Source: a virus. From it: a stretch of 36,246 nt of DNA. The stretch lies in the IMG/VR virus record IMGVR_UViG_3300032020_000029, positions 1 through 36,246 of that record; one strand, given 5' to 3'. The notes under the pieces are model-generated. The model did no database searches. It had not been told where the DNA came from and saw only the letters and a list, made by a program, of their open reading frames with translations. Position numbers and translations under genes: made by a program. Shown piece by piece: positions 1-36,246 of the stretch (within the stretch, counting starts at the first letter, position 1; every line of letters starts with the position of its first letter).

Positions 1-123
1 ACAGAGAACATCTACGCCCTGAGCGAGAGCCCTACTTGCCGGCAAGATAACCTGCTCCGTGAGGTCTTTGAGGTCAAGTGACATTTCCTTCTGAGTTATC
101 TCAAAAGGCACAGTCAGGATTTT
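1..123. repeat. Left copy of contig-end overlap
   Basis: Bases 1-123 match 36124-36246 with five differences (positions 4, 34, 35, 36 and 46). The match reads as overlap of a circular or circularly permuted genome of about 36,123 bp rather than a biological terminal repeat, because the capsid gene is intact only when the ends are joined. The differences cause two silent changes and one Ser/Ala change, so they look like real strain variation. Confidence 0.9.
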
Positions 124-354
124 GTCCAGCTTGACATCTTCATACCCCTCAGTGATTGCCTGAAACTCCCCAGTTAAGTCGCCATCAAACTCAATGGCAG
201 TGAAGGTCGCAGGCTTGCGAACCCTAGCCGTATCGCCAATCTTGTGAAATTCCTTGTCATGCCCCCTAAAAACGGTCTTGGCGAATACGAGATTGTTTTC
301 TAGTGCTAATAGCCCAACATCAGCTATGATGGTGGGTGTTAAAAATGTAGCCAC
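1..354 (-). CDS. Major capsid protein, N-terminal part (gene continues at 36246)
   Basis: This is the first 118 codons of the major coat protein; the gene runs off the left edge and continues from the right edge of the window. I place the start at a GTG at 352-354 because a GGAGG box (360-364) lies five bases upstream; the protein begins MATFLTPTIIADVGLLALEN. The stretch around residues 20-45 (NNLVFAKTVFRGHDKEF, then a VRKPATFTA motif) is the N-arm signature of P22-type coat proteins. Joining at base 123/36246 gives a frame-consistent 370-residue protein, a usual size for this family. It follows the scaffold gene by 15 bases, the expected order. In the duplicated end this copy codes Ser where the right-hand copy codes Ala. 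Confidence 0.92.
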   Translation of the reverse strand, partial: MATFLTPTIIADVGLLALENNLVFAKTVFRGHDKEFHKIGDTARVRKPATFTAIEFDGDLTGEFQAITEGYEDVKLDKILTVPFEITQKEMSLDLKDLTEQVILPASRALAQGVDVLC

Positions 355-369
355 GTTTACCTCCGTAAA

Positions 370-1014
370 TTACATTTTGAGGTATTTCTTTTTCTCATCC
401 AGAGACAGTTTTTCAAACTGCTCAGGAGTAAGAGTCCCACGTGTGCCAGATGTCACACCAGAAATAGGAGTGAATGGTACTTCGCCCTCCGCTGGTCGTT
501 TTGCGGGTTCGCTCAGCCGTTTTGCTAATGTTTTGGCTTGCTCAACAGTCGTCAGTCCAAGGTTTTTCATGGTGTCCTTGAGAAGCACAGGGTCAATCTT
601 TTCTTCCGTTGCGATTTCCCAGAGCTTAATTTCCATCTGGGTTTCCTGTGCTGACTTAACCATCTCCGCATGCTCAGCCTTGTCACGTTCAAGAGCTGCC
701 CTTTCCTCCTTTATCGCCTTCTTTGCCTTGTGCAAGTCCAGCGCTTCGGGATTATCTTTGAGTTTCTCCAATTCGGCAGCCTCTATTTTAGCTTCGGCAG
801 TTTTGATTCTCTCCTCCCTTTCTGTCAAGGATTGCTCCTTAAGTTCAAGAGATTTGGCATCCCTGCCCTTAGCAGCGAGAGCATCGCTTATCCGCTTGTT
901 CACTTCCTCTTCTGTGTAAGTCTTGGCTTCTTTTGGAGTAGTCCCCTCGTTACCCTGAGAAGCCCGTCCAGTTGTCTGAAGAGAGTCCTTTGGGTTTCCT
1001 TTGGTTTCGTCCAT
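370..1014 (-). CDS. Capsid scaffolding protein
   Basis: A 214-residue, highly charged, helix-rich protein encoded immediately before the coat gene, the standard place for a phage scaffold. Residues about 30-130 are a near-continuous coiled coil rich in Glu, Lys and Ala with few hydrophobics. The C-terminus (TLTPEQFEKLSLDEKKKYLKM) is a short amphipathic Lys-rich helix of the kind that binds coat protein in P22-like scaffolds. The start ATG at 1014 has a strong AGGAGG box. No protease is seen nearby, so the scaffold probably leaves the procapsid intact, as in P22; that is inference. Identity rests on position and composition more than on sequence motifs. Confidence 0.82.
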   Translation of the reverse strand: MDETKGNPKDSLQTTGRASQGNEGTTPKEAKTYTEEEVNKRISDALAAKGRDAKSLELKEQSLTEREERIKTAEAKIEAAELEKLKDNPEALDLHKAKKAIKEERAALERDKAEHAEMVKSAQETQMEIKLWEIATEEKIDPVLLKDTMKNLGLTTVEQAKTLAKRLSEPAKRPAEGEVPFTPISGVTSGTRGTLTPEQFEKLSLDEKKKYLKM

Positions 1015-1069
1015 TTTTTACCTCCTAAAATGATTAGAGCCAGCATCTTTGATTTACTGACTCCAAATG

Positions 1070-1090
1070 AAAAAGCCCGAATTAACGAGC
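1070..1090 (-). terminator. Weak intrinsic terminator between giant virion gene and scaffold
   Basis: On the minus strand a GCTCG/CGGGC stem (one G-U pair, loop TTAATT) is followed by TTTTT. It lies in the 103-base gap between the giant gene and the scaffold gene. With only five base pairs it may reduce rather than stop transcription, or be a processing site that lets scaffold and coat be made in larger amount. A TACAAT box lies just upstream (minus strand), but I see no good -35 partner. Confidence 0.5.
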
Positions 1091-1117
1091 CTTCCATCCT
1101 AAATATTGTATGTAAAT

Positions 1118-4100
1118 CTAAAAGCCACGAAGTTCTCTAATTGCATCTTCAATTCGTTGGGCTTGGTAATCTGTCAATTCTTCTGCTGTTATGTCTTCTC
1201 TTATACCAAGATTCTTTAATAAATCTGTGTAATGAGAAGCCATATCAAGCCAATACTTTCTATTGGCTAAGTTCGGGTCTGTAGTTGTCCATCTATCCCC
1301 AACTAACTTAGTTACTTTCCCTGCAAGAAGCATCCAGGCATCTAATTCTGGATGTTCATGCCTGAAGTTTAATCTTGCCTGTCCTTCTGGTAAGCCTGAA
1401 TATTCTTGGTATAGCTTATAGACTTCACGGGTGGGCACCTTGCTGAAGTCCTTTTGCTCAGTCCAGATGCCCAGTTTATACATGGTGTCGTAAAACTCTT
1501 TGTGTTCCATTAAGAACCAATCATCTTCATAACCGCTTCGGCTTTCTGCATACCATTCTACCCAGTCCTCAATCAAATGCTTGGGGAAGTCCACATCCAT
1601 AGCCTTCATGCGGTTTCTATCATCTCTAAAGTCAGGATGGGAAGTAAGATACTGCTCTCTGGCTTTCTCTCTGGCATCATCACCAGCAATATACTGTGGT
1701 GACTTCCTATCACCGAAAGCATCATACTCAGCTTGTGCGTCTCGCCACTTGATTTGAAGCTGGTAATACTCAATTCCTCGATAATCCTCTGTCCCTTCCC
1801 AGTTCCAGTTCTCCATCGCCCAGTTAGTAAACTCAGGATGTTGTAGTCTCCACAGCTTTGATTCCGCACTGTTTCCGCTAAATCCAAGCTGGTTGTAGCC
1901 AAAGTAATCTTGTATTAGATTCTGAGGCGGTAATCCTAGCCCCATTTGTTCTAGTGGTATGCCTAATTCTTGACCCCACTTAACGACAAGGTTATAGGCT
2001 TCCATTGATTGAAGTTTCCCACCATACCCCCACAGAGCCAGCATTGCGTCGGCTTCAGGATTCGCTAGGCGATATTCAGCCCGCCAGTCCTTTGCCAAGT
2101 TAGGATTCAATGCGATAAAGCCTTCCTTATCCGCCTCTGCCATGCCTTGATATGTTTTCCATAAGTTATAGTATTCCGCCGGGATATTGCCCTGGTCGAA
2201 GTCTTCTTGAGTCATCTCGATAATCGGTTTGTAGGGTAAATTCCAGTATTCTCTACTTAACTTCTCGGAATCCTGCCCCTTCTTGACCCAGAGAGGATTA
2301 AGCCCCTTCTCTTCCTTTGTCGTGGCGATGTAGTTAAGAATCTCGTTATACAGCTCTTCGCCGTGCTTTTCGACAAAGGCAGCGATTCGCCTATCTCTTT
2401 CGTTCCAGTTATAGTCGCCGTTAGCCAGATACATACCGGCATCTTCAGCAAATCGTATTTGAGAGTTATACTCAGCATAAGCTAAGTCCCACTTAAATTC
2501 ATACTTCGAGCCTTCGGCTTCCTTCTTATCAAAGTATTCAAAGATGCTTCGGTAGGTCGGGTCTCGGCTGATAGCCTCAATAATAGAGCCGTAGTTTTGA
2601 CCAGCCTCACTGCATAATTCACGGTATGTCGTGGTGTCAATCTCTCCCGCCTGTAATCTCCTTGTGAGTTCGTCAATTCTTTCGTAGTAGATTGCCCGCT
2701 CTTCGTCTATCCTGTCAGTATAGGCTTTCCACTCTGGCGTCTGCCGTATCTTACTGTCATTCTGAGCATCTTCGTATAACTCAGCCAGTTCAGGGTAGCG
2801 GGTAAGTAAGTCTTGTCGTTGCTTCTTGGTCAGCTCACCCCACCCTAGTTTACCAGCCTCCCACGCTTCTATCTGTAAATCATCTAGCTCGTCTCGTGGT
2901 ATTTGCTTAATATAGTCTTCAGCCTTATCGTAGAATCTTACCCAGCTAGATTCAGGAATTGAGCGCCAGCCAAATATCTCAAAGATAGGCACGGCTGCCC
3001 TAGCTACCCCTTCTGGTATTTCATAGTCCCTAGTCAAGCCAGGAATCATCCAGTTAATACCCTGTTCCATCCATATCGGCTCAAAACGGGTCATAATATA
3101 CCTAGCATACTCCCAAGGCGTTTCAATAGGATAACCTAGAAAGTCCTTGCCGGTAGCCAAGTCAAAGCCCATTCCTGTTACCGGTGAAGAACGAGAATAC
3201 CACCAATAAACGAAGGGATTGTCCTTATTAAGCCCGCCGTGTTTTAGAATTTGCACCAGGTCTATTCGTTCCTTGTCTCCAACTGTGTTGATGCACTCAC
3301 TGATGTTTCCTATTAGTCTGACAAACCCATACCAAAAGCCACCGGGGCCAAAGGTATAATTACCTATTTTAATACCTAGGAAGTCGCTGAGCGGTCGCCA
3401 TATTACTTCGTGAGTTATCGGGTCTTCCCTGATGCCTAATCCCTCTTTTACCGCTTCCCAGGCATCATCCTCATCTTTGCCTGAAAGTAACGCCATAGCC
3501 ATTTGAATACCCACATAATAAACGACACCCGCAACCATCAATCCCCCGAGTGCCTGTTTTGCCTTTGCGCCAGTATAGCCACCCCTAAATACATCGGCTA
3601 AAAGAGAAAGACAAGCCCTAGTATAGTTTGGTGCAAACCACATAAAAGACGACTCTAACTGTCTTACTGTCAAAGGCACGCCCTCAGCTTGTGCCAGTCC
3701 TGTCATTAAGTCCAAATGTCTGGCTAGCTCAAACCCCTTGCCTTGCTTTATCGCTTTATCAGAAAGAGCCTTCCAGAACTCATTACGCACTATCTCGCCA
3801 GCAGAGTAAAACGCCATCTCAGCCCTTGCAAATGGGTCTAAGGGAATCTTCCCTAGTGTCCAAGCAGCTATCTTTCCAAGTCCATGTTTCCCTCTCAAGG
3901 CTTCAAAGTAATCAACTGCCCTGGAGCTGCCCAGAAAGCTGACTCTTTGTAAAACAGCATCTTGGTTCTTTTCCATGTAGCCATAAAATACACCCGGATT
4001 GAAAAACGCTACCGTAGATTCACCCAGAGCCTTATACCACCCACCCATCAATTTAATGCCGATTCTAGGGCTTCTCAGCAGCATTGCATGGGCTAAACCG

Positions 4101-7100
4101 AATGAGGGGAGTCCTTGAATCATCATAGCTGAGAAGTCAAGAGCTGCCTTAGTTATTCTTAAAATACCAGCTGCATCGCTGGTAAACTTGAGAGCCGAAC
4201 TCCCCTTTTCTATCCCGAAGAACTTGTTACAGGCATCAATGAAATCTTGATTGAATATCCTGCCACCAGCAAAAGGCATGGGTAGATAACCTTCTCCGAT
4301 ACCCGCTTGTCTGACAATCTCCATCTTGGCTGCCCGTTCCGCCCTGGCCTGCCAGTATGGTGCTTTGCGAGCCTCTACCAAGGCTTTAGCTTCTTTAGTT
4401 AGAGTGTCAAATGCTGCCTTCCGTTCGGCTGCCGTCATAGCATCTGGCACGGTAAACTTGACTTGCTGAAATTCGGTCTCACCTGAAAGCTCGCTAACCC
4501 CCTCTATCTTGGGTTTGACATTGACATAAGGCATCGGTAAACCCTGTTCCTCGTATGTTTCGACTAGCTTCTTATAGTCGTCCATCGAGATTTGGACTAT
4601 TTCACCCTTACCTTTCGGGGTAACGGGTGTTGTATAGCCGAATATGTCTAGTTGTAAGCCTGCTTCTGGCATACCAGCTTCGGCGGTGGGGATTGCTACT
4701 CCATAACGGTCATAGATAAGCCGTTGTAAAACATTTTGAGCAGCAGGAGATAAATCTTCCCATTTGGATTCTGCTATTCTCTCTCCCACCTTGGTTAATT
4801 GCCCTTTATTATTAACCCACCCACCAGCTTTCACTAAGTCCACCTTGACACCAAGTTTTGCACTATCCCAGCGTTCTTGTGGTATTATTTTAAGTGTAAC
4901 CTCTGGGGTAACACCTTCTACTCCTCGCTCGTAGGGTACTCGTTTTTCCTCGATGGCTTGCTGAACTTCAGAGGCGGACAACCTATCTGGCACTCCGCGA
5001 CTGAGTAGGTCTTTATACCTTGTGGGGAACATCTCCGCAAGGCTAAGCCCCTTCCAACCTGGTTCATGCGGTTCTGCATAATACTTAGTAAGTTCCTCAT
5101 AGCGTGCTGGCTCAGGATACCTACCTGACTTAATAGCCTCTTCGTATTCTGCTTCGCTAAGCTGAAGAAATTCATATCTTGCCTCCCTTTCTGAAATCTC
5201 TGGTGGGATAATCTCCCTCTCCGCCACTTCAGGTCTGCCTTCGACATCTTGTAATATCCCCAGCATCCGTTTTATTTGTTCTGCCCTTCGGCTGGCATCG
5301 TCAACTAAAAGTCTAAGGTCTCTCGCCCTCTCTTTAAGGTCGGCTATCTGTTCTATCTTATTGACAAGTTCCTGCTCACTCATACCAAAGTGGTCAGCGA
5401 GTTCGTCAATGATGTATTCCCAGCGAACATTGCCCTCTTTGTCAAAGGCTCCGGGTTTGAGTTCCCTGCCCATCAACAGAATCTGGGCATTTCTTTTAGT
5501 TAGCGTCTCGGGCATCTGTCCTTCTTTCAGGACATCGGTGAGGGCTACCTTCTTGGTCTGCTTTAAGCCCTTCCGTGTGGTAATCGTTATCTCTGCTTTA
5601 TAAGACGCTACTGGGTCGGTTCTCAGAAACTCCTCAACCCCTTCAAGTTCGCTTTCCTGCTCAGCAACCATCTCGCCTATCTCTTGAAGCTGAGTTGCCA
5701 TCGTGTTACGCCAAGAAAGTCTATCCTCATAATCCATAAGATTGAAGGCTTCCCGGAGTTTCACTTCATCAGGGACAATGAGAGGTTCTACTTTTGGCAC
5801 CTCCCTTGCCTCTTTTGCCTTCGCCAGTTCTGCCTTTAGACTTCTGATAAGTTTCTCATTCTGTGATAATAATTGTCTTAATTGGTTTTCAGCAGAGGCT
5901 GGTATTTCAATGAGTGCCCTTAACCTTGCACCAAGCTCAGGAAATCGCCTCTCGATTGCACTGAGCGTTTGGGTAGGCAATCTCTCCCCCCTCTTAGCCC
6001 TGTTGATTGCAGATTGCAATTTAGCAGCATCGGCAAGCTCTGTCTTTGTCAGTTCCGCCCGCTTTGCTATTTCAGGGAATCGCTCTAATAGTCTCTCAGT
6101 GGGGGTAATACCAAACTCCTCAACGAACTTGGAGAATCTCTCTCCAGCTATCTCTTTGAAAGCCTCCTCAATATAGCTTCCTATTGAGGCTTCGATATTC
6201 GGCTCATATTCAATCCCTGCCTGTATCCCCTCTGCCATCGTCCTGAAAGAGCGTGGCTTTTTGTATGACGGGACGGCACCAGGTTTTCTGCCTGTCACGC
6301 CAGGTTTGCCTCTCACTTCCACCACTTCTCCTTCGACTGTCTTACCTGTAACTACCCGGTGGATCCACCGTTCATTGACGGTATTAAGTGCTACACCTTC
6401 CTTTTGCAAGAGTGCGAATATCGCTTTATTTATGCGATTGATTAAGGTTACATACTGCAAGCCCTTATCCATCCCTGTCCAGTCATACATTTCAGGATGG
6501 GTAAAGACATGCTCTAGTGTCCCAGCATTCTCTCGTTCGCTTTCGTATTGAGCAAGCAACTTCCCCGCCATCTTCGCTGAGTAACCCACTTCGTTAAAGC
6601 CGAAGAATTTGACGGAGTTCTCTATTGTGTTTCTCAAAACACTGGTCATCACCTTAGCGGCATTTCCGCCTATTCGGGTGATAGCCCCATAAACCACGGC
6701 GCCACGTCCTACTATATCCTCGGTTAGCTGACTTTCCTTGCCTATCAGGACTCGCCAGCCTAAAACCGCTTCCTCAACTTTCTTGATTACCGGTATCCTA
6801 GCAAGGGCTTTAACTGTTGTTCTAATCCAGTTCGGGATTATTAAGCCATCAATTAGTTCCTGACTTGTTGGTATCGTCAAAAGAGGTTCAGGAATATTAA
6901 CAAGTGGGATGCTAGGAGCTTTCACTCCCAATCCCATATCCCCACCAGGCACGACTAAATCAGGGTTAGACTCTTGAATCTGAGTCATTTTCTGCTTCGC
7001 CTGTTCTTCATCTAGTCTTGCTCGGTTTTCCTCAGTTAATTGCTCGCGGTACACTTCACCTTGCACATCCTCTGTTGCCTTCTTAACGAGACCAGCTACT

Positions 7101-8875
7101 TCGGGGTACTGGTCAATCACAACATCCAGTGCCTCGATTGTAGTTAAACCCTGCTTTATATTCTTATCAAACAACACTTTTTGCTCAGGTGTAAGACCCA
7201 ACACTGACCTATCTGTAATACGGGTGATTATTTCACCACCAGCACCAAACCCCAGACCAGCAATAGAGCCGAGCGCAAAAACCAACTGCATCTCAGGGTC
7301 AGTTAAATCCACCTCTCTACCAAGAGCTTGGTTGATAATCATCTCTTGATAAACTTCCTCCCCGCCCTCAGTTAATCCTTCAAAGACTAACTTCCCACCT
7401 ACTCGTGCTATGCGAACCAACCCTCTCCTTACCGCACCTATAGCCGAGGTGCCTATTGAACCAGTTGGCATAAAAGCCACAGCTAACTGTGCAGCATCAA
7501 GACCCACCAGCCTCATATTCTTATTGAATACCTCATCCGCCGCTGCATCTGCTTCCTCATGCGAAAGCCCTTGATACCTAGCCTGGTCATAAGTACCACC
7601 AGCTTCAAGAGCCGATTCTAATGGTCGCATAAGCGCAGCACCACCTATACCCTGTAGGATAGTTTGTAAGACACGCCCTAACTTCAGCCCGATTATGCCT
7701 TTGGCGACAACACCAGTTACCACTGGGCCTACTACCGCTCCAACGGCAGCGAAACCCGTTATGCCTGCCACCACCAAAACCATCAGAGTTGGCAACATGC
7801 GCAGTCCATAAGTCGCATAGAATTGAGGATTGAATAGTTGTCTCCAGCTAAACTCACCTGGCTCAAACGGCACAGGCTCAGCCTTTGCCTGCATATACTG
7901 ACCAAATTTAGCTATCTTCTCACCTATCCCACCATGACCAAGCCACTTGAAAATACCGCCCACATTCGCTACTAGGTCGCCTACTCCAGCAGTGAATGTT
8001 CCCCATTTCCCCCTTCCACCTACAGCCAATTCTTCCTCAACAATGAGTGACAAAGGGTTGAAGTAATCAGCTAATTGTGCTTCCGTGATTCCTGGGTATA
8101 GAAGGTGCACAAGTTCATCCGTCTTTTCGTTCCTGCCCTCACCCAGAAGTGAGGCTCTTAGTGCATCAGGATTGGCAGAGAAGTATGCCAGCATCGTGTC
8201 CACATTCTTGGCCGTTACTGGCTTTAACGCTTCAATAAATAGGAGTTTAAGTGCCTCAGCACCAAATATCTGCCCTAGCACTTCCTCGGTTACACCCTCA
8301 TACATTGCTCTCAGGAGTGCCTCTGTCTCTGGGGTTCTGCCAATTTCTATTATGTCTTGAACGAAAGCCTCGGGCTGAGATTGGGCATAAGCTAAGATTT
8401 CCTCAACACTTTGCTCAGGGAAAACCCTGCCAAAGATTTGCTCAATCTCCAAACTAGGCATCCATGTTTCCTCTACTGACGGGATATACCCTACGCCTAG
8501 AGCTGTTTCAAGCTCGCTCTTAGTGTATTTCTCTCCAGATGGTGCGATGTATAAATCATCCTCCGTAATCTCCCACTTCTCAGGGGTGATTAGACTGGAA
8601 GTGTAACCCTCTCCCGCTGGGGTCATTTTAAGTAGCCACCCTTCCTGAAGCGAAAGCCCCATCTGTTGAGCCTCAGACGGGGTGAAGAATAAGGGCATAT
8701 CGGGAAATGCAGTGGTTAATTGCCTCTGCTTGATTGTCTCGGTGAGCTGTGGGTACAACTCTCGCATATCACTTAACGATGTCCCATATTGCGACAAGAG
8801 GCGTTCGATTTCAATATCTTTCGCCTCTCGGTATTGACTTAATAAGGTCTCTTCCTCTAATGCAAATGCACTCAT
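1118..8875 (-). CDS. Giant internal virion / ejection-type protein (large polyvalent protein-like)
   Basis: A 2585-residue protein filling 21 percent of the genome, between portal and scaffold genes. The N-terminal ~290 residues are helical with two similar units (EILAYAQSQPEAF; TMLAYFSANPDAL). Residues about 358-415 are strongly hydrophobic and Gly/Val-rich, followed by an EGLTEGGEEVYQEM motif near 500 and another Gly-rich hydrophobic stretch near 530-550. Residues about 900-1250 are coiled coil. Residues about 1745-1950 (SFMWFAPNYTRA, a membrane-like helix near 1772-1795, GNYTFGPGGFWYGFVRL, SPVTGMGFDLATGKDFLG) resemble the LPD38-type domain of phage large polyvalent proteins. The last 500 residues carry repeated LxNPExD / HPEL units. 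Hydrophobic tracts and position suggest a protein packaged in the head and ejected with DNA, as T7 gp16-type proteins are; this is inference. No polymerase or lysozyme motif was recognised. Confidence 0.75.
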   Translation of the reverse strand: MSAFALEEETLLSQYREAKDIEIERLLSQYGTSLSDMRELYPQLTETIKQRQLTTAFPDMPLFFTPSEAQQMGLSLQEGWLLKMTPAGEGYTSSLITPEKWEITEDDLYIAPSGEKYTKSELETALGVGYIPSVEETWMPSLEIEQIFGRVFPEQSVEEILAYAQSQPEAFVQDIIEIGRTPETEALLRAMYEGVTEEVLGQIFGAEALKLLFIEALKPVTAKNVDTMLAYFSANPDALRASLLGEGRNEKTDELVHLLYPGITEAQLADYFNPLSLIVEEELAVGGRGKWGTFTAGVGDLVANVGGIFKWLGHGGIGEKIAKFGQYMQAKAEPVPFEPGEFSWRQLFNPQFYATYGLRMLPTLMVLVVAGITGFAAVGAVVGPVVTGVVAKGIIGLKLGRVLQTILQGIGGAALMRPLESALEAGGTYDQARYQGLSHEEADAAADEVFNKNMRLVGLDAAQLAVAFMPTGSIGTSAIGAVRRGLVRIARVGGKLVFEGLTEGGEEVYQEMIINQALGREVDLTDPEMQLVFALGSIAGLGFGAGGEIITRITDRSVLGLTPEQKVLFDKNIKQGLTTIEALDVVIDQYPEVAGLVKKATEDVQGEVYREQLTEENRARLDEEQAKQKMTQIQESNPDLVVPGGDMGLGVKAPSIPLVNIPEPLLTIPTSQELIDGLIIPNWIRTTVKALARIPVIKKVEEAVLGWRVLIGKESQLTEDIVGRGAVVYGAITRIGGNAAKVMTSVLRNTIENSVKFFGFNEVGYSAKMAGKLLAQYESERENAGTLEHVFTHPEMYDWTGMDKGLQYVTLINRINKAIFALLQKEGVALNTVNERWIHRVVTGKTVEGEVVEVRGKPGVTGRKPGAVPSYKKPRSFRTMAEGIQAGIEYEPNIEASIGSYIEEAFKEIAGERFSKFVEEFGITPTERLLERFPEIAKRAELTKTELADAAKLQSAINRAKRGERLPTQTLSAIERRFPELGARLRALIEIPASAENQLRQLLSQNEKLIRSLKAELAKAKEAREVPKVEPLIVPDEVKLREAFNLMDYEDRLSWRNTMATQLQEIGEMVAEQESELEGVEEFLRTDPVASYKAEITITTRKGLKQTKKVALTDVLKEGQMPETLTKRNAQILLMGRELKPGAFDKEGNVRWEYIIDELADHFGMSEQELVNKIEQIADLKERARDLRLLVDDASRRAEQIKRMLGILQDVEGRPEVAEREIIPPEISEREARYEFLQLSEAEYEEAIKSGRYPEPARYEELTKYYAEPHEPGWKGLSLAEMFPTRYKDLLSRGVPDRLSASEVQQAIEEKRVPYERGVEGVTPEVTLKIIPQERWDSAKLGVKVDLVKAGGWVNNKGQLTKVGERIAESKWEDLSPAAQNVLQRLIYDRYGVAIPTAEAGMPEAGLQLDIFGYTTPVTPKGKGEIVQISMDDYKKLVETYEEQGLPMPYVNVKPKIEGVSELSGETEFQQVKFTVPDAMTAAERKAAFDTLTKEAKALVEARKAPYWQARAERAAKMEIVRQAGIGEGYLPMPFAGGRIFNQDFIDACNKFFGIEKGSSALKFTSDAAGILRITKAALDFSAMMIQGLPSFGLAHAMLLRSPRIGIKLMGGWYKALGESTVAFFNPGVFYGYMEKNQDAVLQRVSFLGSSRAVDYFEALRGKHGLGKIAAWTLGKIPLDPFARAEMAFYSAGEIVRNEFWKALSDKAIKQGKGFELARHLDLMTGLAQAEGVPLTVRQLESSFMWFAPNYTRACLSLLADVFRGGYTGAKAKQALGGLMVAGVVYYVGIQMAMALLSGKDEDDAWEAVKEGLGIREDPITHEVIWRPLSDFLGIKIGNYTFGPGGFWYGFVRLIGNISECINTVGDKERIDLVQILKHGGLNKDNPFVYWWYSRSSPVTGMGFDLATGKDFLGYPIETPWEYARYIMTRFEPIWMEQGINWMIPGLTRDYEIPEGVARAAVPIFEIFGWRSIPESSWVRFYDKAEDYIKQIPRDELDDLQIEAWEAGKLGWGELTKKQRQDLLTRYPELAELYEDAQNDSKIRQTPEWKAYTDRIDEERAIYYERIDELTRRLQAGEIDTTTYRELCSEAGQNYGSIIEAISRDPTYRSIFEYFDKKEAEGSKYEFKWDLAYAEYNSQIRFAEDAGMYLANGDYNWNERDRRIAAFVEKHGEELYNEILNYIATTKEEKGLNPLWVKKGQDSEKLSREYWNLPYKPIIEMTQEDFDQGNIPAEYYNLWKTYQGMAEADKEGFIALNPNLAKDWRAEYRLANPEADAMLALWGYGGKLQSMEAYNLVVKWGQELGIPLEQMGLGLPPQNLIQDYFGYNQLGFSGNSAESKLWRLQHPEFTNWAMENWNWEGTEDYRGIEYYQLQIKWRDAQAEYDAFGDRKSPQYIAGDDAREKAREQYLTSHPDFRDDRNRMKAMDVDFPKHLIEDWVEWYAESRSGYEDDWFLMEHKEFYDTMYKLGIWTEQKDFSKVPTREVYKLYQEYSGLPEGQARLNFRHEHPELDAWMLLAGKVTKLVGDRWTTTDPNLANRKYWLDMASHYTDLLKNLGIREDITAEELTDYQAQRIEDAIRELRGF

Positions 8876-9036
8876 AACTTTGCCTTAGCTTCTAACCCTC
8901 GTTTCGCTAATAGTTCCTTTATGACATTGGGCTTCTTGTTCTTATCTTCAGCTTCTGCCAATTCCCCTTTAATGTCATTGATGACATCTTGGTAGAACTC
9001 CTCAAGGGTATATTTGAAATCAACTTTTTTAGGCAT
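8872..9036 (-). CDS. Small helical protein between portal and giant virion gene
   Basis: A 54-residue protein starting at the ATG at 9036 (MPKKVDFKYTLEEFYQDVIN), with the box AAGGAGAG lying inside the end of the portal gene. A longer in-frame reading from 9138 is possible but would overlap the portal by 110 bases and has a Lys/Arg-rich head typical of out-of-frame translation. The stop overlaps the giant gene start as ATGA, so the two are translationally coupled. The protein is charged and helical without recognisable domain; it may be a minor head protein. Confidence 0.7.
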   Translation of the reverse strand: MPKKVDFKYTLEEFYQDVINDIKGELAEAEDKNKKPNVIKELLAKRGLEAKAKL

Positions 9037-10729
9037 TTGGCTCTCCTTCCTCTTTAGTTGCTCTACCCCCTCCGCCTTTGAGTAGTTGCTCCACAGCTTC
9101 CTTCTTTTGTGTTCCTTCCTCTTTAACCTGTCCTTCAATCGGGCTTAACTGCCCCATCGCCCGCCTCTGCTTTAAGATAGTTCCTATTCGGTCTCTTAAG
9201 ATACGAGCTCCAATCTGGTCTGCTATGGTCGGTTTTTGCCCGTTCTTTTCCTCAAGGAGACTCTTTCCACTATTGAACAAGAATAGAACCTCATCAATTT
9301 TCTCTGCCCGTTCAGCCCTCAGTTGAGTCAACAACCCAGTTGGGTTTTCAGCCCTTATTATCTCTCTAACAATGTAATCATCGGGGAGAATGCCACGAGC
9401 AGCAACCGCAAATTGTAAGTCAGCCATCAACTGTTCCTTTGACATAGTGCGGAAGGTATATTCAATCGAATAGTCTCCCTCTAGGTCGGCTTTCGTGTAA
9501 TTATTCTTGCTTCCCTCTTTCCCAAGTTCCAATTTCTCGTCAAGCTGGATGCACTGCTTAATACTCATCCCACTTATAGCTTGATAGAACCAAGCCTTTG
9601 TATTTACTCTCGGCGCAAATATGTCATTCCTCGAACCCGTCAACTGGGTAATTGCTATATTGGATAGCGGGAATTGCAGCGTACCATAATCAATAGCTGA
9701 TAGACTTCCTCTCTGTAGCGAAGTCTCTAGCACTGAGTAGTACAAACTTGTAGCATTCTTAATGTCGGCAATGGGCATGAACTTGTAACCACCACCCTTC
9801 TCAACGCCATGTACTGTCTTTTGCTTATACGGTGATTTCTCAGGTTTGGGCATATTTTCCCCGTGAGAACTTTCATACTGTAGTGCCCTGAATAGAGAAT
9901 CTATATTCAATGTTCGGAGTATGGTAATCGCCTCATTCTTTTTATCCCAGAGGTCACGGTTAGCCCAAAGTAAACTTTCCCCCTGGTGTTCTATGGCATC
10001 TTCTGTCCCCAAGGTCGAACCAGTAGGACAGATAACACAAACGAATGGCACATACCCATAAGGGTTAGGCTGCTCTCTGACTATTTGCTTGTCAATGAAG
10101 ATGACGTTCTTTTCGGAGTCCCAGAAGTCAACAACCTCAGCATACTTCTCTATCTTTACAGCCCTGTCTCCTGGCTTGGTATATTCCCTCTCAATTTGTG
10201 CCTTTGATTGTCTGAACCAAGGAGCAGCCCAAACCAAATCATTTCCGTCTATATCGTCGGTATAACACCGAGTATCTATCGGCAGGACATCGGGAATTAA
10301 ACCTCTCTCTTTATCAATTCTCATACATATCCGAGCAGCAATTCGCCCTCTTATGCCTAACTGTTCATTAAGGAAAGCATCTAGTCCCGGTATTTTCCGC
10401 TTTGGCAGATTTTCGTCTACCATGTAGAAAATATCTTTGAGAAACTGCTCGATTGTATTAGTTTTCGTATCGCTCAACCCCCTCCCCTCAATAATAGTTT
10501 GCCTTGTAGCCCCACCCAGGATTGATATGCCTTTTTGAACATAAATCAGGGCATCAGGCAGAGTCGTATTAGCGACATCTTCCATTTCTTTTTTCCCGTC
10601 AAGCTGCATCATCTTAAACGGCTTTAGGAGATATAACGCTTCGTCCACACCCATGCGGTCAAAGATAGGCTTCATCTCCTCTTTTTTTTCTTCGAATAAT
10701 TTGTACTCTTCTCTCGATTCGTCGCTCAT
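9029..10729 (-). CDS. Portal protein
   Basis: A 566-residue protein directly downstream of the terminase genes and upstream of head genes, the normal portal position. Residues 1-60 are a charged helix with an Asp/Glu-rich start. A central alpha/beta region (residues about 150-260: DTRCYTDDIDGNDLVWAAPWFRQ, PYGYVPFVCVICP) resembles the clip/stem-flanking region of portal proteins, and the C-terminal 90 residues are Gln/Lys/Glu-rich, as in many portals. It would form the dodecameric DNA channel at the head vertex and dock the terminase. It is shorter than P22 gp1 (about 725) but usual for phage portals generally. The last ten bases overlap the next gene. Confidence 0.82.
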   Translation of the reverse strand: MSDESREEYKLFEEKKEEMKPIFDRMGVDEALYLLKPFKMMQLDGKKEMEDVANTTLPDALIYVQKGISILGGATRQTIIEGRGLSDTKTNTIEQFLKDIFYMVDENLPKRKIPGLDAFLNEQLGIRGRIAARICMRIDKERGLIPDVLPIDTRCYTDDIDGNDLVWAAPWFRQSKAQIEREYTKPGDRAVKIEKYAEVVDFWDSEKNVIFIDKQIVREQPNPYGYVPFVCVICPTGSTLGTEDAIEHQGESLLWANRDLWDKKNEAITILRTLNIDSLFRALQYESSHGENMPKPEKSPYKQKTVHGVEKGGGYKFMPIADIKNATSLYYSVLETSLQRGSLSAIDYGTLQFPLSNIAITQLTGSRNDIFAPRVNTKAWFYQAISGMSIKQCIQLDEKLELGKEGSKNNYTKADLEGDYSIEYTFRTMSKEQLMADLQFAVAARGILPDDYIVREIIRAENPTGLLTQLRAERAEKIDEVLFLFNSGKSLLEEKNGQKPTIADQIGARILRDRIGTILKQRRAMGQLSPIEGQVKEEGTQKKEAVEQLLKGGGGRATKEEGEPNA

Positions 10730-10731
10730 TA

Positions 10732-10995
10732 TCAGCTCCTTCGGAAGTATTCAATAACGGCTACAAGGATAGAGGCTATAACCCCAGCAGCACCGCCAAT
10801 TCCTGCCGTTTGTCTCCGGCTTAAGCCGTGATTCGAGTTCTTAATCTGTTCCGCAATGGTCGCTAATTGAGTGCTATGCCCATTGACAGTTCTCTCTAGC
10901 TCCATGCAGGTCGTCTTCAATTCGCCCACATCATCTTTTATACCTTTTGTTCTCTCATCAATCCTTGCTACCATTACTTCTAAATCATCTGGCAT
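10732..10995 (-). CDS. XhlA-like coiled-coil protein with C-terminal membrane segment
   Basis: An 87-residue protein with a heptad-rich N-terminal helix (residues about 1-55, VARIDERTKGIKDDVGELK) and one C-terminal membrane helix (about 65-82, AGIGGAAGVIASILVAVIEY) ending in FRRS. This layout matches the haemolysin XhlA type of phage membrane protein, which works with holin in Bacillus lysis, and also many unrelated phage proteins. It sits between TerL and portal rather than with the other lysis-like genes, so a role in lysis is only a possibility. Confidence 0.6.
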   Translation of the reverse strand: MPDDLEVMVARIDERTKGIKDDVGELKTTCMELERTVNGHSTQLATIAEQIKNSNHGLSRRQTAGIGGAAGVIASILVAVIEYFRRS

Positions 10996-11004
10996 ATTGC
11001 CCTC

Positions 11005-12180
11005 CTAGAATTGCCAAACCGGGCTTGTCTGCCTCGGCGTGGCTGTCGCAAAACCGAATTGCTCCGTCATACCCAAAGTGCTATATCTTCCGGCATCGCA
11101 GGCGTGATCCCGAATCTTCACTGGCTCTTCTAAAACCTTGCCGTCTTTGTCCTTCTTACGGCAGTAGTTTCTTACTTCCTTGATGGTCTCCACACTGGAC
11201 TTCGTTATGTATAAAGTCTGCCTTCTTACTACATCGAGCCCCATCTTGACATCTTTGTTTGAAGGGTAGATTACCCAGCCAGCTCTTTTAATCTCTTCTA
11301 TCTTATCTGGTGCTGACGAGTCGGCGTGAATGTCGGCTCGCTCCTCATGAGTGAGCTTTTCTATCAAGTCCGCATTGGTCAGTGCTGTTTGGTATATGCG
11401 TTCATCCCAATATAATTTCTTATTCGAGATGATGACCTTGATTAACGCCGTTGGGTTCACAAAGCCGAAATCTAACCCGTAAGCCCAAGCCTGCCAGTCG
11501 CATTTGGCTGGTAGTGCCTCTACGATTTGAAAATCAGGCCATATAAGGTTCTCCGGATGTCCCAATATCCCCAGACCGTAAACATTCCACCAGTTTGCGT
11601 CTTTGCCCTTGTTGGACTCGATATTATCAACAACTTCTCTTGGCAAGACTTTCAAAGCATCTAAGTAGGTGCTGTGAACATAGAAAGTATCTGGCTCTTT
11701 CAGCCAGTATTCGTGCGCCCAGAACTCTGACACTGGGTTCCAGTCCACGATTGTAAACTTAGATGTTCTTATATCTAAAGCCCTAGCGGTGTCCCAGGGC
11801 ACATTGTTGCCTTCATTGATGAATAAAATATCTCTTCTGGGGCCTCTAACCTTGTCCGATTCGTCGGCCCCGAAGAACTCTATCTTCGCATTACCGAAGT
11901 CATACCTGAATAAAGTCTTAGACCACCGGGGGTTATTCTCTTCTGATTCGTTGAGTATTCTAAAGAAGTCCCTGATGCACCCGCGCCTTAGATGTGGTAG
12001 AGATTCCGAGACAATAGTAATTAAAAGAGGTGATTTAGCCCCTTGAGATATTAGAATGAGTGACTGAAGGATTGACCATGTTTTGCTTGACCATGTACCT
12101 CCTTCGTGTAAGCACCTTCGATAACCGCCCAACCATGCTTTAAGCGTGTCCTCAAATACTCTTGTCGTTTCCAGTTGCAA
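11005..12180 (-). CDS. terL: Terminase large subunit (TerL)
   Basis: The 391-residue packaging motor pumps DNA into the procapsid through the portal and cuts it. The ATPase domain shows a deviant Walker A (GGTWSSKT, residues 27-34) and a Walker B (DILFINEG, near 115-122). The C-terminal RNase H-like nuclease shows its acidic residues in GLDFGFVNP (near 225), ADSSAPDKI (near 280) and RDHACDAGRY (near 370). The only upstream in-frame start before the Walker A is a TTG at 12178-12180 with a GGGAG box; this leaves an unusually short N-terminus before the ATPase motif. It overlaps the small subunit by 29 bases. Confidence 0.92.
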   Translation of the reverse strand: MQLETTRVFEDTLKAWLGGYRRCLHEGGTWSSKTWSILQSLILISQGAKSPLLITIVSESLPHLRRGCIRDFFRILNESEENNPRWSKTLFRYDFGNAKIEFFGADESDKVRGPRRDILFINEGNNVPWDTARALDIRTSKFTIVDWNPVSEFWAHEYWLKEPDTFYVHSTYLDALKVLPREVVDNIESNKGKDANWWNVYGLGILGHPENLIWPDFQIVEALPAKCDWQAWAYGLDFGFVNPTALIKVIISNKKLYWDERIYQTALTNADLIEKLTHEERADIHADSSAPDKIEEIKRAGWVIYPSNKDVKMGLDVVRRQTLYITKSSVETIKEVRNYCRKKDKDGKVLEEPVKIRDHACDAGRYSTLGMTEQFGFATATPRQTSPVWQF

Positions 12181-12571
12181 CCGTTCTTTCTCCCTCTAGT
12201 ACCTTGCTCACCATGTCTTTAGTTTGCTCATTAGAGACAACGATGTTGAATATCAAGTCCTTCCCACCTTCCCCACCGATTGGCTGTAATACCTTACCCT
12301 CTAATCTCTCAATAAGTTCACGGAAATAGACAGCGTTCTCCACCGCATGCCCTAGCCAGCGTTCAACTAGATATTCAGCCCAAGTTTTATCCGGGGCGTA
12401 AGGACATGATTCCGCAAGTTTCTCTCTAGCAAGAGATGTCAGGGTTAGTTCCTTTGGTGCCCGCCCCTTTGGATTTCCCGATTGCCCCTTTTGCCACCTC
12501 TGTTGATACTTCCTAAGGGCAGCTAGTTGGTTCGGGTGTTTGCCTGGTGGATATTTTTCCTCTTCTGTCAT
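12152..12571 (-). CDS. terS: Terminase small subunit-like protein (DUF5681 type)
   Basis: A 139-residue protein just before TerL. Residues about 18-38 hold the WQKGQSGNPKGR motif of DUF5681 proteins, which commonly precede large terminase genes in phages and prophages. The middle is helical (LTLTSLAREKLAE; AENAVYFRELIERLEGK) and the tail is polar. It should recognise viral DNA and hand it to TerL. Its start overlaps the stop of the preceding small gene as ATGA, and its end overlaps TerL. Function is inferred from the motif and position. Confidence 0.85.
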   Translation of the reverse strand: MTEEEKYPPGKHPNQLAALRKYQQRWQKGQSGNPKGRAPKELTLTSLAREKLAESCPYAPDKTWAEYLVERWLGHAVENAVYFRELIERLEGKVLQPIGGEGGKDLIFNIVVSNEQTKDMVSKVLEGERTVATGNDKSI

Positions 12572-12714
12572 ACTTTAACTAACCTCTTTCGATTCCTTCT
12601 TAAAAAAGCTCTACGGTCTTTTCTATTTGCCTGAAATAGTTTAACTTTACCATCTGGGGTTTTTATCCTGATGATTCCCAATGGGCTAGGTGTGAATTTA
12701 CCATCTTCAGTCAT
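12568..12714 (-). CDS. Basic 48-residue protein upstream of terminase
   Basis: MTEDGKFTPSPLGIIRIK begins at the ATG at 12714; the C-terminal half is very basic (KDRRAFLRRNRKRLVKV). Both ends overlap neighbours in ATGA fashion (12711-12714 and 12568-12571), which supports it as a translated gene. Basic charge suggests nucleic-acid contact; no family recognised. Confidence 0.65.
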   Translation of the reverse strand: MTEDGKFTPSPLGIIRIKTPDGKVKLFQANRKDRRAFLRRNRKRLVKV

Positions 12715-12941
12715 CTTAATCCTTCCTGAATATCTTTAAGAACAATAAGGAGTCCACTAGGTAAAGTCCTTCCAACAGGATGAATACCAAGATTGTCAGC
12801 AAGACGGCTCCCGAAGTTCGCAAGTCGTCTAGCCATAGAACAAGGGGAAGAAATAAACCTTGCCCCAGAATCCATATTACTTGGAGGTTCCGCCTCTTCA
12901 TCTATTTCTCCCGTAAGTTTAATTATGTTCCTTTTGTTCAT
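12711..12941 (-). CDS. 76-residue protein, frame A of an overlapping pair
   Basis: Starts MNKRNIIKLTGEIDEEAEPP with a TGAGGAAAAA box, overlaps the stop of the upstream gene (ATGA at 12938-12941) and the start of the downstream gene (ATGA at 12711-12714). This coupling on both sides is the main support. The protein is soluble-looking, with an acidic head and a Ser/Arg-rich middle, and resembles nothing I know. The same DNA also encodes a two-helix membrane protein in another minus-strand frame (12716-12901), so one of the two, or both, is real. Confidence 0.5.
   Translation of the reverse strand: MNKRNIIKLTGEIDEEAEPPSNMDSGARFISSPCSMARRLANFGSRLADNLGIHPVGRTLPSGLLIVLKDIQEGLR
12716..12901 (-). 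CDS. Putative nested holin-like two-helix membrane protein
   Basis: A 61-residue frame inside 12711-12941. It begins MKRRN, then a hydrophobic helix (residues about 6-24, with WILGQGLFLPLVLWL), a short polar turn DDLRTSG, a second helix (about 32-54, AVLLTILVFILLEGLYLV) and a basic tail KIFRKD. That is the shape of a small class II holin. A CGGGAGAAATAG box precedes the ATG at 12901. It lies among other small membrane proteins near a putative lytic peptidase. No sequence family was recognised, and hydrophobicity in one frame could be chance. Confidence 0.5.
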   Translation of the reverse strand: MKRRNLQVIWILGQGLFLPLVLWLDDLRTSGAVLLTILVFILLEGLYLVDSLLFLKIFRKD

Positions 12942-13177
12942 TTTTTCCTCAGTATCTTGGCTATCAATACGCCTAATCCAGCAAGGGCTATAATACCTAA
13001 AACCCTTCCTGCTTGGTAATAATGATGTTCAGCCCTCAAATCGTTTAGTAGCTCTTCGGATGGTTCATACCTAGCTCTCCAGAAGCAGAAGGTCTCAGAG
13101 AACCCTTCAACGAGGGCGTGCCATTCCTGATAAGTGTCCATAAAGTTGCTAAAATGAAACCACTTAAAAAATCTCAT
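12938..13177 (-). CDS. Small protein with C-terminal membrane helix
   Basis: A 79-residue protein with an aromatic-rich N-terminal half (FFKWFHFSNF, EWHALVEGFSETFCFW) and one membrane segment near residues 58-75 (VLGIIALAGLGVLIAKIL) ending in RKK. The tail orientation suggests an anchored protein with a cytoplasmic basic end. It lies between the putative peptidase gene and the nested holin candidate, so a lysis-associated role is plausible but not shown. The first bases overlap nothing; the stop overlaps the next gene as ATGA. Confidence 0.6.
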   Translation of the reverse strand: MRFFKWFHFSNFMDTYQEWHALVEGFSETFCFWRARYEPSEELLNDLRAEHHYYQAGRVLGIIALAGLGVLIAKILRKK

Positions 13178-13183
13178 ATTCTT

Positions 13184-13657
13184 CTAAAGCAAAACGAAGG
13201 CGTTTTTGAGGACATATAGACTCGATAAGTTCGGCCAGACAAACATGCGGTCGTTCTGGGGTTCCAAGAGCATGACTTTCCCATCAGGAAAGACGACTAA
13301 ATTATACCCATGTCCCGCCTTGTAATCTATGACGATACCCACCTGGTTCAGCCCGAAATACCAGTCCACATCAGCCTTAAGGGTGATAGCAAAATTCTCA
13401 CAATCAAATTTGTCCTTTACCCATTCCCTGCTATCTACCCAATGCCATGCAATTATATTCAAAAAATTGCTTTGATTTGTTAAATAATATTTACCATCAA
13501 GTGGAAGGCGTATAATGCTTGGCTCTAACATAAATAGACACTCTTGAACCCAGAGACTATCTTTCTCTACAATATAGGAAATCTCAGGGGGTGCAGGATG
13601 AGGGCTTAAATTCCTGAGAGTGGCCACCACCTCATTGAGCTTTGTTATCAGTTCCAT
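13184..13657 (-). CDS. Papain-fold / MOA-related cysteine peptidase-like protein
   Basis: A 157-residue protein. Residues 84-134 carry a likely Cys-His catalytic set: Cys86 in KFDCENFAI, His116 in AGHGYNLVV, and Glu132 with Gln134 in LLEPQND. This spacing and wording match the phage proteins annotated as lectin MOA-related or transglutaminase-like, whose C-terminal domain has a papain-like fold. No signal peptide is seen. No conventional lysozyme, amidase or CHAP gene was found in the window, so this protein, next to several small membrane proteins, is the best candidate for the lytic enzyme; it could equally act in the virion. The start at 13657 overlaps the upstream coiled-coil gene. Confidence 0.65.
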   Translation of the reverse strand: MELITKLNEVVATLRNLSPHPAPPEISYIVEKDSLWVQECLFMLEPSIIRLPLDGKYYLTNQSNFLNIIAWHWVDSREWVKDKFDCENFAITLKADVDWYFGLNQVGIVIDYKAGHGYNLVVFPDGKVMLLEPQNDRMFVWPNLSSLYVLKNAFVLL

Positions 13658-13808
13658 CCCAGCCTTTCAAAATAGCAAGAATAAGATTTACTTTCGTCTC
13701 CGCTTCAACTATAATTACCTTAAGTTTATCCAGCTCAGCTTTATTGGCATCATACTCTTGCTTATAGCCTGAGAGTAAACCTAGAATCTCTCGTAACTTC
13801 TCAATCAT
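13632..13808 (-). CDS. Short coiled-coil protein
   Basis: MIEKLREILGLLSGYKQEYD starts at 13808, in ATGA overlap with the preceding holin-like gene. The 58 residues are one amphipathic helix with heptad-like Leu/Ile spacing. No membrane segment or lipobox is present, so it is not a clear spanin. It overlaps the peptidase gene by 26 bases. Confidence 0.6.
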   Translation of the reverse strand: MIEKLREILGLLSGYKQEYDANKAELDKLKVIIVEAETKVNLILAILKGWDGTDNKAQ

Positions 13809-14005
13809 TTGTCCACCTTGTTATTTTTCAGATGTGTTATCGTCCGCTCAGCGAACCACCAGGTTATCGCTGGGATAGCCAGAGCGAGGAACCAGTCAGG
13901 GACAGCGATTCCTTCAATAACCACTTGGGCAATGACGGCAGCGAAGATGACACTGATCGCTGGTCTGGCTATTGCTCTAATGATTTCAACAACCGCATTT
14001 TCCAT
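13805..14005 (-). CDS. Holin-like two-helix membrane protein
   Basis: A 66-residue protein with two hydrophobic helices (about residues 14-32, PAISVIFAAVIAQVVIEGI, and 36-50, PDWFLALAIPAITWW) and a charged, Lys-rich tail. The shape, size and place just before a coiled-coil protein and the peptidase-like gene fit a holin that would permeabilise the inner membrane at lysis. A good AGGAG box precedes the ATG at 14005. It is the clearest holin candidate, but sequence alone does not separate holins from other small membrane proteins. Confidence 0.6.
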   Translation of the reverse strand: MENAVVEIIRAIARPAISVIFAAVIAQVVIEGIAVPDWFLALAIPAITWWFAERTITHLKNNKVDK

Positions 14006-14017
14006 ATCACACTCCTT

Positions 14018-15085
14018 TTACAGTTTCTCATTCACTTTAACATCATATTGCGCCGTTACGCCTCGCTTTGGGGATATAAAAAGAACCCACTGCCTAGGAT
14101 CGTCTTGTAAACCAAGTCTATAAAGAGGGTAAGCAGACCCACTCGCCCAAGTCCCATTAACAAAAATCGGGATTCCTGAAGGGCGGATATAATTGCAGAT
14201 ATGGAAATGACCCATAAAGCAATATTGCCACGTCCCTGGGATAGAAACATTCCATCTTAAAGTCCTTCGGTCTATGCCATAAAACGGTATGCCTAAGTAT
14301 GATGGAATCTGATCTCCGTGAACGAGAAGAATTTTTATATTGAAGATGTTTATTACCTGATAGAATTCGTTCTCCTCGATATGAAAGTGTATCTTCTCAT
14401 AGTTTTTAAGCCCTTGCTCAAGGATTTTATAAACGAAGGTATCCCAGTTCGTCTTTGCCGATATGCTTCGCCTTCCCTCAAGTTGCCCATGATTCCCGCG
14501 GACACAGTAAACCTCTATTTCGTCAAATAGCTGGAGATGACTTACTAAGAGGTCATTCAGCACTGGCACCGCCACTTCAAAGATTTGGTCTATCACTACA
14601 TGTTCCAGCTCTTCAAGTTTCGGGATAGGCACATTCATATTCTCAATAATGTCTCCCAATAAGCAGATATGGAGTTTCTTAATAGGTCTCATTTTGCGGT
14701 GCAGCTCACATAGCTTTAAACTCTTTTCCGTGAATAACACCGCCTCTTGTTTGAGAATCTTTGCATTGAAAGTCGGCGATTTCTGCCCAGCCTGTAAATC
14801 GGAAAGTAACAGAACTTGTGCCTCTTCGCCCTCTTGCTCGCTCACTTGAGGGATGGGTGTAATCTTAATCTCCGGTAGGGATTTAACTTCAATATCTTTT
14901 GCCAGAACCATAGGTTCAGGAATTTGTTTTAATGGACTATCACCTTCAGAAATCCAGCCTTTTAAGGTATCAAAGGCAACCTCATATTGCTCGGCTAATT
15001 TGAGCCTTCCAGCATGGTCAGCCTTATGATATGCCTCAACTAGCTTTTGATATTCTTCACCACTTGGCTTTTTACGTTGTGTCAT
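14018..15085 (-). CDS. Calcineurin-like metallophosphoesterase with N-terminal helix-turn-helix region
   Basis: A 355-residue protein. Residues about 10-48 form helices ending in VAFDTLKGWISEG, like a small helix-turn-helix. From residue 90 the metallophosphoesterase motifs appear in order: LLLSDLQAG (Asp96), GDIIEN (144-149), RGNHG (196-200), VHGD (255-258) and GHFH (292-295). The first motif is D-x-Q where the family normally has D-x-H, which would alter one metal ligand. Such phage enzymes are usually compared with Mre11/SbcD-type nucleases or nucleotide phosphodiesterases; substrate cannot be told here. It is coupled by ATGA overlap to the preceding small membrane protein gene. Confidence 0.85.
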   Translation of the reverse strand: MTQRKKPSGEEYQKLVEAYHKADHAGRLKLAEQYEVAFDTLKGWISEGDSPLKQIPEPMVLAKDIEVKSLPEIKITPIPQVSEQEGEEAQVLLLSDLQAGQKSPTFNAKILKQEAVLFTEKSLKLCELHRKMRPIKKLHICLLGDIIENMNVPIPKLEELEHVVIDQIFEVAVPVLNDLLVSHLQLFDEIEVYCVRGNHGQLEGRRSISAKTNWDTFVYKILEQGLKNYEKIHFHIEENEFYQVINIFNIKILLVHGDQIPSYLGIPFYGIDRRTLRWNVSIPGTWQYCFMGHFHICNYIRPSGIPIFVNGTWASGSAYPLYRLGLQDDPRQWVLFISPKRGVTAQYDVKVNEKL

Positions 15086-15246
15086 TCTTTACGATGCCTT
15101 CGTTTGTCTACGTAAGCCAAAATGAGAATCCCGCCGATTATTAAACCAAGATAGATAGGTGAGATATTAACTCCCATTTCCCTAAATATACTTTCAGCCT
15201 CAAGGCAAACTGCCGTGCAAAGAGCAAGTTCCAACCAGTTAATCAT
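15082..15246 (-). CDS. Single-pass membrane protein, 54 residues
   Basis: MINWLELALCTAVCLEAESI starts at an ATG overlapping the stop of the upstream gene (ATGATTAA). A membrane helix spans about residues 29-45 (ISPIYLGLIIGGILILAYV) and the tail DKRRHRKE is basic. The stop overlaps the phosphoesterase start as ATGA. Overlaps on both sides support translation. Function unknown; it may tether or be cotranslated with the phosphoesterase. Confidence 0.68.
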   Translation of the reverse strand: MINWLELALCTAVCLEAESIFREMGVNISPIYLGLIIGGILILAYVDKRRHRKE

Positions 15247-15493
15247 TCAATACCTTTATTGTCTTAATCATTCCCCGCGGAATCACCACGAAACCGTCCA
15301 TGAACATCTTGTCATGGAATAGGTTATTGATTGTTCCCTGAGTCAAGATAATCTTTTCATCATCACCTTTTATCAAATAGCCTACATTGTGGGACTCAAT
15401 GAGCTCGATATTAGTCACCGCACCAAGTTCAAGGCGAGCCTCATCACTCCAGGCATCAAGCCAGATTACTTCAACCTTCTTTAACTCAGGCAT
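15239..15493 (-). CDS. Conserved-looking small beta-rich phage protein
   Basis: Starts MPELKKVEVIWLDAWSDE at 15493, chosen over an upstream in-frame start at 15517 because a GGAGAGG box lies just before it. The 84 residues end in a pattern (NVGYLIKGDDEKIILTQG ... VVIPRGMIKTIKVL) that I recognise from many phage genomes, where the protein is always of unknown function. It is the first substantial gene after the noncoding region and overlaps the tiny gene before it by 13 bases. Confidence 0.72.
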   Translation of the reverse strand: MPELKKVEVIWLDAWSDEARLELGAVTNIELIESHNVGYLIKGDDEKIILTQGTINNLFHDKMFMDGFVVIPRGMIKTIKVLND

Positions 15494-15576
15494 ACCTCTC
15501 CTGTGAAAGTTTCCCACTCAAAAGGATATTCATAAGTTGGTTCAATAATAGTTACACTTAATTCTTCTTCATTCAT
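15481..15576 (-). CDS. Tiny acidic protein (31 residues)
   Basis: MNEEELSVTIIEPTYEYPFE begins at 15576 behind a TTGGAGATTAA box. It is acidic and ends inside the start region of the next gene. It is the first translatable unit after the tandem repeats at 15584-15644. Short length limits confidence; it could act as a leader peptide. Confidence 0.5.
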   Translation of the reverse strand: MNEEELSVTIIEPTYEYPFEWETFTGEVCLS

Positions 15577-15583
15577 TTAATCT

Positions 15584-15644
15584 CCAATACCCAAAATAGG
15601 TAAGATAATACCCAAAAAGTGAACATATACTCGGAAAAGTGAGC
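15584..15644 (-). repeat. Three tandem ~20-bp imperfect repeats (iteron or operator array)
   Basis: Read on the minus strand the copies are GCTCACTTTTCCGAGTATAT (15644-15625), GTTCACTTTTTGGGTATTAT (15624-15605) and CTTACCTATTTTGGGTATTG (15604-15585). Copies 1 and 2 agree at about 15 of 20 positions; copies 2 and 3 share TTTTGGGTATT. The spacing is two helical turns, as for cooperative protein binding. The array sits directly before a small gene and after two terminators. Confidence 0.65.
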
Positions 15645-15645
15645 A

Positions 15646-15660
15646 GTGGGATTGTCCCAC
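15646..15660. other. Short perfect hairpin beside the tandem repeats
   Basis: GTGGGA/TCCCAC arms with a three-base loop, immediately next to the repeat array. It could be part of an origin or operator, or an RNA hairpin; no T-run follows. Confidence 0.4.
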
Positions 15661-15669
15661 CATAAATGC

Positions 15670-15691
15670 AAAAGCCGTCCTGATGGACGAC
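15670..15691 (-). terminator. Second intrinsic terminator of the noncoding region
   Basis: On the minus strand GTCGTCC and GGACGGC pair over seven bases (one G-U) around an ATCA loop, followed by TTTT. It lies about 50 bases beyond the stronger terminator at 15738-15764 and may back it up or end a longer RNA. Confidence 0.6.
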
Positions 15692-15737
15692 CTCTGTACT
15701 CCTTCCACACTTACACCCTATGGTTGGTGGGCGAGCT

Positions 15738-15764
15738 AATAAAAAGCCACGCAGAAGCATGGCT
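15738..15764 (-). terminator. Intrinsic terminator of the putative noncoding RNA
   Basis: Minus strand AGCCATGC and GCGTGGCT form eight pairs (one G-U) around a TTCT loop, and the run TTTTT follows at once. This is a textbook Rho-independent terminator and sets the likely 3' end of the RNA started at about 15968. Confidence 0.8.
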
Positions 15765-15968
15765 CTAAAATACATGAAGCCCACTGTATACCGTGGGCTC
15801 CGCCCATCGACCGAAGTCTCAGGGGTAGTCAAACCTCGCCAATTCTCGTGCAAGGGAATGACGAGGAAGATTAAAATTGAGGGTTTACTTTCCGCTTCGG
15901 TTACCCTTATCGGCGCTAACCCATACGGGTCATCCTTGGCCCTCAATCTAGGCGTAAGAATACACCTA
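15740..15968 (-). ncRNA. Putative ~230-nt structured phage noncoding RNA
   Basis: This gene-free stretch follows a near-consensus promoter and ends at a strong terminator. Folding by eye on the minus strand gives, in order: a 7-bp hairpin at once after the start (15967-15961 with 15956-15950, TTCT loop); a long-range 10-bp helix (15949-15940 with 15883-15874, core ATTGAGGG/CCCTCAAT) enclosing a hairpin at 15932-15917 with GTAT loop and a GG-GTAA-CC mini-hairpin; a 5-bp hairpin (15865-15861 with 15849-15845); a GAC-TTCG-GTC tetraloop hairpin (15818-15809); and a 7-bp hairpin (15799-15793 with 15784-15778); then the terminator. It matches no RNA family I recognise. A stop-free 144-codon frame (15569-16003, TTG start) spans the region, but its Cys/Trp/Phe-rich composition is unlike neighbouring proteins and it would read through two terminators. 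Confidence 0.6.
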
Positions 15969-15974
15969 TTGTCA

Positions 15975-16003
15975 AGTATATTGCACCAAAAAGTCTTTGT
16001 CAA
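15975..16003 (-). promoter_or_regulatory. Strong sigma70-type promoter for the noncoding RNA
   Basis: TTGACA (16003-15998), exactly 17 bases, then TATACT (15980-15975). Initiation is expected near 15968. The -35 box overlaps the stop codon of the preceding gene. A second TTGACA starts at the end of the -10 box (15975-15970) but has no good -10 partner. Confidence 0.8.
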
Positions 16004-16179
16004 ATCCTCTCCTCAATATGTACTTCTGCATGAAGCCATGAATCGGGGTCATATTTGGGAGGTGTAATCATATTAGTATTTACTTTGAGCTTCTGCTCAA
16101 CGGGAAACTGCTTTGTCTCTCCACATTTGCATCTCCCGAAATTGTGTGTATCTACAATGTAGAAATGCTTATGGTTCAT
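16000..16179 (-). CDS. Small protein with one Cys-x-Cys pair (59 residues)
   Basis: Start taken at the ATG at 16179 (MNHKHFYIVDTHNFGRCKCG), next to a GAGAAG box; an upstream in-frame ATG at 16200 has a weaker site. Residues 14-24 (FGRCKCGETKQF) look like half of a zinc knuckle, similar to the short phage zinc-ribbon proteins that read CxCG...K. The rest is polar. It ends at the promoter of the noncoding RNA and starts inside the preceding Cys-rich gene. Confidence 0.6.
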   Translation of the reverse strand: MNHKHFYIVDTHNFGRCKCGETKQFPVEQKLKVNTNMITPPKYDPDSWLHAEVHIEERI

Positions 16180-16324
16180 CTTTCGGCTTCTCTTTCCCAT
16201 AGAATCGCCCGCCTAAAAATAGATTCTTTTCTGCATCCGTCTTGCAGCACTCCTCTATGAAGCACTGGTCGCAGTATTTTTCATCGCAATCGCAGTATTT
16301 ACCGCATTTGATACACTTGCACAT
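16169..16324 (-). CDS. Cysteine-rich metal-binding miniprotein (51 residues)
   Basis: Begins MCKCIKCGKYCDCDEKYCDQ behind an AAAAGGAGGAGAA box. Nine of the first 27 residues are Cys, in C-x-C, C-x3-C-x-C and C-x2-C patterns, so it very likely binds zinc in one or two sites. It overlaps the tail of the preceding gene by 70 bases in another frame and the next gene by 11. Such Cys-rich miniproteins are common in phage early regions with unknown roles; protein-protein or nucleic-acid binding is possible. Confidence 0.65.
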   Translation of the reverse strand: MCKCIKCGKYCDCDEKYCDQCFIEECCKTDAEKNLFLGGRFYGKEKPKDEP

Positions 16325-16788
16325 TTCTCCTCCTTTTTATCTTTTGAAACGCCTAGCGTTTCTTTCCGCCATCTTCTTATCCTCTTCCAGTTTGTAAAAC
16401 TATCTCTTTTCTGTCGCCAGCCCTTCACATAAAACAGGGCATCCCTGGCATCTCTATCTAAGGTATTAAATTCCCTCCCTGCTTCAATCTGGGCGGCTAA
16501 TAACTTCCCATGTATGCCCGTTCTTCTTAAACGAGATTCCACTTCGGCAAGTATTAAAATAGGCTTCACAAAGGTCGCTTCGGTTTTGATATTCCTTTGC
16601 CCAGAACCATCATCGCTGGACCTATCTGGGTCTTGTGGCCAGTGGCCAGCTCTTAATGTGTCGGAATTTCTGAGTATCCACAGAACCTGAAAAATGCAAA
16701 ATCGCACCTCAGCATAGTGATACCACTTTTTGAATCCAGAACACTCCCTATAATCCCGACAGCGCTGGCAGTCACCTGGCTCACTCAT
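16255..16788 (-). CDS. Protein of unknown function with N-terminal Cys cluster (177 residues)
   Basis: Starts MSEPGDCQRCRDYRECSGFK; Cys7, Cys10 and Cys16 form a likely metal site, followed by an aromatic helix (WYHYAEVRFCIFQVLWILRN). The middle is polar, residues about 85-120 are helical, and the segment FTNWKRIRRWRKE near 130-145 is strongly basic and could contact nucleic acid. The final ~25 residues are an odd Ala/Thr/Ser/Asn mix that overlaps the Cys-rich gene, so the true conserved protein may end earlier. Function not recognised. The start is four bases from a GGTGGTGAT box at the end of the preceding gene. Confidence 0.62.
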   Translation of the reverse strand: MSEPGDCQRCRDYRECSGFKKWYHYAEVRFCIFQVLWILRNSDTLRAGHWPQDPDRSSDDGSGQRNIKTEATFVKPILILAEVESRLRRTGIHGKLLAAQIEAGREFNTLDRDARDALFYVKGWRQKRDSFTNWKRIRRWRKETLGVSKDKKEEKCASVSNAVNTAIAMKNTATSAS

Positions 16789-16789
16789 A

Positions 16790-17011
16790 TCACCACCTGC
16801 AAATACGCTTTTTCCTTTGTTTGGCTGTACTTCGTCTATTCCGACTGAATATCATCTCTAGTTCATCAGATGGAAGCCCTTCCGGCAAACCCTCAATCTT
16901 CACTTCGCATTGAATAGTTCGCTTGTCCCGCTTCGGCGGAGTCCATTTCTTCCCAGCAAGTTTAACTAGCTTCTCTTTGTTCTCTTCCGTTAGCATAAAC
17001 CACAGTTTCAT
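16790..17011 (-). CDS. Basic protein of unknown function (73 residues)
   Basis: MKLWFMLTEENKEKLVKLAG starts at 17011, the first gene after the terminator at 17048-17086, so it may need its own promoter or rely on read-through. The C-terminus is basic (RNRRSTAKQRKKRICRW). A central strand pattern (TIQCEVKIEGLPEGLPSDE) is unlike any domain I know. Its stop overlaps the next gene's ribosome binding region. Confidence 0.6.
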   Translation of the reverse strand: MKLWFMLTEENKEKLVKLAGKKWTPPKRDKRTIQCEVKIEGLPEGLPSDELEMIFSRNRRSTAKQRKKRICRW

Positions 17012-17041
17012 TAAACGCTCGTTTAGTAGTGTTTTCCCTTA

Positions 17042-17131
17042 TTAAACAAAAAAAGGCGAGCCCGGGATTTCTCCCTGAACTCGCCTCCAGTTCCTATGTC
17101 TGCACTCTATCAGTTTTACGCCGTCAATCAT
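17042..17131 (-). CDS. Possible 29-residue protein reading through a terminator
   Basis: MIDGVKLIECRHRNWRRVQG starts at an ATG overlapping the stop of the nuclease gene (ATGA) with an AAGGAATT box. The last third is encoded by the terminator stem and its T-run, giving SPFFV before the stop. The coupling supports translation; the short length and overlap with the terminator argue for caution. Confidence 0.35.
   Translation of the reverse strand: MIDGVKLIECRHRNWRRVQGEIPGSPFFV
17048..17086 (-). terminator. Strong intrinsic terminator ending the early block
   Basis: Minus strand GGCGAG (17085-17080) pairs with CTCGCC (17060-17055), with an inner GGGA/TCCC stem on a GAAA loop, and a run of seven T follows. 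It lies after the NinG-like nuclease gene. Confidence 0.85.
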
Positions 17132-17508
17132 AATTCCTTCAATAATTGCTTCAAATATAACTTATCGAGAAAGTCGTCTCTCTTTTTGTAGCAGTGTGCC
17201 CTAAACTCAAGAAGGTCGTAACCTTTATCGCCTAATCTCTTCCTCATAAAAGCCGTGTATTCCTGTCTGCCGTCTCCATGCCCCCAGGCGAAGTTATGAT
17301 GATACCAGCAGAGCGAGATACAATTCTCAGGGTCAAACCTCGTATTCTCATGCCCGCGGCCCCAATAATGGCTACAATGCAATCCCCGTTTGTTCTCAGA
17401 GTAGTCCCTGCTATTCTCTCCACAAGCTAGGCATCGCCAGCCATCCCTTGCCCGGATGTAGTTTGAGAATAAGATGTCGGTTTTCCTCTCTTTAACCTTG
17501 AACATCAT
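17128..17508 (-). CDS. NinG-like / HNH recombination endonuclease
   Basis: A 126-residue protein with the NinG/Rap layout: FSNYIRARDGWRCLACG (residues 15-30) with Cys26 and Cys29, then LHCSHYWGRGHENTRFDPENC (residues 43-63), then LCWYHHNF with Cys67 and paired His. The His/Cys residues form the HNH-type metal site and structural zinc. Lambda NinG (Rap) resolves recombination intermediates; the same role is likely here but unproven. It overlaps the methyltransferase gene before it (ATGGAGCTATGATG junction) and is the last gene before a strong terminator. Confidence 0.78.
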   Translation of the reverse strand: MMFKVKERKTDILFSNYIRARDGWRCLACGENSRDYSENKRGLHCSHYWGRGHENTRFDPENCISLCWYHHNFAWGHGDGRQEYTAFMRKRLGDKGYDLLEFRAHCYKKRDDFLDKLYLKQLLKEL

Positions 17509-17516
17509 AGCTCCAT
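17505..17516. repeat. Junction repeat copy (12-mer TCATAGCTCCAT)
   Basis: On the minus strand it reads ATGGAGCTATGA: the last codons MEL-stop of the methyltransferase gene fused to the start of the nuclease gene. One of five exact copies in 4.5 kb. Confidence 0.7.
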
Positions 17517-18011
17517 TGGCTTACTGATTCTTTTTAGCCACGACAAAACCCGCACCGTCTGAAACCCGCCTGGTAGAAACAGCCATAGCTTCTCTCGCTT
17601 GAACCCTTTTATCATTGGGGCACAAATATCAAGCCAGAGGATATTCTCGACATGGCTTTGGAAATATCGCTTTAATTGCCTTCTAAATTGCACATCTGAG
17701 GCTACACACCCTGATAGCCCATAACCACTCAGTTTTTGATTCGTTCTTGTTATCTGATAAGGTGGGTCTAATACTACCCAGCACCAATCTCGCTTGTCGG
17801 TCAAGATAAAATCCTTCACATTCATTTGCAGGGTACTATTCGGGTGTTCAATGTCCACTCTTTCGTCTCCGATAAGGCTACTACCTGAGAATAAATGCAA
17901 ACATGGACTATTTACCAAGTCTTTGATAATCTGCTTTACCGGGACTGTGAAAGCTCCCTGGTAACCCGAATTATTAAAGCCTAATCCCAGAGCCTCTACT
18001 TCAATCTTCAT
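17505..18011 (-). CDS. DNA methyltransferase-fold protein (DPPY)
   Basis: A 168-residue protein. HLFSGSSLIGDERVDI (residues 39-54) fits the SAM-binding motif I and its acidic partner, and VVLDPPYQIT (79-88) is the catalytic motif IV of N6-adenine or N4-cytosine methyltransferases. No target-recognition domain is evident, and the protein is short, so specificity is unknown; it may be a remodelled family member. It would protect phage DNA or alter gene expression. The start at 18011 has a GGAG box only two bases away, which is unusually tight; a longer upstream start is not available. It ends with MEL as the other methyltransferase does. Confidence 0.72.
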   Translation of the reverse strand: MKIEVEALGLGFNNSGYQGAFTVPVKQIIKDLVNSPCLHLFSGSSLIGDERVDIEHPNSTLQMNVKDFILTDKRDWCWVVLDPPYQITRTNQKLSGYGLSGCVASDVQFRRQLKRYFQSHVENILWLDICAPMIKGFKREKLWLFLPGGFQTVRVLSWLKRISKPMEL

Positions 18012-18019
18012 AGCTCCAT
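18008..18019. repeat. Junction repeat copy (12-mer TCATAGCTCCAT)
   Basis: Spans the start codon of the methyltransferase gene and its ribosome binding site; adjacent to a second repeat, CATCTAACTGCTAAACTC (18022-18039), also found at 18534-18551. Confidence 0.7.
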
Positions 18020-18024
18020 ATCAT

Positions 18025-18519
18025 CTAACTGCTAAACTCAAACTCGTATCTGAATACCCACAAGCCATTTATCTTCTCTAGGATTGGCAAGGCTGTTTCT
18101 CCACCTTCAAGTGCTAACTCTTCGGGTGATAAGGGCAAACTCAATCTCTCTGCCCTGACATCTTTTGTCTTGATAAAGTAGCGGGCTGCCCATTCGGGCA
18201 TAAAGAGAGGGGATTGCCATTTTGTTTGAGTATTAGGCATATTTGCTTTATAGGCTCGAAACTTTGTCTTGTTATCCCAAACCCCAGCCTCTTTGATATA
18301 GACAGTCTCGCCTACTTGGTAGCGAGCATAATAAATCAAATCTTCGGATTGATTGATGAAGTGACTCTTCCAGAAATAACCCAAACTTCTAACAATAGTG
18401 CCATTTGGCGATGGAAGAGTTTGTGCAATAGGCTGTGGTTTAATCACCCTTCTGGTAACTGTCTTTCTTCTCTCTACAATCGCCTTGATATCCTCTGGCT
18501 TAAATAGTATTCCTTTCAT
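18025..18519 (-). CDS. ASCH-domain protein
   Basis: A 164-residue protein with the phage ASCH layout: [24 protein letters not shown] at the start, then [14 protein letters not shown] (residues about 65-78), then [20 protein letters not shown] (about 105-124) and a closing [13 protein letters not shown] domains have a PUA-like barrel that binds RNA or modified nucleosides; the E. coli member YqfB cleaves N4-acetylcytidine. Many phages carry this subtype with no known function. A second, differently built ASCH-like gene follows upstream in transcription (18585-18890), suggesting a shared nucleic-acid modification or defence-related role. Confidence 0.82.
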
Positions 18520-18533
18520 GTTTCACCTTCCTT

Positions 18534-18551
18534 CATCTAACTGCTAAACTC
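18534..18551. repeat. Second junction repeat (CATCTAACTGCTAAACTC)
   Basis: Exact copy of 18022-18039, lying in the gap between the two ASCH-type genes. With the following ATAACTTC it forms a tail coding EVMEFSS-stop in a 13-codon frame, resembling the gene ends QEVMEL and EFEFSS nearby. Confidence 0.65.
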
Positions 18552-18584
18552 CATAACTTCATACTGACTCCGACTCATCTTCTC

Positions 18585-18890
18585 CTAACTTACCTTTTTG
18601 AATTGATGTAACCAAATTACAGTATCATAACGATTTCTACGAGGATGTAGTTTCCGCCAACATTCCATAAAATCAGCCTGCGAATCGAATCCCTCTTGCT
18701 TATAAAATGTCGCAGCCACATCGCCAAGATAAACTTTATCCACTTTTGTCAACTGGAAGGAATGCCCAAAAGCACAAAATAAGTCAGCACCATTACCATA
18801 TTTCTTGGTTCGGCTAGTGGCTATTTTCTGTCCTGATAACATTCGCTCTTCAAATTCGGGTAGGAATGGAATTGTGATACATTCTGTCAT
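18585..18890 (-). CDS. ASCH-like domain protein, second type
   Basis: Start chosen at the ATG at 18890 (MTECITIPFLPEFEERMLSG) after a GGAGAAGATGAA box; the longer reading from 18932 has a basic, unrelated head. The 101 residues follow the compact ASCH pattern: a first helix ending in the GQKIATSRTKKYG stretch, LTKVDKVYLGDVAATFYKQEGF, then WRKLHPR and a final strand. This subtype is common in phages and archaea. It probably binds a nucleic acid or nucleoside; a catalytic Lys/Thr pair like that of YqfB is suggested by KxxTSR but not proven. Confidence 0.72.
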   Translation of the reverse strand: MTECITIPFLPEFEERMLSGQKIATSRTKKYGNGADLFCAFGHSFQLTKVDKVYLGDVAATFYKQEGFDSQADFMECWRKLHPRRNRYDTVIWLHQFKKVS

Positions 18891-18918
18891 TTCATCTTCT
18901 CCTTTCTTATGGTTTCGT

Positions 18919-19254
18919 CTACTCAGCTTCAAATTTCTTAATAATCTTCTGAACCATCCAGTTCTCGTGTCGCTCTATATCGGTTAATTCTTTGACTCCC
19001 TCAATTATGCCATCCTTACAACCCCTATAGCCACAATTAAAATCGCCGTCATAAAAACGGCATTGATAGGTAGGTTCTTTGCCCCATTCATCTCTTACCT
19101 TCACCGCGCCCGAAGCCCAGCAAACATAATGATATTGGCTAGGTTTATTCTCCACCTTCTTTATCTCCTCAATCTGATAAGAGAGGATTTTGCTAGCATA
19201 GCCACTTCCATCATAACCAAGCCCCCTAATTATTTCTGCTATCTTTCCTCTCAT
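18919..19254 (-). CDS. Hypothetical protein (111 residues)
   Basis: MRGKIAEIIRGLGYDGSGYA starts at 19254 with a GGAGGG box, in ATGA overlap with the preceding gene; an upstream start at 19290 lacks a site. The middle has three Cys (CWASG, YQCRFYDGDFNCGYRGC) that may bind metal, and the C-terminal 30 residues are helical and charged. I do not recognise a family. It is part of the early run with the ASCH and methyltransferase genes. Confidence 0.68.
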   Translation of the reverse strand: MRGKIAEIIRGLGYDGSGYASKILSYQIEEIKKVENKPSQYHYVCWASGAVKVRDEWGKEPTYQCRFYDGDFNCGYRGCKDGIIEGVKELTDIERHENWMVQKIIKKFEAE

Positions 19255-19697
19255 TTCTGCCCTCCATATTTGGACTTCAGAGATCGCCAATCCTCAATGT
19301 TAATACAAATCATCCTACCTTCAGGATTTATATTCATATACGGCAAAGATTCAATCTTCTTAAATATCTCCCTTGCCACCTCAGTATTTGCCTGCTCAAG
19401 CAACTCTTTAATTTGTTCGGAATTTCGCCAACCTTTGACATTAGCAAGCCAACTTTGGTGTCGCCTCATTGCATCTTTTTCTGCCTGCTGGATTAGAGGC
19501 TCATAATAAGCTGTATCAGCATCTCGCTGGGCTGCTCTATTTTCTGCATGAGAGACAGTAAACTTAGTATATATATCTAATTTACCGTGTTGTTTTTCTA
19601 ACCATTTATTAACCTCTTCATCACTTAATATCGCTGGCTTCTCCATCTTCTCTGGCGTTTCATTTACTTTACAAAAAATTGCTCTGACATTGTTCAT
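19251..19697 (-). CDS. Hypothetical helical protein (148 residues)
   Basis: MNNVRAIFCKVNETPEKMEK starts at 19697 behind AAGGAGGATTAAA. The protein is mostly helical and polar, with a run EYxPLIQQAEKDAMRRHQSW in the middle and a closing beta pattern (MNINPEGRMICINIEDW). No domain was recognised. It follows the helicase loader by 38 bases and is coupled to the next gene by ATGA, so it belongs to the replication transcript. Confidence 0.68.
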   Translation of the reverse strand: MNNVRAIFCKVNETPEKMEKPAILSDEEVNKWLEKQHGKLDIYTKFTVSHAENRAAQRDADTAYYEPLIQQAEKDAMRRHQSWLANVKGWRNSEQIKELLEQANTEVAREIFKKIESLPYMNINPEGRMICINIEDWRSLKSKYGGQK

Positions 19698-19734
19698 TTT
19701 AATCCTCCTTAACTCTATCTTTGCTTTGCAAAGG

Positions 19735-20526
19735 CTACCTCTTTTGTCGGTAGTCTCCAGCCTCGTTCAGTACACACTTCGATAAGTGTCTATCCTGAAA
19801 TCTACTCTTTAGTCTTGCCGGTAATTCCTCGATGTCTCTGTTAGTCACCACTACAGTGAAGCGCCCATTATTCCACCGAGAAGCCAGAAGTTCCTCTATC
19901 TTTTCCTTTTCCCATACAGAACCATATTCTAAGCCTAGCTCATCTATTATCAGGTAAGTGACTTCCTTGAGCACCTTCAACTTGAAGTCGGTCTGGTTCG
20001 TCTCTATTGCCATACGGAGTTCTGAAAGTAAGTCGGCCATCATAACCAACTTCACTCCAAGACCGCGCTCCATTACCCGGTTAGCGATTGCGTTTAATAA
20101 ATGTGTCTTGCCATTGCCTGTGCCACCGTAGATAATCAGCCAGATGAAACCTCCGATTCCTTCTGCGATGTTCCAAGCTGCCTTGTATGCCTTTTTGACT
20201 CCTGTTATCTCTGCATTAAATGTCTCAAAGGTCTGCTTCAAGCCGATAACTCCACTCTGCTCAATGATCTCCCCCCTCTTGTAAGCTATAGCCTGGTCGC
20301 GGTAACACCCAAGTTGGTCGCAGGGCACGACTACCCTGTAGTCTATAGTCCCGTCCGACTTGCGCGGGTGAACAAAGCCTGCCCCCTTACATTTGGGACA
20401 ATCGAATAATAGCTTATACGGGACTCTCTCCCACTCTGTTTCAAACGCTTTCTCTTCAGAGGTCGTCATAGTCTGGGGATGGTGTGTAGATTTTCGGTAA
20501 CTCTCTGGGATTTCTATTCGTTGCAT
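19735..20526 (-). CDS. DnaC/IstB-like AAA+ ATPase, helicase loader
   Basis: I start at the ATG at 20526 (MQRIEIPESYRKSTHHPQTM) because AAAGGAGGCTC precedes it, giving 263 residues and a 70-base overlap with the initiator gene. Residues 43-74 hold two Cys pairs (CPKC, CDQLGC), a zinc-binding N-terminal domain as in DnaI-type loaders. Walker A is GGTGNGKT (134-141), Walker B LIIDE (192-196), sensor VVTNR (226-230), and SRFQDRH (241-247) carries the arginine finger region. It should load the host replicative helicase at the phage origin together with the initiator encoded just upstream. No phage helicase or polymerase gene was found, so host enzymes must be used. Confidence 0.88.
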   Translation of the reverse strand: MQRIEIPESYRKSTHHPQTMTTSEEKAFETEWERVPYKLLFDCPKCKGAGFVHPRKSDGTIDYRVVVPCDQLGCYRDQAIAYKRGEIIEQSGVIGLKQTFETFNAEITGVKKAYKAAWNIAEGIGGFIWLIIYGGTGNGKTHLLNAIANRVMERGLGVKLVMMADLLSELRMAIETNQTDFKLKVLKEVTYLIIDELGLEYGSVWEKEKIEELLASRWNNGRFTVVVTNRDIEELPARLKSRFQDRHLSKCVLNEAGDYRQKR

Positions 20527-21166
20527 GAGCCTCCTTTCTTGACCAACTAAGAATCGTGGCATAGTGGGATTTGTAACTCTTCCCACGGGATTCCATATAA
20601 GACGATAGGCTCTCAATACGCCCCTCAGCACCAGCACCGAACTTGTCTTTTAGTTTCCCGTATTCCTCACTAGTTAAAAGAACATTCTGGAATTCCCCAT
20701 GTCTTTTCTTTTGTATATTTTCTTCTTTACCTTCTACTTCTACTTCTACTTCTACTTCTACTTCAGGGGACGGTTTGTCCGACACCTTCCGTATTGTTTC
20801 CGTATCCTTTCCGTCAAAAGTCGGGAATTCTGGCTTTTCCTTGTCATATCTAAGCCCTATCTGTTCTCCAGCGAAACCTGGCATAAAAAGATATTGTTCA
20901 CTATCAACAAAGTATCTAACAATTAGCGGATTTTTTTCATTCCCAACCGATTTTGTTAAAAGTTCAAGCCACCCTTCTATTATTTTTTTTGTATAATTTT
21001 TGCGCGGGAACACCAAACTCTTAATCATTTGTGCGCTCCCATAGAAGCAGCCATTACAATCAAGGTGCGGAATAAGCCAGGTATAAAGTAACTGAGCTGG
21101 CAAAGGCAGGTCATTCACCACCCGGCTATTGCAGATTTTCTTATTTATCATTCTACCTCTAGCCAT
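20456..21166 (-). CDS. Replication initiator (O / DnaD-type) protein
   Basis: A 236-residue protein immediately before the DnaC-like loader, the usual initiator-loader pair. Residues 10-75 (KICNSRVVNDLPLPAQLLYTW...CNGCFYGSAQMIKSLVFP) form the winged-helix start of phage replisome organisers, which bind origin repeats. Residues 135-145 are an EVEVEVEVEVE linker encoded by a hexamer repeat. The C-terminal part (about 155-215) is a helical DnaD-like region with SYMESRGKSYKSHYATILSWSRK. The start at 21166 follows a GACAGGAGAGAGGA box that is itself one of the junction repeats. Origin repeats were not found within the gene itself. Confidence 0.8.
   Translation of the reverse strand: MARGRMINKKICNSRVVNDLPLPAQLLYTWLIPHLDCNGCFYGSAQMIKSLVFPRKNYTKKIIEGWLELLTKSVGNEKNPLIVRYFVDSEQYLFMPGFAGEQIGLRYDKEKPEFPTFDGKDTETIRKVSDKPSPEVEVEVEVEVEGKEENIQKKRHGEFQNVLLTSEEYGKLKDKFGAGAEGRIESLSSYMESRGKSYKSHYATILSWSRKEAHATNRNPRELPKIYTPSPDYDDL
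20731..20764. repeat. Hexanucleotide tandem repeat (CTTCTA, ~5.7 copies)
   Basis: Five full CTTCTA units plus CTTC. On the coding strand it reads GAAGTA and gives the alternating Glu-Val linker of the initiator. Unit length is a multiple of three, so copy-number change would alter linker length without frameshift. Confidence 0.9.
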
Positions 21167-21190
21167 TCCTCTCTCCTGTCATAGCTCCAT
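21167..21190. repeat. Junction repeat copy 1 (24 bp)
   Basis: TCCTCTCTCCTGTCATAGCTCCAT, identical at 21826-21849 and 21945-21968. Here it supplies the MEL-stop end of the methyltransferase and the ribosome binding site of the initiator gene. Confidence 0.85.
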
Positions 21191-21826
21191 TACTTCTTGT
21201 GAACATCTACGAGCTGCGATTTCACAATACCTCTCCTCGATTTCAAATCCTATATAGCTACGATTCATTCTTGAACAGACCTCAGCAAATGTTCCACTAC
21301 CGCAAAACCAATCCACTACTATTGAATGTTCTCTTGATAATAGATTTGTCATTAACTCCGCCCACTTTATATCAATAGCCTCTGGATGCTTTTTATATGG
21401 TTTATGACAATCAACCATAACATCGGCAAATGTATGCCGATGGTTAATTACATTGCCATACCAGATACCTTTTGCATCACCCTTATAAAGTAAGAGGGCA
21501 TTATTATGCTTAAATCCCAAATGCCATGCAGGGCAAAATTCACGCTTCCTTACTAGCACTATTTCATTCCGTAAAATAAAAGCACTAAAGGCATTAGCAC
21601 TTTTGAAAAGATTGTGAGGATTATCTATCACCAAAAGATTGCCTCCATCAACCAATAAGCCCTCAGAGGCATCAGCGACAAAATCCGCTAGTGGTTTGTC
21701 ATGTTTGAAAGGGAAATCTGCTATTGCTAAATCAACCTGTCCATATAATTCAGGTAACTGAGGCAATATCTCCCTACAATCCCCGTGATAGATTGTCACC
21801 CACTTATCTTGATAGTATGGCTTCAT
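21179..21826 (-). CDS. N6-adenine/N4-cytosine DNA methyltransferase, variant motif IV
   Basis: Start at the ATG at 21826 after the GACAGGAGAGAGG box (MKPYYQDKWVTIYHGDCREI); longer readings only translate the junction repeat. The 215 residues have the beta-class order: motif IV first (LAIADFPFKHDKP, 33-44), then KKHPEAID (145-152), then motif I (VVDWFCGSGTFAEV, 171-184) and the following FEIEERYCEIAARR. Motif IV reads DFPF where the family has DPPY or SPPY, so catalysis may be altered or the target unusual. It may methylate phage DNA to evade host restriction. No paired restriction enzyme is present. Its 3' end recurs as a short copy at 21838-21860. Confidence 0.85.
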   Translation of the reverse strand: MKPYYQDKWVTIYHGDCREILPQLPELYGQVDLAIADFPFKHDKPLADFVADASEGLLVDGGNLLVIDNPHNLFKSANAFSAFILRNEIVLVRKREFCPAWHLGFKHNNALLLYKGDAKGIWYGNVINHRHTFADVMVDCHKPYKKHPEAIDIKWAELMTNLLSREHSIVVDWFCGSGTFAEVCSRMNRSYIGFEIEERYCEIAARRCSQEVMEL

Positions 21827-21849
21827 CCTCTCTCCTGTCATAGCTCCAT
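21826..21849. repeat. Junction repeat copy 2 (24 bp)
   Basis: Same 24 bases as 21167-21190. The flanking bases also match: on the minus strand the segment reads CQEVMEL-stop in one frame, like the methyltransferase C-terminus CSQEVMEL, suggesting a leftover gene end. It provides the methyltransferase ribosome binding site. Confidence 0.85.
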
Positions 21850-21925
21850 AACTTCTTGACAGCATGGCTAAACTTTTATGCTACCCATTTTCCTGATGTC
21901 GGCAAAATGGGTGATGGCATTATCC

Positions 21926-22195
21926 TCAGTGCCATATATGCCATTCCTCTCTCCTGTCATAGCTCCATAACTTACCCTGAAGATAGGCTAATGCCATAAA
22001 GTTTGGGAAGATTTGTTTTAGCACATGTTCATAGACAAGACTCACCCACCAAGTCTTTTCTTCGGGATGCCATTCTCGCTCAGTGTGCGGTATTTGCTTC
22101 AAAATCTCCACAGTTATTTCATCATAAGGGAAAGCTATTAAATAGCCCTCTCTACCATCTTTATCCCCATGTCTGATGCACTGTGTTAGATTCAT
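21926..22195 (-). CDS. Small protein of unknown function (89 residues)
   Basis: MNLTQCIRHGDKDGREGYLI starts at 22195 behind GGGAGAGAGGA. The body (AFPYDEITVEILKQIPHTEREWHPEEKTWWVSL) resembles the small N-terminal domain found in some SNF2/HARP-type helicases and in stand-alone phage proteins: a hydrophobic FPYD, then a W-HPEEKTW turn. The last 16 residues (KLWSYDRREEWHIWH) are encoded by a junction repeat read in another frame, so the natural C-terminus may have been replaced. Function unknown; DNA contact is a guess from the resemblance. Confidence 0.65.
   Translation of the reverse strand: MNLTQCIRHGDKDGREGYLIAFPYDEITVEILKQIPHTEREWHPEEKTWWVSLVYEHVLKQIFPNFMALAYLQGKLWSYDRREEWHIWH
21945..21968. 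repeat. Junction repeat copy 3 (24 bp)
   Basis: Same 24 bases as 21167-21190 but lying inside the 3' end of the 89-residue gene, where it is translated as LWSYDRRE. A looser relative, with the same order of parts, lies at 22194-22230. Confidence 0.85.
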
Positions 22196-22557
22196 TCCTC
22201 TCTCCCTGTTACACTCCAAGCTCCATTACTAATGTCATAATAGGTGACTGGTTTATTCTGGCTTTTCGCGTAAGCAATCTCGTTTCTTGTACTTTCCCCA
22301 ATATAGCCACTGATGTTTATCACCAAGACTTCATCGGCAAGGTCTATCTTGCGAAAATGAACCGCATCTACAATCTTTTTCACCCCTTCTTGGTCGCCAA
22401 TATGTGCCTTGTCTTCACCCTTAAAATACCAATCGGGCAAGGCACACCAGCTAAGCACCACATTGCCTTGCTTTGTCAGTTCCCATTGTTTGACTAGCAT
22501 TTCGCTCGTAAATCGGGTAGAACCACACAGGCAAATGACTTTAGTTCCGTTTATCAT
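22192..22557 (-). CDS. Nucleoside 2-deoxyribosyltransferase-like protein
   Basis: A 121-residue alpha/beta protein with the family pattern: a first strand and Gly-rich turn KVICLCGSTRF (6-16), a helix, VLSWCALPDWY, then a helix and strand FRKIDLADEVLVINISGYIGESTRNEIAYAKSQNKPV with the Glu of ESTRNEI near residue 88-94. In that family the Asp after the third strand and a Glu form the active site that cleaves or swaps bases on deoxynucleosides; phage proteins of this type are also linked to nucleotide sensing and salvage. Which substrate applies is not clear. It overlaps the next gene start and lies in the modification block. Confidence 0.68.
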   Translation of the reverse strand: MINGTKVICLCGSTRFTSEMLVKQWELTKQGNVVLSWCALPDWYFKGEDKAHIGDQEGVKKIVDAVHFRKIDLADEVLVINISGYIGESTRNEIAYAKSQNKPVTYYDISNGAWSVTGREE

Positions 22558-22780
22558 TTTTCTCCTGATAAGCCTGATAACTTGGTCGTAGTCTTCGCTT
22601 CAGGTTAATTTCCTTCCTAAGTAATATCTCGGGATCAAGGGACTTTGCCCGCGACCCCCGGGGTGCCCGGTATAAAAGGCATTTCCAATTGTTGCAGGTA
22701 CGAAGATAGTAACTTCTATTGAAGTCAATCTCTATCAAGGGCTGCCCGCATCGCGAGCAAGCTATGTCTAGTTGTGTCAT
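22541..22780 (-). CDS. Zinc-ribbon protein (79 residues)
   Basis: Start at the ATG at 22780 (MTQLDIACSRCGQPLIEIDF) with an AAGAGGAATAGA box. Cys8, Cys11, Cys29 and Cys34 form a CxxC...CxxxxC zinc site, followed by a basic helix (KEINLKRRLRPSYQAYQEKNDKRN). Layout suggests a nucleic-acid or protein-binding adaptor. The longer reading from 22837 has no site before it. The end overlaps the transferase-like gene by 17 bases. Confidence 0.65.
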   Translation of the reverse strand: MTQLDIACSRCGQPLIEIDFNRSYYLRTCNNWKCLLYRAPRGSRAKSLDPEILLRKEINLKRRLRPSYQAYQEKNDKRN

Positions 22781-22803
22781 TCTATTCCTCTTAATCGAGC
22801 CTT

Positions 22804-22974
22804 TTAATCCTTCTGTAGTTCCTGGGTTTCTCGCCAAGAGCGTTTTTTTATTGGGATGATTAACCTGTCTGGCACTTCACCTATGGGGAACTCAGTTATA
22901 AAATAAATATCGGCACCTTTCGCAGCATAGGCATTTTCTTTTAGCCATTTTCTTACTTCATTTGTTATTTTCAT
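22804..22974 (-). CDS. Small protein behind the structured leader (56 residues)
   Basis: MKITNEVRKWLKENAYAAKG starts at 22974 after AGAGAGGAGGGATAA, giving 56 residues with an amphipathic first helix, a strand YFITEFPIGEVPDRLIIPI and a basic tail. It is the first gene after the folded segment 23008-23152, so any control by that RNA would act on it. No family recognised. Confidence 0.6.
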   Translation of the reverse strand: MKITNEVRKWLKENAYAAKGADIYFITEFPIGEVPDRLIIPIKKRSWRETQELQKD

Positions 22975-23007
22975 TTATCCCTCCTCTCTTTAAGAAGCTC
23001 TTATTCT

Positions 23008-23152
23008 CTGGCAGGGCTGGTTTAGCGTGCCAATTAAAGTGCCTGCCGTGCACTCACCCTGCCAGTTTTGTGCTGGCTCGGTCAACTTCCCCCCCTTACC
23101 GATGCTCGGCTTCGCTATCTGCTATCACCGATGAATCTGGGACACCAGCACA
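23008..23152 (-). ncRNA. Putative two-domain structured RNA leader
   Basis: Read on the minus strand: domain 1 is closed by an 8-bp perfect helix TGTGCTGG (23152-23145) with CCAGCACA (23076-23069) around about 68 bases that include a CCGA-GCA-TCGG hairpin. Four bases later domain 2 is closed by a 9-bp perfect helix CTGGCAGGG (23065-23057) with CCCTGCCAG (23016-23008). Inside domain 2, AGTGC/GCACT and TTGG/CCAG make two further helices, so it folds as a three-way junction. It occupies the 182-base gap between the ssDNA-binding and 56-residue genes. No U-run follows, so it is not simply a terminator. I know of no matching riboswitch. Confidence 0.55.
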
Positions 23153-23156
23153 TTTT

Positions 23157-23909
23157 TTAAGATTCAATCCCTTTTGCTTTCTTTATCTCTTCCCAGGCTT
23201 GGTCTAAATCAACGAGGTCAATAAATGAACCGATGCTTAGAATCTCGTATACCTCTCGTGTGCCGACTTTGTGCTTTGCCATTAAACCCTTTAGTTCGGT
23301 TATGTTCTGGATTTTCTTACTGGCAGGCATTGAGGCAGATTTTTTACCTAACTTCTCCCAGTCTTCGCCGTTAGTTTCAGGTGCCTCTACTATCGGCGCT
23401 GAGGTTTTAGCCGGTGCAGAGGTTTTAGATTTTGACTTGGACTCAGGCGCTTTGGCGAGTTCATTCCTCTTCACCCACGCATAAAAGACATCAGCCTGAT
23501 TGATTATTTGTACTACGGGTATTTTCTCTGCTACAGCGAGGTCTTTTGCATAGGAAAGCACCATTACCCTTGCCTGTTGCTCTAACTCCTCCGGGGACTT
23601 CCCCCTGTAGAAGTTGCCTCCTTTCGTGGCTATCGGCTGCCCGTCAATATAAACCTGGACAACACGCCGGTCTGTGTATTCGTTACCCTCCCAGTCTCGT
23701 GTTGAGGTCTCTACATCGGCACTGATTGTCTGTCCTTGTTTGATTGAATCAAATAGGCTGCTCTTGAAGGTGAAATATGTTAATTCCTTGTCTCCGTCTT
23801 TGGCCTTGAAAGACAGCTTAGGGATTTGTTTATCTCCTACCTTCTTGACTTCCTCGACCTGTGTTATTGTTAGGTTCTTGCGTTCTGTCTTTCTCTCTCC
23901 TTCAGCCAT
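23157..23909 (-). CDS. Probable ssDNA-binding / OB-fold recombination protein
   Basis: A 250-residue protein next to the exonuclease gene. Residues about 10-100 alternate strands (KNLTITQVEEVKK, KLSFKAKDGDKELTYFTFK, GQTISADVETSTRDWEGNEYTDRRVVQVYIDG) as in an OB fold binding single strands. Residues about 115-150 are helical. A flexible Ala/Pro/Ser/Lys linker (155-180, KSKSKTSAPAKTSAP) leads to a small helical C-terminal domain (ITELKGLMAKHKVGTREVYEILSIGSFIDL). It probably coats single-stranded DNA during replication or recombination. The assignment rests on strand pattern, linker and operon place, not a recognised family signature. It overlaps the exonuclease by eight bases. Confidence 0.6.
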   Translation of the reverse strand: MAEGERKTERKNLTITQVEEVKKVGDKQIPKLSFKAKDGDKELTYFTFKSSLFDSIKQGQTISADVETSTRDWEGNEYTDRRVVQVYIDGQPIATKGGNFYRGKSPEELEQQARVMVLSYAKDLAVAEKIPVVQIINQADVFYAWVKRNELAKAPESKSKSKTSAPAKTSAPIVEAPETNGEDWEKLGKKSASMPASKKIQNITELKGLMAKHKVGTREVYEILSIGSFIDLVDLDQAWEEIKKAKGIES

Positions 23910-24558
23910 TTTTAACCTCCCTTTGTAATCTGTAAATTTCTAAGCAATGTTCAAATATTTGCCAGCGTCTGTCTAGTTCATTGATAAGGCGATCCTCGAA
24001 TCCTTCGTCTGGTGTTCGCCCGACACGTAGGATAATCGCCTGATCAACCTTGTATCCATGTTCAATGAGAAGTTGCCTGTAAGCAACAACCTGTATCATC
24101 ATCTCAGGGAAAATCCCACTTGATGTCTTGAAGTCCAGTAGGCACAGACTGCCATTCATCTGTCCTAGACAATCAATAGTTCCACCGAACTTGTATAGCT
24201 CGCTTACCATAGGCTCTTCAATAAGGACTAGCTCTATGTGGTGGGTTTTCTCCCACTCAAGGAAAGACAGCACTGCATTTTCCGCCTGGTCTATTTGAAC
24301 CTTTGAGTATTCGCTAGTGTCTGTCTCTTTGCGCTGGAGATAGTCGGCTATCATCTGGTGAGTCAGTGTTCCGATTGCTGCCTTTTCATCAACATACTTA
24401 GACGAATCAATCCCCTGTAGCCCAAGGTTATTCGCCCATTTGACCAGTGCCGGCTTGTTCAAGACACTGAGAATCGTAGTTACCCCTGGCACGATTGTGC
24501 CATCTTTCAGTGTATATCTTATATGTGCTCTACTTCGCTTCGTTACTTGTTCTACCAT
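23902..24558 (-). CDS. PD-(D/E)XK exonuclease (RecB/Cas4-like)
   Basis: A 218-residue nuclease. Motifs in order: GTLTHQMIADYL (63-74) with the helical His, an acidic EEPM (114-117), GGTIDC with Asp129, LLDFKTSSG with Asp142 and Lys144, then QVVAYRQL with Gln156 and Tyr160. This matches the RecB-nuclease or Cas4-like exonuclease pattern. No Cys cluster is seen, so an iron-sulphur site as in Cas4 is unlikely. It would resect DNA ends for recombination or degrade host DNA. The ATG at 24558 has AAGGAGGTAACTG before it, and the start overlaps a zinc-ribbon gene. It pairs with the ssDNA-binding protein downstream. Confidence 0.88.
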   Translation of the reverse strand: MVEQVTKRSRAHIRYTLKDGTIVPGVTTILSVLNKPALVKWANNLGLQGIDSSKYVDEKAAIGTLTHQMIADYLQRKETDTSEYSKVQIDQAENAVLSFLEWEKTHHIELVLIEEPMVSELYKFGGTIDCLGQMNGSLCLLDFKTSSGIFPEMMIQVVAYRQLLIEHGYKVDQAIILRVGRTPDEGFEDRLINELDRRWQIFEHCLEIYRLQREVKNG

Positions 24559-24676
24559 CAGTTACCTCCTTCAAATCTTCATGCCCACAGGATGGACATT
24601 GCCCACCCCTCTGTTCACTTCGAGTCTGGTCTGTTTCGTGGAACTTCGTCAAGCAATCCTGACATTCGTAAATCAT
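24530..24676 (-). CDS. Zinc-ribbon miniprotein (48 residues)
   Basis: MIYECQDCLTKFHETDQTRS begins at an ATG overlapping the preceding stop (ATGA). Cys5, Cys8, Cys27 and Cys30 in CxxC...CPSC make a clear zinc ribbon. The last residues overlap the exonuclease start. Too short to assign; possible regulator. Confidence 0.68.
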   Translation of the reverse strand: MIYECQDCLTKFHETDQTRSEQRGGQCPSCGHEDLKEVTDGRTSNEAK

Positions 24677-24891
24677 CGTTCCTCCGCATAGCAAGGGTCG
24701 TGTGCGTTAAGGTATGCTTCGTATCTTTGCCTATCTTCGGGCGAAGCCCCTTTTAATATAGCCTCAACTATATCTACGGCTGCCTCCGCCCTCTTGTGAA
24801 GCATAGTGTAGGGTCGCCCCTGAGCCTTGCTTAATGTCTCAAAATCAATCTCGACATTCTCAACGATTAGAAATTCCTTTACTTGTATCAT
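24673..24891 (-). CDS. Small acidic protein (72 residues)
   Basis: MIQVKEFLIVENVEIDFETL starts with a GGAGGAATTGAA box and overlaps the preceding gene as ATGA. One helical half (LHKRAEAAVDIVEAILKG) and a tail with DRQRYEAYLNAHD. No domain recognised. Early-operon member. Confidence 0.62.
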   Translation of the reverse strand: MIQVKEFLIVENVEIDFETLSKAQGRPYTMLHKRAEAAVDIVEAILKGASPEDRQRYEAYLNAHDPCYAEER

Positions 24892-25076
24892 TTCAATTCC
24901 TCCTCCCTGATAATAGCGTTGAACTTCTCCTTGGCTTTGACTGCCTTCATTTGTATCCCGACCAGGAGAGGGTCACTGAAGTGATGGTGAACCTGGCGAA
25001 GTAACTCCTCAGAACCTACTTTAAGAAGGACATCAATCTCAGCTTCAGAAAGACTTACTCTTACAGTCTTGCTCAT
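24888..25076 (-). CDS. Small helical protein (62 residues)
   Basis: MSKTVRVSLSEAEIDVLLKV starts at 25076 after AGGAGAA. The beginning (VRVSLSEAEIDVLL) looks like the beta-helix start of a ribbon-helix-helix protein, which would make it a DNA-binding regulator; the remainder is helical. This is a weak resemblance. It overlaps genes on both sides by four bases. Confidence 0.6.
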   Translation of the reverse strand: MSKTVRVSLSEAEIDVLLKVGSEELLRQVHHHFSDPLLVGIQMKAVKAKEKFNAIIREEELK

Positions 25077-25309
25077 TTCTCCTCCTGTATGGTTACTCCT
25101 ACCCTCACGACTCTGGCATTTGGGAATATGCCAGCTTGTCGTACACGTCCTATCTTGGCACGGGCAATACTGCGAGTTGCGAATAATGCCTTTCGGCAGC
25201 CTTCCATGTGTTCTGGGATTGATGTCCCGAAGAAATAGCGTCCAGCCAAACCATGCCCCTCCTCAGTGTTTAGGTCTATTGCCCACGCCTTAAACTTTAT
25301 CTGTCTCAT
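25073..25309 (-). CDS. Small conserved-looking phage protein (78 residues)
   Basis: MRQIKFKAWAIDLNTEEGHG starts at 25309 behind GGGAGGAGAA. It contains GRYFFGTSIPEHMEGCRKALFATRSIARAKI and closes with ARVVRVGVTI, a strand-helix-strand pattern I have seen in short phage early proteins of unknown function. It is coupled to the next gene by ATGA. Confidence 0.62.
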   Translation of the reverse strand: MRQIKFKAWAIDLNTEEGHGLAGRYFFGTSIPEHMEGCRKALFATRSIARAKIGRVRQAGIFPNARVVRVGVTIQEEK

Positions 25310-25427
25310 TTCTCCTCCCTAGCTCTTCAATCCTTATGTTCCCTCTTTGCTGGCAGAACAAGTCCAGCAACTTGCCCTTACCTAAAATTTGTTTTGCCGG
25401 GCCACTAAGGCGAATAACTAATTTCAT
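25290..25427 (-). CDS. Tiny basic protein (45 residues)
   Basis: MKLVIRLSGPAKQILGKGKL starts at 25427 with AAGGAGGTACGCA, which lies in the end of the HNH gene. It overlaps the HNH gene and the next gene start. Basic, unknown; the strong site supports it. Confidence 0.55.
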   Translation of the reverse strand: MKLVIRLSGPAKQILGKGKLLDLFCQQRGNIRIEELGRRNETDKV

Positions 25428-25974
25428 TGCGTACCTCCTTCATTTGCTTCACTTCTAATCGCAACAATCTGATTTCTTGCTTTAGTTCTTGGATTTGCTT
25501 TAGCCTGCCATCTTGCACTCCCCTCTGGTAGCCATCTCGGTATCCCTTCGTGTGAATTCTTATGTGCTCGCCAATGCTCGGTGCCAATATGAGATTCTCA
25601 ATCTGGTTATCTGTTTTTATTCCGTTCTTGTGGTGGACATTCTCCCAGACGGAAAGGCATCGTCCTAGATGCTTTGCCATAACAAAACGATGTTCCCTGA
25701 CATATCCGCATTTTTGGGTCATAGGATAGAAGAAATCATTTGGGCGGACAAGAACCATAATATAGCCCATCGAGTCTAAGATGCGTCCACCTTTCCATTG
25801 GTGGGCTCTGTTACCCTTGTGGGCACACGAGCTACAGCGTTCTCTAACTGGCTTTCCCTTACACAGCTGAACCCATCTCGCCTTCCCGCAGTCAACGCAG
25901 CCATACCAGATGTAATAATAGTGAGTCTTGTAGCCTAACTCAGGCCCTTTTCTGGTTTCACCTATTTCAGGCAT
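25405..25974 (-). CDS. HNH homing-type endonuclease with zinc cluster
   Basis: A 189-residue protein. CVDCGKARWVQLCKGKPVRERCSSC (residues 26-50) gives two Cys pairs for zinc. GYVREHRFVMAKHLGRCLSVWENVHHKNGIKTDNQIENLIL (residues about 89-129) is the HNH_3 catalytic core, with the HH dyad and the closing Asn. A coiled-coil tail (QIQELKQEIRLLRLEVKQM) follows. It is a paralogue of the 33445-34020 nuclease, sharing the same core and coil. Such free-standing HNH genes are usually selfish elements that nick unoccupied DNA, or packaging helpers. The start overlaps the HTH gene by eight bases. Confidence 0.82.
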   Translation of the reverse strand: MPEIGETRKGPELGYKTHYYYIWYGCVDCGKARWVQLCKGKPVRERCSSCAHKGNRAHQWKGGRILDSMGYIMVLVRPNDFFYPMTQKCGYVREHRFVMAKHLGRCLSVWENVHHKNGIKTDNQIENLILAPSIGEHIRIHTKGYRDGYQRGVQDGRLKQIQELKQEIRLLRLEVKQMKEVRNEISYSP

Positions 25975-26122
25975 GACTGTAGTCTCCTTCCTCTTTCACT
26001 ATATTCATAATCTGAGTATGCGACAGCTTAAACATTCGAGCTAGTGCTCGGTAAGTCATCTTCCGTTCCTTTCGGTAGCGGATGATGTTTTCGTTTCGTC
26101 GCTGTATTCGCTTGGTTGTCAT
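25967..26122 (-). CDS. Small helix-turn-helix protein, first gene of the early block
   Basis: MTTKRIQRRNENIIRYRKER starts at 26122. Residues about 20-42 (KMTYRALARMFKLSHTQIMNIV) form a helix-turn-helix with a very basic N-terminus, so it probably binds DNA and may control the early promoter or the switch to late genes. An upstream in-frame reading reaches 26257 but crosses the promoter. The -10 box ends nine bases before the ATG, so the transcript would be nearly leaderless; a GAGG is present but only two bases from the ATG. Too small for a lysogeny repressor of usual size. Confidence 0.7.
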   Translation of the reverse strand: MTTKRIQRRNENIIRYRKERKMTYRALARMFKLSHTQIMNIVKEEGDYSHA

Positions 26123-26131
26123 TTCCTCTAT

Positions 26132-26160
26132 ATTGTAAACTGCCTTTACAATCTTGTCAA
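26132..26160 (-). promoter_or_regulatory. Near-consensus sigma70 promoter for the early block
   Basis: Perfect TTGACA (26160-26155), 17 bases, TACAAT (26137-26132). It follows the terminator at 26235-26262 and precedes the helix-turn-helix gene, so it separates tail and early transcripts. Confidence 0.85.
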
Positions 26161-26234
26161 GTGGCAAGTTTGTAGCCAGCCTAGCTTTATACCCCACTCT
26201 AACAGCTTTGGAAGGAGAATTTCTTTTAGGGCAT

Positions 26235-26262
26235 AAAAAAAGAGTCCAGGCTTTCACCTGGA
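26235..26262 (-). terminator. Intrinsic terminator at the end of the tail block
   Basis: Minus strand TCCAGG (26262-26257), TGAAAG loop, CCTGGA (26250-26245), then a run of seven T within 26241-26235. It lies 100 bases after the last gene of the tail block and before the early promoter. Confidence 0.82.
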
Positions 26263-26278
26263 TTTTCTGTCATTGCCC

Positions 26279-26296
26279 GCCCCGACAAGTCGGGGC
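26279..26296. other. GC-rich perfect palindrome upstream of the terminator
   Basis: GCCCCGAC and GTCGGGGC arms with two bases between. Not followed by a T-run on either strand; perhaps an RNA-stabilising hairpin or protein site. Confidence 0.5.
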
Positions 26297-26361
26297 TAGA
26301 ATTTAGGGGGTAAAAGACTAAGGGATAGATAAATGTATGTCTGCCCTCATTCATGCCCTCT

Positions 26362-26556
26362 CTAGAGCGTCCTAGCGTTATCTTGGCTTAATTCCCCCTT
26401 AGCGATAATCTTTGCCTCTGAGTCTCTTGCAGCTTGGTCTAGGATAAAGCGAATAACTTCCTCACGAATTCCGTCATGGCGCATCCGTGTTACAAATTGT
26501 CCAAGCTCGTCTATATATTTCTCAATCAGCTGGGGGTCGTCCATTGGGTTTGTCAC
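26362..26556 (-). CDS. Small helical protein, last gene of the tail block
   Basis: Begins MTNPMDDPQLIEKYIDELGQ at a GTG (26556), or at the ATG at 26544, overlapping the preceding coiled-coil gene by 35 or 23 bases. The 64 residues are helical and charged (FVTRMRHDGIREEVIRFILDQAARDSEAK). No domain recognised. Its end is followed by the palindrome and terminator. Confidence 0.6.
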   Translation of the reverse strand: MTNPMDDPQLIEKYIDELGQFVTRMRHDGIREEVIRFILDQAARDSEAKIIAKGELSQDNARTL

Positions 26557-26725
26557 CGTCCAACCTATTCAGTAGTCGTGCTTCCCCATTTAGGCGTAAG
26601 GCTTCCTCGATTAGTTGCTGCTTGCGTTGGGCTAGTGCCTGTTCTTGAGCCATTACCTCATTCAAGTCTTTTACGACTGCCTCCTGGCGTTCCTTCAACT
26701 CTGCCTTTTCCTTTTGAATGTCCAT
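26522..26725 (-). CDS. Coiled-coil protein (67 residues)
   Basis: MDIQKEKAELKERQEAVVKD starts at 26725 behind AGGAGGCTA; longer upstream readings translate the membrane-protein gene out of frame. Nearly the whole protein is a heptad coiled coil with a Gln/Ala core and a polar Pro-rich end (DGDKPNGRPPAD). It follows a membrane protein closely, so a complex of the two is possible. No signal peptide or lipobox, so not a clear spanin. Confidence 0.68.
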   Translation of the reverse strand: MDIQKEKAELKERQEAVVKDLNEVMAQEQALAQRKQQLIEEALRLNGEARLLNRLDGDKPNGRPPAD

Positions 26726-26736
26726 TAGCCTCCTAT

Positions 26737-27036
26737 TTAATGTAGCAAGAGAATTGCACTGATGTTTGCTGAAACACAGATTAGATTCATTCCCACTGCT
26801 AAAGCTAATCCAACAACACTTTTGAAATGAAGGCATAAGCCGATGATTAGTCCTGTACCCACTATCTTAATCAGTATCAGTGTATGAAGAGACACACTTC
26901 GCAAAAATGGATTTATCTCTATTCCACCCACGGATAAGCTATAATGCGTAGTTATAATATCAAGCCCTGCTAGTATTGCTAGGGTGATAGCCCATACAAT
27001 TAGCCCTCGTTTCGTCATCATATCTATGCTGTTCAT
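26737..27036 (-). CDS. DUF5658-like membrane protein (99 residues)
   Basis: Start at the ATG at 27036 (MNSIDMMTKRGLIVWAITLA), just beyond the tail gene stop, with AGGAGG eleven bases before it. Four hydrophobic helices are visible. The first loop holds LDIITTHYSLSVGGIEINPFLRS, matching the D-x3-T and ExNP signature of DUF5658 membrane proteins. Their function is unknown. In this position, at the end of the tail genes, it could be a holin-type or superinfection-related protein. The longer reading from 27138 overlaps the tail gene and is unlikely. Confidence 0.75.
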   Translation of the reverse strand: MNSIDMMTKRGLIVWAITLAILAGLDIITTHYSLSVGGIEINPFLRSVSLHTLILIKIVGTGLIIGLCLHFKSVVGLALAVGMNLICVSANISAILLLH

Positions 27037-27037
27037 C

Positions 27038-29479
27038 TTATGCCCAGCCTCCTGTTCGGTCAACGTGCCACCAGTTACCATAAGCTGAGCTATAAATATT
27101 GATATAGCCAGTCTTATAGTTATAAACCAACTTTCCATCTTGTGGGTCTGTTGGTGGGGTAGTTGAATATATCATGGGCAGGGTCATAGCGTCATATTGG
27201 TCCATTTCTATTTGATGTCCTGCAGAAAAAACAATCTTTGTTGCAGACCCTCCTCCAACAATATCTATATTTTTACCAGAGGCACTGCCAAAACGCACGG
27301 CACTAGACCCTATGCAATCAATATAGCCAACTTGGGTGCTTCCATAGTAAATCCCGAAATGTCCTGTGCCTTTTACTTTTGCCCCAGCAGAGTCAAGAAT
27401 GACATTACCACCACCAGCACTAATCGCCCCGCTTACATACAAGGTTTTCCCGACACCAACAGCCCCCTGTACTATAAAGTTCTCAGTGCAGATGACATTA
27501 CCGTCAAGAACAATGTATGCCCCAGGGACTATCTTGGAAACAAAGCCACTGGCATCCAACCCCGCATTTGCTCTGACAGCACCCCCTTTAACAGTTGCTG
27601 CTGCCGTGCCACTCACTCTGGCTGTGTCATAGGCTGTGTTGTTGCCTGTTATATCGGCACCGCTTTCAGCAGCCCACTTTCTTGCGGCAGTCTCACTTAT
27701 ATTTGCAGCAGTCTTATTCACCACGCCCGACTTGCTAAGGTCAATATACCCAGAAACATCAACGGCTGTTACTGAGACCTTTCTATAAAGCGTACCATCA
27801 ACTGCCGCATCAAGCCATATTAAGCCCTCAGCAGTGAGCGCAGTTCCCTTAACCTTCTTATAAGTGCCATCAACAGTCTCGTCTAAGAAAACCAATCCAC
27901 TAGGCGATAACGCAGCCGTCAAAATCTTCCCATAAGTACCAGCTTGAACCTGGTCCATTAGGACTAGACCATCGGGGGTTAAGGCTACAGATTTTAGTTC
28001 CCTGTAAATCGTGCCCCTGTTAAACTCAGCGACCTCTTGTGCTGTTAATTCAGCCCACGATGACCCATTCCACATCTTGACTTTATTAGGTATGTAGTTT
28101 GTGTCAATCCAGAAATCGCCACTCTCAGGGCTAGATGGTGCCGTGTCAGATTTTCGTAGATTGTGCTGTGGCCCCCCCGGTACTCTGATAGTGTAAAGGG
28201 TATTCTCTGTTAGATAGACTCCCGTAGCATCCAAATGTAAAGACTTCTGCCTTACATAGAGGTCGGGGCCGTCGGTTATCTCATCCAAAGTGGCATAGAG
28301 ACTACCTACCTTTAAGCGCGAGAAGTAGGCTCCCTCATCGGTGTAAACCTCTAGTTCCTTGAGCATCTTCTGATATTTAAGCCACTCGAACCAGTTCCCG
28401 AACCCGAAGGTCATTTCCCATTTATCCTTGCCGAATCTGCGGTGAATGTAACCTAAATTCCCCGTCCGTGTGTCTCCCTGTCGGGAATCGGTTACTTTCA
28501 CATAGTCAAACACTTCCGCACCGCAATTTAATGGGACTTCAGCTTGCCCTCTTGCACAGCCCATTTCTGCTTTGGCTATCAAAGCTTCTGCTATATCATT
28601 AGCCTGGTCGTTGCTTTCTAACTGAGTCTGAATATACTTAGTTTTCTTTACTTTAGCAGGCAGGGAAGCATAGCCATCAACTTGAGCTGAACCTGAATAC
28701 TGAGGGTCATCATCCGTGCGGCTTGTAATGACTATCCTATTGGGAAATACGAGACTGTTTCTATAAGCCTTGCTAAAGAAATTATGGGAACCCCTCTCAA
28801 GACTGTATTCGGAGTCGTAGACTGTCCAGGTGGTAACAGGTTTTAATATGTGAATCTTGCCATCGGCCTCGAATCTGGGAACGTTTGCTGTAAAGTCCAG
28901 AACCCTTCTAAAAGCAGCCAACCTTGAACCACCTGTGTAAACCCTGAAGCTATCTTTGGGTTTGTAAGTATCGGCAAGCGTATCATAGCCAGCATCCCAG
29001 ACAACATCGAAGGCTTGACAGTGGTCGAAACAGTCTAAGGTCGCCCCAGCAATAGCGTTCGCCAATGTTTTAACTGTCTTGGTATCCTCTTCATCGGGGA
29101 TGTAATTCTCAGATGCCTCGTCTCGAACCATTAAATTAGGCATACCCTCAAGCTCAAGTATACAAATTAGTTTATTGGGGTCGGAAGTGAAGGTCTGGTC
29201 TATCACAGAAAGAGGGGCAGTTGGGGAATATTCCTTGCCGAAACCATAGGAGATAACAGCATCGTAACCTTTTAAGTCCTTATCATCGAGCTCATGATTA
29301 CTATTGTCTAAGACAATCTTGGCTCGGTGAGAATACATCTCCTCGTCGTGCTCGGAAGGGAGAATCCTGTCCTTCTCATAGGTGTAGGTTGTCGTCCCCT
29401 TCGTTAAGACGATTTTGTACAGAGGATTTAGAGCCCCCGCCTGTTGTGCCTTTTGAAGACTATCTGTAAGTGTTCTCAT
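27038..29479 (-). CDS. Large tail hub / fibre protein with internal repeats
   Basis: 813 residues. The N-terminal ~370 residues match the hub-like domain of phage minor tail proteins: residues 40-80 strand-rich, then LPAKVKKTKYIQTQLESNDQA, and a closing VFDYVKVTDSRQGDTRTGNLGYIHRRFGKDKWEMTFGFG. A linker (about 435-480) carries GDFWIDTNYIPNKVKMWNGSSW, a small fibre-attachment module seen in many tail proteins. Residues about 488-580 hold four copies of a ~30-residue unit with the pattern GTYxKVxxxALTPxGLVxLD. The C-terminal ~230 residues are beta-rich and Gly/Ala-rich, as in trimeric fibres, with a final DGKLVYNYKTGYINIYSS. It likely joins tail to receptor-binding parts. The start is in ATGA overlap with the previous gene. 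Confidence 0.75.
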   Translation of the reverse strand: MRTLTDSLQKAQQAGALNPLYKIVLTKGTTTYTYEKDRILPSEHDEEMYSHRAKIVLDNSNHELDDKDLKGYDAVISYGFGKEYSPTAPLSVIDQTFTSDPNKLICILELEGMPNLMVRDEASENYIPDEEDTKTVKTLANAIAGATLDCFDHCQAFDVVWDAGYDTLADTYKPKDSFRVYTGGSRLAAFRRVLDFTANVPRFEADGKIHILKPVTTWTVYDSEYSLERGSHNFFSKAYRNSLVFPNRIVITSRTDDDPQYSGSAQVDGYASLPAKVKKTKYIQTQLESNDQANDIAEALIAKAEMGCARGQAEVPLNCGAEVFDYVKVTDSRQGDTRTGNLGYIHRRFGKDKWEMTFGFGNWFEWLKYQKMLKELEVYTDEGAYFSRLKVGSLYATLDEITDGPDLYVRQKSLHLDATGVYLTENTLYTIRVPGGPQHNLRKSDTAPSSPESGDFWIDTNYIPNKVKMWNGSSWAELTAQEVAEFNRGTIYRELKSVALTPDGLVLMDQVQAGTYGKILTAALSPSGLVFLDETVDGTYKKVKGTALTAEGLIWLDAAVDGTLYRKVSVTAVDVSGYIDLSKSGVVNKTAANISETAARKWAAESGADITGNNTAYDTARVSGTAAATVKGGAVRANAGLDASGFVSKIVPGAYIVLDGNVICTENFIVQGAVGVGKTLYVSGAISAGGGNVILDSAGAKVKGTGHFGIYYGSTQVGYIDCIGSSAVRFGSASGKNIDIVGGGSATKIVFSAGHQIEMDQYDAMTLPMIYSTTPPTDPQDGKLVYNYKTGYINIYSSAYGNWWHVDRTGGWA

Positions 29480-29982
29480 TTTACCTTAACAGAGTAGTTC
29501 CCTATGCTCGTTCTGGCGGTTTCACCGGTACCGTCAATGACTTCCACTATACCCCTCCACCACCCCCTCACGGAGTCTTTTGATGTATTGTAAAAATGCT
29601 CAAAGATGCCCTTTTCGAGCCTACCGGTTGAGACGATATTCTCTTCATAAACACAATAAATCTCATAGTTCTCGCCATTAACCATAATGTCGGTGTCAAG
29701 GGTAACATCAGATGAGCTGGTGTAGGCGGTTATCTTGGCAGTAGTCTTATCTGTGCTATTGTAGATAGTCTTGCCGACATCCTTGGCGGTAAACTGACCG
29801 TTAGTGTCAATTAAGTGATTGGCTGTGGTTGCAGTCGCTGTGCTACTTCTTAAGCCATCAGCACCAATTAAACTCACTAAGACTGAAGTTGGGTCAACGA
29901 GAGCATCCTCATCGTCGTAAACGAAAACTAAGGTTCTTATGCTTGCCTTCGCCGTAAATTCAATAATGGTTTCGATATTCAT
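29476..29982 (-). CDS. Small beta-rich tail protein (168 residues)
   Basis: MNIETIIEFTAKASIRTLVF starts at 29982 after AGGAGAGTGAA. N-terminal strands (about 1-45, DPTSVLVSLIGADG) resemble the Ig-like BppU-type N-terminal domain of tail accessory proteins. An insert (about 50-110) is Thr/Ser-rich with DTNGQFTAKDVGKTIYNST, a module common in fibre proteins. It ends with WWRGIVEVIDGTGETARTSIGNYSVKV. Likely structural, linking fibre and hub; it is flanked by both and overlaps them by a few bases. Confidence 0.65.
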   Translation of the reverse strand: MNIETIIEFTAKASIRTLVFVYDDEDALVDPTSVLVSLIGADGLRSSTATATTANHLIDTNGQFTAKDVGKTIYNSTDKTTAKITAYTSSSDVTLDTDIMVNGENYEIYCVYEENIVSTGRLEKGIFEHFYNTSKDSVRGWWRGIVEVIDGTGETARTSIGNYSVKVK

Positions 29983-29983
29983 T

Positions 29984-31759
29984 TCACTCTCCTGTTAAAA
30001 CATTCACTTTGCGCTTTTGAGTGGTAACTACATTTACTTTGCGATTCTGGCAGGTGATTACATTCACCCCGCGGTATTGGCTGGTGAGAATGATTAATCT
30101 TAATTTCTTTCCTACCCATTCCTGAAGCACGGTTGGGGCAATAACTCTTGTGAGTGCTTTGACAAAGGCAGGGGTTATCGTCATCGAACCCAGAATAATG
30201 CTTGGATTCTGACCTCTGGCGATGGCTTTTATGGACTCTGGCTCTAATGTAAGCGAGCCGTAAATGACTGTTGGGGCAACCGCCTTGCCTAGAGCTTTAA
30301 TAAACTCAGGGCTGAAGATTATGTTCCCCTGTTTGACAGTCGGAGCTACAGCTTGAGCAATGGCAGAAATGACGCTCGGAGTGAGTGTTATAGCCCCCAG
30401 AATCACAGTGGGGTTTACACTGCCCCCGATGGCATCTATGGGGTCGGGTGCAACAACCACTCCAGCACCAAATACAGTTGGGGGGATTACCTGCCCGATA
30501 GCCTCAATATATGTAGGTGTTATGGAAATCGAACTTAAGATTACAACGGGACCTACTACGCTCGCAATGGCACTAATCGGGGTAGGTATTATCTCCCCGT
30601 AAATCACAGACGGGCTAACCGCCTTCGCTATGGCATCAATCGGTGTTGGAGAGAAAATTATGTTCCCTTGTTTTACGGTAGGCTGGACTACTGAAGCTAT
30701 TGCCTGAATGGGAGAGGGAACGATAACAGTCGTAAAGTATGCAGATGCACTCCAAGCACCTTCACCAGCACTATTCTTAGCCTGAGTCTGAAATTCATAT
30801 TCTGTGAGTTCTTCTAGGTCTGCTAAGTCCTTATAATAAGTATCATCTGTTTCTAGGGTGTTCTGCCAGTCAGTTTCTGCCCATTCGTATTCGCCCCATT
30901 CCTCGAATACAAAAGCTAGAACTTCATCTTTATACCAATTTGAACCACTATCGACAGTCAGATATGCAAAGCCTCGGTCATAACCTGGTATTAGATATAC
31001 TCGCCAGCAGACTTGATGATATTGATTGCCATTAGGGGCTCTGACGACTATTGCATATATTGTGTCCTTGATTAGACTATAACTATTATTAAACACTATT
31101 TCATACCATTGACCAGGTACCGTCGGCGTAAGTTGGTCGCCGTCAATAGTTCCTGAGCATAGGTCATCACCAGTTGGTTTGCCATCAACATCAGTATTTC
31201 GGATGCCAACTGTAACTATGCCAGGAAGATTATATCTAAATAGTTTGAGTTTAACTTTCGTAATAATGTGGCTAGTGGATGGAGTGAATGTTTGTGATTG
31301 CCATACTGCTCCATAAGCAGGATTATCTCCACCATCCCCAATATTGTAATACTCAAATAGTGTATCTGTTTGTCTATATCTGAACCTCGCCTCACAGGAT
31401 TCTCCACCATCATCTGAAATCTTCCCATTGATTCGGGCTGTGATGTTGCCTAGGTTAGTGGCAGCTTGCGTGATGGCTGTGGGAACTACTACTTCACCCT
31501 CTATTACTGTCGGAGCAACCACCTGTCCGATAGCCTTGATATACGCAGGTGTAACAGAAACCGAGCCTAAGACTATGCTCGGAGCAATTACCGAGGCTAT
31601 CGCTGAGGCAGGCGAAGGGGTGATAGAAACCGAGCCCTTAATTACTGCCGGTGCTACAACTGAACCTATTGCTGAGACTGGCGAAGGGGTAACAGTTACA
31701 CCCGCCGCAGTTTGAAAGGCATTGAGTTGTACGAAATTACTCTGCCAAGCTCCTGCCAT
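29984..31759 (-). CDS. Fibre protein with twelve ~23-residue repeats around a central domain
   Basis: 591 residues. Three repeats occur near residues 18-90 and nine near 345-550, each close to (S/T)P-x2-AI-x2-VVAPTVI-x-G (for example SPASAIASVIAPSIVLG, SPIQAIASVVQPTVKQG, EFIKALGKAVAPTVIYG). Between them (about 95-340) is a beta-rich domain with GEWGEYEWAE, ending in a fibronectin-III-like end (LADLEELTEYEFQTQAKNSAGEGAWSASAYFTT). The last 35 residues repeat R-x-VNV-x-T three times. It probably forms an elongated fibre or spike; short repeats with alternating Ala/Val and Pro suggest stacked turns. I know no named family. Start at 31759 follows GGAGAAACATA. Confidence 0.7.
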   Translation of the reverse strand: MAGAWQSNFVQLNAFQTAAGVTVTPSPVSAIGSVVAPAVIKGSVSITPSPASAIASVIAPSIVLGSVSVTPAYIKAIGQVVAPTVIEGEVVVPTAITQAATNLGNITARINGKISDDGGESCEARFRYRQTDTLFEYYNIGDGGDNPAYGAVWQSQTFTPSTSHIITKVKLKLFRYNLPGIVTVGIRNTDVDGKPTGDDLCSGTIDGDQLTPTVPGQWYEIVFNNSYSLIKDTIYAIVVRAPNGNQYHQVCWRVYLIPGYDRGFAYLTVDSGSNWYKDEVLAFVFEEWGEYEWAETDWQNTLETDDTYYKDLADLEELTEYEFQTQAKNSAGEGAWSASAYFTTVIVPSPIQAIASVVQPTVKQGNIIFSPTPIDAIAKAVSPSVIYGEIIPTPISAIASVVGPVVILSSISITPTYIEAIGQVIPPTVFGAGVVVAPDPIDAIGGSVNPTVILGAITLTPSVISAIAQAVAPTVKQGNIIFSPEFIKALGKAVAPTVIYGSLTLEPESIKAIARGQNPSIILGSMTITPAFVKALTRVIAPTVLQEWVGKKLRLIILTSQYRGVNVITCQNRKVNVVTTQKRKVNVLTGE

Positions 31760-31805
31760 TATGTTTCTCCATCTTCTTTTAAGATTCTATAGGACATTGG
31801 TTCTC

Positions 31806-32240
31806 CTATTGGTCAAGTTTAGTCTGCTTTACTAGATAAAGAACAACCGCTGCTAGCTTCTTCAGGAACTCTTTTGCTTGTGCTAGATTGCCCACATTGT
31901 TATCTATGTAGGTTTCCAGCTGTGCCTGAGTTAGTCCGCAGAGTTTAGATAGCTTAAAAGCATCCTTTTGAGTTCCTTTAAGGTCAAGGTTATCCTGAAC
32001 AGACTCAAAGAATCCCTTGCTCCCTTCACGCTTGAACATAGGGAACTTTGTAGTAAGTTTGGCTAATTGCTCAGCAGTAGGCTCTCCATCAAACTCAATC
32101 TCTACACCCTGCTTGATGATAGGAATTTCACCATCATAGCCAATTATGATTCCACCTTTAGTGATTCCTAAGATATTACATCCTAATTCTTTTCCTAATT
32201 CATCACAGGTCTTTTGTTCTCCTAACCAGTGGTATTTCAT
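31806..32240 (-). CDS. Protein of unknown function between fibre genes (144 residues)
   Basis: MKYHWLGEQKTCDELGKELG starts at 32240 after TTAGGAGGATACT. Residues 20-55 are beta (NILGITKGGIIIGYDGEIPIIKQGVEIEFDG), the rest helical and charged with a Lys-rich C-terminus. Size and place between fibre genes would suit a fibre-assembly chaperone or a short tail protein, but no motif supports either. Its two halves might be separate domains. Confidence 0.6.
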   Translation of the reverse strand: MKYHWLGEQKTCDELGKELGCNILGITKGGIIIGYDGEIPIIKQGVEIEFDGEPTAEQLAKLTTKFPMFKREGSKGFFESVQDNLDLKGTQKDAFKLSKLCGLTQAQLETYIDNNVGNLAQAKEFLKKLAAVVLYLVKQTKLDQ

Positions 32241-32256
32241 AGTATCCTCCTAATTC

Positions 32257-33432
32257 TTATGCACATCTCATGTTTATCCCCGTAATATCAAGCTTCCTGT
32301 CAGCTGCTACTTGATTTGAAAGGCTAAGATACATATAGCCATTAGATATAGTTGGTAAGTTGGTTGAATGAGTAGTCTTCAGTACATCATCAACATAAAA
32401 ATCAATCGCCCCACTTCTAAATATAAATGCAAGCTTGTGTAGTGCCCATTGATTAGCATAGGTGATACCTGTCTCTTGAACCTCTCGAGTTGAACCATCT
32501 CCACTTGTAGACCGTATAGCACCATTGAGAACCTCAAATCCTACATGATGTTCAGTTAAGGATGGAGTAGGCCAGCCAGTAGCAGTATGAACTAGTAAAA
32601 GAGCCGTGCTATTTGTTCTATCTGTGTCAGCCCATTGGGTGAACCAAGCACATACATGCCTACTCCCAGTTGAGAAATAACCGCTGTAAGCCGTGTAAAG
32701 TTTAATTGCACTATTTACTGTCGCACCTGTGGAAAGTCCTAATCTGCCTAAGCCCCAATAGTAGATATTCCCACTGTTTACAACGGCATCAGTCCATCCC
32801 GAAATAGCAGAAGCTGGGTCAGTTCCCCACTGCTCGTGAAACCATGCTCGAGTAAATTCTGGAAGGAAAACTTCCTCTGGGTTGGCACCAACTTCAGCAC
32901 CTTTAAGGAAATATCCTGAAGTCCAGCCCTTCGTGAATGACCTGACAAGGTGTGAAGCTGCGGGAGCTTGGGCTACATAGTTTGCCCCTACCCCATGCAC
33001 GCCCGTTGTTAATCCAGCATGGGTAGCAATGTCGGCAGCCCAATCAAGTAAAGTCTTAACCTCGGCCAGGGTCTTCTTGACAAACGCCCCAGAGCCAGAT
33101 GCTACGAGAAAGTCATTGGCAGCAGTCGCCAAAGCATGAGTAACATAATCGGTAGCAGCAGTATAGGCAGCCGTTCCTAATCCAAGTATGGTCTTAACCT
33201 CAGCTAGAGTCTTTTTAACAAACGCACCAGCTCCAGAAGCCACAAGGAAGTCGTTGATGGCGGTGGCTAAAGAATGCTTGATATATTGGGGGTGGTCATC
33301 ATCTGAGAGTCCAGCCAAGTCTGTTCCATGGTCTAATGTACCCGTATGGTCAGCGTTCCAATCTGAAGGGCGGACTAGAGTTGCATCACTACCATCTTCT
33401 ATCGCTGATGTTTTAGCGTGTTTTATTGCCAT
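32257..33432 (-). CDS. Receptor-binding fibre protein with LamG-like C-terminal domain
   Basis: 391 residues. It starts MAIKHAKTSAIEDGSDATLVRPSDW, the common fibre opening with HGTDLAGLSDDDHPQY (about 32-50). Residues about 52-135 hold two copies of a ~40-residue unit: SLATAINDFLVASGAGAFVK and ALATAANDFLVASGSGAFVK. Then GLTTGVHGV leads to a beta-rich domain (about 195-390) with GWTDAVVNSGNIYYWGLGRLGLS, HKLAFIFRSGAIDFYVDDVLKT and YMYLSLSNQ, a concanavalin/LamG-type jelly roll that may bind surface sugars. The start has AGGAGGTATT. This is the most likely host-recognition protein. Confidence 0.75.
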   Translation of the reverse strand: MAIKHAKTSAIEDGSDATLVRPSDWNADHTGTLDHGTDLAGLSDDDHPQYIKHSLATAINDFLVASGAGAFVKKTLAEVKTILGLGTAAYTAATDYVTHALATAANDFLVASGSGAFVKKTLAEVKTLLDWAADIATHAGLTTGVHGVGANYVAQAPAASHLVRSFTKGWTSGYFLKGAEVGANPEEVFLPEFTRAWFHEQWGTDPASAISGWTDAVVNSGNIYYWGLGRLGLSTGATVNSAIKLYTAYSGYFSTGSRHVCAWFTQWADTDRTNSTALLLVHTATGWPTPSLTEHHVGFEVLNGAIRSTSGDGSTREVQETGITYANQWALHKLAFIFRSGAIDFYVDDVLKTTHSTNLPTISNGYMYLSLSNQVAADRKLDITGINMRCA

Positions 33433-33444
33433 AATACCTCCTAC

Positions 33445-34020
33445 TCAAAGTTCTAACTCCCGTATTCTTTTTTTCAAAACCCTATTCTCTCTTTTGAGTC
33501 TTATGATTAGTTTATGCTCGTTGGTTATGCCGGTATGCTCATACAGGGGGTAAAGTTCCAAGTTTTCAATGCGGTTATCATCTTTGATTCCGTTGAGATG
33601 GTGGACAACTTCATGTCTCTCTAGAGAACGACCTAAGTGTTGAGCCATTACGAGCCGATGTTCAAGGACATGACCACAAGTTATCATGCTCTTAAATTTC
33701 TTTGGAACAAGACCATCCCTGATGACGATATAACCGCCATGGTTCTTGTATCGCCCTTTCCAAGTCGGATTTCTTTCTCCTGTGTAATGCTTTTTTCGGC
33801 AAGCCCAAGAGCAATAGCGTCTAGGTTTCCCCCTTTGCAGCATATTGGATGGGTAATCCCTAAATTCCTTGCCACAACATTGACACACCATTTTGATATA
33901 TGATGGATTTGTGCTCTGCCATAGTCTGTAACAAGCTCTTGAGCAAAACCGATTTTCCCTTTCCGTATGTGCGTGTCGTTCAAAGTCCTTTCCACAATAA
34001 TGACATACATAAGTTGGCAT
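33445..34020 (-). CDS. HNH endonuclease with two zinc finger pairs
   Basis: 191 residues. Two similar Cys pairs lie in [20 protein letters not shown] and CQCCGKEF, with partner Cys in [10 protein letters not shown] and [10 protein letters not shown]. The HNH_3 core is [41 protein letters not shown] (about 116-156), followed by a coiled tail ([18 protein letters not shown]). It shares core and tail with the nuclease at 25405-25974, so one is a copy of the other's lineage. It is an insertion between structural genes with its own promoter (34041-34049), as expected for a homing gene. GGAGGTGCTATT precedes the ATG. Confidence 0.84.
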
Positions 34021-34040
34021 AATAGCACCTCCTCGATACT

Positions 34041-34049
34041 ATTATACCA
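34041..34049 (-). promoter_or_regulatory. Extended -10 promoter upstream of the HNH gene
   Basis: Minus strand TGG-TATAAT: perfect -10 with the TGn extension. The -35 region is poor, as extended -10 promoters tolerate. Initiation would occur near 34035, just before the HNH start at 34020. Confidence 0.6.
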
Positions 34050-34070
34050 TACCCTTACCCTGCTTGACTA

Positions 34071-34532
34071 TTAGGACTCTGTCAAACGCAGCTCACAATC
34101 CTGCAAAGTTAGACTTTGACCCGAAGATACGGTTCTATCTGACACCAAATTCCAGTATCCTAGAACCAAACGACTGCCTACTGTGGCGTTATCGTCTGTT
34201 AATACTGCATACCTGGCTCCGTTACCCGAAGCAGGGATTGACCCGCCTGATGCCGTCCAGACAATATCCTTAATCTGAATCTTGCCCAGGTCGTTGGTGT
34301 CATCCTCGTTAATGACATCAAAGTCTGTAGCCCCCGGAGTTAGCTGATAACCCCCGGTAGTGTACCCATTACCTGCAGCGATCTCGGTAAGCTCACCCAG
34401 AGTATTGGTGTCCGCGGTCGGCGCAGTCGCTGACGTCACTAAAGCCACATAGAAATTTGTGACCTCAGTTGCGTTCCTGAAAATCCAGTCAAGTGCCTTG
34501 TATTTTCCACGATTAGTCCAACCTACTGCCAT
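34071..34532 (-). CDS. Small virion structural protein (153 residues)
   Basis: MAVGWTNRGKYKALDWIFRN starts at 34532 after AGGAGGTAAAC. The pattern FYVALVTSATAPTADTNTLGELTEIAAGNGYTTGGYQL (about 27-65), followed by beta strands with ARYAVLTDDNATVGSRLVLGYW, is one I know from hypothetical proteins in many phage structural clusters. Beta-rich and place after the head genes fit a neck, tail or head-decoration protein; which one cannot be told. Confidence 0.7.
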   Translation of the reverse strand: MAVGWTNRGKYKALDWIFRNATEVTNFYVALVTSATAPTADTNTLGELTEIAAGNGYTTGGYQLTPGATDFDVINEDDTNDLGKIQIKDIVWTASGGSIPASGNGARYAVLTDDNATVGSRLVLGYWNLVSDRTVSSGQSLTLQDCELRLTES

Positions 34533-34556
34533 GTTTACCTCCTTTAGCCTCTCGGG

Positions 34557-35126
34557 TTAAAATTCCCAAACTTTCGGTCTGGTTATCCGATTGAGACTCA
34601 TTTGATATATTGCAAACTGTTGTGTTGCCCAGTCGTGATACCATCTCACGGTGCTGGGTACTATTTGATTTCTCATTTTATTTAGCCACGCCATAGCAGC
34701 CTTAGCCACAACGCCCTCTATTAAGACTTTCTCTAAATCAGGACTCAATGTAGATACCGATTCAGTTAGCTGGTGAACCTTATGGCAATATAAATAGACA
34801 TCCTTTCCTGAAGTCGGCGTGGTATCTTCAATCCGCAGAGTATCCCCGAAGATGCTAAACTTTTCAAAACTAGGCGGGTCGCTCCCTGTGGGATATTCCA
34901 CTTTCCCTACCTCTAATAAATCCTCAATCTCGCTAATGTCCACTTCCTTTGTGCCATCCGATTCCACTGTCTCTTTGACTTCGTAAGGTCGGTGTTGCGA
35001 GATTTCCACAAGGACTTCGTTGATATGAATGTCAAGTTCGTCAGGGGCAAAATCATAGTCTTGAAATTCATCACGAAGTAGCTGGCGAGCTGTAGCCTGA
35101 ATTGCGGAACGGTTTTTCTGATTCAT
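34557..35126 (-). CDS. Putative head-tail connector (adaptor)
   Basis: 189 residues, starting MNQKNRSAIQATARQLLRDE at 35126. A helical N-terminus (QATARQLLRDEFQDYDFAPDELDIHINEVLVEISQHRPYEV) is followed by a beta region and a helical C-terminus (LEKVLIEGVVAKAAMAWLNKM). That is the layout of gp6-type adaptors and of the phage adaptor proteins found just after P22-type coat genes. It would cap the portal for tail attachment. Assigned by layout and gene order, not by a diagnostic motif. Confidence 0.7.
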   Translation of the reverse strand: MNQKNRSAIQATARQLLRDEFQDYDFAPDELDIHINEVLVEISQHRPYEVKETVESDGTKEVDISEIEDLLEVGKVEYPTGSDPPSFEKFSIFGDTLRIEDTTPTSGKDVYLYCHKVHQLTESVSTLSPDLEKVLIEGVVAKAAMAWLNKMRNQIVPSTVRWYHDWATQQFAIYQMSLNRITRPKVWEF

Positions 35127-35133
35127 CGTTCAC

Positions 35134-35292
35134 CTACTTCTTAATCGGACTTTCACAATGCCTTTTTAACTCTTCCAGGGACATAGTCTCAGCCATCTTG
35201 GCAGCCTGGGCCGAATATGACTTAGGTGTTTCTCCCTTTGCGATGGAATAGGCAATGCAAAAGAGCGTTCTTTGTTCTTTTGAATAAGGCAT
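35134..35292 (-). CDS. DUF3008-like small protein (52 residues)
   Basis: MPYSKEQRTLFCIAYSIAKG starts at 35292 behind AAAGGAGGTAACT. The layout SKxQR-x5-AYSIAKGE-x-PKS-x8-AAKMAETMSLEELKRHC follows the short DUF3008-type proteins found beside phage capsid genes. Function unknown; it lies between capsid and connector genes, so it may be a minor head protein. Confidence 0.72.
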   Translation of the reverse strand: MPYSKEQRTLFCIAYSIAKGETPKSYSAQAAKMAETMSLEELKRHCESPIKK

Positions 35293-35313
35293 AGTTACCT
35301 CCTTTAATGGAAG

Positions 35314-35340
35314 AGGGGAAGGGGGTTCACTCCTTCCCCT
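35314..35340 (-). other. Strong hairpin after the capsid gene
   Basis: Minus strand AGGGGAAGG and CCTTCCCCT form nine perfect pairs with a nine-base loop. No T-run follows, so it more likely protects or processes the capsid message end than terminates it; partial termination cannot be excluded. Confidence 0.6.
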
Positions 35341-35364
35341 TTCCTTTACTAAGCGTTGGCGCTA

Positions 35365-36246
35365 CTAAGCGTCGCAGAACCTAAGGGCAAGTTCCTTCTG
35401 CAGTGTTTTCACACCGCACAGGATGGACATAGTGCCCACATTCTTCAAGGCGGTGTGAGTCCAAGAGAAGACGACTTGCAAGGACAAGCCCTCATGTTCC
35501 CTGACAGCAGAATCAGCACCACCAAGAGGTGCTACTAAGGGCGCAGTGGCCAGACAGAAGGCGTTGCGGTGATATACCAGGTTAGCCTTGTCAATGGCGT
35601 GGATGGTTACTATCTTGCCCGCAGCGACAGTTTCCTTAATTGCCGGGTAGATAGCAAGGGCAGCGATTGCGTTAGTGTCAATCGTGCCAGTAGCAGTTAC
35701 TACATACTGGTAGGTGCTTCCCTCTAGGGTGATGATGCTTCCCTTGGTGACTGTGCCCGTACCCAACGCATGAACGTTAATCGTGGTGGCAGCAGCCGTA
35801 GCCTCAGCAGCCAAATCACCGGCCAAGTCAGTCGTGCCGATGACATGGGTTTTGATGTTCTGGTCAACTAGCCACTGAATACCGAACAGCTTGCCCATGA
35901 TGCCACGCTTAACAGTCTCAGTGTCCCCACGCTTTTCAGCGTGTAGGAAGGCATCCAGGACATTATATTTGGCTTCGGTGTCGGGACAAAGAGCGCCCCA
36001 TATTAGCCCCTCTTCAAGAGGGACTTTGTTGTTCAGCAGCTTTTTCCTGACTCCCGCAATGTCGCCCACAGCAGGAGTTCCAGAGACATCTACGAAATAG
36101 GGAATGTCCGCATAGAGTCCGGCACAAAGAACATCTACGCCCTGAGCGAGAGCCCTGGCTGCCGGCAAAATAACCTGCTCCGTGAGGTCTTTGAGGTCAA
36201 GTGACATTTCCTTCTGAGTTATCTCAAAAGGCACAGTCAGGATTTT
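35365..36246 (-). CDS. Major capsid protein, C-terminal part (P22 coat family, HK97 fold)
   Basis: Residues 78-370 of the coat protein that starts at base 354. It assembles the icosahedral shell around the scaffold. The C-terminal end (LVYHRNAFCLATAPLVAPLG, then GLSLQVV, and a GVKTLQKELALR motif near the stop) is characteristic of the P22 gene-5 coat family. Residues about 215-295 form a beta-rich, Thr/Ala-rich insertion that sits where P22 coat carries its telokin-like I-domain. Any start codon inside this part is only apparent because translation begins across the contig join. A strong hairpin follows the stop (35314-35340). Family assignment is from recognised motifs; the fold is family knowledge. 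Confidence 0.93.
   Translation of the reverse strand, partial: KILTVPFEITQKEMSLDLKDLTEQVILPAARALAQGVDVLCAGLYADIPYFVDVSGTPAVGDIAGVRKKLLNNKVPLEEGLIWGALCPDTEAKYNVLDAFLHAEKRGDTETVKRGIMGKLFGIQWLVDQNIKTHVIGTTDLAGDLAAEATAAATTINVHALGTGTVTKGSIITLEGSTYQYVVTATGTIDTNAIAALAIYPAIKETVAAGKIVTIHAIDKANLVYHRNAFCLATAPLVAPLGGADSAVREHEGLSLQVVFSWTHTALKNVGTMSILCGVKTLQKELALRFCDA
36124..36246. repeat. Right copy of contig-end overlap
   Basis: Counterpart of 1-123 (118 of 123 bases identical). It lies inside the capsid gene, so joining the two ends restores one open frame. Confidence 0.9.

Follow-up and report, generated by a model that had tools for sequence, protein, structure and literature searches.

What does the one long gene-free gap of this phage genome encode and, if the product is an RNA, what would that RNA do? 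The window, by which we mean the whole stretch of DNA analysed, is the record of an uncultured virus; it is 36,246 bases long, and the minus strand carries its genes. Its sole intergenic gap longer than 300 nt, the first 369 nt of the record aside, spans 15518–15999 (482 nt), in agreement with an earlier note that had singled out this region as unique. The RNA described here has a regulator-like gene on one flank and the terminase part of the genome on the other, a position on which the earlier note had not remarked, and the whole leader is on the same strand as all the genes. The features concerned, with their supporting evidence, are the following:

16255–16788, minus strand: regulator-like gene, 177 aa, candidate late regulator; always upstream of the promoter in relatives
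16000–16200, minus strand: 66-aa gene directly before the promoter; likewise in L149
15975–16003, minus strand: late-type sigma-70 promoter TTGACA-N17-TATACT; same promoter plan in relatives
15949–15968, minus strand: promoter-proximal hairpin P0, UAGGUGUA-UUCU-UACGCCUA; 5′ end of the transcript
15877–15946, minus strand: conserved 70-nt three-way-junction RNA core; R1 and R2 covariance models, homologues, covariation
15738–15868, minus strand: 3′ part of the leader, with CCUCG, C(UUCG)G and GGAGCCCAC hairpins and terminator 1; by folding
15669–15730, minus strand: second conserved element of the leader, with terminator 2 (15696–15669) at its end; common to L238 and L239
15569–16003, minus strand: 144-codon TTG frame, rejected as a gene; codon usage, frame broken in homologues
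11005–15517, minus strand: downstream genes, presumed late operon (92 aa, 54 aa, metallophosphoesterase, small genes, terminase)
14018–15085, minus strand: metallophosphoesterase gene, downstream of the leader
11005–12180, minus strand: terminase large subunit gene, downstream of the leader

Relatives were reached via terminase alignments and then via alignment of the gene family of 16255–16788 (the 177-family). Looking for relatives first with the metallophosphoesterase and with a 23-mer from the RNA (exact match) found nothing, and a nucleotide search of named phages and plasmids returned nothing resembling the RNA region. Among cellular genomes, the nearest terminases are those of Dehalococcoidia bins; to judge from these binned contigs, the host of the phage perhaps belongs to this class. 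Elsewhere in the window, a 157-aa protein (13184–13657) near the putative lysis genes gives sub-threshold Pfam matches to agglutinin/lectin C-terminal (papain-like) domains, and a 2585-aa protein (1118–8875) adjoining a portal-like gene has long relatives in L073, L087, L089, and L129.

Promoter, terminators and fold of the leader

The promoter proposed earlier, TTGACA-N17-TATACT, holds on the minus strand: TTGACA (16003–15998), a 17-nt spacer and TATACT (15980–15975) give 11/12 matches, the best among five candidates in 3 kb. At its final T, the −10 runs into a second TTGACA (15975–15970) at the place of the lambda '-35-like' element, which is required by lambda Q (PMC6606751). A TTGAC overlapping the −10 is found in the window, L149, L154, L094, L238, and L239, and at the same place in lambda; in the lambda control region examined, pR′ carries TTGACT where the end of the −10 is overlapped. 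Four further loci (L202, L206, L210, and L226) were chosen by the overlapping TTGACA in a promoter pattern search and are therefore unusable as evidence for the element.

The terminator claimed to follow the structured bases is likewise present, as the hairpin AGAGCCAUGC-UUCU-GCGUGGCUUU followed by a run of U's near 15766–15739. The terminator scan leaves this hairpin unlisted and lists its neighbours on either side (15801–15776 and 15696–15669), the latter being terminator 2, overlooked in the earlier note.

Between promoter and terminator, positions 15968–15738 fold at −89.6 kcal/mol (z = −4.1), a value equalled in 0/200 shuffles, and the most structured place of the genome is 15891–15661 (z = −5.4; whole minus strand, 231-nt windows). 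Folding reproduces the roughly 230 structured bases and the helices described earlier, including the enclosing 9–10 bp helix GAUUGAGGG/CCCUCAAUU, which contains other helices, and a C(UUCG)G tetraloop at 15816–15811. The structure of 15868–15738, with the UUCG hairpin and terminator 1, is predicted from folding, and no homologue of this 130-nt 3′ part (terminator 1 included) was found in the loci compared. At the other end of the leader, a hairpin of different sequence occupies the place of P0 in L087, L096, L129, L202, L210, L226, L228, and L239; over 26 leaders its mean stem score has z = 4.5 against shuffles, several distant leaders having no P0. We rejected P0 as a feature of the whole family: it is kept only in the close clade, and distant members carry a TATGCC motif.

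A covarying three-way junction and its homologues

The central part of the leader is a three-way junction with the consensus order P1, AAGGA, P2, GCG, P3, AAAGUA, in which P2 has a GUAU loop and P3 combines a GUAA tetraloop with an AUAA/GAAG internal loop. Enforcing this fold in the window costs 0.2 kcal/mol of 88.7 relative to the optimum. Three further phage records contribute four more copies, one in L239/L330, two in L314/L328, and one in L295/L326. L239 shares its promoter region with the window and has an RNA 85.6% identical over 103 nt, its closing helix counting 19 bp versus 8–10 bp in the window. Both L314 copies and the L295 copy were first located by a gapped pattern; a covariance model, R1, trained on three sequences that included neither L314 copy 1 nor L295, recovers these two at 70 and 64 bits, respectively. 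Across the five copies, 98.9% of the base-pair cells are paired, and in 8 of the 18 pairs both partners have changed in a compensatory manner, the signature that the earlier note had proposed to seek with a covariance model. None of 500 shuffles reaches this conservation, and shifting the partners destroys the signal. Of the structured RNA claimed earlier, only the 70-nt core is conserved among relatives.

The rival reading of these bases is that they encode a 144-aa protein or, on the other strand, a 115-aa protein. Long open frames do run through the region, and the core peptide KDDPYGLAPI(R/K)VTEAESKPS is nearly unchanged in L239 (the R/K exchange and two synonymous differences). Yet the codon scores of the two frames, 0.017 for the 144-codon frame and −0.006 for the other, compare with 0.07–0.26 for most genes and with a mean of −0.05 (sd 0.07) for non-coding frames. 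Moreover, insertions in the homologous RNA of L314 and L295 shift both frames and bring stops into the 144-codon one, whereas compensatory changes preserve helices P1, P2, and inner P3 in these records; the flanking hairpins have wholly changed in sequence and retain their pairing. The TTG start of the 144-codon frame also overlaps the −35. The preference for an RNA expressed in the earlier note is upheld by the non-coding-like codon usage, the broken frame and the kept helices. The stretch is almost certainly a real RNA, and a protein product is hardly credible.

In Rfam 15, the window and its relatives match no family at the gathering threshold apart from a tRNA in L149, as the earlier note had anticipated in recognising no known family. 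At relaxed thresholds, the sub-threshold matches are chance fits to the two 3′ terminator hairpins only; group I intron, tmRNA, and RNase P were dropped since they gave no Rfam match. Searching 393 genomes of the class Dehalococcoidia and 400 phylum-wide gave no match to the core beyond chance level, and some short DNA matches in cellular genomes resemble chance overlaps with coding sequence. On the aligned sequences, the core is a covariation-supported RNA family uncatalogued in Rfam, and four records carry it.

The places in which the core occurs differ. Sequence comparison shows it inserted in the putative late leader of the window and L239, heading another operon in L295, and present twice in L314. 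In L295, it starts 7 nt downstream of TTGACT-N17-TATAAT, makes up the first 71 nt of the other operon, and ends 11 nt upstream of an ATG with AGGAGG; the second L314 copy is followed by a ribosome-binding site; and no terminator lies immediately after the core in either record. L238 keeps the promoter and terminator 2 and has no core, which argues that the core is an insertable module. It is absent from most relatives, including ones that retain the same promoter and terminator, so it would not be essential for late expression. All these locations share a position in the 5′ part of some phage transcript.

Gene order around the leader in related phages

Comparison of the relatives shows a conserved gene order: the regulator-like gene comes first, then a near-consensus promoter and an early terminator, and last the lysis/packaging side. 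In 19 of 29 loci, a promoter and an early terminator lie at most 2.1 kb downstream of the 177-family gene; for random segments taken from these loci, the mean is 0.5 and the maximum 2. The 177-family lies upstream of the terminase side in the relatives, and L149 even has, as in the window, a 51-aa and a 66-aa gene between regulator and promoter. The distance from promoter to terminator varies, with leaders of only 40–60 nt in L087, L096, L106, L149, L210, and L226 and of about 200 nt in the window and L010. The claim that the locus is a free-standing RNA gene has accordingly to be given up: the RNA is a leader between a conserved late-type promoter and genes of the lysis/packaging side.

The 177-aa protein has an N-terminal CxxC..C and a helical core (AF2 pLDDT 81). 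It has no match in Pfam, NCBIfam, or PHROG and thus belongs to no catalogued Q family; its AF2 model has no Foldseek match in the PDB at E 0.001, and a VIA fold search gave only a weak match to sigma region 4 (Z 2.2). Known Q folds did not come up among the results, though the protein may have such a fold. At L330 8157–8854 there are two adjacent 177-family matches, one complete and one a C-terminal piece, so that the L239 phage may have a duplicated regulator.

Likeness to known phage switches and possible roles of the core

The closest parallel to this layout is lambda Q-pR′-6S RNA-tR′, with which it shares the order of regulator gene, near-consensus promoter, leader, intrinsic terminator, and lysis genes. 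As in the window, a TTGAC overlaps the −10 of pR′ and the lambda leader runs for some 200 nt to an intrinsic terminator. There are differences as well: the 177-aa protein is not a recognised Q, the leader RNA has no sequence likeness to that of lambda, no counterpart of P0 and the three-way junction is known from lambda, and the likeness of the promoters has been established for the '-35-like' TTGAC, not for the −10-like pause element. Because the 177-aa protein falls outside the catalogued Q families, we say by analogy that the layout works like the lambda late switch, not that it is one.

The RNA is probably a late leader with a switch between termination and read-through. By default, polymerase starting at TTGACA-N17-TATACT would go no further than terminator 1 or 2, and the product would be a stable RNA of about 230–300 nt. 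At the late stage of infection, read-through into the late genes would be brought about by the 177-aa protein, or by some other phage factor, in the manner of lambda Q at pR′-tR′. The three-way junction, formed once polymerase leaves the promoter, may act in cis on the polymerase or on the terminators, where, like HK022 put RNA, it might help with pausing, loading, or antitermination. A cis effect of the core on transcription is a tentative proposal, which we place somewhat short of an even chance; for the explanation taken as a whole (leader transcript of a late promoter, read-through driven by a regulator, core in cis) the chances appear evenly balanced. Cis action on the polymerase or on the fate of the transcript is preferred since the core is in the 5′ part of the transcripts in all its contexts, and its place just before a ribosome-binding site in L295 and L314 copy 2 likewise points first to a cis-acting role.

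That same place would also suit a riboswitch-like or translation-controlling 5′-UTR element, for which the late leader would be just one of several settings. An aptamer-like conserved domain, as expected of a riboswitch, is present in the 5′ UTR of L295, where the core opens the mRNA and the ribosome-binding site comes shortly past P1, and in that of L314 copy 2. The joining strands AAGGA, GCG, and AAAGUA are highly conserved around the covarying helices and resemble a binding pocket; with no terminator directly behind the core, translation control or ligand sensing fits in these two records too. In the window and L239, however, the first gene is hundreds of bases beyond the core, behind terminators, and the genes downstream of the core copies have no function in common. 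Riboswitches are rare in phages, which counts further against this reading, and we consider it unlikely.

The terminated leader could instead be a stable trans-acting small RNA, in line with the earlier suggestion of an abundant RNA that perhaps regulates host or late phage genes. Strong promoter, terminator, and very stable fold would all agree with this, and there is a precedent in StxS, the discrete, trans-acting RNA that arises in the pR′-tR′ region of Stx phages when transcription from the late promoter ends early (PMC7873438). The conserved part of the window RNA is, however, a compactly folded three-way junction with no exposed seed, and the leaders of relatives are often shorter than 60 nt, so that such a role seems improbable. 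Finally, the core might be a selfish or mobile RNA module lodging in phage leaders and rendering the phage no service. Its presence varies among close relatives (absent from L238, present in L239), L314 carries two tandem copies beside an HNH gene, and elsewhere in the family the leader is occupied by a tRNA or by unrelated structured RNAs. Against this stand its constant orientation on the coding strand, 5′ of genes, the strong covariation, which implies selection on the RNA itself, and the lack of ends or of an open frame typical of a mobile element; we hold this explanation to be quite unlikely.

For the preferred reading, cis action on transcription, the model is HK022 put RNA, whose roughly 70 structured nucleotides are transcribed directly behind a phage promoter, before polymerase reaches terminators (PMC9378689). 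The core matches it in size and in its promoter-proximal, pre-terminator place. Put RNA consists of two stem-loops and belongs to early promoters, whereas covariation here supports a three-way junction with a GUAA tetraloop and not two stem-loops. It is conceivable, if rather doubtful, that the core represents a new self-acting class of phage RNA, a second and unrelated invention of put-like antitermination used in early and late operons of phages with uncultured (perhaps Dehalococcoidia) hosts. GOLLD, ROOL, and other phage RNAs in Rfam are also large and structured; the window RNA matches no Rfam 15 family.

The interest of the locus lies in a covariation-supported RNA family outside Rfam that sits at a defined point, the very start of what a phage operon promoter transcribes, and in an unnamed family of 177-aa regulators at the position of Q, with a conserved late promoter and terminator, in phages of hosts almost without genetics. 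Action on polymerase would make the core one of the rare protein-free antiterminators, and ligand sensing one of the rare phage riboswitches.

The late leader looks like a site where RNA genes come to settle. In L156, a tRNA-Met (CAT) gene (571–645) lies in the late leader just past the terminator, and L015 has a tRNA-like sequence at the same place (about 3123–3199), not called by ARAGORN. A second structured RNA, GCCAGCYACYCGAAAGGG...CTACTRGCTGGYAAAGAG, with no match in Rfam, fills the late leaders of L120 (about 7610–7760) and L235 (about 5520–5650), and an RNA similar to it (L328, about 2640–2800) precedes the core copies in L314. L010 has a GC-rich structured leader (520–720, z −4.3) with the same kind of promoter and terminator and no sequence likeness to the window RNA. 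Past the first terminator of L149, there is a second structured element (4040–4200) closed by CGACAGCCCC/GGGGCTGT. In the window itself, the loop of the GGAGCCCAC hairpin (15793–15786) contains the palindrome GUAUAC, a possible kissing dimer site.

Follow-up and report, generated by a model that had tools for sequence, protein, structure and literature searches.

What is the folded, non-coding segment that separates a putative single-stranded DNA-binding (SSB-like) gene from a small gene in a phage early operon, and what could it do? We addressed this question in a virus sequence of 36,246 nucleotides (IMG/VR virus record IMGVR_UViG_3300032020_000029, positions 1 to 36,246, referred to hereafter as the window), for which an initial annotation had proposed a two-domain folded RNA between these genes. 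Exact helices and the folding score of the transcribed strand bear this proposal out, and one of the two domains (D1, upstream of its neighbor D2) recurs in other phage contigs. Our best account of the segment, to which we give a probability of about 0.4, is a single unit (D1 with its neighboring D2) of a recurrent structured sense RNA of the phage early operon, acting in cis in the manner of the HK022 put RNA.

Results

A folded segment separates an SSB-like gene from a small gene

The genes flanking the element all lie on the minus strand, in the order exonuclease, 250-aa gene, gap and 56-aa gene (Table 1), and the gap has exactly the 182 bases originally given for it. Coding within the gap was considered and rejected (the longest minus-strand frame has ~31 codons, begins with TTG and has no counterpart in L003, a relative described below). 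The structural model of the 250-aa protein is of low confidence overall (mean pLDDT 58.6, with values of 71-90 in blocks of residues 11-90), and its best-named Foldseek matches are single-stranded DNA-binding proteins at E 4e-4 to 1e-3; PHROG and Pfam searches returned no match, and the prokaryote genomes searched held no relative of the gene. Because the name rests on a low-confidence OB-like barrel and on Foldseek matches of this order, the initial description of the gene as ssDNA-binding is plausible, though unproved.

Table 1. Features of the locus in the window, in the order of transcription.
Feature	Position	Strand	Basis or remark
Cas4-type exonuclease gene	23902..24558	-	PHROG 298, E 1.4e-30; tblastn matches are annotated phage Cas4-family exonucleases
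SSB-like gene, 250 aa, upstream of gap	23157..23909	-	Predicted N-terminal OB-like barrel and Foldseek
Non-coding gap with the element, 182 bases	22975..23156	-	ORF list, three-frame translation, fold z -2.6 to -3.0
Domain D1, recurrent unit, upstream domain	23069..23152	-	Common to L051 (2 units) and L062 (3 units)
D1 helix P1, 5' arm UGUGCUGGU	23144..23152	-	
D1 5' bulge, starts GUC	23132..23143	-	GUC after P1 in 6/7 D1 units; exception L003
D1 helix P2, 5' arm UCGGU, first of two possible copies	23127..23131	-	
Second UCGGU, alternative P2 5' arm (bistable)	23098..23102	-	Fold energies; L051 unit 1 aligns to second copy
D1 helix P2, 3' arm ACCGA, directly abuts P1	23078..23082	-	
D1 helix P1, 3' arm GCCAGCACA	23069..23077	-	
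Domain D2, 9-bp closing helix (10 with U.G), three-way junction possible	23008..23065	-	
Shine-Dalgarno-like AGGAGG of the downstream 56-aa gene	22980..22985	-	Sequence
56-aa gene downstream of gap	22804..22974	-	ORF list; family searches without match

Two inverted repeats define the element. CTGGCAGGG (23008-23016) pairs with CCCTGCCAG (23057-23065) over an exact 9 bp, and TGTGCTGG (23069-23076) with CCAGCACA (23145-23152) over an exact 8 bp, such that both closing helices are as perfect as first reported, but they stand three bases apart rather than four. On the minus (transcribed) strand each helix gains one U.G pair, which brings them to 10 and 9 bp, respectively. Two perfect repeats that do not overlap, one of 8 bp or more and one of 9 bp or more, arose together in just 2 of 5000 shuffles that preserved the dinucleotides of the gap; among 1596 control stretches of 182 bases from five phage contigs, 5 contained such a pair. 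Folding scores for the minus strand were z -2.32 (145 bases), -2.78 (a 186-base stretch) and -2.58 and -2.99 (the gap); on the plus strand z fell to about -1.0 to -1.2, with 29 of 200 shuffles folding equally well (z -1.00). The z value alone does not single out the element, since other gaps in the window reach similar values (-2.97 for 17012-17127). The folded two-helix segment itself is real.

Strong folding of other kinds occurs both in the window and among its relatives. The gap at 17012-17127 (minus strand) contains a strong hairpin with seven T behind it, which on the coding strand resembles an ordinary intrinsic terminator, and three non-coding gaps of relatives (G004 9237-9478, G002 15029-15134 and 17310-17389) have z of about -5. 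The element was rightly distinguished from a plain terminator at the outset: its transcribed strand has no U-run (six T follow 23152 on the plus strand only), and no intrinsic terminator, taken as a GC-rich hairpin with a U-run, was found in 22700-24000.

Domain D1 is best described as an elongated and partly bistable hairpin

The initial annotation also placed a three-way junction in the second domain. Such a junction is contained in the minimum-energy fold of the plus strand, within 23069-23152, but on the transcribed strand it is one of several near-equal folds (minimum -28.0, junction form -25.6, alternative -23.5 kcal/mol). P2 of the window is bistable, in that its one ACCGA can pair with either of two UCGGU copies. 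A three-way form (UCGGU/GCCGA plus UCGGU/ACCGA) is not needed as the sole fold of D1, because units L051U2 and L062U2 (introduced below) fit the nested form and L051U1 fits the other. Two further candidate structures were rejected: a conserved three-way junction in D2, found by a fixed rule in 2 of 5 D2 domains, the window's not among them; and a pseudoknot between the D1 GUC bulge and a G-rich loop, for which shuffled loops did as well (146 to 986 of 1000, in 6 of 6 units).

The element is not conserved in place

Using the exonuclease and the SSB-like protein as queries, we identified seven other IMG/VR contigs, of which one (L004) ends inside the gene and was excluded, leaving six informative relatives. 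The sole large folded gap at the homologous place is that of L003 (291 bases). L002 and L010 have gaps of 66 and 67 bases, each with one conserved GC-rich hairpin, and the gap is absent or nearly so in L028, L029 and L030 (the last a weak relative). With the gap short, absent or near-absent in five of six, the element is not conserved in place, and positional conservation beside the SSB-like gene was rejected. The initial annotation had looked to covariation among homologous gaps, and had counted absence of the segment there against a folded RNA; the segment is indeed absent at the homologous position in five of six, yet D1 does covary when units located elsewhere, in more distant phages, are compared.

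The short hairpins of L002 (8207-8272) and L010 (5664-5730) are of the GGGGGCATTGTCCCCC type, have no U-run and stand directly behind the SSB-like gene. L002 further differs in gene order, two genes (6648-7491, one with an HNH-type motif by eye) separating the exonuclease and SSB-like genes that adjoin in the window. Elsewhere in the window, two minus-strand genes (25405-25974 and 33445-34020) have matches at loci that overlap in the same relatives and appear to be paralogues; the former is HNH-endonuclease-like.

The first hairpin of L003 has the P1 core of the window (UGCUGGU/GCCAGCA), while in its two outer pairs both partners differ (A-U and C-G where the window has U-A and G-C). It lacks both the GUC and the 5-bp P2, and the similarity of its D1 interior to the window's is no greater than that of shuffles. 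L003 shares P1 and no significant interior similarity, and we rejected it as a certain homologue; its membership in the D1 family is possible.

Domain D1 recurs, singly and in tandem, in other phage contigs

Viral contigs were scanned with a pattern made up of the P1 arms and GGTAAG alone, without GUC or P2. This returned 18 stretches, about the number roughly expected by chance, most of them within long open frames (those of L051, L062 and L003 are not); the P1 arms of L051U2, L062U2 and L003 accordingly match by selection. Among the 18, only L051 and L062 resemble the window in having both GUC behind P1 and, directly against P1, a P2 of 5 bp or more. A single other distinct stretch (L064) has such a P2, without GUC, and none of the remainder has either feature. 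A further unit that the pattern had not requested, L051U1, lies ~250 bases upstream of the other L051 unit and matches the window at both ends, over 12 bases each (TGTGCTGGTGTC, identical in the window's D1, and ACCGAGCCAGCA).

The clear D1 units thus number six in three contigs, five of them in two contigs. All six have (U)GCYGGU-GUC...GCCAG and, immediately next to the first helix, a second one, P2, whose arms differ between contigs: UCGGU/ACCGA in the window, UCGGC/GUCGA in L051 and UGGUAG/CUACCA in L062. Loop lengths range from 18 to 108 bases across units. In L051 (minus strand, about 3443-2705, two D1 units) and L062 (1166-1912, three D1 units) the units form non-coding arrays of ~700 bases together with D2-type hairpins, as opposed to the single unit of the window. 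L062 comes from a contig distantly related to the window, with which it shares several genes at about 27-53% identity; the 12.4-kb contig of L051 has no genes in common with the window at E 1e-6. An RBS-like AATTAAAAAGGAGAATCAAAA precedes both the second RNA unit of L051 and the gene starting near 2705 (minus strand), as if units had been copied with a gene start.

D2-type hairpins (GCCAGCC/GGCUGGC, once GCCAACC/GGUUGGC, changed on both sides) follow D1 in L003, L051 and L062, at a spacing of 0-9 bases compared with 3 bases in the window. The D2 of the window carries its own arm sequence, differing from these; a D2 model found no convincing D2 elsewhere, and an exact 20-mer of D2 had no match in viral contigs.

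A covariance model built from the window D1 only ranked L051U1 first (E 0.21), L051U2 third (2.5) and L062U2 thirteenth (9.5) in 32,100 bases, E-values that are weak, as expected of a model built from one sequence; when run on the window and its nearer relatives (167,928 bases), the model matched the window alone. A two-helix descriptor free of sequence did not discriminate and was discarded (107 matches in 276,142 bases versus 125 in the reversed control). Anchored on GGTGTC, a descriptor gave 9 matches in 567,083 bases, 4 of them known units, versus 1 to 7 for four permuted anchors. BLAST of the gap against phages and plasmids gave short matches only (E at least 2), and BLAST of the arrays (L062 against phages and plasmids, L051 against phages) gave none. 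Rfam 15 likewise had no match at E up to 10 in 22950-23200 or at the gathering threshold in the window, and none in L051 or L062 at E up to 5; raising the limit to 10 over L051 and the first 20 kb of the L062 contig yielded two unrelated sub-threshold matches only. No description of the D1 motif was found in the literature searched, which is not proof of absence.

Helix P2 covaries

When the seven units (L003 included) are aligned, four of the five P2 pairs are changed on both sides and 96.4% of cells are paired, against 13-45% in slid controls. Pairing guided the choice of the P2 arms and the search partly determined the P1 arms, so that for P2 shuffled interiors provide the better control: all 6 GUC units have a P2 of 5 bp or more directly against P1, whereas 2000 shuffles of each unit's interior gave such a helix 72 to 142 times. 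Units within one array are related and so do not count as independent. The innermost P1 pair is U.G in all seven units.

Strand preference and a promoter match at the first base of D1

Comparison of coding strand with complement gave z of -4.85 versus -1.79 for the L062 array and -2.99 versus -1.18 for the window gap; there was no difference in L051 (-2.06 versus -2.07), and L003 showed the reverse (-1.88 versus -2.19). L062 carries a sigma-70 promoter match of 12/12 (TTGACA-17-TATAAT, ending at 1204), and the usual start seven bases past it is G1211, the first base of GCUGGUGUC and the first base of D1. At a threshold of 9 of 12, 1.4 promoter-like sites are expected by chance in this region; a 12-of-12 match placed exactly at the D1 start is unlikely to be fortuitous. 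Between the hexamers of this match, within 1176-1211, an inverted repeat (AGTCCCC-AAA-GGGGGACT) takes in the 17-base spacer. A search immediately upstream of the window copy found no promoter, and a comparable one was likewise not found upstream of the L051 or L003 units. The L062 array has no terminator-like site on its own strand, and L051 has one weak site on the array's strand (2987-2973). The SSB-like gene is directly upstream of the element in the window and L003; in L062, SSB and Erf genes are upstream.

Discussion

These observations make D1 very probably a real RNA family that is absent from Rfam, membership of D2 and of L003 being weaker. The element probably works as a sense RNA rather than as DNA, and we lean, by a little, toward its acting in cis, on its own transcript. 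Its anatomy suits cis action on elongation or on the message. We envisage that a sense RNA beginning with, or containing, D1-D2 units would be made within the early operon for replication and recombination. D1 would adopt an elongated hairpin, comprising P1 (UGCUGGU/GCCAGCA), a 5'-side bulge starting from GUC, and P2 stacked directly on the 3' arm of P1; the next gene would follow the D1-D2 units with no clear terminator between (one weak site in L051). The nascent RNA would then modify the elongating RNA polymerase and permit read-through to the downstream genes, as HK022 put RNA does, although such a put-like action on elongation, drawn from analogy, is a tentative suggestion and taken singly somewhat unlikely.

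Several other explanations deserve weight. The segment could be a non-specific intercistronic structure, made of hairpins that follow the SSB-like gene and shield the upstream message or keep translation units apart, with sequence of little importance. The relatives speak for this at the homologous place, L002 and L010 having only their conserved GC-rich hairpin, L028, L029 and L030 no gap or almost none, and L003 other hairpins; yet the P1 sequence, GUC and the abutting P2 are found again in distant phages, with as many as three units per array, none of which a generic stabilizer needs, and we consider the explanation unlikely. We view with similar doubt a trans-acting small RNA or decoy, whose units would be processed from the early transcript to bind a host or phage protein or RNA: the tandem arrays of L051 and L062 and the L062 promoter match, with its expected start on the first base of D1, would suit it, but the L062 array has no terminator-like site behind it on its own strand, and the window copy sits between operon genes with no promoter of its own.

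Less likely again is a single-stranded DNA element (an origin, a single-stranded DNA promoter or an SSB-related site) that folds when the strands part. The neighboring SSB-like, Cas4-type exonuclease and Erf genes would fit, and the authors of the STAXI study considered such an element for a similar context (PMC2864571). Against this stand the U.G pair of P1 in all seven units, a weak argument since G.T pairs are possible in DNA too, and, for the window and L062 but not for L051 or L003, a coding strand that folds better than its complement. A self-cleaving ribozyme or ligand-sensing riboswitch, as proposed in the initial annotation, is very unlikely: the bistable P2 of the window, with two UCGGU for one ACCGA, could be cited for it, but nothing else emerged in its favor, Rfam has no match at the element (E up to 10) or in L051 and L062 (E up to 5), conserved unpaired bases are few (GUC), and loops vary widely in length. 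That an ordinary spacer folds by chance is the least probable of all; it would account for a modest z in one sequence and for the 29 of 200 plus-strand shuffles that fold as well, but not for a repeat pair found in 2 of 5000 shuffles, nor for recurrence and P2 covariation.

If the reading as a recurrent structured sense RNA is right, the segment might represent an undescribed modular class of phage RNA, D1-D2 units standing singly or in tandem at the first base of the early transcript or between early genes and reprogramming RNA polymerase (or host RNA machinery) without a phage protein, a proposal we regard as speculative. RNA-only control of phage transcription is, to our knowledge, known from very few phages, and a modular RNA that recurs next to SSB, exonuclease and Erf genes in uncultivated phages would extend it. 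D1 also illustrates that a motif missed by sequence search and by Rfam can be found starting from two inverted repeats, and the D1 and D2 units are short enough to be synthesized and assayed in a laboratory strain.

Comparison with known systems

The ornate RNAs GOLLD and ROOL are large structured non-coding RNAs met in phages; the element differs from them in having no Rfam match, and its units are short and modular. STAXI belongs to Rfam's families, whereas no curated Rfam model matches the element, L051 or L062. In gene context STAXI is nonetheless the nearest known system, with SSB-type genes nearby: it is a structured element that occurs in repeats close to SSB genes and others that handle DNA, and consists mainly of a pseudoknot in which UUCG loops are frequent (PMC2864571). 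STAXI is repeated two or three times; L051 and L062 carry arrays, the window a single unit. Its pseudoknot core sets it apart from D1, in which bulge-loop pairing is no better than with shuffled loops.

In terms of function, the closest working analogue would be the HK022 put RNA, likened here by anatomy rather than by comparison with put sequence, and with no claim of membership. The put RNA belongs to the phage early region and forms two stem-loops, putL lying just downstream of its promoter (PMC9378689). The window's D1 and D2 are likewise neighboring stem-loops; the L062 array lies just past a 12-of-12 promoter match, and the window copy has no promoter match just upstream. The put RNA is smaller (~70 bases, in two copies per genome) than the 145 bases found here, with arrays of up to three D1 units. 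Antitermination by put needs no dedicated protein and involves contact with the zinc-binding domain of the RNA polymerase beta' subunit, an action of a type that the D1-D2 units may share.
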